From the IMG/VR virus record IMGVR_UViG_3300008267_000013, positions 1 to 64,000 of that record: a stretch of 64,000 bases of DNA; one strand, written 5' to 3'. Both the position numbers and the translations under genes were made by a program. How positions within the stretch are numbered: position 1 is the first letter of the stretch; every line of letters begins with the position of its first letter. This document shows positions 1 to 64,000 of this stretch, piece by piece. The stretch is from a virus. The notes under the pieces are model-generated. The model was not told the DNA's origin. It worked only from the letters and a program-made list of their open reading frames with translations, and made no database searches.

Positions 1-573
1 GGTTATGTTAACTTAAAGTTTGATGGACTACCACTACAACAAAAATCTGTAAAGTTGCATGTAACACAATTTTCTTATGAAATAAACAAAGAAATGGGAT
101 ATTTACAAATTCCTGAAAAAGAGCTAAAACATAATAAAAATCCAAAAAAATTTGTAGATGGTGAACCAAAATTAATACCAATTGCCTATAAGATAGACAT
201 AGAAGGTAAAATATTACAAACATTTGGTGAAACTGCAAAAGTGACAGGAAATTTTTATACGACTCCTAATATTACATTCAGAGATGTTATCGAATCTATA
301 TCAGACATAAGAGGTTCACGTGAGGATTATATACAAGATTTATATAAAATAATTAAAAATATAACAGGTAAAAATCCCGAACAATTCGCTCCTGCAATAC
401 TTAAATACTGTCTTTCTTATGCTAAACTTATGAAAGATTGGTATGTAGTGGATATAAATACAGGTCAATTTGCAGAAAAAAGTTACGATCCCGGGAGAGA
501 CAAACTCTCAGAAGAAGATAGATTATTCTACTATAATAGATGGCATGATTTGATTTTAAATAAAAGTCGGTAA
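1..573 (+). CDS. Unknown virion-region protein, 5' end cut by window edge
   Basis: The frame is open from base 1, before any start codon, so this is the last 190 codons of a longer gene. The product is lysine- and aromatic-rich with a charged C-terminus and no motif I recognise. It lies 21 bp upstream of a baseplate gp53-like gene and reads in the same direction, so a structural or baseplate role is likely by context only. Confidence 0.75.
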   Translation, partial: GYVNLKFDGLPLQQKSVKLHVTQFSYEINKEMGYLQIPEKELKHNKNPKKFVDGEPKLIPIAYKIDIEGKILQTFGETAKVTGNFYTTPNITFRDVIESISDIRGSREDYIQDLYKIIKNITGKNPEQFAPAILKYCLSYAKLMKDWYVVDINTGQFAEKSYDPGRDKLSEEDRLFYYNRWHDLILNKSR

Positions 574-594
574 ATTTAATAACGGAATAAGCAT

Positions 595-939
595 ATGAAT
601 AGATATTATAACACACAAAAAATCATAAATAATACCGACAGGGATAAAGCCCTGATGGATAAAAAAAATATTAAAAACATATTACAATATTCTATATATG
701 ATTTTGGTACACTAGGAAGTGATAATAAATTAAATTTAGATATAACTTACCACACTTTCCAAAGAAACGATAAATTGTATAATATAGCGCAAAAATATTA
801 TAATGATGCAAGTTTGGGATGGCTTATCTGTTATACAAATAATATTTCTAATGAATTACAGATTTTAGAAGGTCAAATGTTATCTATTTACTTACCATTA
901 GAAAATTTATTGGAGTTATTAAATGGCATCTCTAGATGA
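595..939 (+). CDS. Baseplate wedge protein, T4 gp53-like
   Basis: 114 aa. Residues about 50-85 carry the gp53/LysM-like signature: an aromatic residue, then N-D-K-L-Y-N-I-A, a Tyr-Tyr pair, D-A-S-L, and W-L-I followed by an Asn-rich turn. In T4, gp53 links baseplate wedges during assembly. The protein is shorter than T4 gp53 (about 196 aa), so only the core domain is present. The ATG follows a GGAA-type ribosome-binding site. The 3' end overlaps the next gene by 17 bp, which suggests translational coupling. The family call rests on this motif pattern, not on a search. Confidence 0.6.
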   Translation: MNRYYNTQKIINNTDRDKALMDKKNIKNILQYSIYDFGTLGSDNKLNLDITYHTFQRNDKLYNIAQKYYNDASLGWLICYTNNISNELQILEGQMLSIYLPLENLLELLNGISR

Positions 940-3709
940 GGGTATAGTACAAAGATATCTATATGCGATATCAGACGTTATAGCTGATGATATTGCAAAT
1001 TTTCAAAAAGATGATTTAAAAAATATATTACAATTAACAACCGATACAGCTGCCAGCAGAAAACCTCCCAGTAATAATAAAATAAATTATCTAGAAGACG
1101 AAGAAGAAGTTAAATGTCTTTCTAACCAGGCAAAGATATTAACCGAAGGCTTTTTAACTGACCCAGAATTAGCGCATGTTATGTATGGAGATCGTAACAA
1201 AGATAGTATCGATAAATACGGTCCACTAGACACCAGATACATGATATCAAGTAATTTTGTTATTTTTTATGATGGTATTCCATATATTTTTAATATAGAT
1301 ACTGCGAACAGAACAAATGATAAAGTTTTTTTCTCAAGCGTAGTTATTAAAAATGAATCAAAAAGTATATTAACTCTAAAATCAAATTATAAAATATCTT
1401 TAAAAGTTAATTTTACGTATTTTGAAGATTTATTAGAAGAATCTATTACAGCAGTAAATATATATAACACATATTCTATAAAAATTGCTCCAATCTATAT
1501 TTTATATCAATATTACAACCAAAACACAAGCCAGTTTGGAAAAGGCTTATCGGATGGTAATGGTATTTATTTAAATCAAAAATTAATCTTTAAAGATGAT
1601 ACCATCCAAGGCGCATCTTTAAGAGAAAAATTAAAAACTACAACAATAAATAAAAATTATCATTTAACTTATTTTAAGCACCACTTTGATGTTTTTAAAA
1701 CAGAAGAGCCTGTAGGCAATTATTATGATAATGAATTGCTTATAGAATATGTTGCTTATGAAACTGATGGTGTGGCAAATAGTTTAAATACTAGCATTAG
1801 TGGAAACACTAACAACTTTGTTCCACTGACAAACGGTAATTTGTACAAATTAATAAATAAAAATAATATTTCCCTCAGTTCGGTAGGTGTGTATGGCAAT
1901 GAGCTTGAAACCCTAGAAAAGGCACAGGATTATATAAAACAAGCTCAAATTGATTTAGCTAATTTAAGCGAGCCTTGTGTTTTACCAAATTCAAAAACAG
2001 CACAAATATCAGCGGCAAATCAACAAAGAATAAATAACATAAATACAAACCTGCAGAAATTAAGAAAAAATGCTGATAAGGTATTGAAAGCAACTATAAT
2101 TGAAAAATGTAGGATTTTTTCTATAGAAATACCAAATAGTTATTGGCCTTACTATCAAGTTGGTAATTTTTGGGAAACATTTACACAATCTTTTTCATTA
2201 GGAGAACTTTTGCAATTTACACTGAGTGGTGCTGGAGTTGGAGCGACGTTTGGTGCTCTTCCTGGCGCTGCTATTGGTGCTGGCGTTGGTGCCGGTATAT
2301 ATCTTGGGGCTCACGTTATAAGAAGTATAATGTCAAAGAAAATTTTGACTAGAAATATAGCTATACCAACCATAAGAAAACAGCAATATACGGTAAAAGA
2401 TTATGGTTTTAAACAACTTGCAAATCAGAAAACTATTTCTTATAACAAGCAGTCACAATGGACTGAAACTAATAATAAAGATGCAGATATATTTATGCGA
2501 ATGTTAGAAAATTTAAATATTTTAGACGCACCTGAGCAGGTTGACATGGGGAGCCAAGAGTTGTATTTTACAACTCTTGGTCAATTACTAAATATCCTTT
2601 ATTCATTTCCCGATATTGCTCCTAATTTATCTACAATTGTTGGTGGATATTTTATAGATGCATCACTAACGGGCAATGGCATGCCTTCATATAATAATTT
2701 ATGTAATCTTCCAATTTCATTATCTTATTTGGGAAAATTTCTCACCGCAACAACATTCGATACGGGTAAAGTGCTACATTATGATACTGATACTTATTTT
2801 AATAATATTTTTCAAAATTTAATAAAAAAAGTAACAAGAGAAGGGGAAATGTTAATACCAAGTACTACATTATCTAGTCCAAAACACTTAAGGGCAGCTA
2901 TTGAAGTATCTAGCGGTGATATAAATCCAGCTGATTACCTAGGACACCGCAAATCAGATTTATTAGAAGATAATGATATAAATAATTTAATATTAGATAT
3001 GTTTACTAGAAGAAATAAAATTTTTGATAATAGTCAAAACCAAAACAAAAAAATAAGAAAAATATATAAAATAATTTCTATAGAGGAAATGCAATTTTAT
3101 GATTTCTACAATGAATTTACAAAAGAAATGGATAAAATTGGACAAGCGCATAAAAAGTTTTTGTATAACTCAATAGAATTCCAAGAGTTTATAAATAAAA
3201 AACATTACATGCCGTGTATTATGCTACATAGAATAGCTGATACTGAGAGTTTATTAAAAACAAAAAATGTTAAATTTAGTAGAATAGATAATGCAAATTT
3301 AGATACTGGCAATTGGTTAAATGATGGAGATAATAGAAGATTTCCTTATCAAGCCAGCATGGATTTAAAAGCTATGATGAGTTTTTTTATAGATTTAGGT
3401 TCCTATGTGTTTGTGTGCCCCCCGATGGCTAAAAGTACTTCTATGTCTGTTAAGAATTTATTTGGCTTTGGAGGCTTGTATATGATCGATCAAGCTACCT
3501 TTGAATACAACTTTCAAAGATTAGAAAATGGAAATATAACAATACCTAATTTTGATTCAAGATTATCCGTTAGAGGATATATGATAAGCCATGGCGATAG
3601 AGTGATACCAAAACCAAAGCCTGTTCAAGAAAAAGCACCTGTACCTTGCCCACCGCCTCCAATACAACCGTGGGAAATCCAATATCTTTTTATTAGCCCC
3701 CCCTCTTGA
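923..3709 (+). CDS. Large virion protein with glycine-zipper hydrophobic segment
   Basis: 928 aa, the second largest gene in the window. SD TTGGAG lies upstream of ATG 923. The sequence is rich in Asn, Lys and Ile. Around residues 430-470 there is a striking Gly/Ala-rich hydrophobic stretch with regularly spaced glycines (G-A-G-V-G-A type), typical of glycine zippers that pack in or cross membranes. The C-terminus has a Pro-rich tail with a run of four prolines. Adjacent to gp53, it is probably a baseplate or tail component. The zipper could act in membrane contact during infection. I do not recognise the family. Confidence 0.65.
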   Translation: MASLDEGIVQRYLYAISDVIADDIANFQKDDLKNILQLTTDTAASRKPPSNNKINYLEDEEEVKCLSNQAKILTEGFLTDPELAHVMYGDRNKDSIDKYGPLDTRYMISSNFVIFYDGIPYIFNIDTANRTNDKVFFSSVVIKNESKSILTLKSNYKISLKVNFTYFEDLLEESITAVNIYNTYSIKIAPIYILYQYYNQNTSQFGKGLSDGNGIYLNQKLIFKDDTIQGASLREKLKTTTINKNYHLTYFKHHFDVFKTEEPVGNYYDNELLIEYVAYETDGVANSLNTSISGNTNNFVPLTNGNLYKLINKNNISLSSVGVYGNELETLEKAQDYIKQAQIDLANLSEPCVLPNSKTAQISAANQQRINNINTNLQKLRKNADKVLKATIIEKCRIFSIEIPNSYWPYYQVGNFWETFTQSFSLGELLQFTLSGAGVGATFGALPGAAIGAGVGAGIYLGAHVIRSIMSKKILTRNIAIPTIRKQQYTVKDYGFKQLANQKTISYNKQSQWTETNNKDADIFMRMLENLNILDAPEQVDMGSQELYFTTLGQLLNILYSFPDIAPNLSTIVGGYFIDASLTGNGMPSYNNLCNLPISLSYLGKFLTATTFDTGKVLHYDTDTYFNNIFQNLIKKVTREGEMLIPSTTLSSPKHLRAAIEVSSGDINPADYLGHRKSDLLEDNDINNLILDMFTRRNKIFDNSQNQNKKIRKIYKIISIEEMQFYDFYNEFTKEMDKIGQAHKKFLYNSIEFQEFINKKHYMPCIMLHRIADTESLLKTKNVKFSRIDNANLDTGNWLNDGDNRRFPYQASMDLKAMMSFFIDLGSYVFVCPPMAKSTSMSVKNLFGFGGLYMIDQATFEYNFQRLENGNITIPNFDSRLSVRGYMISHGDRVIPKPKPVQEKAPVPCPPPPIQPWEIQYLFISPPS

Positions 3710-3768
3710 TCTGCTTAGAACAATAGGTTTACAGTAAGTTAGATAAACAACCGGTTTAATATAATAAT

Positions 3769-5025
3769 ATGAAAACTATAATACCTAATAATTTATTTGA
3801 TGATTCTACAACAATTGGAAAATATGATTTAATGTCGTTTTACGATAATTACGTCTTACAAAAACAATATTATCCATATCAATTTAATGGCTGGGATGAT
3901 AAAAAATTTTATGGTATACTTGATCTAAATAAAACTCCAATTTATCCTAAGCAATCAGGATTATCGAATTATTTTAATAACGATGGAATGACACAAACAA
4001 ATATTAAATTTGTTGTTGATGCTTTTAAAGATATGAAAGCCTTTCAAGAAAGATTATTAAAAAAAGGAAGATCCGCGAACTCTTCAATATATTCTGTATT
4101 AAATGTTAAAGAGTCTACAATAGATTTTTCTTCTAAATACCACACCTTTTTAGGTAAAATATATAATATATTTATTAATGATTATATGACCGATATCATA
4201 AGGCAAGATACAAAAAATATATTTGATTTTTTTAAACATTTTATAATATTTGCCAAAATAATGTGTAAAATTACTGTACTCAACCGAAGTGCTTTTTTAA
4301 AAAGTAAACATACGCCACAATCAGTAAATGGCCTAAGAATTTCTCTAGAAAATCCAGATCCCAATACAAGCGTATTTATAAAAGGAAATAACTTTATAGG
4401 TAATCCCGAATTCGACTTATTTATAGAAACTGCATCAAAATTTGGATTTCTTATAGATAAGAATTATCCATGGGTTTTAGTAGCAGATATAGAATCCGTA
4501 TCTATGAAAAAATATATAAGAAAATATAATATAACTGATACCGAAAATTTGTTTGACACATTCTATCATAAAGCATATACTGCTGATCTTGAATCTTTAA
4601 AACATGTACTTATAGGTTTTTGGAATGGTTATGCGGCTAGTTTTGCTTCAACTGCTATATTAAAAGAGAACTTAGATTGTAAAAAATATTTTTATGAGCC
4701 CAATCATGCTAAACAGATAGACTCAAACATGTTTGATGTTATACTTGGCGCTAATTGGTTAATAAGAATGTATGCTCTAATAAGAGTTTTAGAAGAAAAA
4801 CTAAATATTACACAAAACCAATTTGAAATAATATTTCAAGAAGCCTGTAAAATAAATAAAATATCAACTGAAGAAAAAGCACTATTATACATTAATAAAA
4901 AATTACTAGAATATAGTGTTTCCGAGCAAGCAATTATAAGTGATAATTTGACAAACCCAGACATCATTGTTAGACTTATGAAGGAACAGTCTGCTACGGT
5001 TATCAATGAAACTATAAATTTTTAG
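3769..5025 (+). CDS. Unknown virion-region protein
   Basis: 418 aa, Asn/Lys/Ile-rich like its upstream neighbours. No catalytic motif or membrane segment is evident. A 59-bp AT-rich gap separates it from the 928-aa virion gene, and the next gene, a DNA polymerase, begins 7 bp downstream. The shared low-GC composition and orientation place it with the structural block. Function is unknown. Confidence 0.6.
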   Translation: MKTIIPNNLFDDSTTIGKYDLMSFYDNYVLQKQYYPYQFNGWDDKKFYGILDLNKTPIYPKQSGLSNYFNNDGMTQTNIKFVVDAFKDMKAFQERLLKKGRSANSSIYSVLNVKESTIDFSSKYHTFLGKIYNIFINDYMTDIIRQDTKNIFDFFKHFIIFAKIMCKITVLNRSAFLKSKHTPQSVNGLRISLENPDPNTSVFIKGNNFIGNPEFDLFIETASKFGFLIDKNYPWVLVADIESVSMKKYIRKYNITDTENLFDTFYHKAYTADLESLKHVLIGFWNGYAASFASTAILKENLDCKKYFYEPNHAKQIDSNMFDVILGANWLIRMYALIRVLEEKLNITQNQFEIIFQEACKINKISTEEKALLYINKKLLEYSVSEQAIISDNLTNPDIIVRLMKEQSATVINETINF

Positions 5026-5032
5026 AGGTCAT

Positions 5033-6241
5033 ATGTTTCAAACACTCGATGAAAAAGGTTCTTGTGTTGGCGTCTATTGCAATGGTGAATTAAGATTTAA
5101 AAATTATAAAGATACCATTTTTGATAAAACATGGAATTACGTACCTTTTTTAGAAGACATGGACATACAGTACGGTAATATTTACAGTGGTGGAAAATCA
5201 CTTGAAGAATGTTGCCCTGATAATTTAAAATTACAATGGCTACAAATTAATAAAAAACTTAAAGCTTTCGTTACATCTTTTGTTGAGTCAAAAGTAGAAC
5301 TAAGCGAGAATTGTTTTTTTGATCTAACCCCCGAAAGATTTTTAAAAGAATATTGTGAATTAAAAAACAGGATAACAGAGCATGTTTTCGAGACCCATTC
5401 TAAACCAGAAGAATATGAATTCTTTAAAGACTTTACTCAACTTATCAACCGCATTAGCCGTAGGAACCTTAGGATTGACAAAGATAGGATTGCAGATCGC
5501 TTATGGAGCATGGAAGGTAAGAAATTGTGGGAAAAGGTAAACAGCGGTCACACTTCAATAAAATTTAATTTATTCGGGTCTGTTACTGGTCGCTTGACAA
5601 TGACAGACAGAAGTTTCCCTATCCAGACGCTTAGTAAGAACCTGAGGGATATTATAAAGCCACAAAACGATTGGCTTGTGGAGATCGATCTAAACGCAGC
5701 TGAAATGCGTATTGCTCTTGCTCTAGCTGGCCAAAAACAACCTGAAGGTGACTTACACGAACAATGTGCCAAAGAAGTATTTAGAGGAGAAGTAACAAGA
5801 GCAGAAGCTAAAAATATAGCAACTAAATGGCTCTATAATTCCTCATCAACAGATGTTAAAAAATATAATTTAGAATTATCAAATTATTACAACAAAGAAA
5901 AACTATTATCTGAATACTGGAGAGATGGATACATCTACACACCTTATTCCAGAAAGATAGACTCTGACTATCATCATGCGATCTCATATCTAAACCAAAG
6001 CACTCTTATTGATATGTGGCACAGACAAATACTAAAGGTTGATAAATTGTTAAAAAATATGGATAGTTTTGTAGCGTTTCCTGTTCACGATTCTGTGGTA
6101 ATAGATCTAAAGGATTCTGAAAAGAAATTACTACCAGACCTAATTAGACAAATATCTGATACGCCATATGGTACGTTCCCGGTACGAGTAAAGATTGGTT
6201 CAGATTACGGAAATATGAAGAAAGTTAATATTAAGGTATAA
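5033..6241 (+). CDS. Family A DNA polymerase, palm/fingers only
   Basis: 402 aa. PolA-type polymerase motifs occur in order. S-V-T-G-R-L is near residue 182, followed by a P-I-Q-T-L segment. Motif A is E-I-D-L-N-A-A-E-M-R near 217-226, with the metal-binding Asp. Motif B (fingers) is R-A-E-A-K...L-Y near 255-268, and motif C is V-H-D-S near 350. It is much shorter than PolA (about 600 aa for the Klenow part) and has no 3'-5' exonuclease domain, so it should lack proofreading. SD GAGG precedes the ATG. A separate full DnaE-type polymerase is encoded at 27406, so this enzyme may do gap filling or be a partner rather than the main replicase. Confidence 0.82.
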   Translation: MFQTLDEKGSCVGVYCNGELRFKNYKDTIFDKTWNYVPFLEDMDIQYGNIYSGGKSLEECCPDNLKLQWLQINKKLKAFVTSFVESKVELSENCFFDLTPERFLKEYCELKNRITEHVFETHSKPEEYEFFKDFTQLINRISRRNLRIDKDRIADRLWSMEGKKLWEKVNSGHTSIKFNLFGSVTGRLTMTDRSFPIQTLSKNLRDIIKPQNDWLVEIDLNAAEMRIALALAGQKQPEGDLHEQCAKEVFRGEVTRAEAKNIATKWLYNSSSTDVKKYNLELSNYYNKEKLLSEYWRDGYIYTPYSRKIDSDYHHAISYLNQSTLIDMWHRQILKVDKLLKNMDSFVAFPVHDSVVIDLKDSEKKLLPDLIRQISDTPYGTFPVRVKIGSDYGNMKKVNIKV

Positions 6242-6242
6242 G

Positions 6243-7064
6243 ATGGATACTGTTATAGGTTTAGGAGCTGCAGGATGTAATATAGCTGACTGTTTTAAAA
6301 AGTATCCCCAATATACCATCTACAAAATAGACACAGACCTGGAAGAAGATGAAAATAATTACACAACTAAAGAACATAATACCCCAGAAGATTATGAAAA
6401 ATATTCACCTGATCTTTCAAACTTCTTACAACATATTAATGGTGATGTTTTATTTGTTGTTGCTGGTGGTGGGTTCATTTCAGGCATGTCGCTACAGGTA
6501 TTAAAACATATTAAACACTGCAATATAAATGTTTTATATATAAAACCTAACGATAATGATCTAAGCAGAGTGGGATTTCTACAAGAAAAACTAACAAGAA
6601 ACGTATTTCAAGAGTATGCTAGATCTGGTCTATTTAATATGCTGTATATTATTTCAAACGAGGATCTAGAAAACGTATTAGGCGAAGTGCCGATTTTAGA
6701 GTATAATAATAAGTTAAATGAATATCTTGCTGGAATGATACATTGGATAAATGTTTTTAAGAACACCGACCCAGTGCTTGACAACTTTTCAGAGCCAAGG
6801 CATAATTCTCGTATCGCAACTTTCGGAGTCCTTGATATCATTAAAGGTGAAGAAAGTTTGTTGTACGAACTTGACAATCTAACAGACAAGTGCTACTATT
6901 TTGCCATCAACGAAACATCATTAAAAACTGATGGCAAACTTCTTAGAAATATTAGAGAATTAACTTCCATAAACGAAATACGTGCTTCTTATGAGGTACA
7001 CTCAACAAAATATCCACAATCTTTTTGCTACTTTATAGCTTATACAAACGTATCGGGTAACTAA
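6243..7064 (+). CDS. Tubulin/FtsZ-like GTPase, divergent
   Basis: 273 aa. The N-terminus (V-I-G-L-G-A-A-G-C-N, residues 4-13) fits the first nucleotide-binding loop of FtsZ/tubulin. A second glycine loop, V-V-A-G-G-G-F-I-S-G-M-S, lies near residues 74-85, where FtsZ has G-G-G-T-G-T-G. That loop is followed by a helix and a beta strand as in the family. The T-G-T-G part is replaced, so GTP binding may be altered. Some jumbo phages encode tubulins (PhuZ) that position DNA. The gene starts 1 bp after the polymerase stop. Alternatives are another Rossmann-like fold. The call is based on motif shape only. Confidence 0.5.
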   Translation: MDTVIGLGAAGCNIADCFKKYPQYTIYKIDTDLEEDENNYTTKEHNTPEDYEKYSPDLSNFLQHINGDVLFVVAGGGFISGMSLQVLKHIKHCNINVLYIKPNDNDLSRVGFLQEKLTRNVFQEYARSGLFNMLYIISNEDLENVLGEVPILEYNNKLNEYLAGMIHWINVFKNTDPVLDNFSEPRHNSRIATFGVLDIIKGEESLLYELDNLTDKCYYFAINETSLKTDGKLLRNIRELTSINEIRASYEVHSTKYPQSFCYFIAYTNVSGN

Positions 7065-7067
7065 AAC

Positions 7068-7310
7068 ATGATTGCATACAAAGGGACATTTAAAAAGAAA
7101 AACGGTAGTGAGCGTACAATGCGTTTTGTGCGTATCCCAGACCTACCAGCAGAGTTTATTGCAGCAAAAATTAAAGGCGGTAATAAAAGTCACATCTTAT
7201 CCGAAGGGATGGAACTAGTATGGGACATTGACGAAAGTGATTTTAGAATTTTTAACCGCAAGAATGTAGTTGACAAGATCGAAGAGTTCGAATATACTTT
7301 TAACCAGTAG
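7068..7310 (+). CDS. Small SH3-like beta-barrel protein (WYL_2/DUF2693-like)
   Basis: 80 aa. The order K-G-T-F-K-K-K-N-G-S-E-R-T-M-R-F near the start, a D-L-P-x-E-F turn, and V-W-D...F-R-I-F-N toward the end resembles the small WYL_2/DUF2693 proteins common in large phages. These are predicted Sm/SH3-like barrels of unknown role. It lies between the FtsZ-like gene and the ssDNA-binding protein gene, 3 bp after its neighbour's stop. Confidence 0.55.
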   Translation: MIAYKGTFKKKNGSERTMRFVRIPDLPAEFIAAKIKGGNKSHILSEGMELVWDIDESDFRIFNRKNVVDKIEEFEYTFNQ

Positions 7311-7350
7311 GTTGGGAGATTTACCAACCTACCAACGAGGAGAAACACAC

Positions 7351-8118
7351 ATGGCGATTGACATTAGCAAGATGAAGGCGAAGCTAGCGGCTCTACAAGG
7401 CAAGGGTGGTGGCAAGACTGCGTTTTGGCGACCAGAAGAAGGTACTACGTATTCTGTACGTATTGTAAACACGCCAGATGGCGATCCATTCAAGGAAGCA
7501 TGGTTCCACTACGAAATTGGCAAGGGCTCACTACTTTGTCCAAAAAAGAATCATGGTAAGGATTGTGCTATCTGCAACTTTGCTAGCAAGCTGTTCAAAG
7601 AGAACACAGAACAAAGCAATGCGATGGCTAAAAAGTTTCTACCACGCCAACGCTTCTTCTCACCAGTAGTTGTACGTGGCGAAGAGAAAGAGGGCGTTAA
7701 GATCTGGGGTTATGGTAAGACTGTTTACCAGGATCTAATTAACCTAGTTCTAAATCCAGACTACGGAGATATTACTGATCCAGACAATGGTACAGATCTA
7801 TCACTAAAGTCTGACAAGGTGCCGGGTGCTTCATTCCCAACCACCAAGCTAACCCCAGCTCGTAAAACCAGCAAACTCTGCAATGGATCTACACAGGAAT
7901 GCAGCGAACTTCTATCTACAATTCCAAATTTCGATGAAATCCATGAAGTTAAATCATCAGAAGAGATTGCACGTATTCTAGACGAGCATCTTGCTACAGA
8001 TTCAGATACAGAAGCTGAATCTGACTCAAAGCAAACCACTAAATATGGTGGCGCTACGCCAGCTAAGAAGAAAGCAACAAATGATATTGATGCCGCGTTT
8101 TCAGATCTTCTTGGTTAA
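7351..8118 (+). CDS. Single-stranded DNA-binding protein, T4 gp32-like
   Basis: 255 aa from the ATG preceded by SD GAGGAG. The upstream frame extension is not needed. The N-terminus has the K-rich segment typical of gp32. Around residues 62-75 a zinc site of the form C-x4-H-x3-C-x2-C is visible, matching the gp32 zinc subdomain in the OB-fold core. The C-terminal third is acidic and Ser/Asp/Glu-rich and ends in a short D-I-D-A-A-F-x-D-L-L motif, as expected for recruiting replication partners. It sits just upstream of UvsX. Codon choice is less AT-rich than in the virion genes, which suggests high expression. Confidence 0.88.
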   Translation: MAIDISKMKAKLAALQGKGGGKTAFWRPEEGTTYSVRIVNTPDGDPFKEAWFHYEIGKGSLLCPKKNHGKDCAICNFASKLFKENTEQSNAMAKKFLPRQRFFSPVVVRGEEKEGVKIWGYGKTVYQDLINLVLNPDYGDITDPDNGTDLSLKSDKVPGASFPTTKLTPARKTSKLCNGSTQECSELLSTIPNFDEIHEVKSSEEIARILDEHLATDSDTEAESDSKQTTKYGGATPAKKKATNDIDAAFSDLLG

Positions 8119-8136
8119 TAGTAGTACATAATATGG

Positions 8137-8181
8137 TATACTGGGAAGGTAGGAGAAAACTCTTATCTTCCCAGTTTTTTT
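8137..8181 (+). promoter_or_regulatory. Terminator hairpin with overlapping -10 box
   Basis: ACTGGGAAG (8140-8148) pairs with CTTCCCAGT (8167-8175) and is followed by seven T, a typical intrinsic terminator for the ssDNA-binding gene. TATACT (8137-8142) overlaps the start of the left arm. A transcript starting about 7 nt later would lack that arm. The -35 match is weak, so the promoter part is tentative. Confidence 0.6.
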
Positions 8182-8194
8182 ATGGAGAATATAC

Positions 8195-9136
8195 ATGGCT
8201 AAAGGTTTTGATCTAGAAAATTATAAAAAAAGTATTGAAGTAAATAATGTTGAAAAAAAGAAAGATAAATTTGTTATTCTTGACGAATGCATTCAAGAAG
8301 TTGTTGGTATTCCCGGTATTCCGCTTGGACATGTCACCATGGTATATGGCAAGTCAGATACTGGCAAAACATCGCTTCTATTCCACGCGGCTGCAAAAGC
8401 TCAACAACAGGGCGTCCTTCCAATTTTTATCATGACAGAGGGTAAGGTAGATTGGACACGCGCCGAGAAGATGGGCGTTAACATGGACCAAGCTATCAAA
8501 AATGAAGAATGTATGTACCTTGAAGAGGCATTTACTTTTATTGATAAAATTGTTAGCGATGTTACAATGGGTGAACTACCACACGACGTATTAATCCTGT
8601 GGGATTCAGTCGGAAGCCTACCATCTAAGGATGAAGTTAAAGACAATGAAGATGGTACAACTGAAAAGAAAGCTAGCATGATGCGTGCAGCAAAAGCAAT
8701 TCGTGAAAACATGCGAATTGTGCAGCGTAAAATTAATGCTACACGTAACTATAGCTATCCTAAATACGTTGGTCTTATGATTTTAAACCAAGCCTATATT
8801 CAGCCACCATCTTTTGTTGGCGGTATGTCAAAACTTGTCCCATACGGCGGAGATGCAATTTGGTATGCAGCAAGTGCTGTATGGAAAATGGCGGGCAAAG
8901 GCAAGCTATCGGCCACAAAAGATGGCAAAGACTTTGATTTCGGATTGATATCAAAAATTAGTGTTGAAAAAAATCATATTAGTGATTTAGCCATGGCAGG
9001 TGATTTCGTAGTCACACCAGATGCTTTCCTACCAAATGAAAAAGGTGCTATTAAGAAATACAAGGATGATCACCGTGACCAATGGGGGAGTGCTACCATT
9101 ATGTCAGCCGAGACAGGTGAAATTTTAGACGAATAG
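8195..9136 (+). CDS. uvsX: UvsX/RecA-type recombinase
   Basis: 313 aa. Walker A G-K-S-D-T-G-K-T is at residues 52-59. The Walker B strand V-L-I-L-W-D-S is near 131-137. A Gln/Asn-rich sensor region (L-N-Q-A-Y) follows, as in RecA/UvsX. It polymerises on ssDNA and performs strand exchange for recombination-dependent replication and repair. The length is shorter than T4 UvsX (391 aa), mostly at the N-terminus. It lies directly after the ssDNA-binding gene, whose product it must displace or cooperate with. SD TGGAGA precedes the ATG. Confidence 0.9.
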   Translation: MAKGFDLENYKKSIEVNNVEKKKDKFVILDECIQEVVGIPGIPLGHVTMVYGKSDTGKTSLLFHAAAKAQQQGVLPIFIMTEGKVDWTRAEKMGVNMDQAIKNEECMYLEEAFTFIDKIVSDVTMGELPHDVLILWDSVGSLPSKDEVKDNEDGTTEKKASMMRAAKAIRENMRIVQRKINATRNYSYPKYVGLMILNQAYIQPPSFVGGMSKLVPYGGDAIWYAASAVWKMAGKGKLSATKDGKDFDFGLISKISVEKNHISDLAMAGDFVVTPDAFLPNEKGAIKKYKDDHRDQWGSATIMSAETGEILDE

Positions 9137-9143
9137 ATTCCAC

Positions 9144-9194
9144 TTGACAAGTAAAAGCCGCTGTTGTAGACTAACCTCTGCAATGGCGGTTTTT
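9144..9194 (+). promoter_or_regulatory. Sigma-70 promoter inside a terminator hairpin
   Basis: TTGACA (9144-9149), 17 bp, TAGACT (9167-9172). The -10 sits in the loop between CCGC..TTG and CAA..GCGG arms, which are followed by TTTTT. Read-through RNA from uvsX would form the terminator. RNA from this promoter starts near the right arm and would not. Confidence 0.72.
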
Positions 9195-9212
9195 CCTATA
9201 AGGGGACTATAT

Positions 9213-10142
9213 ATGAGTCTAGGCTTGATGTGCCAGTATCTAGAGGTTCGTAAGAAGCGAAATGGCGAAGAAGTCTATGAAAATTCTATAAACGAACAAT
9301 CGTTGCAATTAGGAGCATACAAAAATGGAAAATACACTACAGAAAGAATTCTTAACACATATAGAAACAATGTCGAAGAACACTTGCGAGTACTTCCTAA
9401 GCTCGTTGAAGGACGTATCAAGTCTTTCAGACTGTCAAGCTCTCTTTTCCCACTTTTTGAATTCAGTGGTGAGCTTGCAAAACGAGACAACCAGATTCTC
9501 AGAAGCCTTGAACTACTTGGAGAAGGTTTCAAGCGAAACGGAATCAGGGTAACTACACATCCAGGCCAGTTTACTGTCCTAAGCAGCGACAGTGATAAGG
9601 TTGTTGAGAACAGTATCAAGGAGCTTGAATATCATGCATGGGTGTTTGACCAGATGGGTCTAGAAAAAACACCTTTTTATGCAATAAATATTCATGGTGG
9701 TAAGTCTAATAGATCTGAGCGACTAATTAATGTAATCCAATCTCTTCCAACGTCTGTAAGAAACAGACTTACTCTGGAAAACGATGAAAAATGTTACAAT
9801 GTTAAACAGCTCTCTCGTATTAGTAGCGTTTGCAATATTCCTATTGTTCTCGATTCTCATCACTATAGGTTTAATAGTGGCGATATTGATTTCAACTCTG
9901 CGTTTGCTCTTTGCAATAGTAGTTGGAACGGTATCAAACCTCTACAACATCTATCAAACACTGAGATCGGCATGGAGAATGCGCCGTTCAATCAAAAGCG
10001 TGCGCATTCACAGCTGATCCACAGCGTTCCTGATTTGCAATTGAATGCAATTAGAGAAAATACTATTGACCTTGACATCGAAGCCAAGGCGAAGAATATT
10101 GCTGTTTTCAAAATGCGAAAGGATTTCAATATTGAATCATAA
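9213..10142 (+). CDS. uvsE: UV damage endonuclease (UvdE/UvsE family)
   Basis: 309 aa from the ATG with SD AGGGG. The M-S-L-G-L-M-C-Q-Y-L start, the L-F-P-L-F central segment, T-H-P-G-Q-F, and the late N-D-E-K and D-S-H-H-Y metal-ligand segments match the UVDE TIM barrel. The enzyme nicks DNA 5' of UV photoproducts. Length equals the bacterial family. Its own promoter/terminator element lies just upstream and it abuts the next gene. A sunlit or aquatic environment is a plausible reason for carrying it (inference). Confidence 0.9.
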   Translation: MSLGLMCQYLEVRKKRNGEEVYENSINEQSLQLGAYKNGKYTTERILNTYRNNVEEHLRVLPKLVEGRIKSFRLSSSLFPLFEFSGELAKRDNQILRSLELLGEGFKRNGIRVTTHPGQFTVLSSDSDKVVENSIKELEYHAWVFDQMGLEKTPFYAINIHGGKSNRSERLINVIQSLPTSVRNRLTLENDEKCYNVKQLSRISSVCNIPIVLDSHHYRFNSGDIDFNSAFALCNSSWNGIKPLQHLSNTEIGMENAPFNQKRAHSQLIHSVPDLQLNAIRENTIDLDIEAKAKNIAVFKMRKDFNIES

Positions 10143-10143
10143 A

Positions 10144-10476
10144 ATGGTAATAGTTATGCGTAGATTTCCAAGTATACGTAACGGAAAATATATTGCTCAA
10201 GCATGTCACGCAGCGTTAGGTGCAGCCGACCTGTCTTCAAAAGAGGATATTAGAGAATGGGCAAAAAACGGTAATACAAAAATAGTTGTTTATGTTGAAA
10301 ATGATCAATCTCTTTATGATTTAAAAGAAGCTTGCCGAAATGCTGGCCTTGTATCATATCTTGTGATAGATGCTGGCCGTACAGAATTTAACGGTCCAAC
10401 AGTAACAGCACTTGGTATAGGTCCACACGATTCTAGTATTTTAGATCCCATAACTAAACACTTACCACTTTTTTAG
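10144..10476 (+). CDS. Peptidyl-tRNA hydrolase 2 (PTH2) family protein
   Basis: 110 aa from ATG 10144. The N-terminal signature R-N-G-K-Y-I-A-Q-A-C-H-A-A matches PTH2 (Lys, Gln and His of the active site). A D-A-G-R-T-E segment and G-P-T-V-T-A-L-G-I-G-P complete the fold. PTH2 releases peptides from tRNA and is mainly archaeal and eukaryotic, unlike bacterial Pth. The length is the usual 110-120 aa. The start overlaps the uvsE end within 2 bp. It may rescue stalled peptidyl-tRNA during infection. Confidence 0.8.
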   Translation: MVIVMRRFPSIRNGKYIAQACHAALGAADLSSKEDIREWAKNGNTKIVVYVENDQSLYDLKEACRNAGLVSYLVIDAGRTEFNGPTVTALGIGPHDSSILDPITKHLPLF

Positions 10477-10487
10477 AAAGGATTTCA

Positions 10488-10808
10488 ATGTCGAAGTCTA
10501 ATAATAAAAATTCAAAGAAAATTATAAGTCTTCTTCTGGAAGCGTTTAACCGCTCAGAGGGAGAATATTCAGCGATACCGCAATGTTGTATAGAAGGTTA
10601 CATCTCTGGCAGAACTTATATGAACGTGCGTAACTGTTTAAGCGAGAAAGATCAGAAAAAACTAGAAAAATGGAATTATGTTCCATGCGAAAAATGTTTT
10701 AAACAGGGCAAAGTAGTTAAAATTAAAGATAATGGTACATCAGCGCAAGGCAAGGTTATGTTAGCTATTGCTGACTTCTATAGGAGTCAAGCGGAGATAA
10801 ATAAATGA
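10488..10808 (+). CDS. Cys-containing small protein, unknown
   Basis: 106 aa, basic. It contains I-P-Q-C-C-I-E near residues 31-37 and V-P-C-E-K-C near 65-70, which could together bind a metal. SD AAAGGA precedes the ATG. It overlaps the following gene by 4 bp (ATGA). I do not recognise a function. Confidence 0.7.
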   Translation: MSKSNNKNSKKIISLLLEAFNRSEGEYSAIPQCCIEGYISGRTYMNVRNCLSEKDQKKLEKWNYVPCEKCFKQGKVVKIKDNGTSAQGKVMLAIADFYRSQAEINK

Positions 10809-11272
10809 CAGAGCAATATACTAAAAGTCTATGCGAAAAGTATCCAATTATCTTTGGTAATAATTTTTATTTTGAATGTGGTGATGGATGGTATAATTTA
10901 ATTGATAATCTTTGTAAGATGATTTCGAATCACGATGAATGGATTAATTATAAGATCGATTTAGAAAAAAAGAATGGAATAACCAGCGAAGATTATGAAC
11001 ATGTCAACGTAGAAGCTGCACAAGTAAAAGAGAAATTTGGTGGTCTAAGATTCTATGTGCTTGGTGGTGATGAATATGTCCGTGGTTTAATTGATATGGC
11101 AGAAAAAATGTCTTATTCGATTTGTGAAGTTTGCGGACATAAAGGTGAAGAAAGAGATACAAGCTGGATTCGCACTCTTTGCGATATACATTACACAGAA
11201 TCAACAAAGAAAAAATTATCGTCAGATAACGACTTGACGATAGATATGTTTGATGTTACAGTAGCTCCATAA
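10805..11272 (+). CDS. Phage zinc-ribbon protein, paralog of the gene at 47130
   Basis: 155 aa. The pattern G-D-G-W-Y near the N-terminus, K-E-K-F-G-G-L-R-F-Y in the middle, and C-E-V-C-G...T-L-C near the C-terminus is shared with the 134-aa protein at 47130-47534 (P-G-W-Y, M-G-G-L-R-Y-Y, C-E-E-C-G, T-L-C). The Cys pairs suggest a zinc ribbon. I know this pattern from large phages but not its function. The ATGA overlap with the upstream gene indicates coupling. Confidence 0.75.
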   Translation: MTEQYTKSLCEKYPIIFGNNFYFECGDGWYNLIDNLCKMISNHDEWINYKIDLEKKNGITSEDYEHVNVEAAQVKEKFGGLRFYVLGGDEYVRGLIDMAEKMSYSICEVCGHKGEERDTSWIRTLCDIHYTESTKKKLSSDNDLTIDMFDVTVAP

Positions 11273-11289
11273 CCAACAAGGAGCAACAA

Positions 11290-11379
11290 ATGGATATCGA
11301 CGGCCCGCAGATCGAGGAAGTTATCATCAAGAAGACTGATGCTAGCAAGAAGACACGGAGGTATCTTCCAGCTAGCTAA
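11290..11379 (+). CDS. 29-aa micro-ORF overlapping the deaminase start
   Basis: A perfect SD (AAGGAG) stands 8 nt before an ATG that opens a 29-codon frame, ending at TAA 11377-11379. It overlaps the start of the deaminase in another frame. It may be a coupling peptide that brings ribosomes to the deaminase ATG, which has no good SD of its own, or the true start joined by a frameshift. Confidence 0.45.
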   Translation: MDIDGPQIEEVIIKKTDASKKTRRYLPAS

Positions 11380-11740
11380 AAAGTTAGCATCAACCTCTAC
11401 TTATGGTAACTTCCGCCACGGTGCAGTATTAATTGGTAGCGGTAATTCTATACTTGGTGTAGGTGTAAACAACGATAAATATAGTTCTGTCGGCGCTAAG
11501 TTTCGATCTGAGAATAAGGGAAATAGTACCTATCATGCAGAAATTGCAAGTATTATGAATATTTCACGTAATGTTACAAAAGGCTCAACTATCTTCGTTG
11601 CGAGAGCTGCTAAAGGTAGCAATGAAGATAGAATGAGCAAGCCTTGCCATATGTGTCACGAAGTGCTTAAAGCACAGGGCGTTAAAAAGGTATATTATAC
11701 AATCGATAATGATCATATAGGATTTTATAAAATTTCCTAA
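11339..11740 (+). CDS. Cytidine/dCMP deaminase-fold protein
   Basis: 133 aa. H-A-E (in T-Y-H-A-E-I-A-S) and P-C-H-M-C are the zinc ligands and proton shuttle of the cytidine deaminase superfamily (H-x-E...P-C-x-x-C). It could deaminate dCMP or free cytidine to feed dTMP synthesis with ThyX. The family also includes other nucleobase deaminases, so the substrate is unproven. The start lacks an SD and lies inside the 29-aa ORF. Confidence 0.75.
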   Translation: MLARRHGGIFQLAKKLASTSTYGNFRHGAVLIGSGNSILGVGVNNDKYSSVGAKFRSENKGNSTYHAEIASIMNISRNVTKGSTIFVARAAKGSNEDRMSKPCHMCHEVLKAQGVKKVYYTIDNDHIGFYKIS

Positions 11741-11764
11741 ACCTGGTATAATTGTTGATATTGA

Positions 11765-11782
11765 CCTAATTATATTAGGAGG
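11765..11782 (+). promoter_or_regulatory. SD-sequestering hairpin before endonuclease gene
   Basis: CCTAAT (11765-11770) pairs with ATTAGG (11774-11779), and the right arm is part of the SD AGGAGG. Outer pairing (GTTGATA with TATTAAC) can extend the stem. The loop side contains CTAATTATA, a motif also found in the other endonuclease hairpins. Confidence 0.6.
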
Positions 11783-11790
11783 TATTAACA

Positions 11791-12804
11791 ATGTCTATTG
11801 GGGTATATATAATACGTAATTTAGAAGCAAATAAATGCTATATCGGAAGCTCGATAAATATTGAGTATAGATTTAGAAGACACATATTGGCTCTACAAAA
11901 AAACAAACATCATTCTGTAAAATTACAGAGGTCATGGAATCTTCACAAAGAAGATAATTTTGTTTTTGAAATATTAGAAATTACTGATAAAAAAGATCTC
12001 TTAATAAGAGAACAATATTATATTGATTTATATAAATCTTATGAAGATGATAAAGGTTACAATATATGTCCTTTAGCTGGAAATACAATAGGTAGAAAAA
12101 CTTCTCAGACAACAATAGAAAAACTAAAGATTAGTTCGAGTGGACGAAAACACACCGAAGAAACAAAAAAAATAATCTCAAAAAAATTAAAAAACAGAGT
12201 TGTCTCCGAAGAAACAAAAGAAAAATTAAGTACAATATTTAAAGAAAAATTTAAAAACCCAGAAAACCATCCTTTTTATGGTAAAACACACATACAAGAG
12301 ACAATAGATAAGATAAAACAGACATTGAGCGAAAAAATGTCTGGCGAGAATAATCCATTTTATGGTAAAACTCACTCTATGGAAACAAGAAAGTTTTTAT
12401 CAGACATAAACACAGGTAAACCACTTTCAGAAGAGTGTAAAAAAAATATGTCTAAAGCACATATGAAGAATTTATATTCTGTTGAAGAAATAGACGAGAA
12501 AACCCGTAAAGATATTTATGACGATTACACTTCTGGTATGCGCATTATTGATTTAAAACTAAAATATAAATTTAGCACTTATGTTATTAAAAAATATTTA
12601 AATGAAATGGGAATCAACACAGGCGATAAAACGGGCTCAAGAAACCCATCAGCAAAAATGTCTTTTCAGACTGCCGAAGAAATAAGAAAAAAACACTTTG
12701 AAGAAAAAATATCAGTCTACAAGCTGAGTAAAAATTATAATGTATGTTATATGACAATTAAAAATATTATCTTGAATAAAACATGGATAAATCAAAATGA
12801 TTAA
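11791..12804 (+). CDS. Free-standing GIY-YIG homing endonuclease
   Basis: 337 aa. The GIY-YIG nuclease domain is at the N-terminus (G-V-Y-I-I-R...C-Y-I-G-S-S, then R-F-R-R-H and the catalytic Glu near residue 72). Several NUMOD3-type DNA-binding repeats follow (G-E-N-N-P-F-Y-G-K-T). A C-terminal helix-turn-helix segment completes it. The architecture is that of I-TevI/Seg enzymes that cut alleles lacking the gene. It is not inside an intron or intein here but sits between the deaminase and the exonuclease. Its SD is masked by a hairpin. Confidence 0.9.
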   Translation: MSIGVYIIRNLEANKCYIGSSINIEYRFRRHILALQKNKHHSVKLQRSWNLHKEDNFVFEILEITDKKDLLIREQYYIDLYKSYEDDKGYNICPLAGNTIGRKTSQTTIEKLKISSSGRKHTEETKKIISKKLKNRVVSEETKEKLSTIFKEKFKNPENHPFYGKTHIQETIDKIKQTLSEKMSGENNPFYGKTHSMETRKFLSDINTGKPLSEECKKNMSKAHMKNLYSVEEIDEKTRKDIYDDYTSGMRIIDLKLKYKFSTYVIKKYLNEMGINTGDKTGSRNPSAKMSFQTAEEIRKKHFEEKISVYKLSKNYNVCYMTIKNIILNKTWINQND

Positions 12805-12922
12805 GTATATTTTTATTATTACACTACTTGCTTCCTGCAATATGCCACTTGACACCAGACCAGCAGTTTGCAATAATACTCTACAGCATGATATTCATAG
12901 AGATCTATGCGGTGATAAATAA
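12797..12922 (+). CDS. Small putative lipoprotein, 41 aa
   Basis: Short signal sequence with a basic start and Ile/Phe-rich core, ending in L-A-S-C at residues 11-14, a classic lipobox. The mature part would be about 28 residues with two more Cys. The gene overlaps the endonuclease stop by 8 bp, and its TAA overlaps the next ATG. Small phage lipoproteins include outer-membrane spanins and exclusion proteins, but the position here, among replication genes, does not decide between them. Confidence 0.55.
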   Translation: MIKYIFIITLLASCNMPLDTRPAVCNNTLQHDIHRDLCGDK

Positions 12923-13893
12923 TGAAACGTATTCTAATAGTAGATTTCTTAAACGCGTTTCTACGGGCGCTTATGAGCGATCCACATAGAACTCAAAATG
13001 AAACCGCAGCAGGAGGGATTAGAGGATTCTTAAAGATCCTACAGAAAATGACACGTATCAGTAATCCTGATCGTGTCTTTATTTGTTATGATGGCGAAGG
13101 CGGTAGCAAGAAGCGTAAGCGTATGTTCAAGGAATATAAGGATGGACGTTCGCCTATATTTTTAAATCCCAATATAAAGAATAATAATCAAGAAGACGAA
13201 TTACAAAATCGTATATGGCAAGAAACAAGAACAGTAGAATATCTAAACCAATTACCAGTCGTACAATTAATGGTAGATGGTGTAGAAGCAGATGATATTA
13301 TTGCATATATTTGTAAAGATAAGAAGTTTGAAGATTATCAAAAAGTAATCTGTTCTAACGACAAAGACTTCATCCAGCTTTGTGACGATAAAACGGTGCT
13401 TTATAGACCAGTTAAAGATATAGCGTTAAACAAAAAAACTGTTTTAGAAGAGTACGGCATTCACCCCATTAATTTTGCACTTGCTAGGGCTATTTGTGGT
13501 GATAGTTCAGATAACCTAGAAGGAGTAAAAGGTGCTGGCTTGACAACAGTATCAAAAAGGTTTACATTTCTATCTGACGAGCACGAATACACACTTGAAG
13601 ATATCCTAAAACATTGCCGTGAACATGCCGGTGAAATTAAATTATATAAAAGTATTCTTCAAGCGCAGAAAAAAATCAAGCTAAATCAACGTGTTATGCA
13701 GTTGTCTTATAGACCTGTAACGGCCGAAACAAAAAAGAAAATTAATTCGGACATTAAGGGGGCAGAGTGTATACTTAATAAACCAGTTTTTGATAGCCTG
13801 GCCGTTGAAGATAGGATAGAAGATATAGATTTCACTATATTATTTACTAATATGTATAAATTAGTAAAAGAAAACTGCAAGGAGATTTCATAA
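12922..13893 (+). CDS. 5'-3' exonuclease / flap endonuclease (RNase H-like)
   Basis: 323 aa. The FEN-type acidic clusters are visible: I-V-D-F-L-N near the start, C-Y-D-G-E-G near residue 55, V-E-A-D-D-I near 120, and S-N-D-K-D-F near 145. The helix-hairpin-helix segment G-D-S-S-D-N-L-E-G-V-K-G-A-G is near 193-206. It removes RNA primers and flaps during lagging-strand synthesis, the role of T4 rnh or the PolA 5' domain. The separate polymerase at 5033 lacks this domain. It sits immediately before the helicase gene. Confidence 0.9.
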   Translation: MKRILIVDFLNAFLRALMSDPHRTQNETAAGGIRGFLKILQKMTRISNPDRVFICYDGEGGSKKRKRMFKEYKDGRSPIFLNPNIKNNNQEDELQNRIWQETRTVEYLNQLPVVQLMVDGVEADDIIAYICKDKKFEDYQKVICSNDKDFIQLCDDKTVLYRPVKDIALNKKTVLEEYGIHPINFALARAICGDSSDNLEGVKGAGLTTVSKRFTFLSDEHEYTLEDILKHCREHAGEIKLYKSILQAQKKIKLNQRVMQLSYRPVTAETKKKINSDIKGAECILNKPVFDSLAVEDRIEDIDFTILFTNMYKLVKENCKEIS

Positions 13894-13894
13894 A

Positions 13895-16318
13895 ATGCTA
13901 GCTTTTACTGGAGTTCAGAAAATGGAAGAGCGTACTAGTACGATTGAAAGTCCTACTTTTGCCGTACAAGGAACAAGATTTCAAGAAGCACTAGCGCAAC
14001 TAATTCTAGATGACTCTGTATTCTCAGCACAAATTGGTGAAGTACTAGATGTTAATTTCTTCGAACTTAAGTATTTAAGGCTATTTACGCAAAAAATTTA
14101 TGATTATCGCAAGAAATATAGCGTGCATCCATCGCGTGAAACAATCGGTACTATCCTAAGGGCTGAAATTAATACAGAATCAGAAGTACTACAGAAACAA
14201 GTACGTGAATATTACGCTCGTATTATTTCAACAGATAATGTCGATGGGGCCGAACACATCAAAGATGTATCTCTTGATTTCTGTAAGAAGCAGAAATTAA
14301 AAGAGGCAATGATTAAGAGCGTTGAGCTTATTAAATCTTCTTCTTTTGATGAAGTTTCAAAGGTAATCAATGACGCACTTAAACTGGGTACAGACAATAA
14401 TCATGGTTATGATTATTTGGCTGATTTTGAAAGCCGCTTCGTCCTTAAAGCACGTAATCCTATTAGTACTGGTTGGGATTATATTGACTCTATCACCCGT
14501 GGTGGCCTTGGGCGAGGTGAATTGGGGGTTGTTATCGCTCCTACTGGCTGTCATAGCCGTGGCACTAGAGTTTTAATGTCTGATGGTGCATTTAAAAACG
14601 TTGAAGACATTGTTGTTGGTGACAAACTACTCGGCCCAGACTCTAACAACAGAAATGTTCTACAGCTACATCGCGGAACACAGATGATGTATAGGGTGGT
14701 CCCCGTTAAAGGCGATTCGTTTGTAGTGAATGCTGGTCATATTTTATCTCTGCGAAACACACAGAACAATAAAATTGTAAACATTAGCGTGTCTGAGTAT
14801 CTCTCTAAGAACAAAAATTTTAAGCACTTGCACAAACTTTATAGAAGCGGCGCTGTTAGTTTTCAGAACTCTCAAAAAATGAATAATGCGTATTTTCTAG
14901 GAATTATGCTTGGAGATGGGTCTGTTACGTCTAAACAAATCTCATTCACGACTGAAGATGAAACCTTGATTAACGAAATTAAAGCAAGCGGAATGATAGA
15001 TGATGCTTTTCAAATTAAAAGTTGGGCCAAGGCTAATTCTTCCTGTAGATCTTATGCCTTAAATTATTCTAAAAATTCTAAGATTTTTAATTTCTTTAAT
15101 GATCTTAAATTGATCGGCACTAATTCTGGCAACAAGTTTATTCCACATAGTTACAAAACAGCCAGTATTTCTGATAGACTAGAGTTGCTTGCTGGGTTAT
15201 TAGATACTGATGGATCTTTAAACGACAAATGTTTTGATTATATTTCTAAATCAAAACAATTATCGGAAGATGTAGCATTTATCGCTAGAAGTGTTGGACT
15301 TGCTGCTTATGTAAATGAATGTGTAAAAACTTGTCAAAACGATTTTTCGGGAACATATCACCGCGTTTCTATTAGTGGTAACTGCTCTATTATTCCAACA
15401 AGGCTTAATAGAAAGAAGGCGGCGGCACGCAAGCAAATTAAAAACGTGCTAAACACTGGTTTTGCCGTTATCGAAGAAGGTGAAGATGATTATTATGGAT
15501 TCGAGGTAGATGGCGATAATCTATACCTTATGGGTGACTTTACTGTTACCCATAATAGTGGTAAATCAATGTGTCTTGTGCATATTGGAGCAGCAGCACT
15601 AAAAGCTGGCAAAAACGTTGTATACTATACCTTAGAGCTCCAAGATAAAGTAATCGGAGCTAGATTTGATAGTTGTTTGACTGGCATAAATCTATCAGAA
15701 GTGATAAACTACAAAGAACAAGTCCTAGACATGGTAAAGGATTTACCAGGAAAGCTCATTATTAAAGAATATCCCACTAAAAGCGCAAGCACTAATACAA
15801 TTAGATCGCACTTAGATAAACTTAAAATGCATGGTCATAACGTTGATATGATTATTGTTGATTATGCGGATCTACTCCGACCAGTTACGCGAGAAAAAGA
15901 GAAACGAGTAGAGCTTGAGAGCATCTATGAAGAGCTTCGCGGCCTAGCGCAGATGAATAATTGTACTCTATGGACGGCTTCGCAAACTAATCGTGGCGGA
16001 CTAAATGCAGAAGTGGTAACAATGGAAAGCATCAGCGAAGCGTTTAACAAGTGTTTCGTAGCAGATTTTATTTGCACAGTTAGTAGAACAATCAAAGACA
16101 AAGCTTCAAACGAAGGACGCATGTTTATTGCCAAGAATCGTAATGGACCAGATGGCATGGTTTATCCAATATTTATGGACACTAAGAACGTAAAAATCAA
16201 GGTCTTGCAAGAAAGCACAGAAAGTGCATCAGAAATCATAGCTAATTCTGCTAAAGATCAACAGAAAGCTCTGAAAGATAAATATCGTGCATTTAAAAAG
16301 GAACAAGGATCTACTTAG
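13895..16318 (+). CDS. dnaB: DnaB/gp41-type replicative helicase interrupted by an intein
   Basis: 807 aa precursor with an in-frame 336-residue intein (residues 219-554), leaving a 471-aa helicase. The extein is DnaB-like: an N-terminal helical domain, then a RecA-fold motor. The P-loop A-P-T-G/S-G-K-S is rebuilt only after splicing. Walker B I-I-V-D-Y-A-D and a later T-A-S-Q-T-N sensor follow. It unwinds DNA 5'-3' at the fork. SD GGAG precedes the ATG. No separate primase or loader is seen in this window. Confidence 0.92.
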   Translation: MLAFTGVQKMEERTSTIESPTFAVQGTRFQEALAQLILDDSVFSAQIGEVLDVNFFELKYLRLFTQKIYDYRKKYSVHPSRETIGTILRAEINTESEVLQKQVREYYARIISTDNVDGAEHIKDVSLDFCKKQKLKEAMIKSVELIKSSSFDEVSKVINDALKLGTDNNHGYDYLADFESRFVLKARNPISTGWDYIDSITRGGLGRGELGVVIAPTGCHSRGTRVLMSDGAFKNVEDIVVGDKLLGPDSNNRNVLQLHRGTQMMYRVVPVKGDSFVVNAGHILSLRNTQNNKIVNISVSEYLSKNKNFKHLHKLYRSGAVSFQNSQKMNNAYFLGIMLGDGSVTSKQISFTTEDETLINEIKASGMIDDAFQIKSWAKANSSCRSYALNYSKNSKIFNFFNDLKLIGTNSGNKFIPHSYKTASISDRLELLAGLLDTDGSLNDKCFDYISKSKQLSEDVAFIARSVGLAAYVNECVKTCQNDFSGTYHRVSISGNCSIIPTRLNRKKAAARKQIKNVLNTGFAVIEEGEDDYYGFEVDGDNLYLMGDFTVTHNSGKSMCLVHIGAAALKAGKNVVYYTLELQDKVIGARFDSCLTGINLSEVINYKEQVLDMVKDLPGKLIIKEYPTKSASTNTIRSHLDKLKMHGHNVDMIIVDYADLLRPVTREKEKRVELESIYEELRGLAQMNNCTLWTASQTNRGGLNAEVVTMESISEAFNKCFVADFICTVSRTIKDKASNEGRMFIAKNRNGPDGMVYPIFMDTKNVKIKVLQESTESASEIIANSAKDQQKALKDKYRAFKKEQGST
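14549..15556 (+). mobile_element. Intein with LAGLIDADG endonuclease in helicase Walker A
   Basis: Begins with Cys (C-H-S-R-G-T-R-V, splicing block A) and ends H-N before a +1 Ser, within the helicase P-loop. Two LAGLIDADG-type blocks are present (L-G-I-M-L-G-D-G and L-A-G-L-L-D-T-D-G), so the homing endonuclease appears complete. Block F/G near the end reads Y-G-F-E-V-D-G-D...T-V-T-H-N. The +1 nucleophile is Ser. Insertion in the P-loop makes helicase activity depend on splicing. Confidence 0.93.
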
Positions 16319-16344
16319 CTAACCATTCGAGAGAGAATATAGAA

Positions 16345-16431
16345 ATGTCAAACTTACTAACTCCAAGAGTCACATACGGTCCATTTGAATACGAAGCTGC
16401 TTATCAATTTTTTCAAAAAGAACAGTTATGA
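16345..16431 (+). pseudogene. Duplicated 5' fragment of nrdB
   Basis: 28 codons that match the start of the intact nrdB at 17072 (both read N-L-L-x-P-R-V-T-Y-G-P-F-E-Y), with many silent and several amino-acid differences. The frame stops at TGA overlapping the ATG of the HNH gene. It looks like the upstream exon left by an endonuclease insertion, while a complete nrdB was kept or rebuilt downstream. Confidence 0.8.
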
Positions 16432-17069
16432 GCACAAAAGTATGTAATAAATGTAATATAGAAAAAGATGTAAGTTTATTTGGCAAATCATCGAGAGAAA
16501 AAGATGGTTTTAAAAATAAATGTTTAGAATGTTACAGAATTTTTAGAATTGAAAATAGAGAAAAAATTAAAAATTATAAAAAAAAATATTATAAAAAAAA
16601 TCATGAAAAAATTTTAGTAGCTGGTAGGCAAAGATATAGTTTAAATACTGAGAAAGAACGTAAAAGAAAAAAAATTTATAGATCTAAACAAGATGTAAAA
16701 GATAGAAGAAATGCAAAAAGGAGAAAGTTATTAAAAGAAGATCCAAAATATAAACTAGAATTAAATATATCATCATCTATTAGAGATGACCTAAAAAATA
16801 GAAATGCAAGCAAAGCATTTATAAAATGGGAAATATATACTGGTTATTCGATAGATCAACTAAAGGAACATTTAGAAAAACATTTCAAGCCAGAGATGAA
16901 TTGGGAAAATCATGGTTCTTATTGGCACATAGATCATATTAGACCAAAAAGTTGGTTTAAATATACATCGCCTAATGATGAAGATTTTAAAAAATGTTGG
17001 TCATTAGAAAATTTACAGCCGTTAGAAGCTAAACTTAATATTATTAAAGGAAATAAATACGAGGGATAA
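16428..17069 (+). CDS. HNH homing endonuclease in the nrdB locus
   Basis: 213 aa. The N-terminal zinc finger C-x2-C...C-x2-C (residues 6-36) is followed by a very Lys-rich linker. The C-terminal HNH domain reads W-H-I-D-H-I-R-P, then C-W-S-L-E-N-L-Q-P-L and a final N...K-G-N-K. The gene starts within the stop of the nrdB 5' fragment and ends 2 bp before the intact nrdB. The composition is more AT-rich than nrdB, as expected for a recent insertion. Confidence 0.88.
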   Translation: MSTKVCNKCNIEKDVSLFGKSSREKDGFKNKCLECYRIFRIENREKIKNYKKKYYKKNHEKILVAGRQRYSLNTEKERKRKKIYRSKQDVKDRRNAKRRKLLKEDPKYKLELNISSSIRDDLKNRNASKAFIKWEIYTGYSIDQLKEHLEKHFKPEMNWENHGSYWHIDHIRPKSWFKYTSPNDEDFKKCWSLENLQPLEAKLNIIKGNKYEG

Positions 17070-17071
17070 AA

Positions 17072-18031
17072 ATGCCAAATCTACTAGAGCCAAGAGTAAC
17101 ATACGGACCTTTCGAGTACCAACCTGCATATGATTTTTTTTTAAAACAACAAATGGCTCATTGGCTCTTTATAGAAGTACAGATGGGTGGCGACGTTAAT
17201 GATTGGAAGTTAAACCTATCTGAAACAGATAGACACGTGATTGGAAGCATTCTCAAAGGATTTACACAGACAGAAATCTTTGTTGAGGATTATTGGTCCA
17301 ACAAAGTTGGTAATTGGTTCAAGAAACCTGAAATTCAAATGATGGCAAATACATTTGCCGGATTTGAAAGTATCCATGCTGCTGGATACTCATATCTTGA
17401 AGAATCACTTGGTATTCAAAATTACGAGTCATTTCTACATGACCCAGCCTCAAAAGCTAAGATCGACAGATTGATGAACACCAAGGGCAAAACCAAAAGA
17501 GAGATTGGTCTATCATTAGCAATATTCTCAGGCTTCAACGAAGGCGTAAATCTTTTTAGTTCATTTGCTGTTCTTATGTCATTTTCACAACGCAATATGC
17601 TTAAAGGACTTGGTCAAATTGTTAGCTGGTCCATCAAAGATGAATCATTACATAGTGAAGCTGGATGCTGGTTATTTCGTACATTTATGTCAGAACACCC
17701 AGAACTATGGACAGATGACTTTAAAAAAGAAATTTATGATGCTGCTCGCCTAACAGTTGAACTTGAAGATCAATTTATTGAAACTGCTTTTGCTAAAGGT
17801 GATCTACCAAATCTTTCCAAGCATGACTTAAAAAATTATATTCGTTATCGTGCAAATACTAAACTTCACGATCTTGGACTAAAACAAAATTGGAAGAACA
17901 TTGACAAAACCTCCCTTGAGAGGTTAGAATGGTTTGACGTTCTCTCCAGTGGTGTTGAAATGCAGGACTTTTTTGCACAGAAGGTTTCGGCGTACTCCAA
18001 AGGAATGGCTGATTTTGAGAATGTTTGGTAA
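17072..18031 (+). CDS. nrdB: Ribonucleotide reductase class Ia, beta subunit
   Basis: 319 aa. Diiron ligands are visible in F-E-S-I-H-A-A-G-Y-S, where E-x2-H-x3-Y gives the Glu, His and radical Tyr. Others are in T-E-I-F-V-E-D-Y, F-N-E-G-V-N and K-D-E-S-L-H. The protein holds the tyrosyl radical that starts NDP reduction in NrdA. It is shorter than E. coli NrdB (376 aa) but the catalytic core is complete. SD precedes ATG 17072. It is adjacent to the split nrdA. Confidence 0.93.
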   Translation: MPNLLEPRVTYGPFEYQPAYDFFLKQQMAHWLFIEVQMGGDVNDWKLNLSETDRHVIGSILKGFTQTEIFVEDYWSNKVGNWFKKPEIQMMANTFAGFESIHAAGYSYLEESLGIQNYESFLHDPASKAKIDRLMNTKGKTKREIGLSLAIFSGFNEGVNLFSSFAVLMSFSQRNMLKGLGQIVSWSIKDESLHSEAGCWLFRTFMSEHPELWTDDFKKEIYDAARLTVELEDQFIETAFAKGDLPNLSKHDLKNYIRYRANTKLHDLGLKQNWKNIDKTSLERLEWFDVLSSGVEMQDFFAQKVSAYSKGMADFENVW

Positions 18032-18042
18032 AGGATAAAAAT

Positions 18043-19161
18043 ATGACTCTTGAGGAACTAAAAGAAAAAGGCGAAGCTGGAGAATGGTTAAACTCTGAAG
18101 GGTTTCAAACTTTGTCCAGTGGCTATCTATTAAAAGGGGAAACCCCATTAGATATGTACAAACGTGTAGCTAAATCAGCTGCATCATATTATGATGAACC
18201 ATTACGTTCTCAATTAGAGAAAAGGTTCCTATCATATATTAAAAATAATTGGCTATGCTTGGCTACGCCTGTTGCCTCAAACTGCGGCAGCGACCGTGGA
18301 CTACCTATTTCATGCTATGGAAATTATATGCCAGATAGTATTTCTGGTATTTTTAAAACATATCATGAAGCTGCCATGTTAACAAAAAATGGTGGCGGTG
18401 TTGGAACATATATTGGTGGTATTCGTGCTAGAGGAGCTTCTATTAACGGTAATGGTCAAAGTGAAGGTGTAATACCTTGGTTAAGAGTATTGGAACAAAC
18501 ATTCCAGAGTGTTGGTCAGGGTGGAGTTAGACGAGGAGCTGTAGCAACTTATCTAGATGCTGACCATGGCGATATTGATGAGTTTATTGATATCCGCCGA
18601 CCAACTGGGGATATTTCGAGGCGTTGTCTCTCTAATAATTTCCATCATGCAGTCGTATATTCAGACGATTTTATGAATCGTGCATTAACTGGTGATAAGC
18701 ATGCTCGCGAGGTATGGGAAAAAGGTCTAAAAGCTCGTCTTGAGACTGGAGAACATTATATGATGTTCGGTGATAACGCTAATCGTAACTTACCGGACGG
18801 ATATATTAAAAATGATTTAAAAGTTAAAACAAGCCAGCTTTGCGTAGCTGGTGAGACTTTAATTACTGTATCAAGCAAAGATTTTGGTATAGTGGATTTA
18901 GAAATTAAAGACCTAAAACCATATATGGATAAACATAAAGATCTTTCTGTTTTATCTAACAATCTGGAAAATAGAAAAAATGAATTTAAAAAAGTTAAGG
19001 CATTTGCTCAGACTTCGCCAAAAGCAAAAGTATTAAAAATTACTGACGACAAAACAGGTAAATGTATTAAAGTAACGCCAGAACACAAAGTCTATACCAA
19101 AAATAGAGGATATGTTATGGCTAAAGATCTTAAAGCAGATGATGAATTAGTTTTTGAATAG
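18043..19161 (+). CDS. nrdA: NrdA N-terminal part fused to N-half of a split intein
   Basis: 372 aa from the ATG with SD AAGGAT. An upstream ATG at 18025 overlaps nrdB and is less likely. The first 266 aa are the NrdA N-extein, with P-V-A-S-N-C-G (redox-active Cys) and N-G-G-G-V-G. It lacks an ATP-cone, so overall activity regulation by dATP is probably absent. The last 106 aa are an intein N-fragment ending at a normal stop. NrdA therefore needs protein trans-splicing with the product of 20196-21230. Confidence 0.93.
   Translation: MTLEELKEKGEAGEWLNSEGFQTLSSGYLLKGETPLDMYKRVAKSAASYYDEPLRSQLEKRFLSYIKNNWLCLATPVASNCGSDRGLPISCYGNYMPDSISGIFKTYHEAAMLTKNGGGVGTYIGGIRARGASINGNGQSEGVIPWLRVLEQTFQSVGQGGVRRGAVATYLDADHGDIDEFIDIRRPTGDISRRCLSNNFHHAVVYSDDFMNRALTGDKHAREVWEKGLKARLETGEHYMMFGDNANRNLPDGYIKNDLKVKTSQLCVAGETLITVSSKDFGIVDLEIKDLKPYMDKHKDLSVLSNNLENRKNEFKKVKAFAQTSPKAKVLKITDDKTGKCIKVTPEHKVYTKNRGYVMAKDLKADDELVFE
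18841..19158 (+). mobile_element. Split intein, N-fragment (106 aa)
   Basis: Starts with Cys in C-V-A-G-E-T-L-I-T-V (block A) and contains block B T-P-E-H near residue 82. It ends with a stop after the A-K-D-L-K-A-D-D-E-L-V-F segment. No endonuclease domain is present in the fragment. Confidence 0.92.
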
Positions 19162-19169
19162 ATAAAAAT

Positions 19170-19227
19170 CCAGTAGAGTAATCTCGTTTAGTAACTAATT
19201 ATATTATCGAGATTACTCTACTGGAGG
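19170..19227 (+). promoter_or_regulatory. 17-bp perfect inverted repeat masking the SD of the endonuclease
   Basis: CCAGTAGAGTAATCTCG (19170-19186) is exactly complementary to 19208-19224. The right arm runs into the SD GGAGG (19223-19227). The 21-nt loop contains ACTAATTATA, a possible internal promoter element. Long transcripts would hide the SD, while RNAs started in the loop would not. Confidence 0.75.
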
Positions 19228-19234
19228 TTATACA

Positions 19235-20212
19235 ATGGAATGGAAAATCTATAAAATAACAAATTTGATAAATAATAAAATTTATATAGGTCAGACAAAA
19301 AACTCTATAAATGAAAGATTTAAAGGACATTGTACAGCTGCCAGACAAGGTATAAAATATAGATTTTATTATGCAATAAGAAAACATGGCGAAGAAAATT
19401 TTAAAATAGAACTTCTAGAAATAGCAAATTCAATAGAGGAAGCCTGTGAACTAGAAAAGAACTACATTAAAAAATATCAATCAACTCATCCGAGCATTGG
19501 ATATAACGCTACCAGTGGAGGCACAGGTGGTTGGATGATCGGAAGACTATCTGAAGAAGAACAAAATTTATGGAAAGATAAAGTTTCTAAAGCTAATACA
19601 GGCGAGAACAATTCTACATATTGCGGTACAACTGATGAAGAATTAATAAATTTATTAGTAAAATTTACTGAAAAATACAAATATATATGTGGTTTGCTAC
19701 CGCTGGTAGGGTTTGGGATAGAAAATGGTATAGATGTTCCCAAATCATTTACAAAGTTTAGATTTGATGGGAACTATGAAAATTTAGTTAAAGAAGTTGA
19801 ATTAAGAACTGGTATTAAGGCTGATGCGTATCCAAGAGGTGAAGAAAGAAAAATATCATCATATTATAAAAAACTTTCTTATCAAAAATCGTACAAAAGA
19901 AAACCAAAAATTAAAATAAAATACGAAGACATGATCAAAAACATTAGTAATTCTAAAAAATATGATAAAAATCCGCAATTTTGTGGAACAACCAATGAAA
20001 CACTAATAGAATTAGTAGAAAAATTCTATAAAGAATTTAATAAATTTCCAACACACAAAGAATTAATACTTTATGGGAAACATGAAAATATAAATGTTCC
20101 AACCGGGTTTACAGAAAGTAGATTTGGAGGAAAATTTATAAATTTAATTAAAATTGTAAATTTAAAGTATAATTTAAGCAAACCGGAGGCCGATAATGGC
20201 ACTGATAATTGA
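19235..20212 (+). CDS. GIY-YIG homing endonuclease between the split nrdA halves
   Basis: 325 aa. The N-terminal GIY-YIG domain reads K-I-Y-K-I-T...I-Y-I-G-Q-T, with R-F-K-G-H following. After it come two related repeats beginning with C-G-T-T-(D/N)-E. The second copy is fuller and includes F-P-T-H-K-E-L and F-G-G-K-F. These repeats look like a DNA-recognition module. Its 3' end overlaps the start of the intein C-fragment gene by 17 bp and contains that gene's SD (GGAGG). Confidence 0.9.
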   Translation: MEWKIYKITNLINNKIYIGQTKNSINERFKGHCTAARQGIKYRFYYAIRKHGEENFKIELLEIANSIEEACELEKNYIKKYQSTHPSIGYNATSGGTGGWMIGRLSEEEQNLWKDKVSKANTGENNSTYCGTTDEELINLLVKFTEKYKYICGLLPLVGFGIENGIDVPKSFTKFRFDGNYENLVKEVELRTGIKADAYPRGEERKISSYYKKLSYQKSYKRKPKIKIKYEDMIKNISNSKKYDKNPQFCGTTNETLIELVEKFYKEFNKFPTHKELILYGKHENINVPTGFTESRFGGKFINLIKIVNLKYNLSKPEADNGTDN

Positions 20213-20297
20213 AGAAATGGAAGAAGAAATTCCAGTATACGATATAACGGTGGAAGATAATCACAATTTTTATGCAAATGGCATTCTAGTACATAAC
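20196..20297 (+). mobile_element. Split intein, C-fragment (34 aa)
   Basis: Block F V-Y-D-I-T-V-E-D-N-H-N-F and block G I-L-V-H-N end at the junction with the +1 Cys (20298). Length and motifs are those of known naturally split inteins. Confidence 0.92.
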
Positions 20298-21230
20298 TGT
20301 TCGGAAATCTTTCTCTTCAACGATCAAGATCATACATTTGTTTGTTGCTTATCAAGCGTAAATCTTGCACGATACGATGAGTGGAAAAATGATCCACTAT
20401 TCCTAAAAGACTGTATCTATTTTCTAGATGGAATCATGGAAGAATTTATTCGCAAAGCACGTAAGATTGAAGGATTTGAGAAGGCTGTAAGATTCTCAGA
20501 AAAAAGTCGCGCACTTGGTCTTGGCGCTCTTGGATGGCACACCCTGTTGCAATCAAAACTAATTCCATTTGATTCATATCAAGCAATGATGCTGAATGCA
20601 GAAATCTTCCGCAAGATGGATCGTCTAACACTAGAAGCTTCAAAAGAATTAGCAGTATTAAAAGGGGTACCAGAATGGTGCATGGATACACGTAACAGTC
20701 ACCGATTAGCAATTGCACCAACTGTGTCTAATTCATTAATCTCAGGCGGTGTAAGCCAAGGGGTTGAACCTATTATTGCTAATTATTACGCTCAAAAAAC
20801 TGCAAAAGGTTCTTTTATCAGAAAAAATCCTGCACTTGAAGTACTACTTAAATCAAAAGGTCTAGATAGTTTTGATACATGGCAACAAATAAATGCAGAT
20901 GGCGGCAGTGTAAGAAATGTTAAAGGCTTGAGTGATCTTGAGAAAGAAGTGTTCTTGACCGCAAGAGAGATCAACCAACATACTATTATCAAGCAGGCTG
21001 CACAACGTCAAAAGTTTATTGATCAAGGACAAAGTATCAATCTATTCTTTACAACCCCAGCATCACTAAATTCTGATGACAAGAAGAAACTAGGCAAGTA
21101 CATTCACGAAGTGCATCTAGAGGCCTGGAAACAGGGTCTAAAGAGCCTATACTACCTACGTGGTGAGTCAGTCCTTAAATCAGATAGTGTCTATCGTAGT
21201 AGCGGTGAATGTAAGGCTTGTGAAGGATAA
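20196..21230 (+). CDS. nrdA: Split intein C-fragment fused to NrdA C-terminal part
   Basis: 344 aa. Residues 1-34 are the intein C-fragment, and residues 35-344 are the NrdA C-extein (310 aa). The joined NrdA would be 576 aa, well under E. coli NrdA (761 aa). The +1 Cys of the extein (C-S-E-I) aligns with the thiyl-radical cysteine of class I NrdA (C439 in E. coli). A second active-site Cys follows in C-C-L-S-S-V-N. The Y-Y pair for radical transfer is in S-L-Y-Y-L-R, and a C-terminal C-x2-C (E-C-K-A-C-E-G) handles re-reduction. Splicing is required to build the active site. Confidence 0.93.
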   Translation: MALIIEEMEEEIPVYDITVEDNHNFYANGILVHNCSEIFLFNDQDHTFVCCLSSVNLARYDEWKNDPLFLKDCIYFLDGIMEEFIRKARKIEGFEKAVRFSEKSRALGLGALGWHTLLQSKLIPFDSYQAMMLNAEIFRKMDRLTLEASKELAVLKGVPEWCMDTRNSHRLAIAPTVSNSLISGGVSQGVEPIIANYYAQKTAKGSFIRKNPALEVLLKSKGLDSFDTWQQINADGGSVRNVKGLSDLEKEVFLTAREINQHTIIKQAAQRQKFIDQGQSINLFFTTPASLNSDDKKKLGKYIHEVHLEAWKQGLKSLYYLRGESVLKSDSVYRSSGECKACEG

Positions 21231-21295
21231 ATTATGCTATAAAGCCATGATGATACTATTTATGTATTATTGGGTCTTTATTTTTGGAGAGTTAA

Positions 21296-21841
21296 GTGAA
21301 AATAACAAAAAGTGAATTAAAAATTATAATTCTAGAAGAACTTAAAAAAACCCTAGAAGAAGAAGAATTAGAAGAAATAGGGAAATTAGGTAGATATGTT
21401 GCTGGTGCGTTAGGAGGCGCAGCGATGCTTGCCACACCAGTATCTGCAATGGCTGATGCGGGCAGCTCAGAAAAGTTTAGCATTGGTAGTAGAATAAGTC
21501 CAAAACAAGATACACCAAATTTAGGTGATCTTGGTATTCGTGGTGCTGGTGCGAAGGCGCCAGCAGTATATGATATATATGGATACGATGGACAAATAAA
21601 AGATAATCAAAATGGTAAAGCTCTACGGTTTAAAGAGTTGGGAGGTGGCAGAGTACAACTTTATGATAAAGGTAAACCAATAGAAATTATAAAAAATAAT
21701 GAAATTGGTAAACAGGGTGATAAAAATAAGCGCTATACTGTAACCACAGATCTCAAATTAAGAGAACCATCTACGTTGGGAACGAGCGTCAGTAGAGGGG
21801 AGACTCCCAAAGGTAAAATAGTAAAACTTAAAAAGAAATAA
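21296..21841 (+). CDS. Tagged protein with hydrophobic segment, unknown
   Basis: 181 aa from GTG with SD TGGAGAG. The N-terminal helix has the K-x2-L-K-x-I-I-x-E-E-L pattern shared by other proteins here. It is followed by a Gly/Ala hydrophobic segment ending in A-M-A-D-A, which resembles a signal-peptidase site. The C-terminal half is beta-rich and repetitive in Gly and Lys, perhaps SH3-like. ACTATTTATG lies 32 bp upstream. It may be an internal or exported virion protein. Function is unknown. Confidence 0.6.
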   Translation: MKITKSELKIIILEELKKTLEEEELEEIGKLGRYVAGALGGAAMLATPVSAMADAGSSEKFSIGSRISPKQDTPNLGDLGIRGAGAKAPAVYDIYGYDGQIKDNQNGKALRFKELGGGRVQLYDKGKPIEIIKNNEIGKQGDKNKRYTVTTDLKLREPSTLGTSVSRGETPKGKIVKLKKK

Positions 21842-21852
21842 AGATATACAGC

Positions 21853-21900
21853 TTGACTCTTACAACACCCTGGCTTATACTAGCAGGGTGTTTTCTTTTT
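21853..21900 (+). promoter_or_regulatory. Sigma-70 promoter inside a terminator hairpin
   Basis: TTGACT (21853-21858), 17 bp, TATACT (21876-21881). The -10 is in the loop of AACACCCTG (21864-21872) / CAGGGTGTT (21884-21892), followed by a T-rich run. A near-copy of the hairpin is at 47081-47109. Confidence 0.75.
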
Positions 21901-21911
21901 AGGAGAGATAT

Positions 21912-22640
21912 ATGATTTATATGTTTGACATTGATGGTACATTGACTGATCCAAGACAAAAAATGACAGAAGGTTTTGCAGATATTTTTTACAGATGGAT
22001 GAAAGATAAGAAAGTATTTCTAGTAACCGGAAGTGATCCCGATAAGGTACAGGAACAAGTTCCTACTGAGGTCTTGAGTAAATGCGTAGGAATATTCACT
22101 TGTATGGGCAATCAGTTACATATAAAAGATAAACTAATCTACTCAAATAGAATAGAAATCCCAGAAGATCTCATAGTGTGGTTACAACAACAGGTTGATT
22201 TTTCAGATTGCCCAGAAAAAACTTCAAATCATTTAGAACACCGTCCAGGAATGTTAAACTTCTCTGTAGTTGGAAGAAACGCTACACAACAACAACGACT
22301 TGAATATTATGATTGGGATAAAAAGTCTGGAGAACGTAAGAGAATATGTAATTACATAAATCACAAATACCCAGAATTAGAAGCATGTGTTGGGGGACAA
22401 ATATCAATAGATATACAAGCTAGAGGAAAAAACAAATCTCAAGCATATGAATGGGTAAAAGAAAATTATGACGAACCAGTATATTTTTTTGGAGACCATT
22501 GCGAAGAAGGTGGTAATGATCATGCAATAGCAAAAGAGATTGACAAACCACACTCTAATGATTACTATATGAATGTATCAGGTCCATCAGACGTACTTGA
22601 TTTTATAACAACCTTGGAGGAAGAATGCTTAGACATTTAG
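21912..22640 (+). CDS. Eukaryotic-type phosphomannomutase-like HAD protein
   Basis: 242 aa. The HAD nucleophile motif D-I-D-G-T-L-T is at residues 6-12. The PMM cap signature reads R-P-G-M-L-N-F-S-V-V-G-R-N, and the late metal-binding motif is F-F-G-D...G-G-N-D-H. This matches the alpha-PMM family, which converts mannose-6-P to mannose-1-P. The length is near the family's 250 aa. It is the first gene after its own promoter. With a cupin at 31145 and a possible nucleotidyltransferase at 25213 it could supply GDP-sugar, but this is an inference. Confidence 0.8.
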   Translation: MIYMFDIDGTLTDPRQKMTEGFADIFYRWMKDKKVFLVTGSDPDKVQEQVPTEVLSKCVGIFTCMGNQLHIKDKLIYSNRIEIPEDLIVWLQQQVDFSDCPEKTSNHLEHRPGMLNFSVVGRNATQQQRLEYYDWDKKSGERKRICNYINHKYPELEACVGGQISIDIQARGKNKSQAYEWVKENYDEPVYFFGDHCEEGGNDHAIAKEIDKPHSNDYYMNVSGPSDVLDFITTLEEECLDI

Positions 22641-22864
22641 TAGAGAGATTTGAAAGAGAGGCTAGCGAATTTACAAAACGTAATATCACCCTATCCCACG
22701 ACTCATTTTATTCCGGGGAACAGAGGTCTTATTATAAAAAGCTTGTTGTTGATGGACGAGAAACAAGACATCACATAGATATCATGGAGTTGCAGGAAAC
22801 TGTAAGTCGTGGTAGAATGGCTGACAAAGTTCGTGCTGTAGCTGGTTTAATCCTACTAGGATAA
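22625..22864 (+). CDS. Small unknown protein
   Basis: 79 aa, charged, with a central S-Y-Y-K-K-L-V-V-D-G-R-E-T-R strand-like region and a hydrophobic C-terminus. It overlaps the phosphomannomutase-like gene by 16 bp with SD TTGGAGGAAG. I do not recognise the family. Confidence 0.65.
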   Translation: MLRHLVERFEREASEFTKRNITLSHDSFYSGEQRSYYKKLVVDGRETRHHIDIMELQETVSRGRMADKVRAVAGLILLG

Positions 22865-22876
22865 GGAGAATATAAA

Positions 22877-23179
22877 ATGAGCAGCGATCTAAAGACTGTT
22901 ATCACTGGTATCGACACTTACAAGGCCCCAGAAAAGACTAAGGAGGAGCGTCTTAAGGACTTCATTAAAAGTATGGCTACAATTGATGAGTCTATCCTTC
23001 CGTTTAAAGAACAAAAGACTGATCTAAAGAAGAGCTACGCTGATAATAATTATCTAAGCCGCGCAGAGCAAAAGATTGCTCTTAAAGCGTATCGCCTTAT
23101 TAAGGATAAAACGGATTTTGCACAACTTGATCAATTCTTTGAGAAAATCAAGGAGATGAAAGTTGTAAGTGAGGAGTGA
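22877..23179 (+). CDS. Small helical unknown protein
   Basis: 100 aa, Lys/Glu/Asp-rich and predicted mostly helical. It has good SD (AAGGAG) and better codon use than its AT-rich neighbours, which suggests expression at a good level. It lies just before the GroES-like gene. I see no motif that sets a function. Confidence 0.7.
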   Translation: MSSDLKTVITGIDTYKAPEKTKEERLKDFIKSMATIDESILPFKEQKTDLKKSYADNNYLSRAEQKIALKAYRLIKDKTDFAQLDQFFEKIKEMKVVSEE

Positions 23180-23180
23180 T

Positions 23181-23471
23181 ATGCCTACCAAACTAACACC
23201 AGTTAATAAAATGCTTGTTGTTGAAAAAGAAAACAGTATCAGCAAACAAGAAGAACTAGGATTTGTGCTACCTGAACGTGTAGTAATCACACGTCACACT
23301 AACGCTGTTCTAAAGAGCGCATCAGAAGGATCGCTATTTGAACGTTATGTAGGACAAAAATTAGTTATTGTAACTTCTATGATGGAAGACATAGAAGTCA
23401 AAGGTACGAAACACACTATCATACCAGAAAATGGTGTTGTTGCAGTTATTGCAGAAAGTGATTTGTTTTAA
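23181..23471 (+). CDS. groES: GroES-like co-chaperonin
   Basis: 96 aa from the ATG downstream of SD GAGGAG. The order of P-V-N-K-M-L-V-V-E-K, a mobile-loop region, F-V-L-P-E-R-V-V-I and a C-terminal E-N-G-V-V-A-V-I is that of Cpn10. The mobile loop is polar and divergent, as in T4 gp31. It should cap a GroEL ring, most simply the phage GroEL at 39470. Its stop overlaps the thyX start (TAATG). Confidence 0.75.
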   Translation: MPTKLTPVNKMLVVEKENSISKQEELGFVLPERVVITRHTNAVLKSASEGSLFERYVGQKLVIVTSMMEDIEVKGTKHTIIPENGVVAVIAESDLF

Positions 23472-24196
23472 TGGATAATAGTATTTATATATATGATGAC
23501 GGAATCGGACGGGTAGAGCTCGTAGATCATATGGGCGATCAGAAAAAGATCGTAAATGCAGCCCGTGTATCGTTTGGCAAAGATAACCATGCGCCACTCG
23601 ATGATCGTGACAAGAAACTAATTAAGTATCTTATTGAACATAAACATACAAGCGTGCTAGAACATAATATGGTAACATTTAAGTTTGTTGTTCCATTATA
23701 TGTTCGTTCACAACATCATCGTCACCGTACATGGAGTTACAATGAAATCAGTCGTCGCTATACAGCAGAAAATCTTATGTTTTACTCCCCTAAAACATTT
23801 AGAACTCAACATAGAAATAACCGACAAGCAAGTAATAACGACGAGCAAATTAACCCAAGACTTTTCGAAGCAAGAGTTATTGGTGTTGGAGAGCCGCTTA
23901 GTGCATCAGATGCAGTAAGGCAACATCATCTTGCTTCAGTTTCGTTATATGAAAATCTAATGCAGAAAGGCATATGTCGTGAGCAAGCCCGTGGTGTATT
24001 ACCACAGAATCTATATACAGAATATTATGGAACCTGTTCACTATCCAATCTACTTAAATTCATCGATTTAAGAACACATGAAGGCGCTCAATGGGAAATT
24101 CAGGTATTAGCTAAAGCTTGTTTAACGTTTGCAGAACGATTATGGCCTGATGTTATCAAAGCTTATTATGAGGTTAAAAATGCCAAGAACAGTTAA
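23471..24196 (+). CDS. thyX: Flavin-dependent thymidylate synthase ThyX
   Basis: 241 aa. The diagnostic ThyX motif R-H-R-x2-S-x-N-E-x-S-x-R-Y is present around residues 82-95 (R-H-R-T-W-S-Y-N-E-I-S-R-R-Y). The later R-E-Q-A-R-G-V-L-P and L-R-T-H segments match the FAD/dUMP site. It makes dTMP from dUMP using methylene-THF and NADPH. It works with the dUTPase at 33129 and the deaminase at 11339. The gene starts at the GroES stop and overlaps the next gene by 17 bp. Confidence 0.95.
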   Translation: MDNSIYIYDDGIGRVELVDHMGDQKKIVNAARVSFGKDNHAPLDDRDKKLIKYLIEHKHTSVLEHNMVTFKFVVPLYVRSQHHRHRTWSYNEISRRYTAENLMFYSPKTFRTQHRNNRQASNNDEQINPRLFEARVIGVGEPLSASDAVRQHHLASVSLYENLMQKGICREQARGVLPQNLYTEYYGTCSLSNLLKFIDLRTHEGAQWEIQVLAKACLTFAERLWPDVIKAYYEVKNAKNS

Positions 24197-24449
24197 AACA
24201 ATAAAAGATAATGATGGAAACGATTTAGAAGTATATACAGATAATTGCACTGTATGTTCTGTAGAGATGGTTTTTCCAAAAAGAGAAGCGGATGATCTTG
24301 AAAGCATGTTTCCTTTCCTAAGACAAAAAATTGAGGAATATAATCCTTGTATTAATTGTGCCATAGAGCAAGATAAAAAAGATAAAAAACCCTTTTTAAG
24401 CCCAGAAGAGTTTGAAATTATTAGAAAATCTCTAACAAACAATCAATAA
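24180..24449 (+). CDS. Small zinc-ribbon-like protein
   Basis: 89 aa. Two Cys pairs, C-T-V-C (about residue 23) and C-I-N-C (about residue 58), are spaced as in a zinc ribbon. Acidic and Lys-rich segments surround them. It begins inside the end of thyX. Role unknown. Confidence 0.65.
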   Translation: MPRTVKTIKDNDGNDLEVYTDNCTVCSVEMVFPKREADDLESMFPFLRQKIEEYNPCINCAIEQDKKDKKPFLSPEEFEIIRKSLTNNQ

Positions 24450-24452
24450 AAC

Positions 24453-25229
24453 GTGAATAAAATAATAACTTTAGATAGAATAGTTATTGGTTCTTCACTT
24501 GAAGCAGTATTATGCGCATTCTATAATAAATTAAAACTTATCTATACGCGTAATCTCCAACCAGACGTACACGATACAATTGAAGATTATGGATTGGGAA
24601 CTAGCAAGCATGACGCATGGAATAAACATACGTTCCAGCTATCTCTTGCCGGCTATACGCCTTTTGGTGATAAGATAAAACATATAAGATATGTTGATAA
24701 GAATACAATAAAAGTTATCACGAAAGAAGAAGGTGTATATACTGTTATTTTTCAAGAACTATATGTGTTTGATGACCATGAATTCTTAGACATACCGCCC
24801 CATCTTTCTTCCGATAAAGATGAAGTACGCATACTAGATTGGTTTAAAGTTGTAGAAGGTGATATATCATCACACGAATCAATACAGAACAAAAATAGAT
24901 TTATAAATCAAATTATATTTTATAAAGATAAAAAAGAAGTTTGTGTTGTATCATATGTAAAAACAGAAGAGTTAGACTCTAAGCAGGAACATCTTGTTAG
25001 AGTTAAAACAGAGAGTATATTAAGTAATCCAGGAAATGATATAATCCTTGATCATAGAGATAGACAGATATTTGATCTAGGAAAAAATATATATGAAGAT
25101 TTTGATAACGTAACATTTTCTTATGCTGATCATAAGATCATGTATGATTTAAGAAGAGTACGTGCTAAAATCGATTATATGAAATATTTACGCATCAAGC
25201 TTGGGATAGCAAATGATAGAGACGAATAA
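24453..25229 (+). CDS. Unknown protein, GTG start
   Basis: 258 aa. The start I-V-I-G-S-S-L-E-A-V-L-C resembles the first strand, Gly turn and helix of a dinucleotide-binding fold, but later Rossmann motifs are not clear. It overlaps the next gene by 17 bp, so the two are probably co-translated. Function unassigned. Confidence 0.6.
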   Translation: MNKIITLDRIVIGSSLEAVLCAFYNKLKLIYTRNLQPDVHDTIEDYGLGTSKHDAWNKHTFQLSLAGYTPFGDKIKHIRYVDKNTIKVITKEEGVYTVIFQELYVFDDHEFLDIPPHLSSDKDEVRILDWFKVVEGDISSHESIQNKNRFINQIIFYKDKKEVCVVSYVKTEELDSKQEHLVRVKTESILSNPGNDIILDHRDRQIFDLGKNIYEDFDNVTFSYADHKIMYDLRRVRAKIDYMKYLRIKLGIANDRDE

Positions 25230-26028
25230 AGATGTAGACCATCTAGCTGGTATTATACCAATAGCCGGCCAACCATTAGGCTTTAATATGCCATGGCATG
25301 ATTCACTTATGCCAATACATGAAAACTATCATGCTGTCGAGAGAGCAGTAAATACAGCTGCAGTTGCTGGCTGTAATACAATATGGATCGTTATGTATCG
25401 TGAAAGCCAACCAATTATAAGAAAGAAGCTTGGCGAATGGGTATATGATCCAGAATCAACTTGGAAAAATCCTTGGCCATGGCTACAATTAAAGCGTGTA
25501 CCAGTATATTATGTATCTATTAATGCTGTAGATAGAAAACGCCGTGATTCAATAGCGTGGAGTTGTCTATATGGAGCCAAGGTAGCATCTCAAACTTGTA
25601 AAAAAATAAGTAAATGGATACTACCAAAAAGATTTCTAGTAGTTAATCCGTATGGGGTAATTTCAGAAGAACAGATGAAAAATTGCCGTAGAGACTTAAG
25701 AGGCTCACAAGAAATTGTGTTTAACTGGGAGGGGAATAACTTTAAAGAGAATCTCTATACACCATTTACTTTTTCTCAAAAGCAATATGAAGAATGCCGC
25801 ATATATTTCAGAGATAGATATTCTGGTGACGAGACAATGCGTCACTTTAAAGAAATATTTAAACCGTTATCATTAGAAAAATATAAATCAATAGATGCAG
25901 AGTGGTTTTATAATATAGATGATTGGAATAGTTACTCTAATTTTATTAGATCCGAGCATAATAAATTATGTGAAAGACCAAAATATTTGGTAACCCATAA
26001 ATGGTGGGGACTTATAAAGGATACTTAA
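25213..26028 (+). CDS. Possible sugar nucleotidyltransferase-like protein
   Basis: 271 aa. The N-terminus I-I-P-I-A-G-Q-P-L-G-F followed by L-M-P-I and, after a helix, I-W-I-V resembles the first Rossmann unit of NTP-transferases (mannose-1-P guanylyltransferase type). The usual R-L/K signature is not intact. The rest is aromatic-rich with many Trp and Tyr. If real, it could join the mannose-related genes at 21912 and 31145. It may also be a glycosyltransferase of the same fold. Confidence 0.4.
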   Translation: MIETNKDVDHLAGIIPIAGQPLGFNMPWHDSLMPIHENYHAVERAVNTAAVAGCNTIWIVMYRESQPIIRKKLGEWVYDPESTWKNPWPWLQLKRVPVYYVSINAVDRKRRDSIAWSCLYGAKVASQTCKKISKWILPKRFLVVNPYGVISEEQMKNCRRDLRGSQEIVFNWEGNNFKENLYTPFTFSQKQYEECRIYFRDRYSGDETMRHFKEIFKPLSLEKYKSIDAEWFYNIDDWNSYSNFIRSEHNKLCERPKYLVTHKWWGLIKDT

Positions 26029-26029
26029 T

Positions 26030-26218
26030 GTGAGTAACGAAGAAGAAGAACTATACAATAAACTTAAGAATATGAAAAGAGAGAATGAGCTTCTTATGGT
26101 TATCTATGAAGAACTTGACGAACTTATATCCAGTGGATACAATGGAAAGTTGCAAGATGAATCTACGGAAGGATTATTCTATTCCATAAATGAATATAAG
26201 AAATGGAAATCATCATGA
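26030..26218 (+). CDS. Small coiled-coil protein
   Basis: 62 aa from GTG. Residues 4-35 are Glu/Lys/Leu-rich with heptad spacing, consistent with a coiled coil. Its stop overlaps the next ATG. Function unknown. Confidence 0.55.
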   Translation: MSNEEEELYNKLKNMKRENELLMVIYEELDELISSGYNGKLQDESTEGLFYSINEYKKWKSS

Positions 26219-26424
26219 GAACACGACACGATGATGTATGTTTGTGGTGGAAAGATTGGCATAGTTGTTCATGTGGATACCTAGAAGAGGAAGTTAGAGC
26301 AGAAAGAGTGCGAGAATGCCTAGAGATAATTCCTAATACTTTTGCTGCTTGCGGCGAACTATATGGAGATCAACCACAATATTGTTCCACATATTGTCTA
26401 GAGAAAGCTAGAGGTCACAAATGA
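26215..26424 (+). CDS. Small Cys/His-rich protein
   Basis: 69 aa. Start chosen at the ATGA overlap with the upstream stop. Clusters C-L-W-W, H-S-C-S-C and a C-terminal Y-C-S-T-Y-C could hold one or two zinc ions. It overlaps the downstream gene by 4 bp (ATGA). Function unknown. Confidence 0.6.
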   Translation: MRTRHDDVCLWWKDWHSCSCGYLEEEVRAERVRECLEIIPNTFAACGELYGDQPQYCSTYCLEKARGHK

Positions 26425-26687
26425 GCGGCGGACATTTTAACAATAATGATTATATTTATTACCGCGTATATGAATTTGCAGATCAGCTAGAAAACCACAT
26501 TCAGAACAACGACAAAGAAAATGATTATGGATATTGTCCAAACTATAGTCAAGAAGTCATAGAATTTCTAAAACCAAAAGTTGAAGAGATTCGCAAGATT
26601 GCCAAACTGATGAAAGAGATTGATTATCTTTATTCTGGTGACCATGGTGAAGATTCTTTCATGAAAATTGTCAAGGAGCAACAATGA
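26421..26687 (+). CDS. Conserved 'SGGHF' small protein
   Basis: 88 aa. It starts M-S-G-G-H-F and ends with S-G-D-H-G-E-D-S-F, a pairing I know from short proteins in many phages and bacteria without known function. The protein is mostly helical between. ATGA-type overlaps occur on both sides, so it is part of a tight operon. Confidence 0.7.
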   Translation: MSGGHFNNNDYIYYRVYEFADQLENHIQNNDKENDYGYCPNYSQEVIEFLKPKVEEIRKIAKLMKEIDYLYSGDHGEDSFMKIVKEQQ

Positions 26688-27322
26688 AATACGGAGGCGG
26701 CAGACCACCATCCAATAACTGGTCAGACAGGTACTGGAATATTAAACCAGGCGATTATATTCACGTTAGTTACTATTATTACCGTAGTGCGGCATTTGAA
26801 TATGAACAACAACCAGATGAAAAAGATTATATTGTGTTAGATAAAAAGATTCAATATAATCACGATCAAGGTGTCTTATGGGATGTAAAAGAAGTTAAGA
26901 CTGGTAAAGTTATCAAAGATTACCATCTCAACGAAATGACATCTATACATGATGAATGGACTGGACAAAAGCGTGCACAAGCCCGTAAGCTAACAGAAGC
27001 AGAAGTAAGTCATATAACAAGCAATCCGTTTTACGTTGTTGAGCCTATTCCTCCACCAACACATCCAGATGATATTGTATTCCATGATCCCAAAGGTAAA
27101 TATCCCAAATCAGGGAAACCAATTAAATACGATGATCCAAGGCCGGGAGAAGTCTGGTGCAATGCGGGTTGCGGTATGGGTAACGATAAGATAATAATTA
27201 AAGATTATGAACTATGGGGAACATCACTTCCAAAAGCAGTGTCGTATACAAGACTAAATGATGATACTATTTATCGTAAGCCGTTAGAATGGTTCAAAAG
27301 ATGTTTTCATAAAAGTAGATAA
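26684..27322 (+). CDS. Unknown protein with GDY/SH3-like start
   Basis: 212 aa. The N-terminal part has I-K-P-G-D-Y-I-H-V, comparable with the G-D-I strand of the small paralog family at 51580-57331, so an SH3-like barrel is possible. The middle is Pro-rich (P-I-P-P-P). A C-terminal P-G-E-V-W-C segment may be a second copy of the same barrel start. Function unknown. Confidence 0.55.
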   Translation: MKYGGGRPPSNNWSDRYWNIKPGDYIHVSYYYYRSAAFEYEQQPDEKDYIVLDKKIQYNHDQGVLWDVKEVKTGKVIKDYHLNEMTSIHDEWTGQKRAQARKLTEAEVSHITSNPFYVVEPIPPPTHPDDIVFHDPKGKYPKSGKPIKYDDPRPGEVWCNAGCGMGNDKIIIKDYELWGTSLPKAVSYTRLNDDTIYRKPLEWFKRCFHKSR

Positions 27323-27337
27323 CTGACGATACACAAC

Positions 27338-27390
27338 TTGACAGTGATTTGGAGGTCTGGTAGAATCTTTAAATTCTACTGGGCCTTTTC
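27338..27390 (+). promoter_or_regulatory. Sigma-70 promoter inside a terminator hairpin (dnaE)
   Basis: TTGACA (27338-27343), 17 bp, TAGAAT (27361-27366). GTAGAAT (27360-27366) pairs with ATTCTAC (27373-27379), and GGTC pairs with GGCC outside it, followed by TTTT. The -10 box lies in the left arm, so the promoter's RNA would begin in the loop or right arm and escape the terminator. Confidence 0.78.
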
Positions 27391-27405
27391 AATATTGGAG
27401 ATATA

Positions 27406-30400
27406 ATGTCTGATCGTAAGAAGCCATCGATTCCGTTTTATAATAGCCACGGTCACAGTACTTTTAGCATTTTTGATGGAATGGGATATCCAGATGAGCA
27501 TGCAGATTTTGCTTTTCAGAATGGTCTTGAAGGTATGGCGTTTACTGAACACGGGAATATGAATTCGTTCTCTTATGCTTTTCAAAAATCCAAGAAGATG
27601 AAGGATGAAGGAAAAGATTTCCGTATTGTCTACGGTATCGAAGCATATGTTCATCCAGATATTAGCCAGTGGAAGCTTGATAAGGATAAGATTAAAGAAG
27701 ACGCTAAACTTGCAAAGCAGGTAGATGATGATGTTGGTCTTGTTGTAGAAAATGAGGCTGAAACAAAGAAAGGTATCCGTAATGTTCTCAATGAAAGAAG
27801 CCATCTCGTACTTACAGCACAAAATCAGGTGGGACTTAATAATCTTTTTAAGCTGGTTTCTACTAGTTATCGTGGAGACAACTTTTATCGCTTCCCACGT
27901 ATTGATTATGCTGCACTTAGCAAGTATAATGAAGGTATCATCGCATCTTCTGCTTGCATTGGCGGCGTCTTCGGGAATGACTATTGGCGTAATCGTGATA
28001 ACGGGGATGCAGCTGTCCTCGCAGCTATGGAAAAAACTGTTCAAAGCATGATGGATATCTTTGGTGACCGCTTCTACGGAGAGTTACAGTGGGCTAATTA
28101 TCGTGAGCAACATATTATTAATCAATTTATCATTCAATTAAGTAAAGTTCACGGATTCCAACTAGTTAGCACTTGCGATGCACACTTCCCTTCACCAGAT
28201 TTGTGGAAAGATCGTGAAATTTATAAGATGCTCGGCTGGATGAGTAAAAGTGAAGTCAACCTTGATACCCTACCTACAAAACTTGATGATATGGAATACC
28301 AGCTTTATCCAAAGAATGGTGACGAGCTGTTTGCATCATATAAGCAATTTTCAAATGCTCTTGGATTTTCTTACGATGATAAATTGGTAGAAGAGAGCAT
28401 TGCGCGCACCTCTGATATTCTAAAGAATCGTATTGAAAAGTATACGCCAGATACAAATATCAAGCTTCCTGATTTTGTAGTTCCGGCTGGTCAAACTGCT
28501 GACGCTACACTTGCCAAACTTGCTGTTGAGAACCTAAAAAGCACTGGTCTATATAAGAACAGCGAATATGTTGATCGCCTTAAAGAAGAATTACATACAA
28601 TTAAGGATCGTGGCTTCTCAAAGTATTTCCTTACTATGAAAACAATTTCAGACAAAGCATCTGAAATACAATTGGTTGGAAGCGGTCGTGGAAGTGGTGC
28701 GGGCTCGCTTCTTTCATATCTACTTGGTATTACACAAGTTGATCCAATTAAGTATAAACTACAGTTCTCACGGTTTATTCGAAAGGCTGATAATTCAGGG
28801 TATCCAGATATCGACTACGACTGTGCTGATCCAATGGAAATCAAGGATATGATGATAAAGGAATTCGGTGAAAATACCGTTGTTCCAATTAGCAACTATA
28901 ACACCCTACAGATTCGCTCCTTGGTTAAAGATATTTCTAAACTTTATGGTGTGGAATTTCAAAAGGTAAATGAAGTAACAAGTAAGATGTTAAACGAGGC
29001 TATTCCTACTGCAAAAAAAGATCATGGAATTACAGCCGGTGTATATAATCCAACATGGGAGGAGCTAAAGAAATATTCACCAACTCTTAATGCATACCTA
29101 CAGGAATACCCAGATGTAGCTACACACGTAGAGACTCTACAAGGTCAAATTCGTAGCATTTCAAGACATGCTGGTGGCGTTCTATTTGCTGATAACTTAG
29201 ATAAGCACATGCCACTAATTAATAGCGGTGGAGTAACACAAACTCCTTGGACGGAGGGACAAACAGTACGCCATCTTGAACCATTAGGATTTATTAAATT
29301 TGATATTCTTGGACTTGCTTCTCTACGCATGATTGAAACAGCAATCAAACATGTTTTAAAGAGAAAACTTGGTATTAATAATCCAACATTCGATGATGTT
29401 AAAAAGTTCTATAACGAGAATCTTCATCCGAACGTTATCGATTTAAATGACCAGTTCGTGTATGAGAATATTTTTCAAAAAGGAAAGTTTATTGGAACAT
29501 TCCAATTTACTCAAGAAGGAGCGCAAAAGTTCTGTATCGATGCAAAACCAAAAAACATCGTAGATATCGCCGCCATTACTTCTATTTATCGCCCCGGTCC
29601 ATTATCTGCCAACGTAGATAAAAAATATATTGAGGCTAAAAGCAATCCACAAAACATAAAATACATTCATCCTTTTGTGGAAGAAGTTACACGTGATACT
29701 TTTGGATTTATTATCTTCCAAGAGCAATTATCATTACTGGCGCACAAGCTAGGACGTGATATTTCACTAGACGAAGGTAATGAATTGCGTAAGGTTCTAA
29801 CAAAGAAGGGAACCGGCAAGGAAGCAGAAGTTAAGAATAAGCTATATAGCAAATTTATTGGCGGATGCTTAGACAAGGGTATCCATGAAGAAGATGCTAT
29901 TGAATTATGGAAGACAATGGAATTCTTCTCAGGTTACGGTTTTAATCTTTCGCACGCTATTTGTTATTCAATCCTTTCGTTCCAATGCGCTTGGTTATTA
30001 AGCTATTTCCCAAGTGAATGGATGTGTTCTTTCCTTGATAAAGAACCGGAGGATCGTAAAGAACAAGCTATTTCTCTTGTTAAGAGTTATAGTTATAAGA
30101 TCCGCAGCCTTGATATTAATAAATCAGGAACTGTATGGGAAGTTGACGCAGATAATGACACAACACTTGTTCAACCATTATCTTCAATCAAGGGTCTTGG
30201 CGATACTGCAATCGCTGAAATTATGAACAATCGACCTTTTAATACTGTTGAAGAGTTGCTATTCAATGAAAAGGTTGCGTATAATAAACTAAACAAACGT
30301 GGCCTTGATGCTTTGTGCCGTAGTGGTGCGCTGAATAACTTGATGGATGACCGTTTTACTGGTATGAAGCACTTCTGGAGCGTTGTAGCTGTTGATCGTC

Positions 30401-30834
30401 CAAAGTCACTCAAGAAACTAAAAGAAAACATTGAACTATATAAACCAGAAGGTGATTTTACAGATGAGGAAAAGATAGAACATATGACAGCACTCACAGG
30501 TGTTTATCCAATCAACCTTGTTCTTACGGAGGAAATAAGGGATAAATTAGCGAAGAAAAGCATTGCTCCACTTGGTGGAGTTGAAGAGTGTAAAGAATGT
30601 GGCCTTGTATGGTTTATACCTCGCAAAAAAGACATAAAGTCTACCAAGAATGGTAAACCATATTGGATTCTATCTGTAACAGACAGTACAAATACGATAA
30701 GCGAAGTTAAATGTTGGGGTATTAGAGAAACTGATGTTATACACATGAATAGACCTTATCTATGTAAAATCAATAAAGATTCATATGGTTATTCAATACG
30801 TAATTTTAAAGAACAAATACGGCTATTAGGATAG
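27406..30834 (+). CDS. dnaE: DNA polymerase III alpha subunit (DnaE family)
   Basis: 1142 aa, close to bacterial DnaE (about 1160). The N-terminal PHP domain starts with H-G-H-S-T-F and has T-E-H-G-N-M and later D-A-H-F. The palm has G-S-G-R-G-S-G-A-G-S-L near 425-435 and the catalytic P-D-I-D-Y-D near 466. A fingers segment R-P-G-P-L-S-A-N is also present. A helix-hairpin-helix (I-K-G-L-G-D-T-A-I) and an OB-fold complete the C-terminus. It is the likely main replicase. It has its own promoter and SD GGAG. Confidence 0.95.
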   Translation: MSDRKKPSIPFYNSHGHSTFSIFDGMGYPDEHADFAFQNGLEGMAFTEHGNMNSFSYAFQKSKKMKDEGKDFRIVYGIEAYVHPDISQWKLDKDKIKEDAKLAKQVDDDVGLVVENEAETKKGIRNVLNERSHLVLTAQNQVGLNNLFKLVSTSYRGDNFYRFPRIDYAALSKYNEGIIASSACIGGVFGNDYWRNRDNGDAAVLAAMEKTVQSMMDIFGDRFYGELQWANYREQHIINQFIIQLSKVHGFQLVSTCDAHFPSPDLWKDREIYKMLGWMSKSEVNLDTLPTKLDDMEYQLYPKNGDELFASYKQFSNALGFSYDDKLVEESIARTSDILKNRIEKYTPDTNIKLPDFVVPAGQTADATLAKLAVENLKSTGLYKNSEYVDRLKEELHTIKDRGFSKYFLTMKTISDKASEIQLVGSGRGSGAGSLLSYLLGITQVDPIKYKLQFSRFIRKADNSGYPDIDYDCADPMEIKDMMIKEFGENTVVPISNYNTLQIRSLVKDISKLYGVEFQKVNEVTSKMLNEAIPTAKKDHGITAGVYNPTWEELKKYSPTLNAYLQEYPDVATHVETLQGQIRSISRHAGGVLFADNLDKHMPLINSGGVTQTPWTEGQTVRHLEPLGFIKFDILGLASLRMIETAIKHVLKRKLGINNPTFDDVKKFYNENLHPNVIDLNDQFVYENIFQKGKFIGTFQFTQEGAQKFCIDAKPKNIVDIAAITSIYRPGPLSANVDKKYIEAKSNPQNIKYIHPFVEEVTRDTFGFIIFQEQLSLLAHKLGRDISLDEGNELRKVLTKKGTGKEAEVKNKLYSKFIGGCLDKGIHEEDAIELWKTMEFFSGYGFNLSHAICYSILSFQCAWLLSYFPSEWMCSFLDKEPEDRKEQAISLVKSYSYKIRSLDINKSGTVWEVDADNDTTLVQPLSSIKGLGDTAIAEIMNNRPFNTVEELLFNEKVAYNKLNKRGLDALCRSGALNNLMDDRFTGMKHFWSVVAVDRPKSLKKLKENIELYKPEGDFTDEEKIEHMTALTGVYPINLVLTEEIRDKLAKKSIAPLGGVEECKECGLVWFIPRKKDIKSTKNGKPYWILSVTDSTNTISEVKCWGIRETDVIHMNRPYLCKINKDSYGYSIRNFKEQIRLLG

Positions 30835-30869
30835 ATTGGTTACTATTTAAAGTATTACGAGGAATAAAT

Positions 30870-31136
30870 ATGAAACTTGTCATCAAAAATAGATTAAATG
30901 AAAATATAACTCCACAAATGTTAGATAGTAGTAGTTTTAGAACTGCAATTACGAATAGTTTAAAACATATGAATAACAGCCAGGATGTTAAACAAACAGG
31001 TTTAAACATTTTAGATAGTGAGGGAAGACCAACTATTAAGGGATATTATTTGTTTAGAGATGGCGATAATTTTTCAGTTTATCACCTCAGCGATCCTTCA
31101 AAAAAGTTTCCAATACAAATAAGCGATTATATATAG
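30870..31136 (+). CDS. Small unknown protein
   Basis: 88 aa with SD CGAGG. It contains a mid-protein L-D-S-E-G-R-P-T-I-K-G-Y-Y-L-F strand pattern. The N-terminus K-L-V-I-K-N-R-L-N-E-N is weakly like the tagged proteins nearby. ACTATTTAAA lies about 25 bp upstream. Function unknown. Confidence 0.6.
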   Translation: MKLVIKNRLNENITPQMLDSSSFRTAITNSLKHMNNSQDVKQTGLNILDSEGRPTIKGYYLFRDGDNFSVYHLSDPSKKFPIQISDYI

Positions 31137-31144
31137 GATAGTTA

Positions 31145-31483
31145 ATGTTAGAAACTAGACCATGGGGTTATTTCGTTGTTCTGGAGGATAGAGAAACCCA
31201 CAAGCTTAAAAGAATAGTAGTCAATCCATCTGGTGCATTAAGCTATCAATCGCACAGCAAAAGGATGGAAGTTTGGACAATTATAAGCGGAGAGGGTACT
31301 TTTATATTAGATGGCATACCACAAATAGTTACAGCTGGTATGATCTGTAGGATTCCAAGAGGTTCTAAGCATAGAATGATAAACAAATCTGATGTTCCCT
31401 TGGAATTCATAGAAGTTCAACTTGGTGAATATTTTGGGGAAGATGATATCGTAAGATATCAGGACGAATATAATAGAGTATAA
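31145..31483 (+). CDS. Cupin, type II phosphomannose isomerase-like
   Basis: 112 aa. R-P-W-G-Y-F near the start, then Q-S-H-x-K-R-M-E-V-W and G-E-G-T-F-I-L-D-G, and finally I-P-R-G-S-K-H-R match the cupin domain of mannose-6-P isomerase/mannose-1-P guanylyltransferase. The His and Glu metal ligands are present. It is a single cupin without the transferase domain. It could interconvert fructose-6-P and mannose-6-P and so feed the phosphomannomutase-like protein. Confidence 0.8.
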   Translation: MLETRPWGYFVVLEDRETHKLKRIVVNPSGALSYQSHSKRMEVWTIISGEGTFILDGIPQIVTAGMICRIPRGSKHRMINKSDVPLEFIEVQLGEYFGEDDIVRYQDEYNRV

Positions 31484-31495
31484 CTATTTATAAAC

Positions 31496-31831
31496 ATGAA
31501 ACTAAAAATAAAAGAAAAAATTAAAGAAATCGATAATGAACAAGAAGAAGATGATCTAAAATCTCATCGTTTCGACAAACAACATTTAAAATCTGAGGCA
31601 ACTCGTCTAGATCGCATGATGCATGATTTAGCTGTACCGCTTCAAGAAAAAGTACCACTACAAATAGCTCAAGAGTATTTCTCTGTTTATGGTTCTGAGG
31701 GTGAGCGAATGAAAATAGCTGACCTTGTAGATAAAGAAGGTTTAGTTCGTATCGCTGATATATTTGTAATGGCTAAAATTCAAGATAATGTTGATTTAAG
31801 TTGGCACTTAGATAAATACAACAAGGAATAA
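31496..31831 (+). CDS. Unknown charged helical protein
   Basis: 111 aa. The start is K-L-K-I-K-E-K-I-K-E-I, an amphipathic charged helix, and the rest is helical and acidic. ACTATTTATA ends 4 bp before the ATG and no SD is visible, so expression may be leaderless or coupled. Function unknown. Confidence 0.6.
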   Translation: MKLKIKEKIKEIDNEQEEDDLKSHRFDKQHLKSEATRLDRMMHDLAVPLQEKVPLQIAQEYFSVYGSEGERMKIADLVDKEGLVRIADIFVMAKIQDNVDLSWHLDKYNKE

Positions 31832-31836
31832 ATAAT

Positions 31837-32190
31837 ATGAAGATGACAAAAAAAGATCTAAAAGCAATTATCATGGAAGAATTACAAAACATGCAAGAGC
31901 AACAAGACGGTTTTGAAATGGAAATTGACATGGGAGTTCTATTCCAAGGCAATATGGTTAGAGTTACAGTCTCTGAATCAGAGACTTCACGCGATAGAAT
32001 AGTTATAAAAAAAATAAATGGTGAAGATGCTAAACAATTTGTAGAAGCAGTTGTACAAGAAGTACCTTTTGAAGTAGAAATGAGCAAACTCAGCAGAGAT
32101 GAGCAAAATGCCTTAGCTACAGCAATGGAAAAAGAGAAAAAGGGCGAATGGTCAGACTGGGCAGCAGATCAAGCCGCTAATAGAAGATAG
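31837..32190 (+). CDS. Unknown protein with shared N-terminal tag
   Basis: 117 aa. The first 16 residues (K-M-T-K-K-D-L-K-A-I-I-M-E-E-L) are the tag also seen at 21296 and 43515. The remainder is acidic, with beta-prone residues 24-50. Function unknown. A capsid-internal protein is a possibility based only on the tag. Confidence 0.62.
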   Translation: MKMTKKDLKAIIMEELQNMQEQQDGFEMEIDMGVLFQGNMVRVTVSESETSRDRIVIKKINGEDAKQFVEAVVQEVPFEVEMSKLSRDEQNALATAMEKEKKGEWSDWAADQAANRR

Positions 32191-32195
32191 TTCGC

Positions 32196-32274
32196 TAGAC
32201 AAGCGCCACTTCGTGTGATATAGTTTCTTTAGCCTAATGGATAGGCAACAGGAGCAAATCATGAAGTGGCGCTT
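32196..32274 (+). promoter_or_regulatory. Promoter within a start-codon-sequestering hairpin
   Basis: TAGACA (32196-32201), 17 bp, TATAGT (32219-32224). AAGCGCCACTTC (32201-32212) is perfectly complementary to 32263-32274. With GTG/CAT the helix covers the ATG at 32261. A nested hairpin GCCTA/TAGGC and the SD AGGAG are in the loop. The promoter's RNA starts near 32231 and lacks the left arm, so only read-through RNA would hide the start codon. Confidence 0.75.
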
Positions 32275-32488
32275 TAATCATTCTGACCTCTCAGTTAATC
32301 CAGAAACATCAAAAATTGAATCTACAACAGCTGTAAGGATTGAAAGTGGTGGCGTTGAAATGACGCTATATGTATCCGATGTGCCAGAAGAGCATATTGT
32401 TGGAACACGTAAGGCTCTAGTGGATTCCGGTAATTTATTGCGACGTATTGGTCTTGAAATGCTCAGAAAAGCAGAGAAGATCAACTAA
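32261..32488 (+). CDS. Small unknown protein under hairpin control
   Basis: 75 aa from the ATG with SD AGGAG. The upstream in-frame ATG 32237 has no SD. The first codons (M-K-W-R-F) form the right arm of the 12-bp inverted repeat. The protein has a beta-rich V-E-M-T-L-Y-V-S-D-V segment and a charged C-terminal helix. Function unknown. Confidence 0.65.
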   Translation: MKWRFNHSDLSVNPETSKIESTTAVRIESGGVEMTLYVSDVPEEHIVGTRKALVDSGNLLRRIGLEMLRKAEKIN

Positions 32489-32733
32489 TGTCCACAAAAT
32501 TACAATTAAATGTCGCCTATCATAACAAAGGCGAACCATATCCACAACATGACTTCTCACATCTAAAAAATATAGACATAACAAAACTGTCTAAACATCC
32601 TTGTTATTCTAACGGGGATATCGTAGAGAAACTAGAATCTCAATATAATAAGAATTCTAAGTTGACAAAGGGTGAGTATTTCTATTATACTATCTTTGTA
32701 GAACATGATTTCGGGAGGAATTCATGCGAATAG
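32488..32733 (+). CDS. Small unknown protein
   Basis: 81 aa. It overlaps its upstream neighbour by 1 bp and the nucleotidylyltransferase by 10 bp. Its last third contains the promoter for the downstream gene. Lys/Asn/Tyr-rich, no motif recognised. Confidence 0.55.
   Translation: MSTKLQLNVAYHNKGEPYPQHDFSHLKNIDITKLSKHPCYSNGDIVEKLESQYNKNSKLTKGEYFYYTIFVEHDFGRNSCE
32662..32691 (+). promoter_or_regulatory. Sigma-70 promoter
   Basis: TTGACA (32662-32667) and TATACT (32686-32691) with an 18-bp spacer, about 32 bp before the ATG of the cytidylyltransferase-like gene. ACAAAG/CTTTGT arms flank the -10 region. Confidence 0.65.
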
Positions 32734-33128
32734 TAGCTGCAAGTGGATATTTTAATCCATTACATGTCGGACACGTAGAATATCTTGAAAAAGCTAAAGG
32801 CTTAGGAGATAAGCTTATTGTTATTGTTAATAATGATTTTCAAGTTAAGCTGAAGGGTTCTAAAGATTTTATGAGTGAACAGGAACGGTTAACGATTATT
32901 CGTTCACTAAGATGTGTTGATATGGCTATTCTAGCTGTTGACACAGATCCATCTGTCTGTAAATCTCTAGAGATCATCCGTCCTCATGTATTTGCCAAAG
33001 GTGGCGATAGATTCACGTACGAAATCCCAGAATCAAAGATCTGTAGGGAACTAGGAATTGCTATTGTTGACGGTCTAGGAAATAAAATTCAAAGCTCATC
33101 ATGGCTATTAAGCCGGAAGGATGGATAA
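32724..33128 (+). CDS. Cytidylyltransferase-like nucleotidyltransferase
   Basis: 134 aa. The start A-S-G-Y-F-N-P-L-H-V-G-H-V-E-Y-L is the G-x-F-x2-H-x-G-H class I nucleotidyltransferase motif (GCT/RfaE type). A later G-G-D-R-F-T fits the K-G-G-D-R segment of the family. It activates a phosphorylated small molecule with CTP or ATP. The substrate cannot be told. SD GGGAGG is strong. It may link to the sugar genes nearby. Confidence 0.8.
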   Translation: MRIVAASGYFNPLHVGHVEYLEKAKGLGDKLIVIVNNDFQVKLKGSKDFMSEQERLTIIRSLRCVDMAILAVDTDPSVCKSLEIIRPHVFAKGGDRFTYEIPESKICRELGIAIVDGLGNKIQSSSWLLSRKDG

Positions 33129-33587
33129 ATGTCAGATGTAATACTGCAATGGAAGAAACTATCAGCAAGTGCAAAGGGTCCGCAAAAGGCGCATGGTGAA
33201 GATGCAGCTTGGGATTTGTTTGCGGACTGTTTCAATAGTCCTTCGAATACTGGCTACATTTCAATTCAACCAGGGGAAACAAAAATTGTGCCAACTGGTC
33301 TGGCTATTATGCCGGAACAGGGTTGGTCTTGCGATATTCGTGGCCGCAGTGGAATGAATAGCAAGGGTAAATTTGCTATTCTTGGACTCGTTGATTCTTA
33401 TTATACCGGTCCTTGGGGCATTGTAATACACAATGGTACAGATAAAGAAGTAACAATCCAACATCACGATAAGATCGCCCAGTTTACAGTGCAGCGTGTA
33501 TACGACACACGGCTTGTAGAAGTTGAAGACTTTGATGTAAGTGGCGACAAGCGCGGTTCTCATGGGTTCGGATCAACAGGTGGCTAA
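33129..33587 (+). CDS. dut: dUTPase
   Basis: 152 aa, trimeric dUTPase length. Motifs in order: D-A-A-W-D-L-F-A; R-G-R-S-G-M; G-L-V-D-S-Y-Y-T-G with the catalytic Asp; D-K-I-A-Q-F; and the C-terminal Gly-rich arm R-G-S-H-G-F-G-S-T-G. It converts dUTP to dUMP, keeping uracil out of DNA and supplying ThyX. Confidence 0.93.
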   Translation: MSDVILQWKKLSASAKGPQKAHGEDAAWDLFADCFNSPSNTGYISIQPGETKIVPTGLAIMPEQGWSCDIRGRSGMNSKGKFAILGLVDSYYTGPWGIVIHNGTDKEVTIQHHDKIAQFTVQRVYDTRLVEVEDFDVSGDKRGSHGFGSTGG

Positions 33588-33988
33588 TGGGTGCTGTCAA
33601 AAATAGAAGGAATAGGCACGCTAAAAAGCGAGCAGAGCAGCGTTACAATGTATTACTTAATCGTGAAGATCGTAGGGTTATAGCAGCTAAAATTCGTGAT
33701 AATAACTCTATTTTTATTGGCAGGACCACAAGTACAAAATCTATTCATCTAGTAAAATACAAAGATGAAGAGTATATAGCAGTATACAGTTCTTCTACCA
33801 ACTGTCTTGTTACGTTTTTACCAAAAGATTGTAGAATCTACAAGCAATACTTAGAATCTAAGGCGGCACAAAATGAATCGAAAACAACGCCGACAGCTGA
33901 AAAAGCTAGCAGGCGAAAAAGCAACATCGACAATAGATTTGATGTTGAATATGCCGAGCGAATGCTCAGTCTGCCAGAATCCATATGA
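33587..33988 (+). CDS. Basic protein with N-terminal H-A-K-K-R-A motif
   Basis: 133 aa. The N-terminus N-R-R-N-R-H-A-K-K-R-A-E-Q-R-Y is very basic and could bind nucleic acid. A beta-rich middle follows. The start overlaps the dUTPase stop. Its 3' end overlaps the next gene by 116 bp, so the C-terminal third may be under constraint from two frames. Function unknown. Confidence 0.6.
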   Translation: MGAVKNRRNRHAKKRAEQRYNVLLNREDRRVIAAKIRDNNSIFIGRTTSTKSIHLVKYKDEEYIAVYSSSTNCLVTFLPKDCRIYKQYLESKAAQNESKTTPTAEKASRRKSNIDNRFDVEYAERMLSLPESI

Positions 33989-34094
33989 TAAAACTAATCG
34001 AGAAATGGCAATGACATGGTTTGTTGAAGTCTATAACAGTCAAAAAATAGTTAAATTAACCTGCCCAGAATGCCACAATAAAAACAATGGATGA
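33873..34094 (+). CDS. Zinc-ribbon protein starting M-N-R-K-Q-R-R
   Basis: 73 aa. A basic start, then C-S-V-C (about residue 31) and C-P-E-C (about 64) around W-F-V-E-V and V-K-L-T. I know this layout from many phages as a zinc-ribbon protein of unknown role. SD AAGGCGG is in place, and the frame overlaps the upstream gene by 116 bp. Confidence 0.7.
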   Translation: MNRKQRRQLKKLAGEKATSTIDLMLNMPSECSVCQNPYDKTNREMAMTWFVEVYNSQKIVKLTCPECHNKNNG

Positions 34095-34407
34095 ATACGG
34101 TACATCAAAAAAGAAATATGTATTCCATGACCATGACCATCTCCATGCGAAGTTGGTTGTTAAACTTATGGAAGATGGTATAAAGCAGGGCATTCTCTTT
34201 AGAGAGTTTTTAAAGGCTTATTCAGAGGATAACCCTGATATACGTAAGTGGGTTGAAAATAATCCAAATATGAAAATTAGCAATCGTTCGATGGCTAAAA
34301 GAAAGATGCAACAACGAAAGCTTGAGTTGATAAATAAAAAGTTTAACCTTGATCAAAAAGAGGTTGATGAAATATTTGACATCCTAGCGGATGAATTTGG
34401 TGATTAA
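34087..34407 (+). CDS. Unknown helical protein
   Basis: 106 aa, highly charged, with a His-rich N-terminal H-D-H-D-H-L-H that might bind metal. The C-terminal half is helical (D-Q-K-E-V-D-E-I-F-D-I-L). Overlaps both neighbours (by 8 bp and 1 bp). Function unknown. Confidence 0.65.
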   Translation: MDEYGTSKKKYVFHDHDHLHAKLVVKLMEDGIKQGILFREFLKAYSEDNPDIRKWVENNPNMKISNRSMAKRKMQQRKLELINKKFNLDQKEVDEIFDILADEFGD

Positions 34408-34655
34408 TGGACTATTTAGGATGTACGGATCAATGTCGAAAAGATAAATGCCCATGCAGCAGAGAAGCGTGCCGGCATTGGATGGATTACAAAGAAGATT
34501 TAAATTGTAGTGTTATAGCGGCTGAAGATCATGGACCTATGACACTTGAGGAAGTCAGTAAAAGAATTGGTTTAACTCTTGTACGCGTTAAACAAATTGA
34601 AGATGCGGCAATGAATAAGATGAAAAAAAGAATTTTGCCAATACTTCATGAATAA
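34407..34655 (+). CDS. Mini sigma-70 region 4-like HTH protein
   Basis: 82 aa. Residues 45-78 (M-T-L-E-E-V-S-K-R-I-G-L-T, then V-R-V-K-Q-I-E-D-A-A) match the region 4.2 helix-turn-helix of sigma-70, including the R-V-x-Q-I-E recognition helix. The N-terminal third has five Cys in C-x3-C, C-x-C and C-R-H spacing, possibly a zinc site. No other sigma regions are present. It could bind RNA polymerase beta-flap or -35 DNA as a phage transcription switch, comparable in principle with T4 gp55/AsiA-type factors. Confidence 0.75.
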   Translation: MDYLGCTDQCRKDKCPCSREACRHWMDYKEDLNCSVIAAEDHGPMTLEEVSKRIGLTLVRVKQIEDAAMNKMKKRILPILHE

Positions 34656-34679
34656 TTTTTTACTTTTGAGGTAGTAGAT

Positions 34680-34689
34680 ACTATTTATT
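34680..34689 (+). promoter_or_regulatory. ACTATTTATT motif, possible phage promoter element
   Basis: One of several intergenic copies of A-C-T-A-(A/T)-T-T-A-T, here in an 82-bp AT-rich gap before the acidic core-like gene, which has SD TAGGAG. See the finding on this motif. Confidence 0.4.
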
Positions 34690-34737
34690 ATGTATTTTGC
34701 CAATTTTTGGATATTATAAATCCCTAGGAGATAAATA

Positions 34738-35496
34738 ATGGCTGATAAGAAATTACTAGAAGAGGCAACTATTCGCAGATTCATGAAACTAGCGAATATT
34801 GCTCCAACTGAGAAAGGCGTACTAACTGAAGGTACCATGAAAGTTAAACTATCCGGTCAAGAACCAGCTGGTGGCCGTGCTGCGTTCCCAATGGCTAGCC
34901 AAGGTGTACGTGGTCCAGTACGCGAAGAAGCTGAAGAGGAAATGAAAAAAGAAGGTTGGATGAAAGAAGCCGACGAAGAAGAAGCCGCTCCAGAAGCTGA
35001 TGCAGCTGATATGGGCGACATGGCAGGCGACGATATGGGCGCCCCAGCGGAAGGGGGTGATCTAGAGTCTGCTGTTGCAAGCGTTGTTGATGCATTAAAT
35101 GGTCTACTAGCTGCTGCGGGTATGGAAGATAAAGAAGTAGAACTAGACTCTGGATCAGAAGAAGGTGGCGAAGAAGCTGCTGGTATGGAAGATGAAATGG
35201 CTGCTCCAATGGCCGAAGCCAAAGAAGAAGAAGAAAAAGAAGGTAAAAAAGAAGAAGAGGAAGAAGAACTAGAAGAAAGCATTGAACTAGTTGACGACAC
35301 TCTTATCGAGAAACTTGTACAACGCGTATCAGCTCGTCTAGTTGCTGAAGCTCGCAAACAAAAAGATGCTAAACTAGCCGAAGCTAAAAAAGGCGGCGCT
35401 GGTAACTGGCTAGCCAAGCCAAAACACTCCAAGCCACCAAAAGCCAAAGGTAACCCAACCAAAGGTGGCACTCCATTCAAGGGTGGAAAGAAATAG
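34738..35496 (+). CDS. Acidic, Ala/Glu-rich core or scaffold-like protein
   Basis: 252 aa, extremely rich in Glu, Ala and Gly in the middle, with a basic Gly/Lys/Pro C-terminus. The N-terminus E-A-T-I-R-R-F-M-K-L-A-N-I resembles the tags of neighbouring proteins and has L-x-E sites suited to a prohead protease. A strong terminator follows, so it is expressed as a defined unit. It is a good candidate for a prohead core or internal head protein, but there is no family match I can name. Confidence 0.65.
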   Translation: MADKKLLEEATIRRFMKLANIAPTEKGVLTEGTMKVKLSGQEPAGGRAAFPMASQGVRGPVREEAEEEMKKEGWMKEADEEEAAPEADAADMGDMAGDDMGAPAEGGDLESAVASVVDALNGLLAAAGMEDKEVELDSGSEEGGEEAAGMEDEMAAPMAEAKEEEEKEGKKEEEEEELEESIELVDDTLIEKLVQRVSARLVAEARKQKDAKLAEAKKGGAGNWLAKPKHSKPPKAKGNPTKGGTPFKGGKK

Positions 35497-35515
35497 TATT
35501 AAGCGGTAAATATTA

Positions 35516-35548
35516 AAAAGAGCGGCTGGGTGACCGGTCGCTCTTTTT
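35516..35548 (+). terminator. Intrinsic terminator
   Basis: AAAAGAGCGG-type left arm (35516-35525) pairs with GTCGCTCTTTTT (35537-35548). The core AGAGCG/CGCTCT is followed by five T. Confidence 0.85.
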
Positions 35549-35602
35549 GTTTGTTCTTTACAAGATATTTTGTAAGTGTTAAGATGTATCGGAGGTGAAA
35601 AA

Positions 35603-35968
35603 ATGGTAGATGCTTTTATGTTTTTTGTACTTGGTGTTGTAACGATGAGAGTGTTGCAATTCCTGTTGGGTATAGTTCCAAATTATTATATATTTAAACA
35701 AGCTGAGTACTCAGCGTTTAGAATACTGGCTGATGTTCATTTACAAAAATTAACTGTTATGAAGATAATTGAGGCTTGTTATTTTGATACAGGCAGGGGA
35801 GATGAATTTTTAGCTATACAAAATGAAGTAAATAAACGCTACAATGATATAATTAGTAAGTGTATAGAACGTATCAAGACTTCACTACCATACAAAACTA
35901 CTTATAATAATCTACAAGAAGCAATAGAAACTCTGATAGAGGAGAAAAGAAATGAACATCAAAGATGA
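35603..35968 (+). CDS. Membrane-anchored small protein
   Basis: 121 aa from the ATG with SD GGAGGTG. Residues 4-32 are hydrophobic (F-M-F-F-V-L-G-V-V) and form one N-terminal TM helix. The rest is helical and charged, probably cytoplasmic. Overlaps the next gene by 17 bp. Function unknown. Confidence 0.65.
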   Translation: MVDAFMFFVLGVVTMRVLQFLLGIVPNYYIFKQAEYSAFRILADVHLQKLTVMKIIEACYFDTGRGDEFLAIQNEVNKRYNDIISKCIERIKTSLPYKTTYNNLQEAIETLIEEKRNEHQR

Positions 35969-36143
35969 GGCAATGCTGGAAACAATTAGAAAAATGATCG
36001 TAGAAGCAAAGAAGGAAATGGGTAATAAGAAAATCCTAACAGAAGGTAAAACGGCAAAGGAAGTATTTAATCAACACGACAAGAATCTTAAAGAATATAT
36101 TCTTGAGAATGTTTTAAAGACCCTATCAGAAACACAAAAGTAA
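35952..36143 (+). CDS. Small tagged helical protein
   Basis: 63 aa. The start L-E-T-I-R-K-M-I-V-E-A-K-K fits the shared amphipathic N-terminal pattern with an I-V-E protease-like site. The remainder is Lys/Glu-rich helix. SD GAGGAG. Function unknown. Confidence 0.62.
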   Translation: MNIKDEAMLETIRKMIVEAKKEMGNKKILTEGKTAKEVFNQHDKNLKEYILENVLKTLSETQK

Positions 36144-36421
36144 TGACCGTAAAAGATCCTAAAAAAATCATTAGAAATCTTTTCGATAAATATGCCACCA
36201 AAGAAGAAAATGTGGTGTATGCAGAAAAACTATTTATTATAAATACAGTTATAAATTATTTATTTAAAGATAAACATTATACTTCCATAGACAAGGTAAA
36301 ATTAGTTGAATATGGTGAAATTATTAATAAATATTTAAAGGATGAAGTTGACATCTACTGGAAAGATGATACACTAATGGTTGAGGATGTTGAGGGTGTT
36401 AGAAAACCTAGCGGGGTATAA
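36143..36421 (+). CDS. Small unknown protein
   Basis: 92 aa, starting at the upstream stop (TAATG). Mostly helical with hydrophobic residues 28-40. The C-terminus is acidic. No motif recognised. Confidence 0.6.
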   Translation: MTVKDPKKIIRNLFDKYATKEENVVYAEKLFIINTVINYLFKDKHYTSIDKVKLVEYGEIINKYLKDEVDIYWKDDTLMVEDVEGVRKPSGV

Positions 36422-36422
36422 A

Positions 36423-36725
36423 ATGAGGCCAACTGCTTGGAAGCTTTATGAATCTAATGATTGTGTTACCTACAGGATTCAATTTGATGAAGTACCTTGG
36501 AAGTTCAAGAAAGCATTGCATGAAGCTATGAAAGATTGGAAATCTGGTCCATATGGTTGGCATAAAACAACTGGTAACCAACTATATACGTTTAGTAAAG
36601 AATTTAAGAATCTGGAAGACTGGACGCAATGGGCCGAATCATTCCCTATCCAGATAACCGAGAAGCGTGTGTGGGGCGACCGGGAAAAAATCATTCTACA
36701 CGGAAAGAAGACAAAAAATGGCTAG
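36423..36725 (+). CDS. Small Trp-rich unknown protein
   Basis: 100 aa from the ATG 1 bp after the upstream stop. Seven Trp residues and an alternating beta/alpha pattern. It overlaps the start of the ClpP-like gene by 8 bp. Function unknown. Confidence 0.6.
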   Translation: MRPTAWKLYESNDCVTYRIQFDEVPWKFKKALHEAMKDWKSGPYGWHKTTGNQLYTFSKEFKNLEDWTQWAESFPIQITEKRVWGDREKIILHGKKTKNG

Positions 36726-37386
36726 AATCACAAAGAAGAGCAAGATCTCAGGTGAACAAGAAATTGCTGTTGAAGAGGATGAATCCGGAAACCTAATTAT
36801 TATGCAGCCACCAGCTGCTCCAGAGGTTAAGTTTCGTAAAATTGGTTTAATTGGCGATGTTGACGAAGAGAAAAGCGCGGACATTATTCAGTCTCTATAT
36901 GCACTCAAAGAAATGGGTAGAATCGAAATCCCTCCTGCTACTAAGCGAAGCAAGCCAAAGATCTCCTATGATCCAATCGATTTTATCATCTCGACTCACG
37001 GTGGAAGTGCTAGTGATATGTTTGCGATGTACGATGTGATGCGTGATGTACGCTCAGATGGCTGCGAAATCCACACTTTTGGTGTTGGTAAGGTTATGAG
37101 TGCAGGTGTGTTGCTTCTAGCTGCTGGAACAAAAGGTGAGCGTAAAATTGGTAAGCATTGCCGTGTTATGATGCACTCAGTTATTGGTGGTAACAGCGGC
37201 CCAATCTTTAATCTTGAGAACGAGATGAAAGAAGTACGCGCAACTCAAGAACGTTATATTCAAGCTCTTAAATCAGAAACAAAAATGTCCATTAAACAGA
37301 TTAATAATTTCTTTAATCGCCATGTTGATATCTATTTATCGGCTGAAGAAGCAGTTAAATTAGGAATTGCTGACATTGTAGTTTAA
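36718..37386 (+). CDS. clpP: ClpP-like serine protease
   Basis: 222 aa. S-T-H-G-G-S-A-S-D (oxyanion/Gly loop) is present. The nucleophile is in G-K-V-M-S-A-G-V-L-L-L-A-A-G, the His in R-V-M-M-H-S, and the Asp is probably in the A-D-I-V C-terminus or nearby. The N-terminal 40 residues are a phage-specific extension. ClpP with a host Clp ATPase degrades proteins. In phages the same fold also acts as prohead protease. It precedes tagged putative internal proteins, which could be its substrates. Confidence 0.85.
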   Translation: MARITKKSKISGEQEIAVEEDESGNLIIMQPPAAPEVKFRKIGLIGDVDEEKSADIIQSLYALKEMGRIEIPPATKRSKPKISYDPIDFIISTHGGSASDMFAMYDVMRDVRSDGCEIHTFGVGKVMSAGVLLLAAGTKGERKIGKHCRVMMHSVIGGNSGPIFNLENEMKEVRATQERYIQALKSETKMSIKQINNFFNRHVDIYLSAEEAVKLGIADIVV

Positions 37387-37400
37387 GGAAGAACATTTAA

Positions 37401-39461
37401 ATGATAAAGAAGAAAGATATAGACCTAGGCTCTATTGTTAAGCAGAGTATCTTAGAATCCAAGAAAGATCTTGGAATTATAGCAGAACAAGAGAATTCCA
37501 AAACAAATAAGAAAAAATTTGTTTACAGGGAGTTTGATCCAATAAGAGACATAAAACTAGTTGACATGAACCCCGGTGCTTGGAGTCTTGCTGGAAATCC
37601 TGATGCTAATGATATTGATGCGGTTTTACAGAATTTAGTAGAAGCCGGCGAAGACCCAATACAGAAAATCAAAAGTTTATTTAAAAATTTAAATGAATTG
37701 ATGAAAGTTACCAAAACATCAGCAGGTTTAACAATAAGTAAAAGCGCTAGAGAATTTTCGTCACAGCAAGAAAAATTTTCTCATGCACAAATCATGAGAT
37801 TACTGTACACAATGTTTGTTGAAAGTAAACCAGGTGTTACAGGAACATGGTTTGAATCTTTTATAGCTAGAGCAGTTGGAGGTTACTCCACAAACAGAGA
37901 CGATATAACCATAGAAGATGTGAGAGTTGGTAATAACTTCCTAAGTTTGAAAGTTATCTCATCAGGAACTGATATAACTGGTTCCAAGTTCAATTTAGCA
38001 AGAGGTATATTATCTGCCGAAGAAGCTGGTGGCGCTGATTCGGGAATCATATATTTAGTGTGCGTAAAAGATACAAATAGTTTTCCTATGTATTTTGAAA
38101 CATTTTCATTTAAAATAAATAAAAATAACTTTTTCAAGTTTGTTTGCAGAAAACCAAACCCAACCGCAGATGAAATAAAAGCGCAAGCAGAGAGTATTCT
38201 TGGCCGTTTTATAGACGCTTTACCAGATAACTTAAAAACTAATCCTAACTTTAAAAAAACACTATCCGAGAATCTAATATTAGAAGGAAGACCAGTAACA
38301 TCAATAAAAATAAAACAATTAACTGCCGCAGCAGAAAATTATGCTACTGATAAGCTTGGTTGGAATAAGCAAGCAGGTGATTTGATTTCACACTTTTTCA
38401 CAAAATATTTTGAAGATTTAGTTGAAAATGTTTATAGTGTTTCTTTAAATATTAAAATAGGTGATAAAAGTCTTTACGAAGCATTAAGCGGCACTAAAGA
38501 AACTAAGGCATTATTTCCAGGATTCAATGAATTAAAAAAATTAATGAATCCAAATGATAAACCACAACAATCGTTTATAAATGACGTTCTTTATTCTAAA
38601 ATAATGCAAGGCTATTATAATCTCTCTGATAATCACAATGTGTGGTCGTTCGCGGAAACTATTGAGCCAGATAAAAATATTAGAAATCTAGCTGTAAGAG
38701 TAAATAATAGAGAAGTATTATCACCTGAAGAATATAAAATAATTGATGATCACTTAAAAAATAATAGTAGTAAATATGTAAACGCTTGGAAAACATTTGT
38801 AGAAAATGAAAAGGTTGTTAGTTTCTTTAAATTTCTTGATGAGTTTGCTTATTATGCACAAAAAGCACAAAAAGAAGCATCATCCAGCGCCAACCCAGAA
38901 CAACCTGCTTTAGCTCAACCAGAAATCCCTAGTCAGCCGCAGACAGGACTTCAAAACAAAACTTCATCGTATATTGATCTATTCTTTAAGTACGTTAAGA
39001 CAAACTCTGAAACATTCAAAATATTAAGTCAATCAGAAAATAGTAAGCAATTAGAGGAATCTAAAAAAGATACCGGCTCAAGATTCGAAATGTCTATCAG
39101 TTTAGCTAAAACTTTAGCTAATACTTCCGAGGCTGAACTTGATGATGCGTATGATACTGTGTACGTTGATACAAAATTTTTATTGAAAGAAGGAACACAA
39201 CTAGAAAATGAATTAAAAAATGATATATTTATGAAATTGTTTAAAGATAAACACGACTTAGAACAAAGATATTTACAATATTTCGCCTATGGAGAACTTG
39301 AGGGTGCTAAATTATTAACTAGTGTTGTTGATGATTTAAAGAAAGATTCTACAGATTTCTTACAGGGATTAGCTAATAAACAGCCCGTACAAGAAAATAA
39401 AAACAATAAACACTTGACAAAACAATGGGCAATGGATATATTCAATAAGTTGATCAAATAG
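37401..39461 (+). CDS. Large protein with N-terminal tag, unknown
   Basis: 686 aa. The N-terminus D-L-G-S-I-V-K-Q-S-I-L-E-S-K-K is like the tags of nearby proteins, with I-L-E as a possible cleavage site. The central part has D-I-T-I-E-D-V-R-V...L-S-L-K-V, an arrangement like a PD-(D/E)xK nuclease core but not decisive. A Pro/Gln-rich linker lies near residues 495-515. Between ClpP and GroEL, it may be an injected internal head protein. Confidence 0.55.
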   Translation: MIKKKDIDLGSIVKQSILESKKDLGIIAEQENSKTNKKKFVYREFDPIRDIKLVDMNPGAWSLAGNPDANDIDAVLQNLVEAGEDPIQKIKSLFKNLNELMKVTKTSAGLTISKSAREFSSQQEKFSHAQIMRLLYTMFVESKPGVTGTWFESFIARAVGGYSTNRDDITIEDVRVGNNFLSLKVISSGTDITGSKFNLARGILSAEEAGGADSGIIYLVCVKDTNSFPMYFETFSFKINKNNFFKFVCRKPNPTADEIKAQAESILGRFIDALPDNLKTNPNFKKTLSENLILEGRPVTSIKIKQLTAAAENYATDKLGWNKQAGDLISHFFTKYFEDLVENVYSVSLNIKIGDKSLYEALSGTKETKALFPGFNELKKLMNPNDKPQQSFINDVLYSKIMQGYYNLSDNHNVWSFAETIEPDKNIRNLAVRVNNREVLSPEEYKIIDDHLKNNSSKYVNAWKTFVENEKVVSFFKFLDEFAYYAQKAQKEASSSANPEQPALAQPEIPSQPQTGLQNKTSSYIDLFFKYVKTNSETFKILSQSENSKQLEESKKDTGSRFEMSISLAKTLANTSEAELDDAYDTVYVDTKFLLKEGTQLENELKNDIFMKLFKDKHDLEQRYLQYFAYGELEGAKLLTSVVDDLKKDSTDFLQGLANKQPVQENKNNKHLTKQWAMDIFNKLIK

Positions 39462-39469
39462 GAGGAACC

Positions 39470-41035
39470 GTGAAGGTTTACAACAAAGAATCAGATTTAA
39501 ATCAAAAAATTGTATCAGGTGTTAAAAAGTTAGCCGAAGCTGTTGGAACAACATTGGGGCCAAAAGGCCGTAATGTTATAATTCAACAAAAAGGTAAGAC
39601 GCCATTCATAACAAAAGATGGAATTTCAGTCGCTTCTCATATTGAATTTGAAGATCCGTTTGAGAACGCTGGCGCTCAAGTTTTAAAGCAAGTATCGCAG
39701 AGGACAGTAGAGGATTGTGGTGATGGTACGACAACATCAACAATTCTTGCAGCTGCTGTATTAACTAAATCGCAGAAGTACATAACTGCTGGTTCTTCCC
39801 CGACAGATATTCGTCGCGGTATGGAGAAGGCTGTTGAAGGCATTGTTGCTAATTTAAAGGATCTTGCAAAGCCAATCTCAAGTGTAGAAGATATTGAACA
39901 TATAGCGACAATATCAGCAAACGGTGATAAAAAAATTGGTAAACTAATTGCGACAGCTGTTGATAAAGCAGGTGTCGATGGAGCCATTTCTATCGAAGAA
40001 GGCCGCGCTCTAGAAACAAAATTAGATATCGTAGAAGGATTTCAGTTTGACGCTGGTTACGCCTCTCCGCAATTTATTACCGATGAACGCAAGGGTTCTG
40101 TAAGATATGAAAACGCTCTTGTTCTCGTAACAGACCAAGATATGGAACATATTGATGATATGATCCCTGTTCTAGAGATTGCAGCACGTGATAAGCGCCC
40201 ACTTGTTATTGTTGCCGAATCTGTTGAAGGACAGGCTCTTGCAGCTCTTATCATGAACGCAGTACGTGGTACAATGCGTGTTATGGCTATTAAAGCCCCA
40301 CGATATGGTCAAGAACGCAAGAATCTATTAAAAGATCTCTCAATATCAGTTGGAGCTAAGTTTATTTCCAAAGAACACGGCATGTTGCTAAGAGATGTCA
40401 AATTGGTAGATCTAGGCTCAGTTAAGAGCGTAGAATCATTAAAGAATTGGTCAACATTTGTTGGCGGAAAGGGTGATCATGAAGAAATTGAAAAGCGCAT
40501 TGAATCACTTAAAAATGAAATTACTCAAACCGATGACCTATCTGAATGTAGCCGCATCCAGGATCGTATCACAAGACTCGCAGCAGGCGTGGCTATTATA
40601 TCTGTTGGGGGAGTTACAGAAGTAGATATGATTGAGCGTAAACACCGTATCGAAGATGCGTTATCCGCAGTTAAGAGCGCTCAAGAGGAGGGAATATTAC
40701 CTGGTGGTGGCGTAGCTCTGCTGCGTGCAATAGCAGGATTAAATGTTACAGGTGACAATCAAGATGAAGAATTTGGTATACAAATCATCAAAGACGCATG
40801 TGAAGCTCCTATCCGTAAGATAGCCGAAAACTGTAATGAAAAAGCGGATGTCATCATCAATAATTTAACTGGTCGCGATACTTGGATTGGTTATGATTTT
40901 AAAGATGGAATATATGTAAATTTCCAAACGGTTGGAGTGCTCGATCCTGCAAAAGTAACACGCTGCGCTCTTCAAAATGCTGTGTCAGCAGCCTCAACTT
41001 TATTGACAACAAATTACGCCATTATTGAAGTCTGA
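39470..41035 (+). CDS. groEL: GroEL-type chaperonin
   Basis: 521 aa from GTG with SD AGGAGG. Hallmarks: T-L-G-P-K-G-R-N-V near residue 30, D-G-T-T-T-S near 85, and a late G-G-G-V-A-L-L-R. The usual C-terminal Gly-Gly-Met tail is missing and it is slightly shorter than E. coli GroEL (548 aa). Phage GroELs can work with altered co-chaperonin needs. The GroES-like protein at 23181 is the natural partner. It probably folds the phage's own capsid proteins. Confidence 0.95.
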   Translation: MKVYNKESDLNQKIVSGVKKLAEAVGTTLGPKGRNVIIQQKGKTPFITKDGISVASHIEFEDPFENAGAQVLKQVSQRTVEDCGDGTTTSTILAAAVLTKSQKYITAGSSPTDIRRGMEKAVEGIVANLKDLAKPISSVEDIEHIATISANGDKKIGKLIATAVDKAGVDGAISIEEGRALETKLDIVEGFQFDAGYASPQFITDERKGSVRYENALVLVTDQDMEHIDDMIPVLEIAARDKRPLVIVAESVEGQALAALIMNAVRGTMRVMAIKAPRYGQERKNLLKDLSISVGAKFISKEHGMLLRDVKLVDLGSVKSVESLKNWSTFVGGKGDHEEIEKRIESLKNEITQTDDLSECSRIQDRITRLAAGVAIISVGGVTEVDMIERKHRIEDALSAVKSAQEEGILPGGGVALLRAIAGLNVTGDNQDEEFGIQIIKDACEAPIRKIAENCNEKADVIINNLTGRDTWIGYDFKDGIYVNFQTVGVLDPAKVTRCALQNAVSAASTLLTTNYAIIEV

Positions 41036-41082
41036 TAACTATTTATTAGAGGCGGTATTTTTCATGAAAGGGGGGTAGCGAA

Positions 41083-41403
41083 ATGGACCAACAAAATAGC
41101 TTTAGAGATATAGAAGAAGTGATGATCGAAATTAAGATTGGAACTGAGAGAATAACCAGCAAATTAGAGCAGTTAGGCGATACCATCTCTAAGCTTGAGA
41201 GTTCCATTTCACGTATAGATAGTGCTATCTCCTCTCAAGAAAGAAGACTAATTGTTTTAGAGCAATCTGTTCCTAGAAATTTATTGGAAGACCTAGCACT
41301 TCTGAAGAATTCACAAGCTAATCAAACAAAGCTTATGTGGCTTATAGGTGGTGCTGCTGTTTCTGGTTGGTTAAAAACAATCTTTACCTTGATAACTCAG
41401 TAA
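41083..41403 (+). CDS. Coiled-coil protein with C-terminal TM helix (XhlA/holin-like)
   Basis: 106 aa. Residues 15-75 have heptad-like Ile/Leu spacing (coiled coil), and a single hydrophobic helix (W-L-I-G-G-A-A-V-S-G-W-L) ends the protein. This matches the layout of XhlA-type holin-associated proteins. SD GGGGG is present. ACTATTTATT lies 36 bp upstream. It has its own terminator. Not near the endolysin, so a lysis role is uncertain. Confidence 0.55.
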   Translation: MDQQNSFRDIEEVMIEIKIGTERITSKLEQLGDTISKLESSISRIDSAISSQERRLIVLEQSVPRNLLEDLALLKNSQANQTKLMWLIGGAAVSGWLKTIFTLITQ

Positions 41404-41410
41404 GAGTGTG

Positions 41411-41453
41411 TTACAATTACCGGGAAGTGGCTTATGCTGCTTCTCGGTTTTTT
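41411..41453 (+). promoter_or_regulatory. Promoter-like sequence inside a terminator hairpin
   Basis: ACCGGGAAG (41419-41427) pairs with CTTCTCGGT (41440-41448) followed by six T. TATGCT (41433-41438) is in the loop, and TTACAA (41411-41416) is 16 bp upstream. Same design as at 9144, 21853 and 27338. Confidence 0.65.
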
Positions 41454-41465
41454 ATTGGAGGATAT

Positions 41466-41783
41466 ATGAACGTTAAAATTAGTTTTACAATACCAATTGA
41501 AGAATTACCAAATAAGATTTATGGGATTCTTAAAGAAAATGTTAATAAATTAGAAGATGCAGGTGAAATGTTAAACCAAGTATCAATAAACCAGAGTAAC
41601 TTAATATCTTCTATTAAAAATATAGATTCTATAAGAAAGTTACTACTTACAGTTGATACGCAGCTTGGAGATTGCTATAATATCCTTCTTGGTTACAACA
41701 AAGCAGTAACAGAATCTTTGTATCCAAAAGAAGAAGGGGTAAATAATGCAGTCGATGTGGACAACGACTCTTCACAAGGGTGA
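41466..41783 (+). CDS. Small helical protein, unknown
   Basis: 105 aa from the ATG with SD GGAGG. After a short beta start, a long helical region with Ile/Leu/Val heptads suggests a coiled coil. The 3' end overlaps the next gene by 38 bp. Function unknown. Confidence 0.6.
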   Translation: MNVKISFTIPIEELPNKIYGILKENVNKLEDAGEMLNQVSINQSNLISSIKNIDSIRKLLLTVDTQLGDCYNILLGYNKAVTESLYPKEEGVNNAVDVDNDSSQG

Positions 41784-41952
41784 TATAGTAAAGATTCCTC
41801 AGAACACTCATCTTTTTAGGGGAACATCGTTTTTTGTACCAGATAAACCAATATACGGAATAATTACAGAAGAAATAGAAGGTTATTACGATATTATGGT
41901 AAATGGCGAGAATTGGCTAGCCTTTAAGTGTGAAGTATACCCAGGGAGATAA
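41746..41952 (+). CDS. GDI-family small protein
   Basis: 68 aa. K-G-D-I-V-K-I-P near the start, then a beta-rich body, as in the array at 51580-57331, but without the K-V-A end. Starts inside the upstream frame. An SH3-like barrel is inferred. Confidence 0.6.
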   Translation: MQSMWTTTLHKGDIVKIPQNTHLFRGTSFFVPDKPIYGIITEEIEGYYDIMVNGENWLAFKCEVYPGR

Positions 41953-41953
41953 C

Positions 41954-42232
41954 ATGGTTAGATTTACAGAAGTTTATCAGAAACAAGGTACTAATCAATA
42001 TAGTATGAGAGAGATTACTATCAACCCACAACACGTTGTAGCCTTTAGGGAAGATCCAGGTGTTCAGTCTGCATTAAATGAAAATAGACTACCAGAAGGT
42101 CTTTCTAAGAATATTGGCTTTACTCGTATCTATTTAAATTCAGGGCAGTTTAGTCTAAATGTTGTTGTAGCTGGTTCGCCAGAGATGGTGGAACAAAAAA
42201 TGTCCACCTCTAAGAAGCTGCTCAAGGGCTAA
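41954..42232 (+). CDS. Small beta-rich protein, unknown
   Basis: 92 aa from the ATG with SD GGGAG, 1 bp after the upstream stop. Alternating hydrophobic residues in I-T-I-N-P-Q-H-V-V-A-F and F-S-L-N-V-V-V suggest a small beta fold. Function unknown. Confidence 0.62.
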   Translation: MVRFTEVYQKQGTNQYSMREITINPQHVVAFREDPGVQSALNENRLPEGLSKNIGFTRIYLNSGQFSLNVVVAGSPEMVEQKMSTSKKLLKG

Positions 42233-42235
42233 TCT

Positions 42236-42634
42236 ATGGCAGAAGATAATCAAGATGATGATGAACTAAAAGATTATTTTGTTGTTAAGTTTGAAAAATT
42301 CCTTCAGCTGATGGAAGAAATAGAACACAAATATCAAATACTTGCTGATTTAATTCATGAACAAGTATTAGCTACATTACCAGACTTTTGGGAAGGTACT
42401 CCTATAAAAGATCTAATGAGGTTTTTTGTAGATGTATCCGATTTAAGAGACTTTTTGGAAGATAAAATAAACAACGCTTCCGACGATGAAGTTAAGTTAG
42501 CTGCAAAATATAATATAAAAGATGTTTTGATGAAAACAGAAGAACTAGCAAGGATGAATGTCCTACTTGTTTCAGTAGAGGAGCTAGAAGCAAGAATTGA
42601 AATAGAACATAAAATTTCTATACAGACCCATTGA
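42236..42634 (+). CDS. Acidic helical protein, unknown
   Basis: 132 aa, strongly acidic and almost wholly helical. Heptads in the C-terminal part (E-E-L-E-A-R-I-E-I) suggest a coiled coil. No SD beyond the weak upstream context. The last codons overlap the promoter of the hsp20 gene. Confidence 0.6.
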   Translation: MAEDNQDDDELKDYFVVKFEKFLQLMEEIEHKYQILADLIHEQVLATLPDFWEGTPIKDLMRFFVDVSDLRDFLEDKINNASDDEVKLAAKYNIKDVLMKTEELARMNVLLVSVEELEARIEIEHKISIQTH

Positions 42635-42687
42635 CAAGTTTAAAGTAGTGATTACACTATAGACATACCGCGCCACTGGCGCTTTTT
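42631..42687 (+). promoter_or_regulatory. Sigma-70 promoter followed by terminator-like leader hairpin
   Basis: TTGACA (42631-42636), 16 bp, TACACT (42653-42658). GCGCC-ACT-GGCGC (42670-42682) plus five T follows. Here the hairpin lies downstream of the expected start, so it would be in the leader and could attenuate or cap the hsp20 mRNA. Confidence 0.62.
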
Positions 42688-42704
42688 CAAAAGGAGAAAA
42701 ACGT

Positions 42705-43067
42705 ATGTCAATACTAGTTCGTGAGTTCGACAATCTATTTAGCAGCACGGCTTCAACCACTTGGGCAGATAGCCCAAGTTATGGTGCATATCACCAACAT
42801 ACCCGGGAGGATGAGATCCTTATCGAAGTACCACTTGTTGGGATGACTAAAGAAAATGTATCTGTTGATGTAAGTGATAATGTTTTAGCAGTTATAGCTA
42901 AAACTGATAACACAACACGATATACTAGAAACTTTAGTCAGAAGTGGATCCTAACAAAGGATTCTGATGCCGAGAATATTTCTGCTAAACTTGAAAATGG
43001 TTTACTTTCTGTACGTATTCCACGCACCAAACCAGCAAAGAAAGTTATTAATGTATCTGTTATTTAA
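42705..43067 (+). CDS. Small heat shock protein Hsp20
   Basis: 120 aa. The alpha-crystallin core is clear: I-L-I-E-V-P-L-V-G-M, then F-S-Q-K-W-I-L, and the closing L-E-N-G-L-L-S-V-R-I-P. The C-terminal I-N-V-S-V-I resembles the I-x-I oligomer motif. Marine T4-like phages often carry hsp20. It holds unfolding proteins, probably capsid parts. SD AAGGAG. Confidence 0.9.
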   Translation: MSILVREFDNLFSSTASTTWADSPSYGAYHQHTREDEILIEVPLVGMTKENVSVDVSDNVLAVIAKTDNTTRYTRNFSQKWILTKDSDAENISAKLENGLLSVRIPRTKPAKKVINVSVI

Positions 43068-43084
43068 TAATAATTAAGTAATGG

Positions 43085-43114
43085 GCGAGCAGACTAAAAT
43101 CTGCTCGCTTTTTT
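43085..43114 (+). terminator. Intrinsic terminator
   Basis: GCGAGCAGA (43085-43093) pairs perfectly with TCTGCTCGC (43100-43108), followed by six T. It ends the hsp20 transcript. Confidence 0.92.
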
Positions 43115-43149
43115 ATTGCTTTATATATATTATAAAGCTATTTATAGTC

Positions 43150-43473
43150 ATGAGATTAATATTATTAGACAAACGTGAATTAGAAATGGGTATTGAAAAA
43201 GAGAGTACCGAACACGGAATGTCATATGAAGAAGCTCGCAGAACAGCCATTGATCACCTAAAAGAACGACCTGATTATTATTCTGTAGCTGAAAAGGCTG
43301 GCCTTGAAGAAGAGGGTCTTGAAGAATGGACTGATTCTATTTTCACTAAAGAAAAAACAGGCGGCAGAACTGGTCGTTTAAAGAAACATTGGAACAAACA
43401 AAAGAGAAGTGGTAAGAAACAATTCGCGGATATTCCAGTTGGGGCTAGCGGCGGAATGTTTACAGACGAATAG
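43150..43473 (+). CDS. Small conserved phage protein (E-H-G...Y-Y pattern)
   Basis: 107 aa from the ATG 3 bp after GCTATTTATA. It has E-H-G-M-S-Y-E-E-A-R and D-H-L-K-E-R-P-D-Y-Y-S, a pairing seen in many phage proteins of unknown function (DUF5661-like by memory). The C-terminus is very basic. No SD is seen, so the start may be leaderless. Confidence 0.6.
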   Translation: MRLILLDKRELEMGIEKESTEHGMSYEEARRTAIDHLKERPDYYSVAEKAGLEEEGLEEWTDSIFTKEKTGGRTGRLKKHWNKQKRSGKKQFADIPVGASGGMFTDE

Positions 43474-43514
43474 TTCTGTGATACACTATATAAGTTTTAT
43501 AGAAGGATAATAAC

Positions 43515-43925
43515 ATGAAGATTACAAAAGAAAGACTAGAACAACTAATCCAGGAAGAACTAGCTGTTGGTGTTATAAGCCCAGAAGAGATGAAAGGTGG
43601 CGAAGAACCACGCGATCCAGATGGCTATGAGGGCCGTATGGCAAAGCAAAATCTATGGAAAATCTGCGAATACGCCAGAACTCTACATGATCTCATAGGC
43701 GACGATGAAAATCTAGAACCATGGGTAGAAGAGAAAATTGCGGTAGCAGCATTTATGATGGATTCAGTTGGACACTATATGGAATATGAGAAACACCGCT
43801 CACACGAAGGCTCAGAAGGTGAGATGGACCATGCTGATTTTGATGGTGGTCACGAAGAAGAGGGTGATGAGGAATATGAATTTGAATTCGAACCCGAAGA
43901 AGGCGAAGAAGAAGAGGAACTATAA
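43515..43925 (+). CDS. Tagged acidic protein
   Basis: 136 aa. The N-terminal tag K-I-T-K-E-R-L-E-Q-L-I-Q-E-E-L matches 21296 and 31837. The C-terminal 30 residues are almost all Glu/Asp/Gly. SD AAGGAT. The stop overlaps the next start (TAATG). Possibly an internal head protein. Function unknown. Confidence 0.65.
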   Translation: MKITKERLEQLIQEELAVGVISPEEMKGGEEPRDPDGYEGRMAKQNLWKICEYARTLHDLIGDDENLEPWVEEKIAVAAFMMDSVGHYMEYEKHRSHEGSEGEMDHADFDGGHEEEGDEEYEFEFEPEEGEEEEEL

Positions 43926-45010
43926 TGTTAACAAGAAAAGAAACTCGTAAAGTTCTTGTTGAATGGAAAAACTTTCTTCAAGAAGGTGAAGGTAAGAAAA
44001 TAGCAGTTGTTGATTTAGACGGAACTGTTTTCGAGAAGGGATTAAACCTAGCAAATATCCCAGAGGGAACAGTTGCTGGTCCAATTAAATACTTCGCCTT
44101 ATCGTCTGTTGAATCATTAACTCCAAACGCTAAATCAAGCAATGGTATTTTTAATGGTAATGATGAAATATTTACTGATGTTATCAAGCAAGTTAATGAT
44201 TTAAAGAAGCAAGGTCACAAGGTTGTTATGTTAACAGCTAGATCCGTTCCAAACTTCGCTGATTATAAGGCCAAAAATGATCCTAATCTTAATTTTGTAG
44301 ATTCAGGTGTTACCTTAATTGAAACTAACGGTGAGTTATTAAACAAACTAAGCCAACTTGTAAGAGATATTGGTTTAGAAGTTGATGAAATTTATCCACT
44401 AAACGCTCCCGAAGAAGGCAAAAAACATGCCAAGAAAGCAGAATCATACAAGAAAGATGCAATAATCAACATTGTCAGAGATGCCTCAGAAGTAATCATT
44501 TTCGAAGATGATAGAGAAATAAAAGTAGCTCTACAAAATAAGCTACATAAAGAGTTACCAGATGTTCTTGTTAATTTTGCAAATGTTGGCCCAGCGATAA
44601 CAGATACCGCACGCGAAGAAGATGCTGCTGCCAAAGAACAGGTTAAAACTACAGCTTTAAAGGTAGTAGAAGCAATCTTTGGTGAAGGTACTTATGTAAG
44701 ACCACAGGGTAGACCATCAGACACAATAGTTAAAATGCGCGATATTCTATATCCTGCACAAATTAGCAGCGAAGAAGACGACATTCTGCAATCAGTTATT
44801 AAAATTTATACAAATGCTACAAAGAAGCTAACCTTCAAAGATTTTGAAATTGTCAGTAATCTAAAAGATAATAAAGCGCTATTAAAGAAGTTTAAAGCAG
44901 CCTATAAAGAAGCTAGTAAAGAGCAAGGGTTCACACCAGAACCTGATGAGATGGGTGATCAACTTAAAGAATCCTTAAATAAATTGAGAGTTATATTAAA
45001 AAATAAGTAG
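43925..45010 (+). CDS. HAD-superfamily phosphatase-like protein, tagged
   Basis: 361 aa. After an N-terminal T-R-K-E-T-R-K-V-L-V-E-W helix comes the HAD motif I A-V-V-D-L-D-G-T-V (about residues 27-35). Motif II is V-V-M-L-T-A-R-S near 100, and motif IV F-E-D-D-R-E is near 196. The C-terminal 150 residues are helical and specific. The substrate is unknown. It resembles polynucleotide or nucleotide phosphatases only in fold. Confidence 0.75.
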   Translation: MLTRKETRKVLVEWKNFLQEGEGKKIAVVDLDGTVFEKGLNLANIPEGTVAGPIKYFALSSVESLTPNAKSSNGIFNGNDEIFTDVIKQVNDLKKQGHKVVMLTARSVPNFADYKAKNDPNLNFVDSGVTLIETNGELLNKLSQLVRDIGLEVDEIYPLNAPEEGKKHAKKAESYKKDAIINIVRDASEVIIFEDDREIKVALQNKLHKELPDVLVNFANVGPAITDTAREEDAAAKEQVKTTALKVVEAIFGEGTYVRPQGRPSDTIVKMRDILYPAQISSEEDDILQSVIKIYTNATKKLTFKDFEIVSNLKDNKALLKKFKAAYKEASKEQGFTPEPDEMGDQLKESLNKLRVILKNK

Positions 45011-45018
45011 TTTTCAGA

Positions 45019-45028
45019 ACTAATTATA
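45019..45028 (+). promoter_or_regulatory. ACTAATTATA motif, possible phage promoter element
   Basis: Located in the gap after the HAD gene, 59 bp before the next ATG. Identical to the motif in the endonuclease hairpin loop at 19194 and before the endolysin at 48237. Confidence 0.4.
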
Positions 45029-45087
45029 TATGTAGGGAAAGGAGAATATAATTTTAACGGGCTTGATACGCCAAGGATAAACCCAGA

Positions 45088-45360
45088 ATGTGTACCATTT
45101 GTAAAAAGTTTAAAAAGGGAACGATTGATACCGACGAAGCAAGAGATTTGTTAGAGGAGTCACTAGAGTTCCTGAGTGAAGAACACATCGAAGAAGTAGA
45201 ACAGATGATCTTTGAAGCAGAAGATACATATGAATACATGATGGAACGCCACCTTGATAAGCTAGAATTAGACGGTGGCCCTGGCTATGAAGATGACGAA
45301 GATTATATTATCGAAGAAGATCTTCACGAAGAAGAAATCCCAGAAGATGATGACGAATAA
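45088..45360 (+). CDS. Acidic small protein with C-x2-C
   Basis: 90 aa. C-T-I-C at residues 2-5, then a strongly acidic helix; the last 25 residues are nearly all Glu/Asp. SD AAGGAT is 13 nt upstream. Function unknown. The charge is suited to mimicking nucleic acid or binding basic proteins, but that is a guess. Confidence 0.6.
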   Translation: MCTICKKFKKGTIDTDEARDLLEESLEFLSEEHIEEVEQMIFEAEDTYEYMMERHLDKLELDGGPGYEDDEDYIIEEDLHEEEIPEDDDE

Positions 45361-45381
45361 TTTATAAGGATAGAAATACAG

Positions 45382-45409
45382 CCACCGCATAGAAATGTGC
45401 GGTGGTTTT
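45382..45409 (+). terminator. Intrinsic terminator
   Basis: CCACCGCA (45382-45389) pairs with TGCGGTGG (45398-45405), followed by TTTT. It lies before the acyltransferase-like gene. Confidence 0.85.
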
Positions 45410-45423
45410 CTATTTATTACAGC

Positions 45424-46119
45424 ATGAAATTATATTTCAATCACGAAATGGGTTTTGGTAAGATGATGCATGAAACAATGCTTTATTATCCATTTGGTGC
45501 AACATTTGAACCACATGAGCGTTCACACGCATTGGAAACAGGTTGGTTCCCCATTAATAATGTTATGTGGTTTCAAAGCCGCTCAACAAGAATAAACTTA
45601 AAAAAGTATTCACCATCGGAGAAAGTGTTAAAGCTTTCAAAGAGCATAAAATATTATCCAGATGTCAATATGACACCTGTTAAAAAAGCGCGTCTCCAGG
45701 AGATATATGATAAATATGTCCAACATAAAGGTTTCCGCGATTTATCATTAACAGTTGATGATATGATTGCAAACTCAAGCGGACATGTGTATTATGTACA
45801 CAATAACAAGATAATAGGTTTTACATTCTATAAGATAATCGGCAAGAATTATCTCTCAATAGAGTTTGCTTGGGATTATGAATTACCAAAGTTATCACTT
45901 GGACATGTTAGTATATATTTTGAAAGTCTGTTTGCAAAAACGCAGCGTTGCGAGTATATGTATCTCTCTGCTGGTTATGAGTCATGCTCGCTTTATAAAG
46001 CAGACTATAAAGGGTTTGAGTGGTGGAAAGGGTATGAGTGGTCAGATGATGTTGACAAGTTCAAGAGCCTATGCTACATTGATGAGCAAGTGAAGATCTT
46101 GAACTTTGAGAGCACATGA
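45424..46119 (+). CDS. Aminoacyl-tRNA-protein transferase (ATE/Bpt)-like GNAT protein
   Basis: 231 aa from the ATG just after TCTATTTATT. F-Q-S-R-S-T-R-I-N-L and the Y-S-P-S-E-K-V-L-K-L segment resemble the W-x2-S-R-S-x-R-I core of arginyl/leucyl-tRNA-protein transferases. The later H-V-Y-Y-V...I-G-F-T-F and Y-L-S-A-G-Y-E fit the GNAT-like second half. Such enzymes add an amino acid to protein N-termini and mark them for degradation. It may modify host or phage proteins. Confidence 0.55.
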   Translation: MKLYFNHEMGFGKMMHETMLYYPFGATFEPHERSHALETGWFPINNVMWFQSRSTRINLKKYSPSEKVLKLSKSIKYYPDVNMTPVKKARLQEIYDKYVQHKGFRDLSLTVDDMIANSSGHVYYVHNNKIIGFTFYKIIGKNYLSIEFAWDYELPKLSLGHVSIYFESLFAKTQRCEYMYLSAGYESCSLYKADYKGFEWWKGYEWSDDVDKFKSLCYIDEQVKILNFEST

Positions 46120-46340
46120 AGCTCCATACAATAGAAATTGGTGATCTTGTTTCACACTGCGGCATACCAAAAACGCTTGGTGTAGCATACGAACAAGTTG
46201 ATTGTCCATCAAGTGCTTTTTATGCGGTACACTGGATTGTGCATCCTGACATTGACATGTACGGCGACTATGGTATAATCGACATCAAGTGGTTGAGGCC
46301 ATTCAAACCTTGGCGTGGATTCTATAAGCGAGAAGATTAA
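46116..46340 (+). CDS. GDI-like small protein
   Basis: 74 aa. I-E-I-G-D-L-V near the start fits the GDI family. The body has several Trp and His residues. The ATG overlaps the upstream TGA. A downstream open frame (about 46333-46401) encodes plausible protein without a start, so the gene may have been shortened by a frameshift. Confidence 0.6.
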   Translation: MKLHTIEIGDLVSHCGIPKTLGVAYEQVDCPSSAFYAVHWIVHPDIDMYGDYGIIDIKWLRPFKPWRGFYKRED

Positions 46341-46401
46341 GATGGGATGAACGTGGAATAACCACGATCAATATCGATGAAGAAGGATGGGAGTTTGTAT
46401 A

Positions 46402-46632
46402 ATGATTAAAAAACTTAAACAACTTTATTACAGATGGCTTAGAAGAGGAATGGTACCAGAAGATGAAGTTTATATTGTGTTGCGAAGACCAGATGCAGAA
46501 ATAGGGCTTGTTAATATAGAAAGTGTACATAAGACTCTAAAAAGTGCTATCTCTGGCCGCAATAGACTAATCCGCAATAGTGGCGATATTGATGGTTACC
46601 AAATTGAAAGATATGGAATGTGGAGATCCTAA
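46402..46632 (+). CDS. Small basic protein, unknown
   Basis: 76 aa from the ATG with SD GGGAG. Basic N-terminal helix (K-K-L-K-Q-L-Y-Y-R-W-L-R-R), then a beta-rich V-Y-I-V-L-R-R. Function unknown. Confidence 0.6.
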   Translation: MIKKLKQLYYRWLRRGMVPEDEVYIVLRRPDAEIGLVNIESVHKTLKSAISGRNRLIRNSGDIDGYQIERYGMWRS

Positions 46633-46725
46633 ATGTCTCAAGGCACAAGCCTCTTCGTAACTTTCCTGTTCGTGTTCATTAATGGTATCATAGCAGGAAT
46701 AGCAATAGCTGGCGCAGGAAAGTAG
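46633..46725 (+). CDS. 30-aa single-TM micropeptide
   Basis: The ATG has SD GGAG 8 nt upstream. After six polar residues, the rest is one hydrophobic helix (V-T-F-L-F-V-F-I-N-G-I-I-A-G) ending in G-K. Too short for standard gene finding but well placed between two genes. Membrane function inferred. Confidence 0.55.
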   Translation: MSQGTSLFVTFLFVFINGIIAGIAIAGAGK

Positions 46726-46735
46726 AAGAAGTTAC

Positions 46736-46764
46736 TTGACAAGAAACAAGAAGTGAAGTATAGT
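46736..46764 (+). promoter_or_regulatory. Sigma-70 promoter
   Basis: TTGACA (46736-46741), exactly 17 bp, TATAGT (46759-46764), 39 bp before the next ATG. The leader contains a short hairpin (GCCC/GGGC) and SD AGGAG. Confidence 0.8.
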
Positions 46765-46803
46765 AAGTCTACAACAACCGCCCTGCGGGGCAAGGAGAAA
46801 ACA

Positions 46804-47046
46804 ATGGCTCGCTCAACTCGTAACACCCGTTCTACGGCTACTGCTTCAACCACCGGCAACGTACGCCGCAGCGCCAAGCGTAGCATCACCAACTACACCT
46901 TCACCTATCAACGTGATCGTGTAAGCCGCCGTGCTGGCTCATCCTATCTAAACATTGCTCCACGGGGCGATGGGTCACCAGTTACGATGACTCTACAGGA
47001 GGCCCGCAGCCTATATAACTTCCTAGAGGCGGCACTAGGTCAGTAA
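46804..47046 (+). CDS. Small Arg/Thr/Ser-rich basic protein
   Basis: 80 aa from the ATG with SD AGGAG. Residues 1-30 are Arg/Thr/Ser/Ala-rich and unstructured. The rest is compact with S-Y-L-N-I-A-P-R and A-R-S-L-Y-N-F-L-E. The codon use is GC-richer than its neighbours and it has a strong promoter, so it is probably abundant. It may bind nucleic acid. Confidence 0.65.
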   Translation: MARSTRNTRSTATASTTGNVRRSAKRSITNYTFTYQRDRVSRRAGSSYLNIAPRGDGSPVTMTLQEARSLYNFLEAALGQ

Positions 47047-47080
47047 TCCTTAACCCGTAGTATAAAAGGAATATGAAGCG

Positions 47081-47109
47081 ACACCCTGCTACTTATACTA
47101 GCAGGGTGT
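47081..47109 (+). terminator. Terminator-like hairpin, copy of the element at 21864
   Basis: ACACCCTGCTA (47081-47091) pairs with TAGCAGGGTGT (47099-47109). The loop holds TATACT, as at 21876. The T-run is poor and no -35 is seen here, so it may be only a partial copy of the promoter/terminator element. Confidence 0.6.
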
Positions 47110-47129
47110 TTGCTTAGGAGGACAGATGT

Positions 47130-47534
47130 ATGCAGGACACAGAAGAAAGTATAGCTCTTGCTAAAAAGCTATATGATAGATACCGTAGAATATTCAAGAA
47201 ACAAATTCATATAGATCACCACCCTGGCTGGTATCCTATAATAGAAGATCTAACACACGATTTATATGAGCTGTCGCTAGAATATTCAGAAGGCTCTATA
47301 AATGTGGAATGTGTACGCGATAAGATGGGTGGTTTAAGATATTATGTTGAGTATCATCTACCAGATGAAGAAATAATGGAGATTGAGAAACTTATAAGAA
47401 AGTATGAGAAACAGTCTCTAAAGACTTGCGAAGAGTGTGGCGAATCTGGTAGTATGTGTTCACCGAAGATCTTTTGGTTTGTAACACTTTGTGCTAAATG
47501 TAGAGAAAGATATGGGGATATAAATGGAAGCTAA
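47130..47534 (+). CDS. Zinc-ribbon protein, paralog of 10805
   Basis: 134 aa. Shares P-G-W-Y, M-G-G-L-R-Y-Y and the C-E-E-C-G...T-L-C-A-K-C zinc-ribbon end with the protein at 10805-11272. SD GGAGGA. The two copies are 36 kb apart and diverged, so the duplication is old. Function unknown. Confidence 0.75.
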   Translation: MQDTEESIALAKKLYDRYRRIFKKQIHIDHHPGWYPIIEDLTHDLYELSLEYSEGSINVECVRDKMGGLRYYVEYHLPDEEIMEIEKLIRKYEKQSLKTCEECGESGSMCSPKIFWFVTLCAKCRERYGDINGS

Positions 47535-47772
47535 GAACTATTTACTAATAGCTAGAAGCGGTGATGGTTTTATGCATGAGAAGGTTAATCTCATGTGTGA
47601 CGTAGAAACAGCAAAGTTAGTTTTGAAACTAATGATGCAGACCTCCCCTCGTCTAGTTAGAGGTGAGATTATCGATGGTAATAGGACTCATATTGGCGAT
47701 TTCTCTGTTAAGCCATCTGTATTTATATACCGTGATGGCGAAACATTTTCAGAAGAAATGAGTTGGCGATGA
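47524..47772 (+). CDS. Small unknown protein
   Basis: 82 aa, overlapping its neighbour by 11 bp. A beta-alpha-beta pattern with a hydrophobic V-E-T-A-K-L-V-L-K-L helix. Its TGA overlaps the next ATG. Function unknown. Confidence 0.62.
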   Translation: MEAKNYLLIARSGDGFMHEKVNLMCDVETAKLVLKLMMQTSPRLVRGEIIDGNRTHIGDFSVKPSVFIYRDGETFSEEMSWR

Positions 47773-47984
47773 TCAAGTTTAAGTATGAGAAGGGTGATAT
47801 CGTTACTTTTACATTTGTGGAAGGCGCAACAACCTATAATAATGGTGTTGTAATCAACCGCTGGCAAACTGATGCAAAGCGCAAAGGTGGAAAGCGAGCA
47901 ATTTATGAGATTGCAAGCATGAATCACTGCATGAACAGTTTCTCTATTGGAGAAAGCTGTATCTTAAAGAAGATTAGTGAATGA
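47769..47984 (+). CDS. GDI-family small protein
   Basis: 71 aa from the ATGA overlap. K-G-D-I-V-T-F-T near the start and a beta-rich body. Ends K-K-I-S-E rather than K-V-A. Confidence 0.62.
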   Translation: MIKFKYEKGDIVTFTFVEGATTYNNGVVINRWQTDAKRKGGKRAIYEIASMNHCMNSFSIGESCILKKISE

Positions 47985-48241
47985 AATATAAGTGGTCGGC
48001 AGGCGATCTAGTAGAATTTATACCAGGAAATTATCTCTTTAGGGGTTATAATACCTCTTTCTGGCTTGAAGGGGCTGGTATAATATATGGTATTGAGGAT
48101 GATCATTACATTATAAGAGTGTACAATCTACGTAGAACATCTACTAAAAACCTTGCTACTTATGACATTGGTGAAACAATGATGAAACTACCTGCTAAAG
48201 ATTGCGATATGCAGGAGTGTTTTAGATCTCTAGAGGACTAA
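47981..48241 (+). CDS. GDI-family small protein
   Basis: 86 aa from an ATGA overlap. A-G-D-L-V-E-F-I starts the barrel, followed by Y-I-I-R-V-Y-N-L. Lies directly before the endolysin. Similar in its middle (F-R-G-x-x-x-x-F) to the protein at 41746. Confidence 0.62.
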   Translation: MKYKWSAGDLVEFIPGNYLFRGYNTSFWLEGAGIIYGIEDDHYIIRVYNLRRTSTKNLATYDIGETMMKLPAKDCDMQECFRSLED

Positions 48242-48258
48242 TTATAGCAGGAGGTCTG
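48237..48258 (+). promoter_or_regulatory. ACTAATTATA motif and SD hairpin before endolysin
   Basis: ACTAATTATA (48237-48246) is followed by AGCAG-GAGGT-CTGCT, a 5-bp stem with the SD GGAGG exposed in its loop, then the ATG. A late-type promoter here would give a short leader. Lysis genes are typically late, which supports the motif idea. Confidence 0.45.
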
Positions 48259-48260
48259 CT

Positions 48261-48857
48261 ATGTCCTTGATTTCTGAAGAACAGCTAAAAAAGATTTTTA
48301 AAAATTGCAAAGACGATAAAATTAAATTTTATTGTGATGCTTTCAATAAAGTATTTCCAATATATGAAATTAATACACCAAACCGTATTGCTGGTTTCCT
48401 TGGACAAGTTGCTGTTGAATCAGGTGAACTTAAATACGACGTAGAACTTCCATCTAAATGGAACAAAAAGAACCCTAAAGATCCTAAGGAGCCAATTGGT
48501 ACGCTATATGAGGGCCGCGCCAACCTAGGCAATAAAACGCTTGGTGATGGCCCTAAGTTTATTGGCAGAGGTATATTACAGTTAACTGGTAGAGCAAACT
48601 ACGAAACAATGTCTAAAAAACTAGGTTTAGATCTAGTTAATAGTCCAGAATTGGCAGCAACACCAGAAGTCTCTACTAAGATTGCATGCCAATACTTCAA
48701 AGATAGGGGTTTATTATCTCTATGCGATGTATGGAACCTGGATGAAGTGACACGCCGCGTCAACGGTAATGCCAAGCTTCACCTAAAAGAAAGGATAGAA
48801 TATTCAGAGCGGGCATTAAAAGTGTTAAAGGATAAGAAGGAGTATGCGAACTGTTAA
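48261..48857 (+). CDS. Endolysin, glycoside hydrolase family 19
   Basis: 198 aa. R-I-A-G-F-L-G-Q-V-A-V-E-S-G-E-L has the catalytic Glu (about residue 53). Y-E-G-R-A-N-L-G-N and F-I-G-R-G-I-L-Q-L-T-G-R-A-N-Y are the GH19 signatures. It cleaves the peptidoglycan glycan chain. There is no signal peptide, so a holin is needed. Candidates are the TM proteins just downstream. The 3' end overlaps the next gene by 14 bp. Confidence 0.92.
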   Translation: MSLISEEQLKKIFKNCKDDKIKFYCDAFNKVFPIYEINTPNRIAGFLGQVAVESGELKYDVELPSKWNKKNPKDPKEPIGTLYEGRANLGNKTLGDGPKFIGRGILQLTGRANYETMSKKLGLDLVNSPELAATPEVSTKIACQYFKDRGLLSLCDVWNLDEVTRRVNGNAKLHLKERIEYSERALKVLKDKKEYANC

Positions 48858-49065
48858 AGGAAGAGCGACTGTTGCTGATGTAGTTGTGATGCTATTTGTA
48901 GTAATATTTGCATTAATTGTATTACTCGGAATACAATGTAAGAAGGTTGAGCGCACTGATCACCTATCTAATTGTTTAAAGGTATGCTATCCTAAAGACG
49001 TAGACGAAGATAGTTCTAGAATATATTGTCATTGTAAGGAGAATGTTGATGAGAGCGCAAAATAA
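48844..49065 (+). CDS. Single-TM Cys-rich protein, tandem paralog 1
   Basis: 73 aa. A 20-residue TM segment (V-V-V-M-L-F-V-V-I-F-A-L-I-V) follows a short basic N-terminus. The outside part has N-C-L-K-V-C-Y-P and Y-C-H-C. The next gene has the same design. Placement right after the endolysin suggests a role in lysis (holin or spanin-like). Cys spacing suggests disulfides in the periplasm. Confidence 0.6.
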   Translation: MRTVKGRATVADVVVMLFVVIFALIVLLGIQCKKVERTDHLSNCLKVCYPKDVDEDSSRIYCHCKENVDESAK

Positions 49066-49285
49066 AACGAAAACGAACCCTAAAGTAAATTACTTAGGTA
49101 TGCTCGTTATAACGTGGATTCTTATATTTATGACAATCCCATTCTTTTATCAGACTTGGAAAGAGCGAGCTGAGGCAAAGGCCCAGTTGACAGAATGTGA
49201 AAGAATGTGTTATCCTAGCCAAATCTTGGAAGACGGTGAAAATTATTGTTACTGTAAGCCATACGTGAAATCAAATCTTCCTTAG
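49049..49285 (+). CDS. Single-TM Cys-rich protein, tandem paralog 2
   Basis: 78 aa. The ATG at 49049 is chosen because SD AGGAG is 7 nt upstream; ATG 49043 is too close. TM segment L-V-I-T-W-I-L-I-F-M-T-I. The tail has E-C-E-R-M-C-Y-P and Y-C-Y-C, matching paralog 1. Overlaps it by 17 bp. Confidence 0.6.
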   Translation: MRAQNKTKTNPKVNYLGMLVITWILIFMTIPFFYQTWKERAEAKAQLTECERMCYPSQILEDGENYCYCKPYVKSNLP

Positions 49286-49295
49286 AGGAATAATA

Positions 49296-49439
49296 ATGAA
49301 TCCCAGGCAATTCTATCTTATCGTGGACAAGTGGGGTAATATAATTGCATATAGGGATTTTTCTTGGTCACCAAGTGATGTGTCACCATATAAAGTTATG
49401 CACTGGACAGGAATAGTATTTGTGGAGTGGAAGAAATAA
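49296..49439 (+). CDS. 47-aa protein related to its downstream neighbour
   Basis: SD AGAGG precedes the ATG. It ends with H-W-T-G-I-V-F-V-E, which parallels K-W-T-G-K-S-F-V-E at the end of the next protein, so the two are probably paralogs. TAATG overlap with the next gene. Function unknown. Confidence 0.55.
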   Translation: MNPRQFYLIVDKWGNIIAYRDFSWSPSDVSPYKVMHWTGIVFVEWKK

Positions 49440-49681
49440 TGGTTCTTAAATATTTTTATCGTGTCTACGACACAGAAAGTGAGATACCGATGATTCTTAA
49501 TCCGTGTTATGTTGTTGTTGACAAAGATGGTGATTTTGTTGACGCCTCAAGCGCCAAACTGCCACCATCTGCTCTTGATCACGTTTTGGAACGAGTCAAT
49601 AGACAATTTCCAGAGAACAAACCATTTCGAGTTGTTAAATGGACAGGTAAAAGTTTTGTAGAACTAACTCCTGTAACTTAA
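49439..49681 (+). CDS. Small unknown protein
   Basis: 80 aa. Beta-rich start (Y-F-Y-R-V-Y-D), V-V-V-D-K-D-G-D in the middle, and the W-T-G-K-S-F-V-E ending shared with the upstream protein. Function unknown. Confidence 0.62.
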   Translation: MVLKYFYRVYDTESEIPMILNPCYVVVDKDGDFVDASSAKLPPSALDHVLERVNRQFPENKPFRVVKWTGKSFVELTPVT

Positions 49682-49695
49682 AGGATTTAATATAA

Positions 49696-49911
49696 ATGTG
49701 GAATATTGCAGTTGTAAGTAAAACTAACAAAGATGATATTAAATGGTTTGTAAATGGATATGATGGCCGTCCGTTAAGATTTATAGAGTATGGTACAGCT
49801 GAACGTGAAGCTCTATATATGAATAACGGAACTGCTGGTGCAATATTTCTTGAAGATGATCTAGAATATCGTGTTATACTAGAACAGAAAGAAGCATGGT
49901 ATGACAATTAG
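49696..49911 (+). CDS. Small unknown protein
   Basis: 71 aa. Contains W-F-V-N-G-Y-D-G-R-P-L-R-F, a beta hairpin-like segment, and an acidic C-terminal part. Overlaps the next gene by 11 bp. Function unknown. Confidence 0.6.
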   Translation: MWNIAVVSKTNKDDIKWFVNGYDGRPLRFIEYGTAEREALYMNNGTAGAIFLEDDLEYRVILEQKEAWYDN

Positions 49912-50101
49912 GAATAGCGCTATATGTTTAGAATGCAATACAGAAGTGGAGAGTAAACACCGCCATGACTACGTTAGATGCCCTTGTGGTAATGTTGCTG
50001 TTGATGGCGGTAAGGATTACTTTAAACGTTCTGTACGAAACGTTGCAATGTTTAAAGACACAAGTATCTGTGAAGCCAGAGGGGACAATGGAACTAACTG
50101 A
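49901..50101 (+). CDS. Small zinc-binding protein (HRHDY/CPC)
   Basis: 66 aa. C-L-E-C near residue 9, H-R-H-D-Y-V-R-C-P-C near 21-30, and V-D-G-G follow a pattern common in phage zinc-finger proteins. Function unknown. Confidence 0.68.
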   Translation: MTIRNSAICLECNTEVESKHRHDYVRCPCGNVAVDGGKDYFKRSVRNVAMFKDTSICEARGDNGTN

Positions 50102-50333
50102 TAAACAATATTTTTGTTTTACAAACTATACATATGATAAAGAATTTTATGTTATGACCACAAATGCTTCCGAGACAGGTGAATGGGAAACATGCGTATT
50201 TTGTAACGACCCAGTCACAGGTGTCAGGGACTTTGAAAGTTTGGTTGAGCAAATAAGATTCAATTCACAAGATGAAGCAAAACAAATGCATTCTGATGTT
50301 CTTTACAAGTGGAATACACTTGGAGTAGTTTAA
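50088..50333 (+). CDS. Small protein, paralog of 51338
   Basis: 81 aa from the ATG with SD AGGGG. W-E-T-C-V-F and S-Q-D-E-A-K-Q-M-H-S-D-V-L-Y-K-W match W-E-T-K-V-F and E-H-E-A-D-V-G-H-K-K-V-L-A-K-W of the protein at 51338. The ncRNA begins just after its stop. Function unknown. Confidence 0.68.
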   Translation: MELTDKQYFCFTNYTYDKEFYVMTTNASETGEWETCVFCNDPVTGVRDFESLVEQIRFNSQDEAKQMHSDVLYKWNTLGVV

Positions 50334-50334
50334 A

Positions 50335-50685
50335 AATATAAATGGTAGTTGGCTTAATGGTAGCCATCTTTAATCAGTGAGACAAAATCCCGAGGCGTAT
50401 GCTAGCAATCCAAATACTGGACAGAATGCGAAAGCCCCGAAAAATACTTCTTACGAACCCCGATAGAGTAAGAGGTTATTGTAACAACGGTGTTGTACGT
50501 TTAGTAGGGTAACTGTGGCTAGCTGAGAGGAGGCCCGGGTTGGGGAATGGGACAAATGGACTGACTGAACTAACCACTTCGTTTTAATTAACAGGTGGAG
50601 CCGATAAAAAGGCCGATACAAGTCCATCTCTTAGGTGTAACAACAGGCCATTTATATTGCCCTCCTCGTAAGGGGAGGGTTTTTT
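50335..50685 (+). ncRNA. Structured non-coding RNA of ~350 nt, unknown class
   Basis: No ORF covers this stretch. The ends pair: AATATAAATGG (50335-50345) with CCATTTATATT (50648-50658), perfect over 11 bp, and GTTG (50348-50351) with CAAC (50641-50644). Inside are several hairpins, including TGGCT/AGCCA near the 5' end, CTTCTTAC/GTAAGAGG, GTAACAAC/GTTGTAC and CCACTT/AGGTGG, plus ATGGACT paired with AGTCCAT. A strong terminator (CCCTCC...GGAGGG, 50660-50679, then six T) ends it. A weak promoter (TTTACA, TAGTTT) lies at 50302-50331. It lacks the hallmarks of tmRNA, 6S RNA, group I/II introns and a normally ordered RNase P RNA. Confidence 0.7.
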
Positions 50686-50694
50686 ATTGGTAGC

Positions 50695-50723
50695 TTGACT
50701 TGATATAGACTACCATGTAGAAT
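50695..50723 (+). promoter_or_regulatory. Sigma-70 promoter giving a leaderless mRNA
   Basis: TTGACT (50695-50700), 17 bp, TAGAAT (50718-50723). The ATG at 50731 is 7 nt after the -10, exactly where transcription should start. No SD is present. Confidence 0.72.
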
Positions 50724-50730
50724 GTACCCT

Positions 50731-51351
50731 ATGGAAAACAACATCGTTAACGATCCACAAATTAATGATCGACTCCAGCAGCTTCTACAGAAACCATTAA
50801 CTCCCAAGCATTTAAATGTAATAAAATCATTTAGTGATTTCTGGAGTAAGTATCAATATTTAACTATCAAGCAAGTTTCTTTTCTGGACAATATAGAATC
50901 AAGTTATAATGATGACTATAACTCTTGGAGAGCAAACTTCGGAGATGATAAAAAAGAACTACTAAAGATGGCGGTTAACTATTACCAAAATAGTCAGTAT
51001 TTTATGGAGATTGTAAATAATTATTACATGGACAAAAATTACATTCCAACTCGTAGACAATACGAAAGAATGTGTGAGAATAAGTATGTAAAGCGAGCCA
51101 TAGGATATTACAAGTCTAATCCATTATATGAATTGGGCGACATAATTACTCCTAGAGCTCGTTATCTTTATAAAATAAGCGATACTTTAACCGTAGGTAT
51201 AATCAATAAAATTGGTGAACCTTCGTTTCTAAACGGAACCAGATTGTACGATGTAATGTGGTTAGGCGGAACAAAATTTTCTAAAATGTTTGAGAGAGAA
51301 ATAAAAATTTACAGACACCCCAAAAAGGAGAAGAAAGATGGCACAACGTAA
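50731..51351 (+). CDS. Helical protein with C-terminal GDI domain
   Basis: 206 aa. An in-frame ATG at 50722 overlaps the -10 box, so 50731 is preferred. The first 130 residues are helical. Residues about 134-206 start with E-L-G-D-I-I and contain a GDI-type barrel ending in K-I-Y-R-H. It is the only case here of a GDI module fused to another domain. Its mRNA should be leaderless. Overlaps the next gene by 14 bp. Confidence 0.65.
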   Translation: MENNIVNDPQINDRLQQLLQKPLTPKHLNVIKSFSDFWSKYQYLTIKQVSFLDNIESSYNDDYNSWRANFGDDKKELLKMAVNYYQNSQYFMEIVNNYYMDKNYIPTRRQYERMCENKYVKRAIGYYKSNPLYELGDIITPRARYLYKISDTLTVGIINKIGEPSFLNGTRLYDVMWLGGTKFSKMFEREIKIYRHPKKEKKDGTT

Positions 51352-51583
51352 CATTACAGAAGATGGCAAATACTATGTTTCAACTTCTAGTTCTCAGCAA
51401 AACTGGGAGACCAAGGTGTTTATGATTGATAAGGATGGCAAGATGCTCTTTGATGTTGCTCTTGAGGAAAAGAATTATTCCAACGAACACGAGGCTGATG
51501 TTGGTCACAAGAAGGTTCTTGCAAAATGGTGTGGCAGAATCGACGCCGAGGAAGAGTTGGGTATAGGGGAAGGCGGTTATTGA
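51338..51583 (+). CDS. Small protein, paralog of 50088
   Basis: 81 aa with SD AAGGAG. Shares W-E-T-K-V-F and the H-K-K-V-L-A-K-W helix with the 50088 protein. The C-terminus is acidic and Gly-rich. Its TGA overlaps a TTG start of the first array gene. Confidence 0.7.
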   Translation: MAQRNITEDGKYYVSTSSSQQNWETKVFMIDKDGKMLFDVALEEKNYSNEHEADVGHKKVLAKWCGRIDAEEELGIGEGGY

Positions 51584-51765
51584 TTTTGTTTGTTCCCGGT
51601 GATATTGTAGAGAAAAAATATAAACCATTTCGTCTTATAAGGCACTTTATGGTTGTCGAAGGTGAACATCCTTATTATAACTGTTATGATATTGATAGTG
51701 AAAACTTCGTAAAAAATATCCTTCTTTCTAATACATTGTTGTGGAAAGTTGAAAAATTAGCCTAG
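51580..51765 (+). CDS. GDI-family protein 1 of the array (TTG start)
   Basis: 61 aa. P-G-D-I-V-E-K starts the barrel and it ends K-L-A. No ATG fits; the TTG overlaps the upstream TGA as TTGA. SD-like GAAGGCGG is upstream. Confidence 0.6.
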   Translation: MILFVPGDIVEKKYKPFRLIRHFMVVEGEHPYYNCYDIDSENFVKNILLSNTLLWKVEKLA

Positions 51766-51774
51766 GTTTATAAT

Positions 51775-52002
51775 ATGTATAATACAGGTGATATTCTAGA
51801 AAGAATTATAATAAGTAACATAGATAGAATGAATCCTATATTTAGAGATGACAATATACATTTCTTGATAGTTGATAAAAGAGAATATTTTCTAGAAGTA
51901 TCTGGCAAGTGTGCAGTTATTTACACACTTATGTCACTAAAGACCAATCAACATCACACAATCAGTTTGAGAGATACACGTAATTGGAAAAAAGTAGCAT
52001 AA
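51775..52002 (+). CDS. GDI-family protein 2
   Basis: 75 aa. T-G-D-I-L-E-R, then H-F-L-I-V, Y-T-L-M-S-L and the ending W-K-K-V-A. It shows the full family pattern. Confidence 0.7.
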   Translation: MYNTGDILERIIISNIDRMNPIFRDDNIHFLIVDKREYFLEVSGKCAVIYTLMSLKTNQHHTISLRDTRNWKKVA

Positions 52003-52018
52003 TAGGTGACACCATGAG

Positions 52019-52228
52019 ATGGAGCAGGAAGAAAAGATAAACGGAGTTGGCGATATAATAGTAGAATGTTATATGAATAGCGTTCGCGGCGAGCAACATT
52101 ATATTATAATAGATCAAAACTATTATCAATATGAATTACTGCCACTAAATGCAGCCAATAAAGATTATCAATCATCGTTCCTGTTATTAAAAAGTACGGT
52201 TGTCATGTATTATATAAGAGTCGCTTAA
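52019..52228 (+). CDS. GDI-family protein 3
   Basis: 69 aa. V-G-D-I-I-V-E, H-Y-I-I-I, ending I-R-V-A. The stop TAA overlaps the next ATG (TTAATG). Confidence 0.66.
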   Translation: MEQEEKINGVGDIIVECYMNSVRGEQHYIIIDQNYYQYELLPLNAANKDYQSSFLLLKSTVVMYYIRVA

Positions 52229-52617
52229 TGAGATATAACATAGGAGATGTTATAGAAGCAGATTATGTATCGCATAAGCAAATATATTACATTAAAGATA
52301 TAATAGCAGATGAATACATACTAAGAACAATAGATGGTGATTTACAAAGAGATCTTCATTGTCTGCTAACAAATGTTAGCAATATAACGTACAAAAAGGT
52401 TGATATGTCGCTTACTAAAGATATGATGATATCAGTAGATTCAGAAATTCAATATTATAGCAACCAAGAACTAATTACTTATAATATATCATATACTGAA
52501 TTAAACAATAAATATCCTAATTCTTATTTTAAATACAGAGTAGATCGTAGTACAGAAGAGCTATTAACCAGAGGATTAGAACCATCTGATGCCAGTAAAA
52601 GCAGAGGTGATAGTTAA
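52228..52617 (+). CDS. GDI-family protein 4, extended
   Basis: 129 aa. I-G-D-V-I-E-A starts the barrel, which ends near Y-K-K-V at residue 55. A further 70 residues of unknown type follow, perhaps a fusion with a second unit that lost its start. Overlaps the next gene by 29 bp. Confidence 0.62.
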   Translation: MRYNIGDVIEADYVSHKQIYYIKDIIADEYILRTIDGDLQRDLHCLLTNVSNITYKKVDMSLTKDMMISVDSEIQYYSNQELITYNISYTELNNKYPNSYFKYRVDRSTEELLTRGLEPSDASKSRGDS

Positions 52618-52792
52618 TGTAGGTGATATTATTAAAGTAAAGAGTGCTGAAACAGAATTCAGTGGCCTCTACCTAGTATTAGAAATAAAATCAACTCAAG
52701 GAATAAAAATATATAATCTGCAGGATCTAAGATTCCCAGACACATTCTGGACTTTTTTTAGCGATGATGATATATTGGAAATACTGGCGTAA
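52589..52792 (+). CDS. GDI-family protein 5
   Basis: 67 aa. V-G-D-I-I-K-V, L-Y-L-V-L, ending I-L-A. It starts inside the previous gene. Confidence 0.62.
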   Translation: MPVKAEVIVNVGDIIKVKSAETEFSGLYLVLEIKSTQGIKIYNLQDLRFPDTFWTFFSDDDILEILA

Positions 52793-52795
52793 AAA

Positions 52796-53032
52796 ATGAT
52801 GCCTTCACACGATAGATTAAGAGAAGTAAGATACGATGTGGGCGATCTTGTCAAACGTTATAATATGCTTGACTCGGATAAAGAGGCCACATCATGCGTA
52901 TATTTAATACTAGCTGTAAATATCGATGAAGAAGGTTGGGTCTGGTACTACTGCTACAGTTTCGGATCAGGTACATATCGTGAATTTTTGATGGATGATA
53001 ATTCCGCTCGTAAATATGTTAAATTAGCGTAG
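52796..53032 (+). CDS. GDI-family protein 6
   Basis: 78 aa. V-G-D-L-V-K-R, V-Y-L-I-L, Y-Y-C-Y-S and the ending Y-V-K-L-A. ATGATG start 3 bp after the upstream stop. Confidence 0.66.
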   Translation: MMPSHDRLREVRYDVGDLVKRYNMLDSDKEATSCVYLILAVNIDEEGWVWYYCYSFGSGTYREFLMDDNSARKYVKLA

Positions 53033-53044
53033 AAAAGAGGACAT

Positions 53045-53260
53045 ATGCGTAAATTTAAAGATGGTGATAAGGTATCTGTTAAATCGTGTGAAGAATTAGA
53101 GATGCCATGCAGCGTTGAGGGTCTTGATGATTGGATTCCAAAATTAACCTCTTTGGATGGTCGTACTATTTATATGTATAAAGTAACTGGTCGTCACGCA
53201 AAGCGCGGTAATGCAGTATCGGTTCGCGTATCAGAAAGTCAATTAGAACTTTGGAGTTAA
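53045..53260 (+). CDS. Small barrel-like protein in the array
   Basis: 71 aa with SD AGAGG. D-G-D-K-V-S-V replaces G-D-I, and it lacks the K-V-A end. It is more like a KOW/SH3 domain and may be a distant member. Confidence 0.6.
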   Translation: MRKFKDGDKVSVKSCEELEMPCSVEGLDDWIPKLTSLDGRTIYMYKVTGRHAKRGNAVSVRVSESQLELWS

Positions 53261-53261
53261 T

Positions 53262-53447
53262 ATGAAAAGTTTTGAGTTGGGTGATATTGTACATGATTTT
53301 GAATATGACCAATATTATCTAATCACACACATTAAACAATCAGATACATATAAGTACCTGTATTCATTGATGGATTTAGAAGATTCATCAAGAGTTATAG
53401 GGGCATCACTAGCAAATCTTAAAAAATTATACAAGAAGGTAGCATAA
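53262..53447 (+). CDS. GDI-family protein 8
   Basis: 61 aa, one of the shortest complete units. L-G-D-I-V-H-D, Y-Y-L-I-T, ending Y-K-K-V-A, encoded by AAG-AAG-GTA-GCA. Confidence 0.68.
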   Translation: MKSFELGDIVHDFEYDQYYLITHIKQSDTYKYLYSLMDLEDSSRVIGASLANLKKLYKKVA

Positions 53448-53448
53448 A

Positions 53449-53604
53449 ATGAGCTCCGAAAGATGGATAAGATTGATATTATCATCCATAGTTGGAGCAA
53501 CTGCTTATGTAATTATAGCAGTTATATACACGCATTATAAAACTCACGATAAATATACGGTCTATAATAAGTCGCCGCTAACAATAGGGCCGTATAAAAA
53601 ATGA
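53449..53604 (+). CDS. 51-aa single-TM protein
   Basis: ATG 1 bp after the upstream stop. The segment S-I-V-G-A-T-A-Y-V-I-I-A-V-I-Y is a TM helix after a basic start, with a polar C-terminus probably outside the cytoplasm. Its TGA overlaps the next ATG. It is an insertion in the GDI array. Function unknown. Confidence 0.58.
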   Translation: MSSERWIRLILSSIVGATAYVIIAVIYTHYKTHDKYTVYNKSPLTIGPYKK

Positions 53605-53822
53605 GCAACGAGCGAATATTTAAGCCGGGGGATATAATAAAGTATATACCAGACAAAGATAGCAAGATAAAAGAAGCCTTTGAACAGGAACTATATATAG
53701 TTATATCAGCTGGTCCTTATATATTTGAAGAGGGTTTCCAAATGGTTGAAAAAATGCATCTGATATCTGGTGTTATACAGATGCGTCCCATAATGATTAA
53801 TAGATGGGAAATATTGGCTTGA
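53601..53822 (+). CDS. GDI-family protein 9
   Basis: 73 aa. P-G-D-I-I-K-Y, L-Y-I-V-I, ending W-E-I-L-A. Both ends overlap neighbours (ATGA, TTGA). Confidence 0.66.
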   Translation: MSNERIFKPGDIIKYIPDKDSKIKEAFEQELYIVISAGPYIFEEGFQMVEKMHLISGVIQMRPIMINRWEILA

Positions 53823-53995
53823 AGTTTAGAGTAGGTGATATAATAAGAGCAATCAATAAATCAACTGGTATATATGTTCACTTCCTAATTTATAGGATTG
53901 AAAAGTGGCACTATGTAGCTTACTGTATTGAAGATGGTATGCCAAGCGTATCAATCAGTCCAATATACGATAATGATTTTGAAAAGGTTGCTTAG
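53819..53995 (+). CDS. GDI-family protein 10 (TTG start)
   Basis: 58 aa. K-F-R-V-G-D-I-I-R, H-F-L-I-Y, ending F-E-K-V-A. The TTG overlaps the upstream TGA, as at 51580. No closer ATG exists. Confidence 0.62.
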   Translation: MKFRVGDIIRAINKSTGIYVHFLIYRIEKWHYVAYCIEDGMPSVSISPIYDNDFEKVA

Positions 53996-54016
53996 ATCAG
54001 TAAGTTGTGCTATAGT
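53988..54016 (+). promoter_or_regulatory. Sigma-70-like promoter
   Basis: TTGCTT (53988-53993), 17 bp, TATAGT (54011-54016), 30 bp before the TM protein gene. The -35 overlaps the K-V-A codons of the previous gene. Confidence 0.55.
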
Positions 54017-54046
54017 ATTTAAACTAACTAACTCAAGGAGGAAAAT

Positions 54047-54271
54047 ATGAGCAAAGTTAGCATCGTACTAAGTATTGCCGTTGGATTGTGGTCAGCGACT
54101 GCTCTTGGAGTCGGTACCGCATGGTTGTTCAGTAGAACTAGACCAGTACAAGTTGTAAGACTCGACAATAACTGTGTAACTGTTCAGCAGGGTATGTTTC
54201 ACCGACTAGAATGTTATAACAGCAATGTTCCACCTCATGATCCCGTGGAACAGATTGGTTATGCAGAGTAA
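54047..54271 (+). CDS. Single-TM protein with Cys-containing tail
   Basis: 74 aa with SD AAGGAGG. Residues 4-28 are hydrophobic (I-V-L-S-I-A-V-G-L-W), followed by a polar tail with two Cys. It has its own promoter and a perfect terminator. Topology suggests the tail faces the periplasm. Function unknown. Confidence 0.62.
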   Translation: MSKVSIVLSIAVGLWSATALGVGTAWLFSRTRPVQVVRLDNNCVTVQQGMFHRLECYNSNVPPHDPVEQIGYAE

Positions 54272-54297
54272 TAATAAATAGATATAGCCAATTCAGC

Positions 54298-54326
54298 GGC
54301 TGGTGTGTGAACACCAGCCGTTTTTA
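54298..54326 (+). terminator. Intrinsic terminator
   Basis: CGGCTGGTG pairs perfectly with CACCAGCCG around a TGTGAA loop, followed by five T. It ends the TM-protein transcript and is followed by a new promoter. Confidence 0.92.
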
Positions 54327-54334
54327 TTATCTGC

Positions 54335-54363
54335 TTGACAACAAACATACGTTGACCTATACT
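54335..54363 (+). promoter_or_regulatory. Sigma-70 promoter giving a leaderless mRNA
   Basis: TTGACA (54335-54340), 17 bp, TATACT (54358-54363). The ATG at 54373 is 9 nt after the -10, within 2-3 nt of the expected start of transcription. No SD. Confidence 0.78.
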
Positions 54364-54372
54364 ATCAACACG

Positions 54373-54600
54373 ATGGATACACCACAGGTTGGCGACATAT
54401 GGAAGAACAACTGGTCAAGTAACCTCAACACACATAATTGCGGCGAAACTCACTACCTATTGATAAAGAAGGTAGAGCCCGACAACTCCAAGGATACAAA
54501 GTGGGTAGCATTTTCTTATAAGAGATATAAGGAAGTACTCATCTATATTGATAACTATTCAAATGAGATAGTTACAAATAGTTTCACAAGGGTATCTTGA
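54373..54600 (+). CDS. GDI-family protein 11 (leaderless)
   Basis: 75 aa. V-G-D-I-W-K-N, H-Y-L-L-I, ending T-R-V-S. The longer upstream frame would include the promoter, so this ATG is chosen. Confidence 0.7.
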   Translation: MDTPQVGDIWKNNWSSNLNTHNCGETHYLLIKKVEPDNSKDTKWVAFSYKRYKEVLIYIDNYSNEIVTNSFTRVS

Positions 54601-54601
54601 T

Positions 54602-54784
54602 ATGCTATCATCAACTATAGAACCTGGTGACATCTGGAAGAATGATAACTCACAATTCCATAATATCATTATTGAACCCGACATCGTAAACCCTTGGTGG
54701 ATTACATGGGTTATTGAATTGGGCGAATATAATCTCTATCATAAAGATGATTTTGATATGCGTTGGTGGAGGAAAGTAGCATGA
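54602..54784 (+). CDS. GDI-family protein 12
   Basis: 60 aa. P-G-D-I-W-K-N, H-N-I-I-I, ending W-W-R-K-V-A. The start motif is nearly the same as in protein 11, so they are probable sister copies. The stop overlaps the next ATG. Confidence 0.68.
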   Translation: MLSSTIEPGDIWKNDNSQFHNIIIEPDIVNPWWITWVIELGEYNLYHKDDFDMRWWRKVA

Positions 54785-54984
54785 GTAGCAGAGACGCAAA
54801 GTGGGATGTTGGCGATATTATCAGAGAAGAATGGGGTGACGAATCAAGGCATTTCCTAATAATGAGTGTATGTTTGTGGGAAACAAGTATTGATACTTAT
54901 GAGTGTCGTGTTTTAGAGACAGGACAAACCATGAACATAACTCCACATTATAGTCCACCAAACATGTTGAGAAAAGTCGCATGA
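54781..54984 (+). CDS. GDI-family protein 13
   Basis: 67 aa from the ATGA overlap. V-G-D-I-I-R-E, H-F-L-I-M, Y-E-C-R-V-L-E-T-G, ending L-R-K-V-A. Confidence 0.7.
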   Translation: MSSRDAKWDVGDIIREEWGDESRHFLIMSVCLWETSIDTYECRVLETGQTMNITPHYSPPNMLRKVA

Positions 54985-55205
54985 GGACTCTTAAATTCAG
55001 CATCGGAGATATCATAACACGCGGCAAGCCACACCATGATATGTTCAAAGATAATTGGCGTAAGTTCTATCTTATACATGATATAATCTATGAAGAAGAG
55101 CAAAAAGAATATAGATATTGTTTATACAGTTTCCAAACAGGTTCTTGGAGCGGCTATTTCCCAGCAGGTGAACTTGTAGAACCTTTTCTATTCAAGGTAG
55201 CCTAA
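54981..55205 (+). CDS. GDI-family protein 14
   Basis: 74 aa. I-G-D-I-I-T-R, F-Y-L-I-H, Y-R-Y-C-L-Y-S-F-Q-T-G, ending F-K-V-A. Stop CCTAATG overlaps the next start. Confidence 0.7.
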   Translation: MRTLKFSIGDIITRGKPHHDMFKDNWRKFYLIHDIIYEEEQKEYRYCLYSFQTGSWSGYFPAGELVEPFLFKVA

Positions 55206-55360
55206 TGAATCCACAAGTTGGTGACATATGGAAGATAGGAGATCACTATCATTATCTTGTCTTAGAAGAGAGACTTGACTACTGGGGGGAGAAGCAGTAT
55301 TATATGTACATCCTTGAGAGAGACATGTACGACTGCCTCTCATTAGATTTAATAGAGTGA
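55205..55360 (+). CDS. GDI-family protein 15, shortened by TGA
   Basis: 51 aa. V-G-D-I-W-K-I, H-Y-L-V-L, ending at TGA. The eight codons after the TGA read W-N-G-T-K-V-V-stop in the same frame, like the usual family ending (W-x-x-x-K-V-A). The TGA probably replaced a TGG (Trp) codon. Confidence 0.6.
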   Translation: MNPQVGDIWKIGDHYHYLVLEERLDYWGEKQYYMYILERDMYDCLSLDLIE

Positions 55361-55384
55361 TGGAATGGTACAAAAGTGGTGTAA

Positions 55385-55594
55385 ATGTCTAAACCTCATC
55401 AAGTTGGTGATGTTGTCATGGTTGAAAATGACTGGATTGCTTATGAGAATGGTAGTTTGGTTTACGAAACAGGACAAAATCATTATCTTATACTTGAACG
55501 CTGCGATTATACCTGTACCTATACAACGATTCATCTGCAAAGCGGCAAGCATATCCTTACAAGTATGTTAGATAACGCAACAAAGGTCGCCTAA
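55385..55594 (+). CDS. GDI-family protein 16
   Basis: 69 aa. V-G-D-V-V-M-V, H-Y-L-I-L, ending T-K-V-A encoded by AAG-GTC-GCC before TAATG. Confidence 0.68.
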   Translation: MSKPHQVGDVVMVENDWIAYENGSLVYETGQNHYLILERCDYTCTYTTIHLQSGKHILTSMLDNATKVA

Positions 55595-55830
55595 TGGAAC
55601 TCAAGAATATCCTACTTCTCGATAAAAACAAGAAAGTGTATTATACACATTATGAAGTTGGAGATATTCTTAGACACGAAGCAGAAATTAGTGCTCATTA
55701 TCTGGTAGAAGATATACGCGTAGAAGATAATCTTGGAGTTTACTCGCTTAGAGTTCTTGAAAATAACGATATCTTTTCATGGGACGTAGAAATAGTAGAT
55801 AAAGCCCGCAAAATCAAGAGGGTCGCATGA
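55594..55830 (+). CDS. GDI-family protein 17
   Basis: 78 aa. A longer N-terminal lead precedes V-G-D-I-L-R-H. H-Y-L-V-E, ending K-R-V-A. Stop overlaps the next start. Confidence 0.68.
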   Translation: MELKNILLLDKNKKVYYTHYEVGDILRHEAEISAHYLVEDIRVEDNLGVYSLRVLENNDIFSWDVEIVDKARKIKRVA

Positions 55831-56027
55831 TGGAACACCAATACGAGCCCGGTGATATTCTTGCAGTTGATGAACCTTGGTCCAATGAAACATTTTATTA
55901 CTTGATAGAGGGTGAGCTTGATTCTGTTCATGCGTACATGGAATTAATGTATCCTTACCGCTGTCTAAGTGATGGCAAGACAGGATGGGGTAAATTCAAT
56001 GCGCCTTCAACAAGGAAAGTCGCATGA
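55827..56027 (+). CDS. GDI-family protein 18
   Basis: 66 aa. P-G-D-I-L-A-V, Y-Y-L-I-E, L-S-D-G-K, ending T-R-K-V-A. Confidence 0.68.
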   Translation: MMEHQYEPGDILAVDEPWSNETFYYLIEGELDSVHAYMELMYPYRCLSDGKTGWGKFNAPSTRKVA

Positions 56028-56209
56028 TGAATATGTTCCAAATAGGTGATATAGTAAAATGTACAACTACTAACATGATAGAACACATGCTCATACTTGA
56101 CACACAACCAGACTACTGGTATATTGTCCTGTGTCTAGAATCCGGCTTTACAAAAACACATAAGATGTGGCCGAATCAAATCCCAAGAGTATATATGAAG
56201 GTCGCATGA
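56024..56209 (+). CDS. GDI-family protein 19
   Basis: 61 aa. I-G-D-I-V-K-C, H-M-L-I-L, L-C-L-E-S-G, ending M-K-V-A. Confidence 0.68.
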   Translation: MMNMFQIGDIVKCTTTNMIEHMLILDTQPDYWYIVLCLESGFTKTHKMWPNQIPRVYMKVA

Positions 56210-56412
56210 TGTTTAAAACCAAGTATCAGATTGGCGACATTATCGAGGGTAGTCACATACCTGGCGCAAAAATACACCTGCTAATTGAAAACATTACCTA
56301 TATGGGCAAGAAGCCATTTGAGTATTGTGTACGGAATCTTGAAGAAGATTTGATATATGAAAAGTCAGTAGAAAGAACCGATAAAAGTCTTTATTACAAC
56401 AAGGTTGGCTAG
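56206..56412 (+). CDS. GDI-family protein 20
   Basis: 68 aa from the ATGA overlap. I-G-D-I-I-E-G, H-L-L-I-E, ending N-K-V-G. Its stop TAG runs directly into the promoter of the next unit. Confidence 0.68.
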   Translation: MMFKTKYQIGDIIEGSHIPGAKIHLLIENITYMGKKPFEYCVRNLEEDLIYEKSVERTDKSLYYNKVG

Positions 56413-56413
56413 C

Positions 56414-56442
56414 TTGACAACCCTAACCTCTTGCGCTACTAT
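56414..56442 (+). promoter_or_regulatory. Sigma-70 promoter giving a leaderless mRNA
   Basis: TTGACA (56414-56419), 17 bp, TACTAT (56437-56442), then 6 nt to ATG 56449. No SD. Confidence 0.72.
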
Positions 56443-56448
56443 ACAACC

Positions 56449-56673
56449 ATGACGCCACGATACGAACCCGGCGATATCCTTCACCATTCAGGTATGGAAG
56501 GTATTGAGTTTTATTGTTTGGTGATGGACGTTGAGACCGTATCAAACTGTATTATAAACGGTAACTACGAACATCGTAGAATTTATACTCTTCTTTGTAT
56601 GGATGACGGAGAAGTGTATAGATTCAATACAGCAAACATTGATTGTAGTGTTTATTATAGGAAGGTTGCGTAG
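56449..56673 (+). CDS. GDI-family protein 21 (leaderless)
   Basis: 74 aa. P-G-D-I-L-H-H, F-Y-C-L-V-M, L-C-M-D-D-G-E, ending Y-R-K-V-A. First copy of the tandem duplication. Confidence 0.72.
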   Translation: MTPRYEPGDILHHSGMEGIEFYCLVMDVETVSNCIINGNYEHRRIYTLLCMDDGEVYRFNTANIDCSVYYRKVA

Positions 56674-56674
56674 C

Positions 56675-56703
56675 TTGACAACCATCACTTCTTGAGGCAC
56701 TAT
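56675..56703 (+). promoter_or_regulatory. Sigma-70 promoter giving a leaderless mRNA
   Basis: TTGACA (56675-56680), 17 bp, CACTAT (56698-56703), then 6 nt to ATG 56710. Copy of the element at 56414. Confidence 0.7.
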
Positions 56704-56709
56704 ACAACC

Positions 56710-56934
56710 ATGAAGCCCCGATACGAACCCGGTGACATCCTTTATCATCAAGGCAGCGGCTTTGGTGAATTTTATTGTTTAGTTATGGATATCGAACACA
56801 AGACAAGACCAGATCCAAGAGGTAGAAAGTGGCCTTTTGATGTCTACGTTCTTCTTGGTATGGATGACGGCGAGACTTATACAATAAGTACTCAAAATAT
56901 TGACTGTAGTGTATACTATAAAAAGGTTGCATGA
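56710..56934 (+). CDS. GDI-family protein 22 (leaderless)
   Basis: 74 aa, second copy of the tandem duplication. P-G-D-I-L-Y-H, F-Y-C-L-V-M, L-G-M-D-D-G-E, ending Y-K-K-V-A, then ATGA. Confidence 0.72.
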   Translation: MKPRYEPGDILYHQGSGFGEFYCLVMDIEHKTRPDPRGRKWPFDVYVLLGMDDGETYTISTQNIDCSVYYKKVA

Positions 56935-57137
56935 CAAAGTATCAGATAGGCGATATCATCCGTGTTGAAGTTTCTCACAGAGAAGAACCACTCATCTTCT
57001 TGATTGAAGATATTATAAATGAAAATCGGCGCGATGCCGCCCTATATTGTGTTAGAGATTTAGAATCAAACGAGACAAAGAAAGTGTTTAGCAACACCCT
57101 AGATAAACGCGATCTAACCGTTTGGAAGGTGACCTAA
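56931..57137 (+). CDS. GDI-family protein 23
   Basis: 68 aa. I-G-D-I-I-R-V, I-F-L-I-E, Y-C-V-R-D-L-E, ending W-K-V-T. Resembles protein 20 (56206) over the start and middle. Confidence 0.68.
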   Translation: MTKYQIGDIIRVEVSHREEPLIFLIEDIINENRRDAALYCVRDLESNETKKVFSNTLDKRDLTVWKVT

Positions 57138-57331
57138 TGGAACCTCAAACTGGGGACATATGGGAATACAATTTCGACACACCAGATTATCACTTAACAT
57201 ATAACCTGTTGGTGCTAGGGAGCGGCATCATGTTCAGCAATTATTATCTGTGTCTTATACTAGAAACAGGTAGCATACAAGAGGCAAGTTTCATGCCAAC
57301 ACCCAAAGAAACATACGAGAAGGTTGCATGA
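57137..57331 (+). CDS. GDI-family protein 24, last of the array
   Basis: 64 aa. T-G-D-I-W-E-Y, Y-N-L-L-V, L-I-L-E-T-G, ending Y-E-K-V-A. Its ATGA leads into a frame that stops after two codons, as if the next unit had been deleted. Confidence 0.68.
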   Translation: MEPQTGDIWEYNFDTPDYHLTYNLLVLGSGIMFSNYYLCLILETGSIQEASFMPTPKETYEKVA

Positions 57332-57392
57332 TTTAAAAAACGAATAGGTAGAAGAAGTAGGAGGACGGGGGGGTCACAAAACCAAAGAAGGT

Positions 57393-57402
57393 ACTATTTA
57401 TA
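57393..57402 (+). promoter_or_regulatory. ACTATTTATA motif, possible promoter of the RNA below
   Basis: An exact copy of the motif found at 31483, here in non-coding DNA, directly upstream of the structured region. Confidence 0.4.
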
Positions 57403-57409
57403 TATAGAA

Positions 57410-57695
57410 AACAAAGATAGGTTCCATGCTGAGAAGACGCACGGTGATCACCACAAAAGAAAAGGTGATCCACAGCCAAGCGGACGCATGGACTGTGTCC
57501 ATCTTCAAAGTGCAAACGAACCAGTTGATGGACGCCGGAAGCAGGATCTGAACCCTGAACCGGCTAAAAAGAGAATGAAAAACCCCACAGTCCACAGGGC
57601 GTGGAACCCCTGATAGTTTTCAAGAGGCGGCAATCACCAGGGACAAAAGATTGCTGACCACTTGGTTGGACAGATCAACTGGGGGTTTTGTTATT
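57410..57695 (+). ncRNA. Possible second structured RNA
   Basis: No coding potential. Pairings: GATCACC (57446-57452) with GGTGATC (57464-57470); GTCCATC (57497-57503) with GATGGAC (57527-57533); AAAACCCC (57579-57586) with GGGGTTTT (57682-57689); and GCAATC (57630-57635) with GATTGC (57649-57654). The last helix side ends in GGGGGTTTTGTT, which could terminate. It is distinct in sequence from the RNA at 50335. Confidence 0.45.
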
Positions 57696-57768
57696 AAACT
57701 AAAAGCTGGTTAGGCCCATGGTGCTGATGATGGAGCCGCAAACTAACAAACAAAAAAAGATCCAGCCA

Positions 57769-57882
57769 CCAGTAGAGGTAGGAGGACCAGTCCCAGTCAT
57801 AGAAGTAGAAGATCCTGGAGAGAGGTGAGGTATAGCACTACAAGTAGAGTAGGATAAGCACTAGTGCCAGTAGAGGTAGGAG
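57769..57882 (+). repeat. Purine-rich repeats
   Basis: CCAGTAGAGGTAGGAG occurs exactly at 57769-57784 and 57867-57882. Around them (57740-57975) the + strand is dominated by A and G with many AGTAGAG/GGTAGG variants. No gene is seen. The strand bias could allow triplex or R-loop formation. Confidence 0.7.
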
Positions 57883-58228
57883 TATACCAGGAGGGGAGGG
57901 AGTAGAGGGGAAACAAATAGATCCCATACCCACCCATCCATAAGGTAGAGGGAGTAGGGGGAGGGGTATGACTAGGTAAAGTTCTATAGCAAACCCAGTA
58001 TAATAAAAAGTGGACGAGATGGACCGGCGAAGCGGTCCTGCTCTCCCAGTTGAGGAAGAGGAAAGAATCAGATGCTAGTAAATAAGCATACTGCCCTTAT
58101 ACAATAGGTTGTGGTAATTGAAAAAAAGGTATACAATTGCTTATTATAAGTTATTATCTACTGGTTAAATGTGGCAATTGGTGTCAAAGCGGGGCAAGAA
58201 GTGGCATCGAGTGCCAACACAGCTTTAG

Positions 58229-58411
58229 CCCTTATTTTATAGGGTTTTCGAACAAGCCCATCCGGAAACCCCTTATTTTAAGCTAGATTGTGATAAATTT
58301 TATTTTTATAACATGGATCCCCTATAGATTAAGACATAATAGAATAGCCCCTTCACCATTAAGCCTAAAATAAGGCAAAACGTGATTTCACAAAATGCCT
58401 TAAAATAAGGC
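58229..58411. repeat. Four iteron-like palindromes plus AT-rich flank
   Basis: Related imperfect palindromes at 58229-58244 (CCCTTATTTTATAGGG), 58271-58282 (CCTTATTTTAAG), 58363-58376 (GCCTAAAATAAGGC) and 58397-58411 (GCCTTAAAATAAGGC). An AT-rich stretch follows at 58431-58464. This could be a replication origin, or binding sites for a repressor. Confidence 0.55.
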
Positions 58412-58555
58412 ACTTCCGAATATTAGACGTATATGTTGAATATATGATAAATATATATTATATGCGGCACCCCTACTCTAATAAATTTAGTATACCACCG
58501 ATGTTGGCAGGTGTCCAGTAGCGTCTATTCAATAGATATGGAAAAAGGGTAAAGG

Positions 58556-58589
58556 GTGGGGGCTAGCCGGGTCAGTAGTCCTTTTTTTT
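58556..58589 (+). terminator. Possible terminator with GGCTAGCC core
   Basis: A GGGGGCTAGCCGGG hairpin is followed about 13 nt later by eight T on the + strand. It is the + strand counterpart of the CTAG terminators of the minus-strand block. Confidence 0.5.
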
Positions 58590-58604
58590 GTTAGATAGGG
58601 CAGG

Positions 58605-58662
58605 AAGAAAAAAGGATATAGCAGGGGCCTAGCCCCCTCCGCTCCCCCCTTTATTAACAGGG
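58605..58662 (-). terminator. Double-hairpin terminator after the MoxR gene
   Basis: On the minus strand: CTCCCC...GGGGGAG hairpin with an AATAAA loop, then GGGG-CTAG-GCCCC, then about 9 nt and six T. Same design as at 59896, 61204 and 62857. Confidence 0.7.
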
Positions 58663-58685
58663 GAGGGAAGGCTTGACTCGCGGTG

Positions 58686-59747
58686 CTACTCCTTCTTCTT
58701 GACACCCGCCAGCATGGAGGTGATGAACGGCTTGACACCCTCCTGCTTGTGGAACTTGAGAACAAACGGAAGCAGTCCCTTGCTGCTGTTCATGTTGGTG
58801 TAGAACTTCATAGCTGCCTCAGAGGGCAGGGAGAGGAAGTACTTGCGGAGGTTTTCCATATGGTCAGCCTCCATACTGTCACCCAGCTTGCCGCTGTCGA
58901 TGATCTTGTCAACCATCGCAACGTGATCGTTCAGCTTCCAGCCCTTCGTCTTTGCCTTGCCCTCCAGAATATCCTCAACCGTCACCTGAGACTCATACTT
59001 ATCGGCAAAGTCTCGGAAAGAAACAGCCGCCTCGAAACCAACGAAACCCGTGGAGATATTGAAAACAGTTGAAAGGTTACGCTTGAAATCACCCTCCATC
59101 AGCTTGCCAGCCTCAATTGTGCGGCTCAATCGCTCCCAGCTACGACGGGAGGGATAAACCTTGCCCGGTTCAAACTCCTTTGTATGCTCAAGGTGCGCCT
59201 TATTGTGTCGGATAAAATCAACAAGGATGGGGTTGCAGCGATCCTTTGCATAATCAATCCAATCCTCAACAGACGGCTCAACATCAAAAACAGTCCAGCG
59301 GTCCAGTTCGGCAGGGTCCATATCGTTGACCTGATACTGAGCAGCGTGGATTCCACCGTTGACAGCAGCAAACAGCAGGGTATCGGGATGCAGCCTGTGA
59401 CCATTAAGCTGTCGGCTGTCCGCAAGCTGGAAGAAGCCCTGCCGCACCTCAGTTGTCGCACGGTCAATCTCGTCCATGAACAGGACAACAGCCTCGCTGC
59501 ACGCACGCTTGTACCAATCGGGGGGATTCCAAGCGGTCGAATCGCCGTCAATAACAGGCAAGCCAACAAGATCGCCCTCGCTCATCTGCGAGGCTCGACG
59601 TTCCACTACCGGCAAACCCTTCTTCTCGGCAAACTGGTACACCAGTTCACTCTTGCCGACACCGTGACGACCCCGGATCATAACAGGGTAACGGCTATCA
59701 GCGATCATGTGGACAAAAGAATTAAACGTCTTGAAATCAACAGCCAT
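58686..59747 (-). CDS. MoxR-family AAA+ ATPase
   Basis: 353 aa. Walker A G-R-H-G-V-G-K-S is at residues 26-33, and Walker B V-V-L-F-M-D-E-I-D-R-A is near 87-97. A-A-V-N fits sensor 1, and the arginine-finger region follows. MoxR ATPases act with VWA proteins as chaperones to activate or remodel complexes. Here the VWA partner is directly upstream in the same orientation. Two tandem promoters precede it, and its leader has a GACGGC/GCCGTC hairpin. GC-rich compared with the + strand genes. Confidence 0.9.
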   Translation of the reverse strand: MAVDFKTFNSFVHMIADSRYPVMIRGRHGVGKSELVYQFAEKKGLPVVERRASQMSEGDLVGLPVIDGDSTAWNPPDWYKRACSEAVVLFMDEIDRATTEVRQGFFQLADSRQLNGHRLHPDTLLFAAVNGGIHAAQYQVNDMDPAELDRWTVFDVEPSVEDWIDYAKDRCNPILVDFIRHNKAHLEHTKEFEPGKVYPSRRSWERLSRTIEAGKLMEGDFKRNLSTVFNISTGFVGFEAAVSFRDFADKYESQVTVEDILEGKAKTKGWKLNDHVAMVDKIIDSGKLGDSMEADHMENLRKYFLSLPSEAAMKFYTNMNSSKGLLPFVLKFHKQEGVKPFITSMLAGVKKKE

Positions 59748-59788
59748 TGTCGGACCTCGTTGACGGCTCCATGCCGTCCATGTGGGAG

Positions 59789-59883
59789 AAGTTACAACGT
59801 GCAGATGGGGTTGTCAAGCAGTTGGTGGGTGGTGCATCAGCCGCGAACAGGTACACAATATTGCATGGGGGGGTTGGTGTCAA
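59789..59883 (-). promoter_or_regulatory. Two tandem sigma-70 promoters for the MoxR gene
   Basis: Minus strand: distal TTGACA (59883-59878), 17 bp, TATTGT (59860-59855); proximal TTGACA (59817-59812), 17 bp, TAACTT (59794-59789). They are 66 bp apart with no gene between. Confidence 0.75.
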
Positions 59884-59895
59884 GTTGAGCGATCA

Positions 59896-59952
59896 TATAA
59901 AAAGGGATGGGCTGCGGGGCTAGCCCCCCTTCAAGCACCTTTTATCGGTGCC
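59896..59952 (-). terminator. Double-hairpin terminator between VWA and MoxR genes
   Basis: Minus strand: GGCACC...GGTGC hairpin with an AUAAAA loop, then GGGGCTAGCCCC, about 11 nt, then five T. The new promoters begin right after it. Confidence 0.72.
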
Positions 59953-59966
59953 ATCGGGGGTACACT

Positions 59967-61139
59967 TTAACCCTTCTTGCTATTCTTCACTTCAACAACA
60001 ATCTCGTTTGTCTGGAAGTATGGACTCTCCTTACCGGCACGGTCAGTCATCCACATACGTCGGACACGGCAAGGAACAGGCGCAGGAGCCTGCATATCGG
60101 TTAAAACAATAAGCCCATCAATTTCGGGGTGCTTGTTGACCCACTTGGTTGGTGCATCGAAGTCGGTGCCGCCGCACATAACACGCTCAGTCCTGTGCTT
60201 CTGTCCTTTCTTCCATTCATACACCAGCTTATCGCCTACCTCAGTATCAAAAGGTACAACGGTGAAAGTTACCAGCTTCGACAGACCATTCAATTCAGCA
60301 AAGAACATGGAAAGCATCTCGTCGCTAACAGAACCGCTCTGGTCAATAGCAATTGCAATATGTGCAGAATGGTTTGTCTTGCGACCGGGATGGATATATG
60401 GGAACCGCTTGTTGATACGCTTGATTGTGTTGGAACGATTCGCCCGCTGTGCGTTGCCAATAAAGTTGCGGAGGATTGCACGCCAATCAACCGATCCGTT
60501 GACGAATTGCAGGATCGCCCGCTTAACGTCCTCGTGCATATTGCCGAATCCACGGCTAGACTTGGAGGCTTCCTCGACGCCCTTCTTCATAGCCTCACGC
60601 AGACGCTCCCGTGCAATAGCCTTGCTGTCACCGTTCGCCTCGTTCTCTCCCCATCCATCGTGATCGTCAAAGGAATCCTGACCATCACCAAAGTTGGGAT
60701 CATTCTCTGCCTTCTCCTCCAACAGCTTCATATATTGTTCAGCCGAGAGGTAATCATCGAAACCAAACTTGGACGGGAAAACACCAAACTCTGGAATCTC
60801 GTCCTTGATATGGCAGTTGATCGACATATCAGTTGCCATGTTCCACATACGGCTCACTTGCTTGCCATCAGGGTTGCGGCTCAATACGTGTTCAAAGATC
60901 AAGTGGTAGAACTCATGCTTGAGAACACCCGTTCGCTGCTTGTCGGGCAATCCATCAAAGAACGCTTGGTTGTATGCCATATCAAAGAAGCCGTCATCGG
61001 TGATACGAACACCAGCAGTAGGAATATTATTGTTAGGGTGCTTGTTGACAGACCGGCTCATAGCAGCAAAGAATGGCTCCTCACGCAGAAGCCGGAAAAC
61101 ATCATGCTCAAGGTTGTAGTCGCTCAAGGTTGTCTCCAT
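59967..61139 (-). CDS. VWA domain / putative metallopeptidase (DUF2201-like)
   Basis: 390 aa. The N-terminal part has a zinc motif K-H-E-F-Y-H (H-E-x2-H) near residue 74 and F-E-H shortly after. The C-terminal VWA domain has the MIDAS start D-Q-S-G-S-V-S (about 269-275), with a later T-D and D-M-Q. This is the DUF2201 architecture that pairs with MoxR ATPases. The linker (about 150-185) is acidic and Gly-rich. The start codon sits at the foot of a GCCGC/GCGGC hairpin, with no clear SD. Confidence 0.85.
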   Translation of the reverse strand: METTLSDYNLEHDVFRLLREEPFFAAMSRSVNKHPNNNIPTAGVRITDDGFFDMAYNQAFFDGLPDKQRTGVLKHEFYHLIFEHVLSRNPDGKQVSRMWNMATDMSINCHIKDEIPEFGVFPSKFGFDDYLSAEQYMKLLEEKAENDPNFGDGQDSFDDHDGWGENEANGDSKAIARERLREAMKKGVEEASKSSRGFGNMHEDVKRAILQFVNGSVDWRAILRNFIGNAQRANRSNTIKRINKRFPYIHPGRKTNHSAHIAIAIDQSGSVSDEMLSMFFAELNGLSKLVTFTVVPFDTEVGDKLVYEWKKGQKHRTERVMCGGTDFDAPTKWVNKHPEIDGLIVLTDMQAPAPVPCRVRRMWMTDRAGKESPYFQTNEIVVEVKNSKKG

Positions 61140-61162
61140 GCCGCTCTGTGCGGCGTCCAGTC

Positions 61163-61191
61163 AATCTATGGCAAGCATCGGCACTTGTCAA
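61163..61191 (-). promoter_or_regulatory. Sigma-70 promoter for the VWA gene
   Basis: Minus strand TTGACA (61191-61186), 17 bp, TAGATT (61168-61163), 23 bp before the ATG. The leader contains the GCCGC/GCGGC hairpin. Confidence 0.78.
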
Positions 61192-61203
61192 GCTGGGCTG
61201 GTG

Positions 61204-61257
61204 GAAAAAAGATGGGTCAGAGGGGGCTGGTCCCCCTTCACCACCGTTTATTGGTGG
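61204..61257 (-). terminator. Double-hairpin terminator
   Basis: Minus strand: CCACC...GGTGG hairpin with an AATAAA loop, then GGGGG-ACCA-GCCCCC, about 10 nt, and six T. A promoter follows at once. Confidence 0.72.
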
Positions 61258-61270
61258 CTCGGGGCGGCAG

Positions 61271-61900
61271 CTAGGCGATGGGCTTCCAACCGTAGACCTT
61301 TTTGTCGAGCCGATCATGGCCTTGGAAGTCTCGGAGAACTCTACCCATATCGGGCTGTCCATCGTTTGAGGGTGATAACAGCTTTGGGGGGTGGTCCCAA
61401 CTATAGAGCGGACGGCTGTAGTCCTTTAGAGTGGGATGGAGCAGGCTGCGATCAAGGGTTGTGATGCAGATTGGTGCGGTGATGTTACGGCTCATATCAT
61501 GGAGCGGCATAACGTTGATGTTGATATGAGCAACGTGTTGGTAGCGGATCAAATCATCACAACCATTGGGAGTTTCGGGATAGTACCCACTAGCAGACTT
61601 TAAGATGGTACGAACAGTTTTCTTGTACTTTACATTACGGTACTCAAGGTAGTTACCAAAATAGCCGTGTACGCACTCATTGGGATCAGAGATGATGCAG
61701 TTAACATAATCGCCAGCATGATAATCATATGCTTCAATGATGGCACCTGATCCATATCCGCTGGCAATCAGGAGCTGCACTTGACGCAACCGCTCGCCTC
61801 CAACATGACGCCTAACAGCTTCAATCTGTGACAGGCGAACTCGGCAGACAGACTGGTTGTGATTGTACTCGCGGCAGTATCCACATTGACGATCACCCAT
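61271..61900 (-). CDS. Protein with a retroviral-type CCHC zinc knuckle
   Basis: 209 aa with SD AGGAGG. The first 20 residues contain C-G-Y-C-R-E-Y-N-H-N-Q-S-V-C, exactly C-x2-C-x4-H-x4-C, the zinc knuckle that binds single-stranded nucleic acid. The middle (Y-D-Y-H-A-G-D-Y-V-N-C-I-I) may be a GDI-like barrel. The rest is unknown. It lies in an operon with GDI proteins. Confidence 0.7.
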   Translation of the reverse strand: MGDRQCGYCREYNHNQSVCRVRLSQIEAVRRHVGGERLRQVQLLIASGYGSGAIIEAYDYHAGDYVNCIISDPNECVHGYFGNYLEYRNVKYKKTVRTILKSASGYYPETPNGCDDLIRYQHVAHININVMPLHDMSRNITAPICITTLDRSLLHPTLKDYSRPLYSWDHPPKLLSPSNDGQPDMGRVLRDFQGHDRLDKKVYGWKPIA

Positions 61901-61910
61901 GATTGGCCTC

Positions 61911-62102
61911 CTAAGCAGCTATATAGAACGGATTGTCGGGTAGGTCAAGTCCAAAAGGGCTTGTGTAGGTTGAATACGTCCCATCGTTCAATACATAGAT
62001 ATGTAGCTGGTGGACATCGTTTGGATATACCTTATCCTCATAGATTAACCAGTATGTCCCATCATGCTTTCTACATAGGATATCACCAACTTGGACCATC
62101 AT
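61911..62102 (-). CDS. GDI-family protein, minus strand 1
   Basis: 63 aa. V-G-D-I-L-C-R, Y-W-L-I-Y, Y-V-L-N-D-G, ending Y-I-A-A. The ATGATG overlaps the stop of the upstream gene. Confidence 0.68.
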   Translation of the reverse strand: MMVQVGDILCRKHDGTYWLIYEDKVYPNDVHQLHIYVLNDGTYSTYTSPFGLDLPDNPFYIAA

Positions 62103-62434
62103 GCCTTGCCCTTGTGGTTAGCTACACCAGAAAAGGTTGCCACAGTTTCGAACTTGATACCAGTTTCCTTGGCACGATATGCCAATTGACAGTTCTTACC
62201 TGTATTCAGGCCGCTATTAGCCGCCCAATAACGGAGGTAGTCTTTTCTATCATCCTGTGATTGGAACCGCAAGATCTGGACTTGGGCCTGCTTACCCTCT
62301 CCAGAAGAGATACCAGCATAACGAACAGTAGACTCCTCAGAACAAATTTCACAATGGGTGGAGAGGCCACCAGCACGACGCTTGGCAGGCGAACGATGAT
62401 CAAACTGTTCGCCGCACACTTGACAGGTTCTCAT
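62099..62434 (-). CDS. Zinc-finger protein, unknown
   Basis: 111 aa from the ATG with SD GGAGG; a GTG 15 bp upstream overlaps that SD. C-Q-V-C-G near the start and H-C-E-I-C near residue 30 form a zinc ribbon. The C-terminal part contains Y-L-R-Y-W-A-A-N-S-G-L-N. Ends K-G-K-A, with AAGG again as SD for the next gene. Confidence 0.68.
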   Translation of the reverse strand: MRTCQVCGEQFDHRSPAKRRAGGLSTHCEICSEESTVRYAGISSGEGKQAQVQILRFQSQDDRKDYLRYWAANSGLNTGKNCQLAYRAKETGIKFETVATFSGVANHKGKA

Positions 62435-62622
62435 GCTAACTTCCTCCACTTAATTCTTTCAAACTGATTATCCAAGTCCATGAACCAATCCCCAACCTCA
62501 CCATCTTCAAGTTTCAAGCACAGATGGTAATCGAGATCATCGATATAGTCAAGCACAAGCAGGGTGGCAGTTCCATACTGGGGATAACTATATTCCCAGA
62601 TGTCACCAATGTTGACAGTCAT
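62431..62622 (-). CDS. GDI-family protein, minus strand 2
   Basis: 63 aa. I-G-D-I-W-E-Y, T-L-L-V-L, L-K-L-E-D-G, ending W-R-K-L-A. Closest in start to proteins 11, 12 and 24 of the array. Confidence 0.7.
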   Translation of the reverse strand: MTVNIGDIWEYSYPQYGTATLLVLDYIDDLDYHLCLKLEDGEVGDWFMDLDNQFERIKWRKLA

Positions 62623-62807
62623 GCCAGCACCTTAAACTCTGCCATGCCAAACTGGTATCTAACGTTTCTACCATTAGTCAGCGAGATAGTATCGTAAATA
62701 TATCCATCTACATCCTTATCAAGCCTGACAATAAGAAAAATATTATCGTCTCTATCCCAATCGTACTGGACAATATCCCCGACATGGCACAGCGGTTCGT
62801 TGCTCAT
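62619..62807 (-). CDS. GDI-family protein, minus strand 3 (leaderless)
   Basis: 62 aa. V-G-D-I-V-Q-Y, I-F-L-I-V, ending F-K-V-L-A. Six nt separate its ATG from the -10 box, so the mRNA should be leaderless. Confidence 0.72.
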   Translation of the reverse strand: MSNEPLCHVGDIVQYDWDRDDNIFLIVRLDKDVDGYIYDTISLTNGRNVRYQFGMAEFKVLA

Positions 62808-62813
62808 GAGAGA

Positions 62814-62842
62814 AACCTACAGCGGGGCAGTTGGGTTGTCAA
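62814..62842 (-). promoter_or_regulatory. Sigma-70 promoter giving a leaderless mRNA
   Basis: Minus strand TTGACA (62842-62837), 17 bp, TAGGTT (62819-62814), then 6 nt to ATG 62807. Confidence 0.75.
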
Positions 62843-62856
62843 GCGGCAGAAAACGA

Positions 62857-62889
62857 TAAAAGGGTAGGAGAGGGGGACTAGCCCCTCTC
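62857..62889 (-). terminator. CTAG-loop terminator after the tRNA cluster
   Basis: Minus strand: GAGAGGGG-CTAG-TCCCCCTCTC, then CTACCC and TTTT. It ends tRNA transcription before the GDI operon promoter. Confidence 0.75.
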
Positions 62890-62907
62890 GTAGCGGGTAT
62901 TTCTAGA

Positions 62908-62982
62908 TGGTGCTTTCGGGAAGAGTTGCACTTCCATCACGAACTTTACAAGAGTTGTATTTTGCTATTAAACTACGAAAGC
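62908..62982 (-). tRNA. tRNA-Thr(UGU)
   Basis: Acceptor GCTTTCG pairs with CGAAAGC, discriminator A, and CCA is encoded. The anticodon loop CTTGTAA gives UGU. T arm GGAAG/CTTCC with loop TGCAACT (unusual G for T). One anticodon-stem mismatch is possible at its outer pair. Reads ACA codons, common in this AT-rich genome. Confidence 0.85.
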
Positions 62983-63054
62983 TAGGAGTAATAAGCACTA
63001 ATTACATTATATAGTATACCACAAATAGAATAGTATTTAAATGTTTTTTGTTGT

Positions 63055-63126
63055 TGGAGGCCCGTGAGCGAGTTGAACGCTCTTAGCAGATTTAGAAGAT
63101 CCGCCGCTGAATCCGTCAGACGGGCC
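63055..63126 (-). tRNA. tRNA-Arg(UCU)-like, short D arm
   Basis: Acceptor GGCCCGT pairs with ACGGGCC, CCA encoded. Anticodon loop CTTCTAA gives UCU. The T arm GAGCG/CGCTC with loop TTCAACT is canonical. Only 16 nt lie between the acceptor and anticodon stems (CTGA...TCAG may pair), about 4-5 fewer than normal, so the D arm is reduced. It may be degenerate or specialised. Confidence 0.65.
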
Positions 63127-63131
63127 ATAAA

Positions 63132-63647
63132 CTATCTTTTCTTGCTCAGACGTTCTTTTTTCTTTTTTTCATTATTGGCAGATTTGCATAATTCACACCT
63201 ACATTTTCTATATTGATAGGTATTAGGTGTTCCGTGAACCCAAGTAGAGGGATCACTTGTTGTACCACCTCTGGTGGTTACTTGTTTTGTCTGTCCGTAT
63301 TTTCCGGCACACTCTCTAGAACAGAATGGACCAGCTTTGCCCTTCTTAATGTTTCCTCTTACATCACGCGCTTCTCTTATAAATTCTTTTTCACAAAGTG
63401 GACAAATATGTTTACTAAGTTCAGCAATAGGAGCGTGCATCCTACTATGTTCTTCTCTTGATAGTATCTCTAGGTTCTCTATCCTATTATCTAGTTTGTT
63501 TTCATTTAGATGATGCACAACTTCATCAGTAGTCAGTCTCCTACCAATATGTTGTTCCATAATCCAACGATGTTCTAGATAATATCTAGATTTACCATCT
63601 ATCTTAACGCAAATATACTTGTAACCTTCTTTAGAAACGTGTGGCAT
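63132..63647 (-). CDS. HNH homing endonuclease in the tRNA cluster
   Basis: 171 aa. The N-terminal HNH domain reads L-E-H-R-W-I-M-E-Q-H-I-G-R, D-E-V-V-H-H-L-N-E-N-K and D-N-R-I-E-N-L. The C-terminal part has two Cys pairs (C-P-L-C and C-S-R-E-C) and a final C-R-C-E-L-C, likely zinc fingers for DNA recognition. It sits between tRNA-Leu and tRNA-Arg. SD AGGAGG is masked by an inverted repeat. It could promote spread of the nearby group I intron or of itself. Confidence 0.9.
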   Translation of the reverse strand: MPHVSKEGYKYICVKIDGKSRYYLEHRWIMEQHIGRRLTTDEVVHHLNENKLDNRIENLEILSREEHSRMHAPIAELSKHICPLCEKEFIREARDVRGNIKKGKAGPFCSRECAGKYGQTKQVTTRGGTTSDPSTWVHGTPNTYQYRKCRCELCKSANNEKKKKERLSKKR

Positions 63648-63652
63648 AATTA

Positions 63653-63711
63653 CCTCCTATTAGCCCCTCTACCATAATTAGTTAGTTGTGGCGGAAAAGG
63701 CTAACAGGAGG
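63653..63711 (-). promoter_or_regulatory. SD-masking inverted repeat before the HNH gene
   Basis: Minus strand: CCTCCTGTTAGCC (63711-63699) pairs with GGCTAATAGGAGG (63665-63653), 12 of 13 bp, covering the SD AGGAGG. The loop has ACTAATTATG (63682-63673). Confidence 0.7.
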
Positions 63712-63716
63712 TGTCA

Positions 63717-63768
63717 TGGTCCCAGCTGAGCGAGTCGAACGCTCAATCCCGTAAGGGCGGTTGATTTT
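63717..63768 (-). tRNA. tRNA-Leu(UAA), 3' exon only in window
   Basis: Starts with AAAATCAACC, so the intron splits the anticodon between U34 and A35. A variable arm (GCCC/GGG), T arm GAGCG/CGCTC with loop TTCGACT, acceptor 3' AGCTGGG, discriminator A and CCA follow. The 5' exon lies beyond 64000. Confidence 0.85.
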
Positions 63769-64000
63769 CTTACCACTTCAGCTTTCGCTGCCATCTTTCG
63801 ATGTTTGTGGTCTGGACTATGCCTTCACCTTTTAATCTTTCGATCAGTCAGGTGGGTGCCGTCTAGTCTCTACACGTTCTAGATATTTCTATCTAGCTTC
63901 GCTCGGCGTTGCCAGTTAAGGGTTCACCGAATTTGACACCATTCAGATAGAGGATTTCGCCTCTACTGCTCAATTAAATAAGTCAACTGTGTATGCCATT
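63769..64000 (-). other. Group I intron in tRNA-Leu(UAA), 3' part
   Basis: On the minus strand the conserved core elements are readable: P/Q near 63917-63901 (CTTAACTGGCAACGCCGAGC), R near 63875-63855 (GTGTAGAGACTAGAC), and S near 63823-63814 (GGCATAGTCC). Two GAAA tetraloop hairpins follow, and the intron ends with G at 63769. The position is the same as that of the cyanobacterial and plastid tRNA-Leu(UAA) introns. No ORF inside the visible part. Confidence 0.9.

Follow-up and report, generated by a model that had tools for sequence, protein, structure and literature searches.

Group I introns are known in bacterial tRNA genes and in phage protein genes. The closest described systems are the group IC3 introns of bacterial and plastid tRNA-Leu(UAA), which share with the introns described here the insertion site between U34 and A35, the core helices, the lack of an open reading frame (ORF) and a length of about 200 nt; unlike these, the tRNAs considered here are phage-encoded, and their introns are present or absent among related phages. 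Other bacterial tRNA introns (Ile/fMet CAU and Arg CCU) belong to the same class and also interrupt the anticodon loop, mostly after position 36 in those sampled; in phage tRNAs we find introns at 34|35 (Ile UAU, Arg UCU, Thr UGU), 35|36 (Asn GUU) and 33|34 (CAU). In phages, the group I introns of terminase, capsid and DnaB helicase genes split protein-coding sequence, whereas the present introns split tRNA anticodons. Both are detected by R1, a covariance model that we built from 31 related phage and bacterial tRNA introns, this phage's three included; its protein-gene matches come from podoviruses and crAss-like phages, in which genes for capsid, terminase and helicase are split; Vibrio phage VEN, Pelagibacter phage HTVC120P and pYD6-A are among the carriers. 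According to a 2014 review, all phage group I introns then known were in protein genes, despite the many tRNAs of phages (PMC3984707). We found no later report to the contrary in the open papers searched, which included those on huge phages, crAss phages, Bastillevirinae and viral tRNAs and few from subscription journals.

The window, that is, the whole 64,000-base stretch of DNA that was analysed, stops inside a tRNA-Leu(UAA) gene located at 63717-64013 on the minus strand of the 87,792-base parent record (G000; ARAGORN, intron mode). The initial annotation had described a group I intron splitting this phage tRNA at 63717-64000. Rfam RF00028, R1 and ARAGORN agree on the intron, and the coordinates are correct as far as the window goes; the gene itself reaches 64013, 13 nt further. 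The tRNA array and its neighbourhood contain the following features.

63980..64013, minus strand: 5' exon of tRNA-Leu(UAA), 21 nt of which (63980..64000) lie in the window (ARAGORN)
63769..63979, minus strand: group I (IC3-like) intron of 211 nt (Rfam, model R1, core pairs)
63969..63971, minus strand: guide GAG, which pairs with exon CUU in P1 (pairing)
63864..63868, minus strand: 5' strand of P7, the guanosine-binding helix, GACUA (alignment A1)
63815..63819, minus strand: 3' strand of P7, UAGUC (alignment A1)
63717..63768, minus strand: 3' exon of tRNA-Leu(UAA), CCA encoded (ARAGORN, intron mode)
63132..63647, minus strand: freestanding HNH endonuclease gene, 171 aa (Pfam HNH_3, E 5e-13; phrog_14913, E 3e-19)
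63059..63126, minus strand: tRNA-Arg(UCU)-like sequence with a degenerate D arm (by eye; called by neither ARAGORN nor Rfam)
62908..62982, minus strand: tRNA-Thr(UGU) of the same array, without an intron (ARAGORN; Rfam 54.3 bits)

The sequence beyond 64000 supplies the rest of the 5' exon, which terminates in GACUU, the last base being U34. The intron is located between U34 and A35 (ARAGORN, intron mode), and this is indeed the site used in cyanobacterial tRNA-Leu, as found in all six cyanobacterial loci of our tree set. P1, whose absence, like that of the 5' exon, would have spoken against an intron, is present, as are P10 and the terminal omega-G. Within the guide UUGAG, GAG and exon CUU form P1 with a U.G at the splice site, and the preceding UU pairs with AA of the 3' exon in P10 (two of three pairs). 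The P7 columns of alignment A1 (145-149/194-198) are 100% paired and covary in one pair. Once the intron is removed, the anticodon loop reads CUUAAAA, and the tRNA forms a cloverleaf with a long variable arm and a UAA anticodon. The genome is AT-rich, and UUA is common in the phage, at 30 per thousand codons.

RF00028 matches window positions 63789-63990 (minus strand) with 51.4 bits (E 3.8e-10), above the gathering cut-off of 50. Model R1 gives the same intron 181 bits, in part by construction because the intron belongs to its training set. We built R1 because RF00028 by itself lacks the sensitivity: its sole match across four phage records with tRNA introns is in LR756501, away from the tRNA introns. 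The assignment to subgroup IC3 reflects length and helices that align with those of bacterial tRNA-Leu and tRNA-Arg introns, the label resting on alignment A1, which is without large unalignable parts.

A search of the parent record with R1 returns exactly three introns, the other two being situated in the following genes.

64049-64341, minus strand: tRNA-Ile(UAU), intron 64089-64306, 218 nt (ARAGORN; R1 145.6 bits)
82157-82447, plus strand: tRNA-Asn(GUU), intron 82191-82406, 216 nt (ARAGORN; R1 162.4 bits)

The tRNA-Ile intron is inserted at U34|A35, as in tRNA-Leu, and the tRNA-Asn intron between U35 and U36; an ORF is absent from all three introns. The Ile guide AUAUGAG fits the 3' exon AUA, and the Asn guide UUAGCAGC fits GCUGU and UAA. 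With their own exons the introns form 3+3 (Ile), 5+3 (Asn) and 3+2 (Leu) pairs in P1 and P10. Three differing guides, each matched to its own tRNA, are the pattern expected of working introns.

Judged by sequence, the anticodons of this phage's tRNA-Leu, tRNA-Ile and tRNA-Asn are very probably split by mobile, self-splicing, ORF-less IC3-like group I introns. After transcription, the Leu intron would fold so that its guide positions CUU, the end of the exon, in P1, with the U.G at the splice site; a guanosine bound in P7 would attack the 5' splice site, and ligation of the exons would give a normal tRNA-Leu that reads UUA. The tRNA-Ile(UAU) and tRNA-Asn(GUU) would be matured by separate introns of the same class, with guides fitted to their own exons. 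Introns of this class, which also occur in bacterial tRNA genes, would be gained and lost at fixed sites in the anticodon loops of phage tRNA genes. HNH-bearing copies in other phages probably drive homing; the ORF-less introns described here may have lost the HNH gene or may depend for their movement on an enzyme acting in trans, possibly the adjoining HNH enzyme or another homing endonuclease of the phage. We infer splicing in vivo, and likewise which nuclease is used and in which direction transfer ran.

Intronless tRNA-Leu(UAA), tRNA-Ile(UAU) and tRNA-Asn(GUU) genes occur in relatives with 69-75% identical DnaE. Those for tRNA-Ile and tRNA-Asn are approximately 89% identical by BLAST, and those for tRNA-Leu are divergent. 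The related phage G046 carries a syntenic array (conserved gene, Arg(UCU), Lys, Leu, Ile) with neither introns nor an HNH gene. In another lineage, the intron-bearing tRNA-Leu of contig L010, once spliced, matches the intronless gene of the cultured cyanophage S-TIM5 at 81 of 83 positions, and the two have the gene order Ile-Met-Leu in common. Introns are thus present and absent at the same site of homologous tRNA genes, and the anticodon-loop introns are mobile in this sense.

Comparison of the Leu intron with that of the sister phage G041 reveals 94.8% identity in the intron, 64.7% in the 5' exon and approximately 50% in the 5' flank. The excess of intron over exon identity indicates intron movement, and core constraint alone does not explain a value of 95%, since the phage's own introns share only 63-72%. 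For the Asn intron, identity to its counterpart in phage G026 is 85.1%, as against 70.7% for the exons. Of the transfer or homing suggested initially, movement between phages at this site is upheld in outline.

To place the introns, we computed a tree of 118 sequences. Most phage introns separate from bacterial introns in this tree, a split that may be biased by the differing core patterns with which the phage and bacterial sets were gathered. The Leu introns of our phage and G041 fall within the bacterial introns at well-supported nodes (97/85, 98/88, 98/93). Less well supported are the placements of the other two: the Asn intron joins those of tRNA-Asn in other phages, and the Ile intron joins the phage introns at the CAU site. 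The closest non-phage relative of the Leu intron (77% identity) is found in Acidobacteriota, where it splits a tRNA-Leu on a Pyrinomonadaceae chromosome between genes that appear bacterial.

Three separate acquisitions of the Leu, Ile and Asn introns would be the best reading of the tree, with no alternative rejected by AU tests. The three could instead be copies of one intron that spread ectopically between the phage's own tRNA genes. The Leu intron is next to the Ile intron, both sit at U34|A35 after the exon end CUU, and a single clade of all three is not rejected (p 0.093), nor is one of all phage introns (p 0.34). Nevertheless, we regard such copying as unlikely: the three are at most 72% identical to each other but 95% (Leu) and 85% (Asn) identical to introns of other phages, and they fall into three parts of the tree. 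A wider role of phages can be proposed tentatively: phages would harbour and carry group I introns of the anticodon loop, whose lineages would move among phage tRNA genes of several isotypes and cross between phages and bacterial chromosomes. If this holds true, phages would account for part of the uneven distribution of tRNA-Leu(UAA) introns over bacterial phyla.

The shared core bears on whether the introns are intact. Across the 31 introns, a 45-pair core including the P7 pseudoknot has 95.3% of its cells paired; 33 of the 45 pairs show changes on both sides among these phage and bacterial tRNA introns, and core covariation is 0.597 as compared to at most 0.117 in slid controls. We find it very unlikely that the introns are decayed, non-splicing remnants and the tRNA genes pseudogenes. 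Such decay would fit the missing ORFs, the degenerate D arm of the adjacent tRNA-Arg-like sequence and the Ile intron, which scores 34.7 bits with RF00028, under the cut-off, and forms 37 of the 45 aligned pairs. However, 44 (Leu) and 43 (Asn) pairs are formed in the other two, the exons yield complete cloverleafs, and the guides match their own exons; by eye, the P3 mismatches of the Ile intron seem to come from an alignment that is off by one column.

A tRNA-Leu gene or intron captured directly from cyanobacteria would account for the shared insertion site and class, and grouping the Leu intron with cyanobacteria is not rejected (AU test, p 0.41). We nevertheless consider such an origin highly improbable, as the cyanobacterial introns form a clade of their own (100/100) and the nearest non-phage intron is the acidobacterial one. 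A special link to cyanobacteria or plastids is thus not supported.

The record encodes a phage-type DnaE polymerase, DnaB, a UvsX-like recombinase, a kinase of the polynucleotide kinase family, GroEL and PhoH, and IMG/VR holds contigs with DnaE 52-77% identical to that of the phage. GC content is approximately 50% from window position ~58000 to record position ~73000, a block that includes tRNA-Leu, and approximately 35% elsewhere. A gene of this block (59967-61139) recurs in 7 of 12 DnaE relatives at 51-62% identity, beside their tRNA clusters or several kb away. A chimeric or bacterial contig, in which the tRNA intron would not be a phage gene, could be suspected from the GC step and from the record being a metagenomic fragment, but is scarcely credible because of this conserved gene near tRNA clusters, with phage replication genes in other parts of the record, the third intron in its AT-rich part and the same arrangement in the cultured phage Atu_ph07. 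As a separate observation, minus-strand genes make up the GC-rich block, or at least the part of it that surrounds the tRNA array.

Introns of this kind are widespread. An 18-base core pattern matched at least 119 IMG/VR stretches, and ARAGORN reads an intron-split tRNA in 92 of these pattern-selected loci, the viral counts depending on IMG/VR's own virus calls. Under a splice-site rule (U.G at the 5' splice site plus omega-G), most are Leu(UAA) at 34|35, and the remainder are CAU at 33|34, Asn(GUU), Arg(UCU) and Thr(UGU). A second pattern additionally yields tRNA-Met, tRNA-Lys, tRNA-Gln and further tRNA-Leu cases. Three ARAGORN calls with anticodon TTA, candidate suppressor tRNAs, become CAU at 33|34 under the same rule and were discarded. 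A BLAST search of annotated phage records with introns of this class identified the following unannotated gene.

L245, 2245-2606: tRNA-Leu(UAA) with a 278-nt group I intron, in the cultured jumbo Agrobacterium phage Atu_ph07

No introns are mentioned in the Atu_ph07 paper, which lists 33 tRNAs (PMC6102473). Further tRNA-Leu introns are present in huge phages of 735 kb and 595 kb, and a 484-kb phage (L251, 2322-3344) has short group I introns in tRNA-Lys and tRNA-Arg. The latter locus also contains a HEARO RNA (RF02033, 144 bits) after the two introns. Default tRNA finders call none of the split tRNAs, including that of Atu_ph07. Because intron-split genes are missed in this way, phage tRNA repertoires are under-counted, even in this cultured phage, and mobile introns appear to be moving through phage tRNA genes. 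Natural pairs of intron-plus and intron-minus phages provide a system for studying how tRNA introns spread, and bear on whether phages ferry them between bacteria.

In other phages, the 595-kb phage with its tRNA-Leu intron included, an HNH ORF lies inside the tRNA intron, mostly in tRNA-Leu(UAA) (L012, L033, L078, L044, L056, L101 and L250), and is likely the homing engine there. Double model matches in 690-nt tRNA-Leu introns, considered as twin introns, proved to be single introns interrupted by an HNH ORF. In our phage the HNH gene is real and lies just downstream, as first annotated, but it stands outside the intron, 69 nt downstream of tRNA-Leu, and by eye is of another HNH type than the intron-borne ORFs. 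It is possible that this gene (63132-63647) homes the Leu intron in trans; the phage has further HNH genes and one GIY-YIG gene elsewhere. An HNH neighbour is not a general feature of phage tRNA introns, since only 1 of 77 others has an ORF with an HNH motif outside the intron and no more than 1 kb away, a lower bound given by a motif search.

Several further features were recorded. The L376 (2976-3065), L377 (2549-2638) and L379 (334-424) loci of related phages encode unusual tRNAs of 90 nt; their anticodon is UAU, their D region very short and their variable arm long. The phage GroEL is located at window 39470-41035 (phrog_5725, E 3e-144); a tblastn search with ORF 37401-39461 gave no match. 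In the DnaB helicase (window 13895-16318), the internal stretch 225-556 matches families named terminase and endonuclease and is probably an intein. At L005 8596-10378 (record 83596-85378), a SpoU-type methylase gene precedes a putative homing endonuclease ORF, after which the C-terminal part of the methylase occurs a second time, as if a homing gene had been inserted at this locus. At L005 10460-12446 (record 85460-87446), the PhoH gene is followed by an HNH gene whose final residues repeat the C-terminus of PhoH (AVASLAA..VL).
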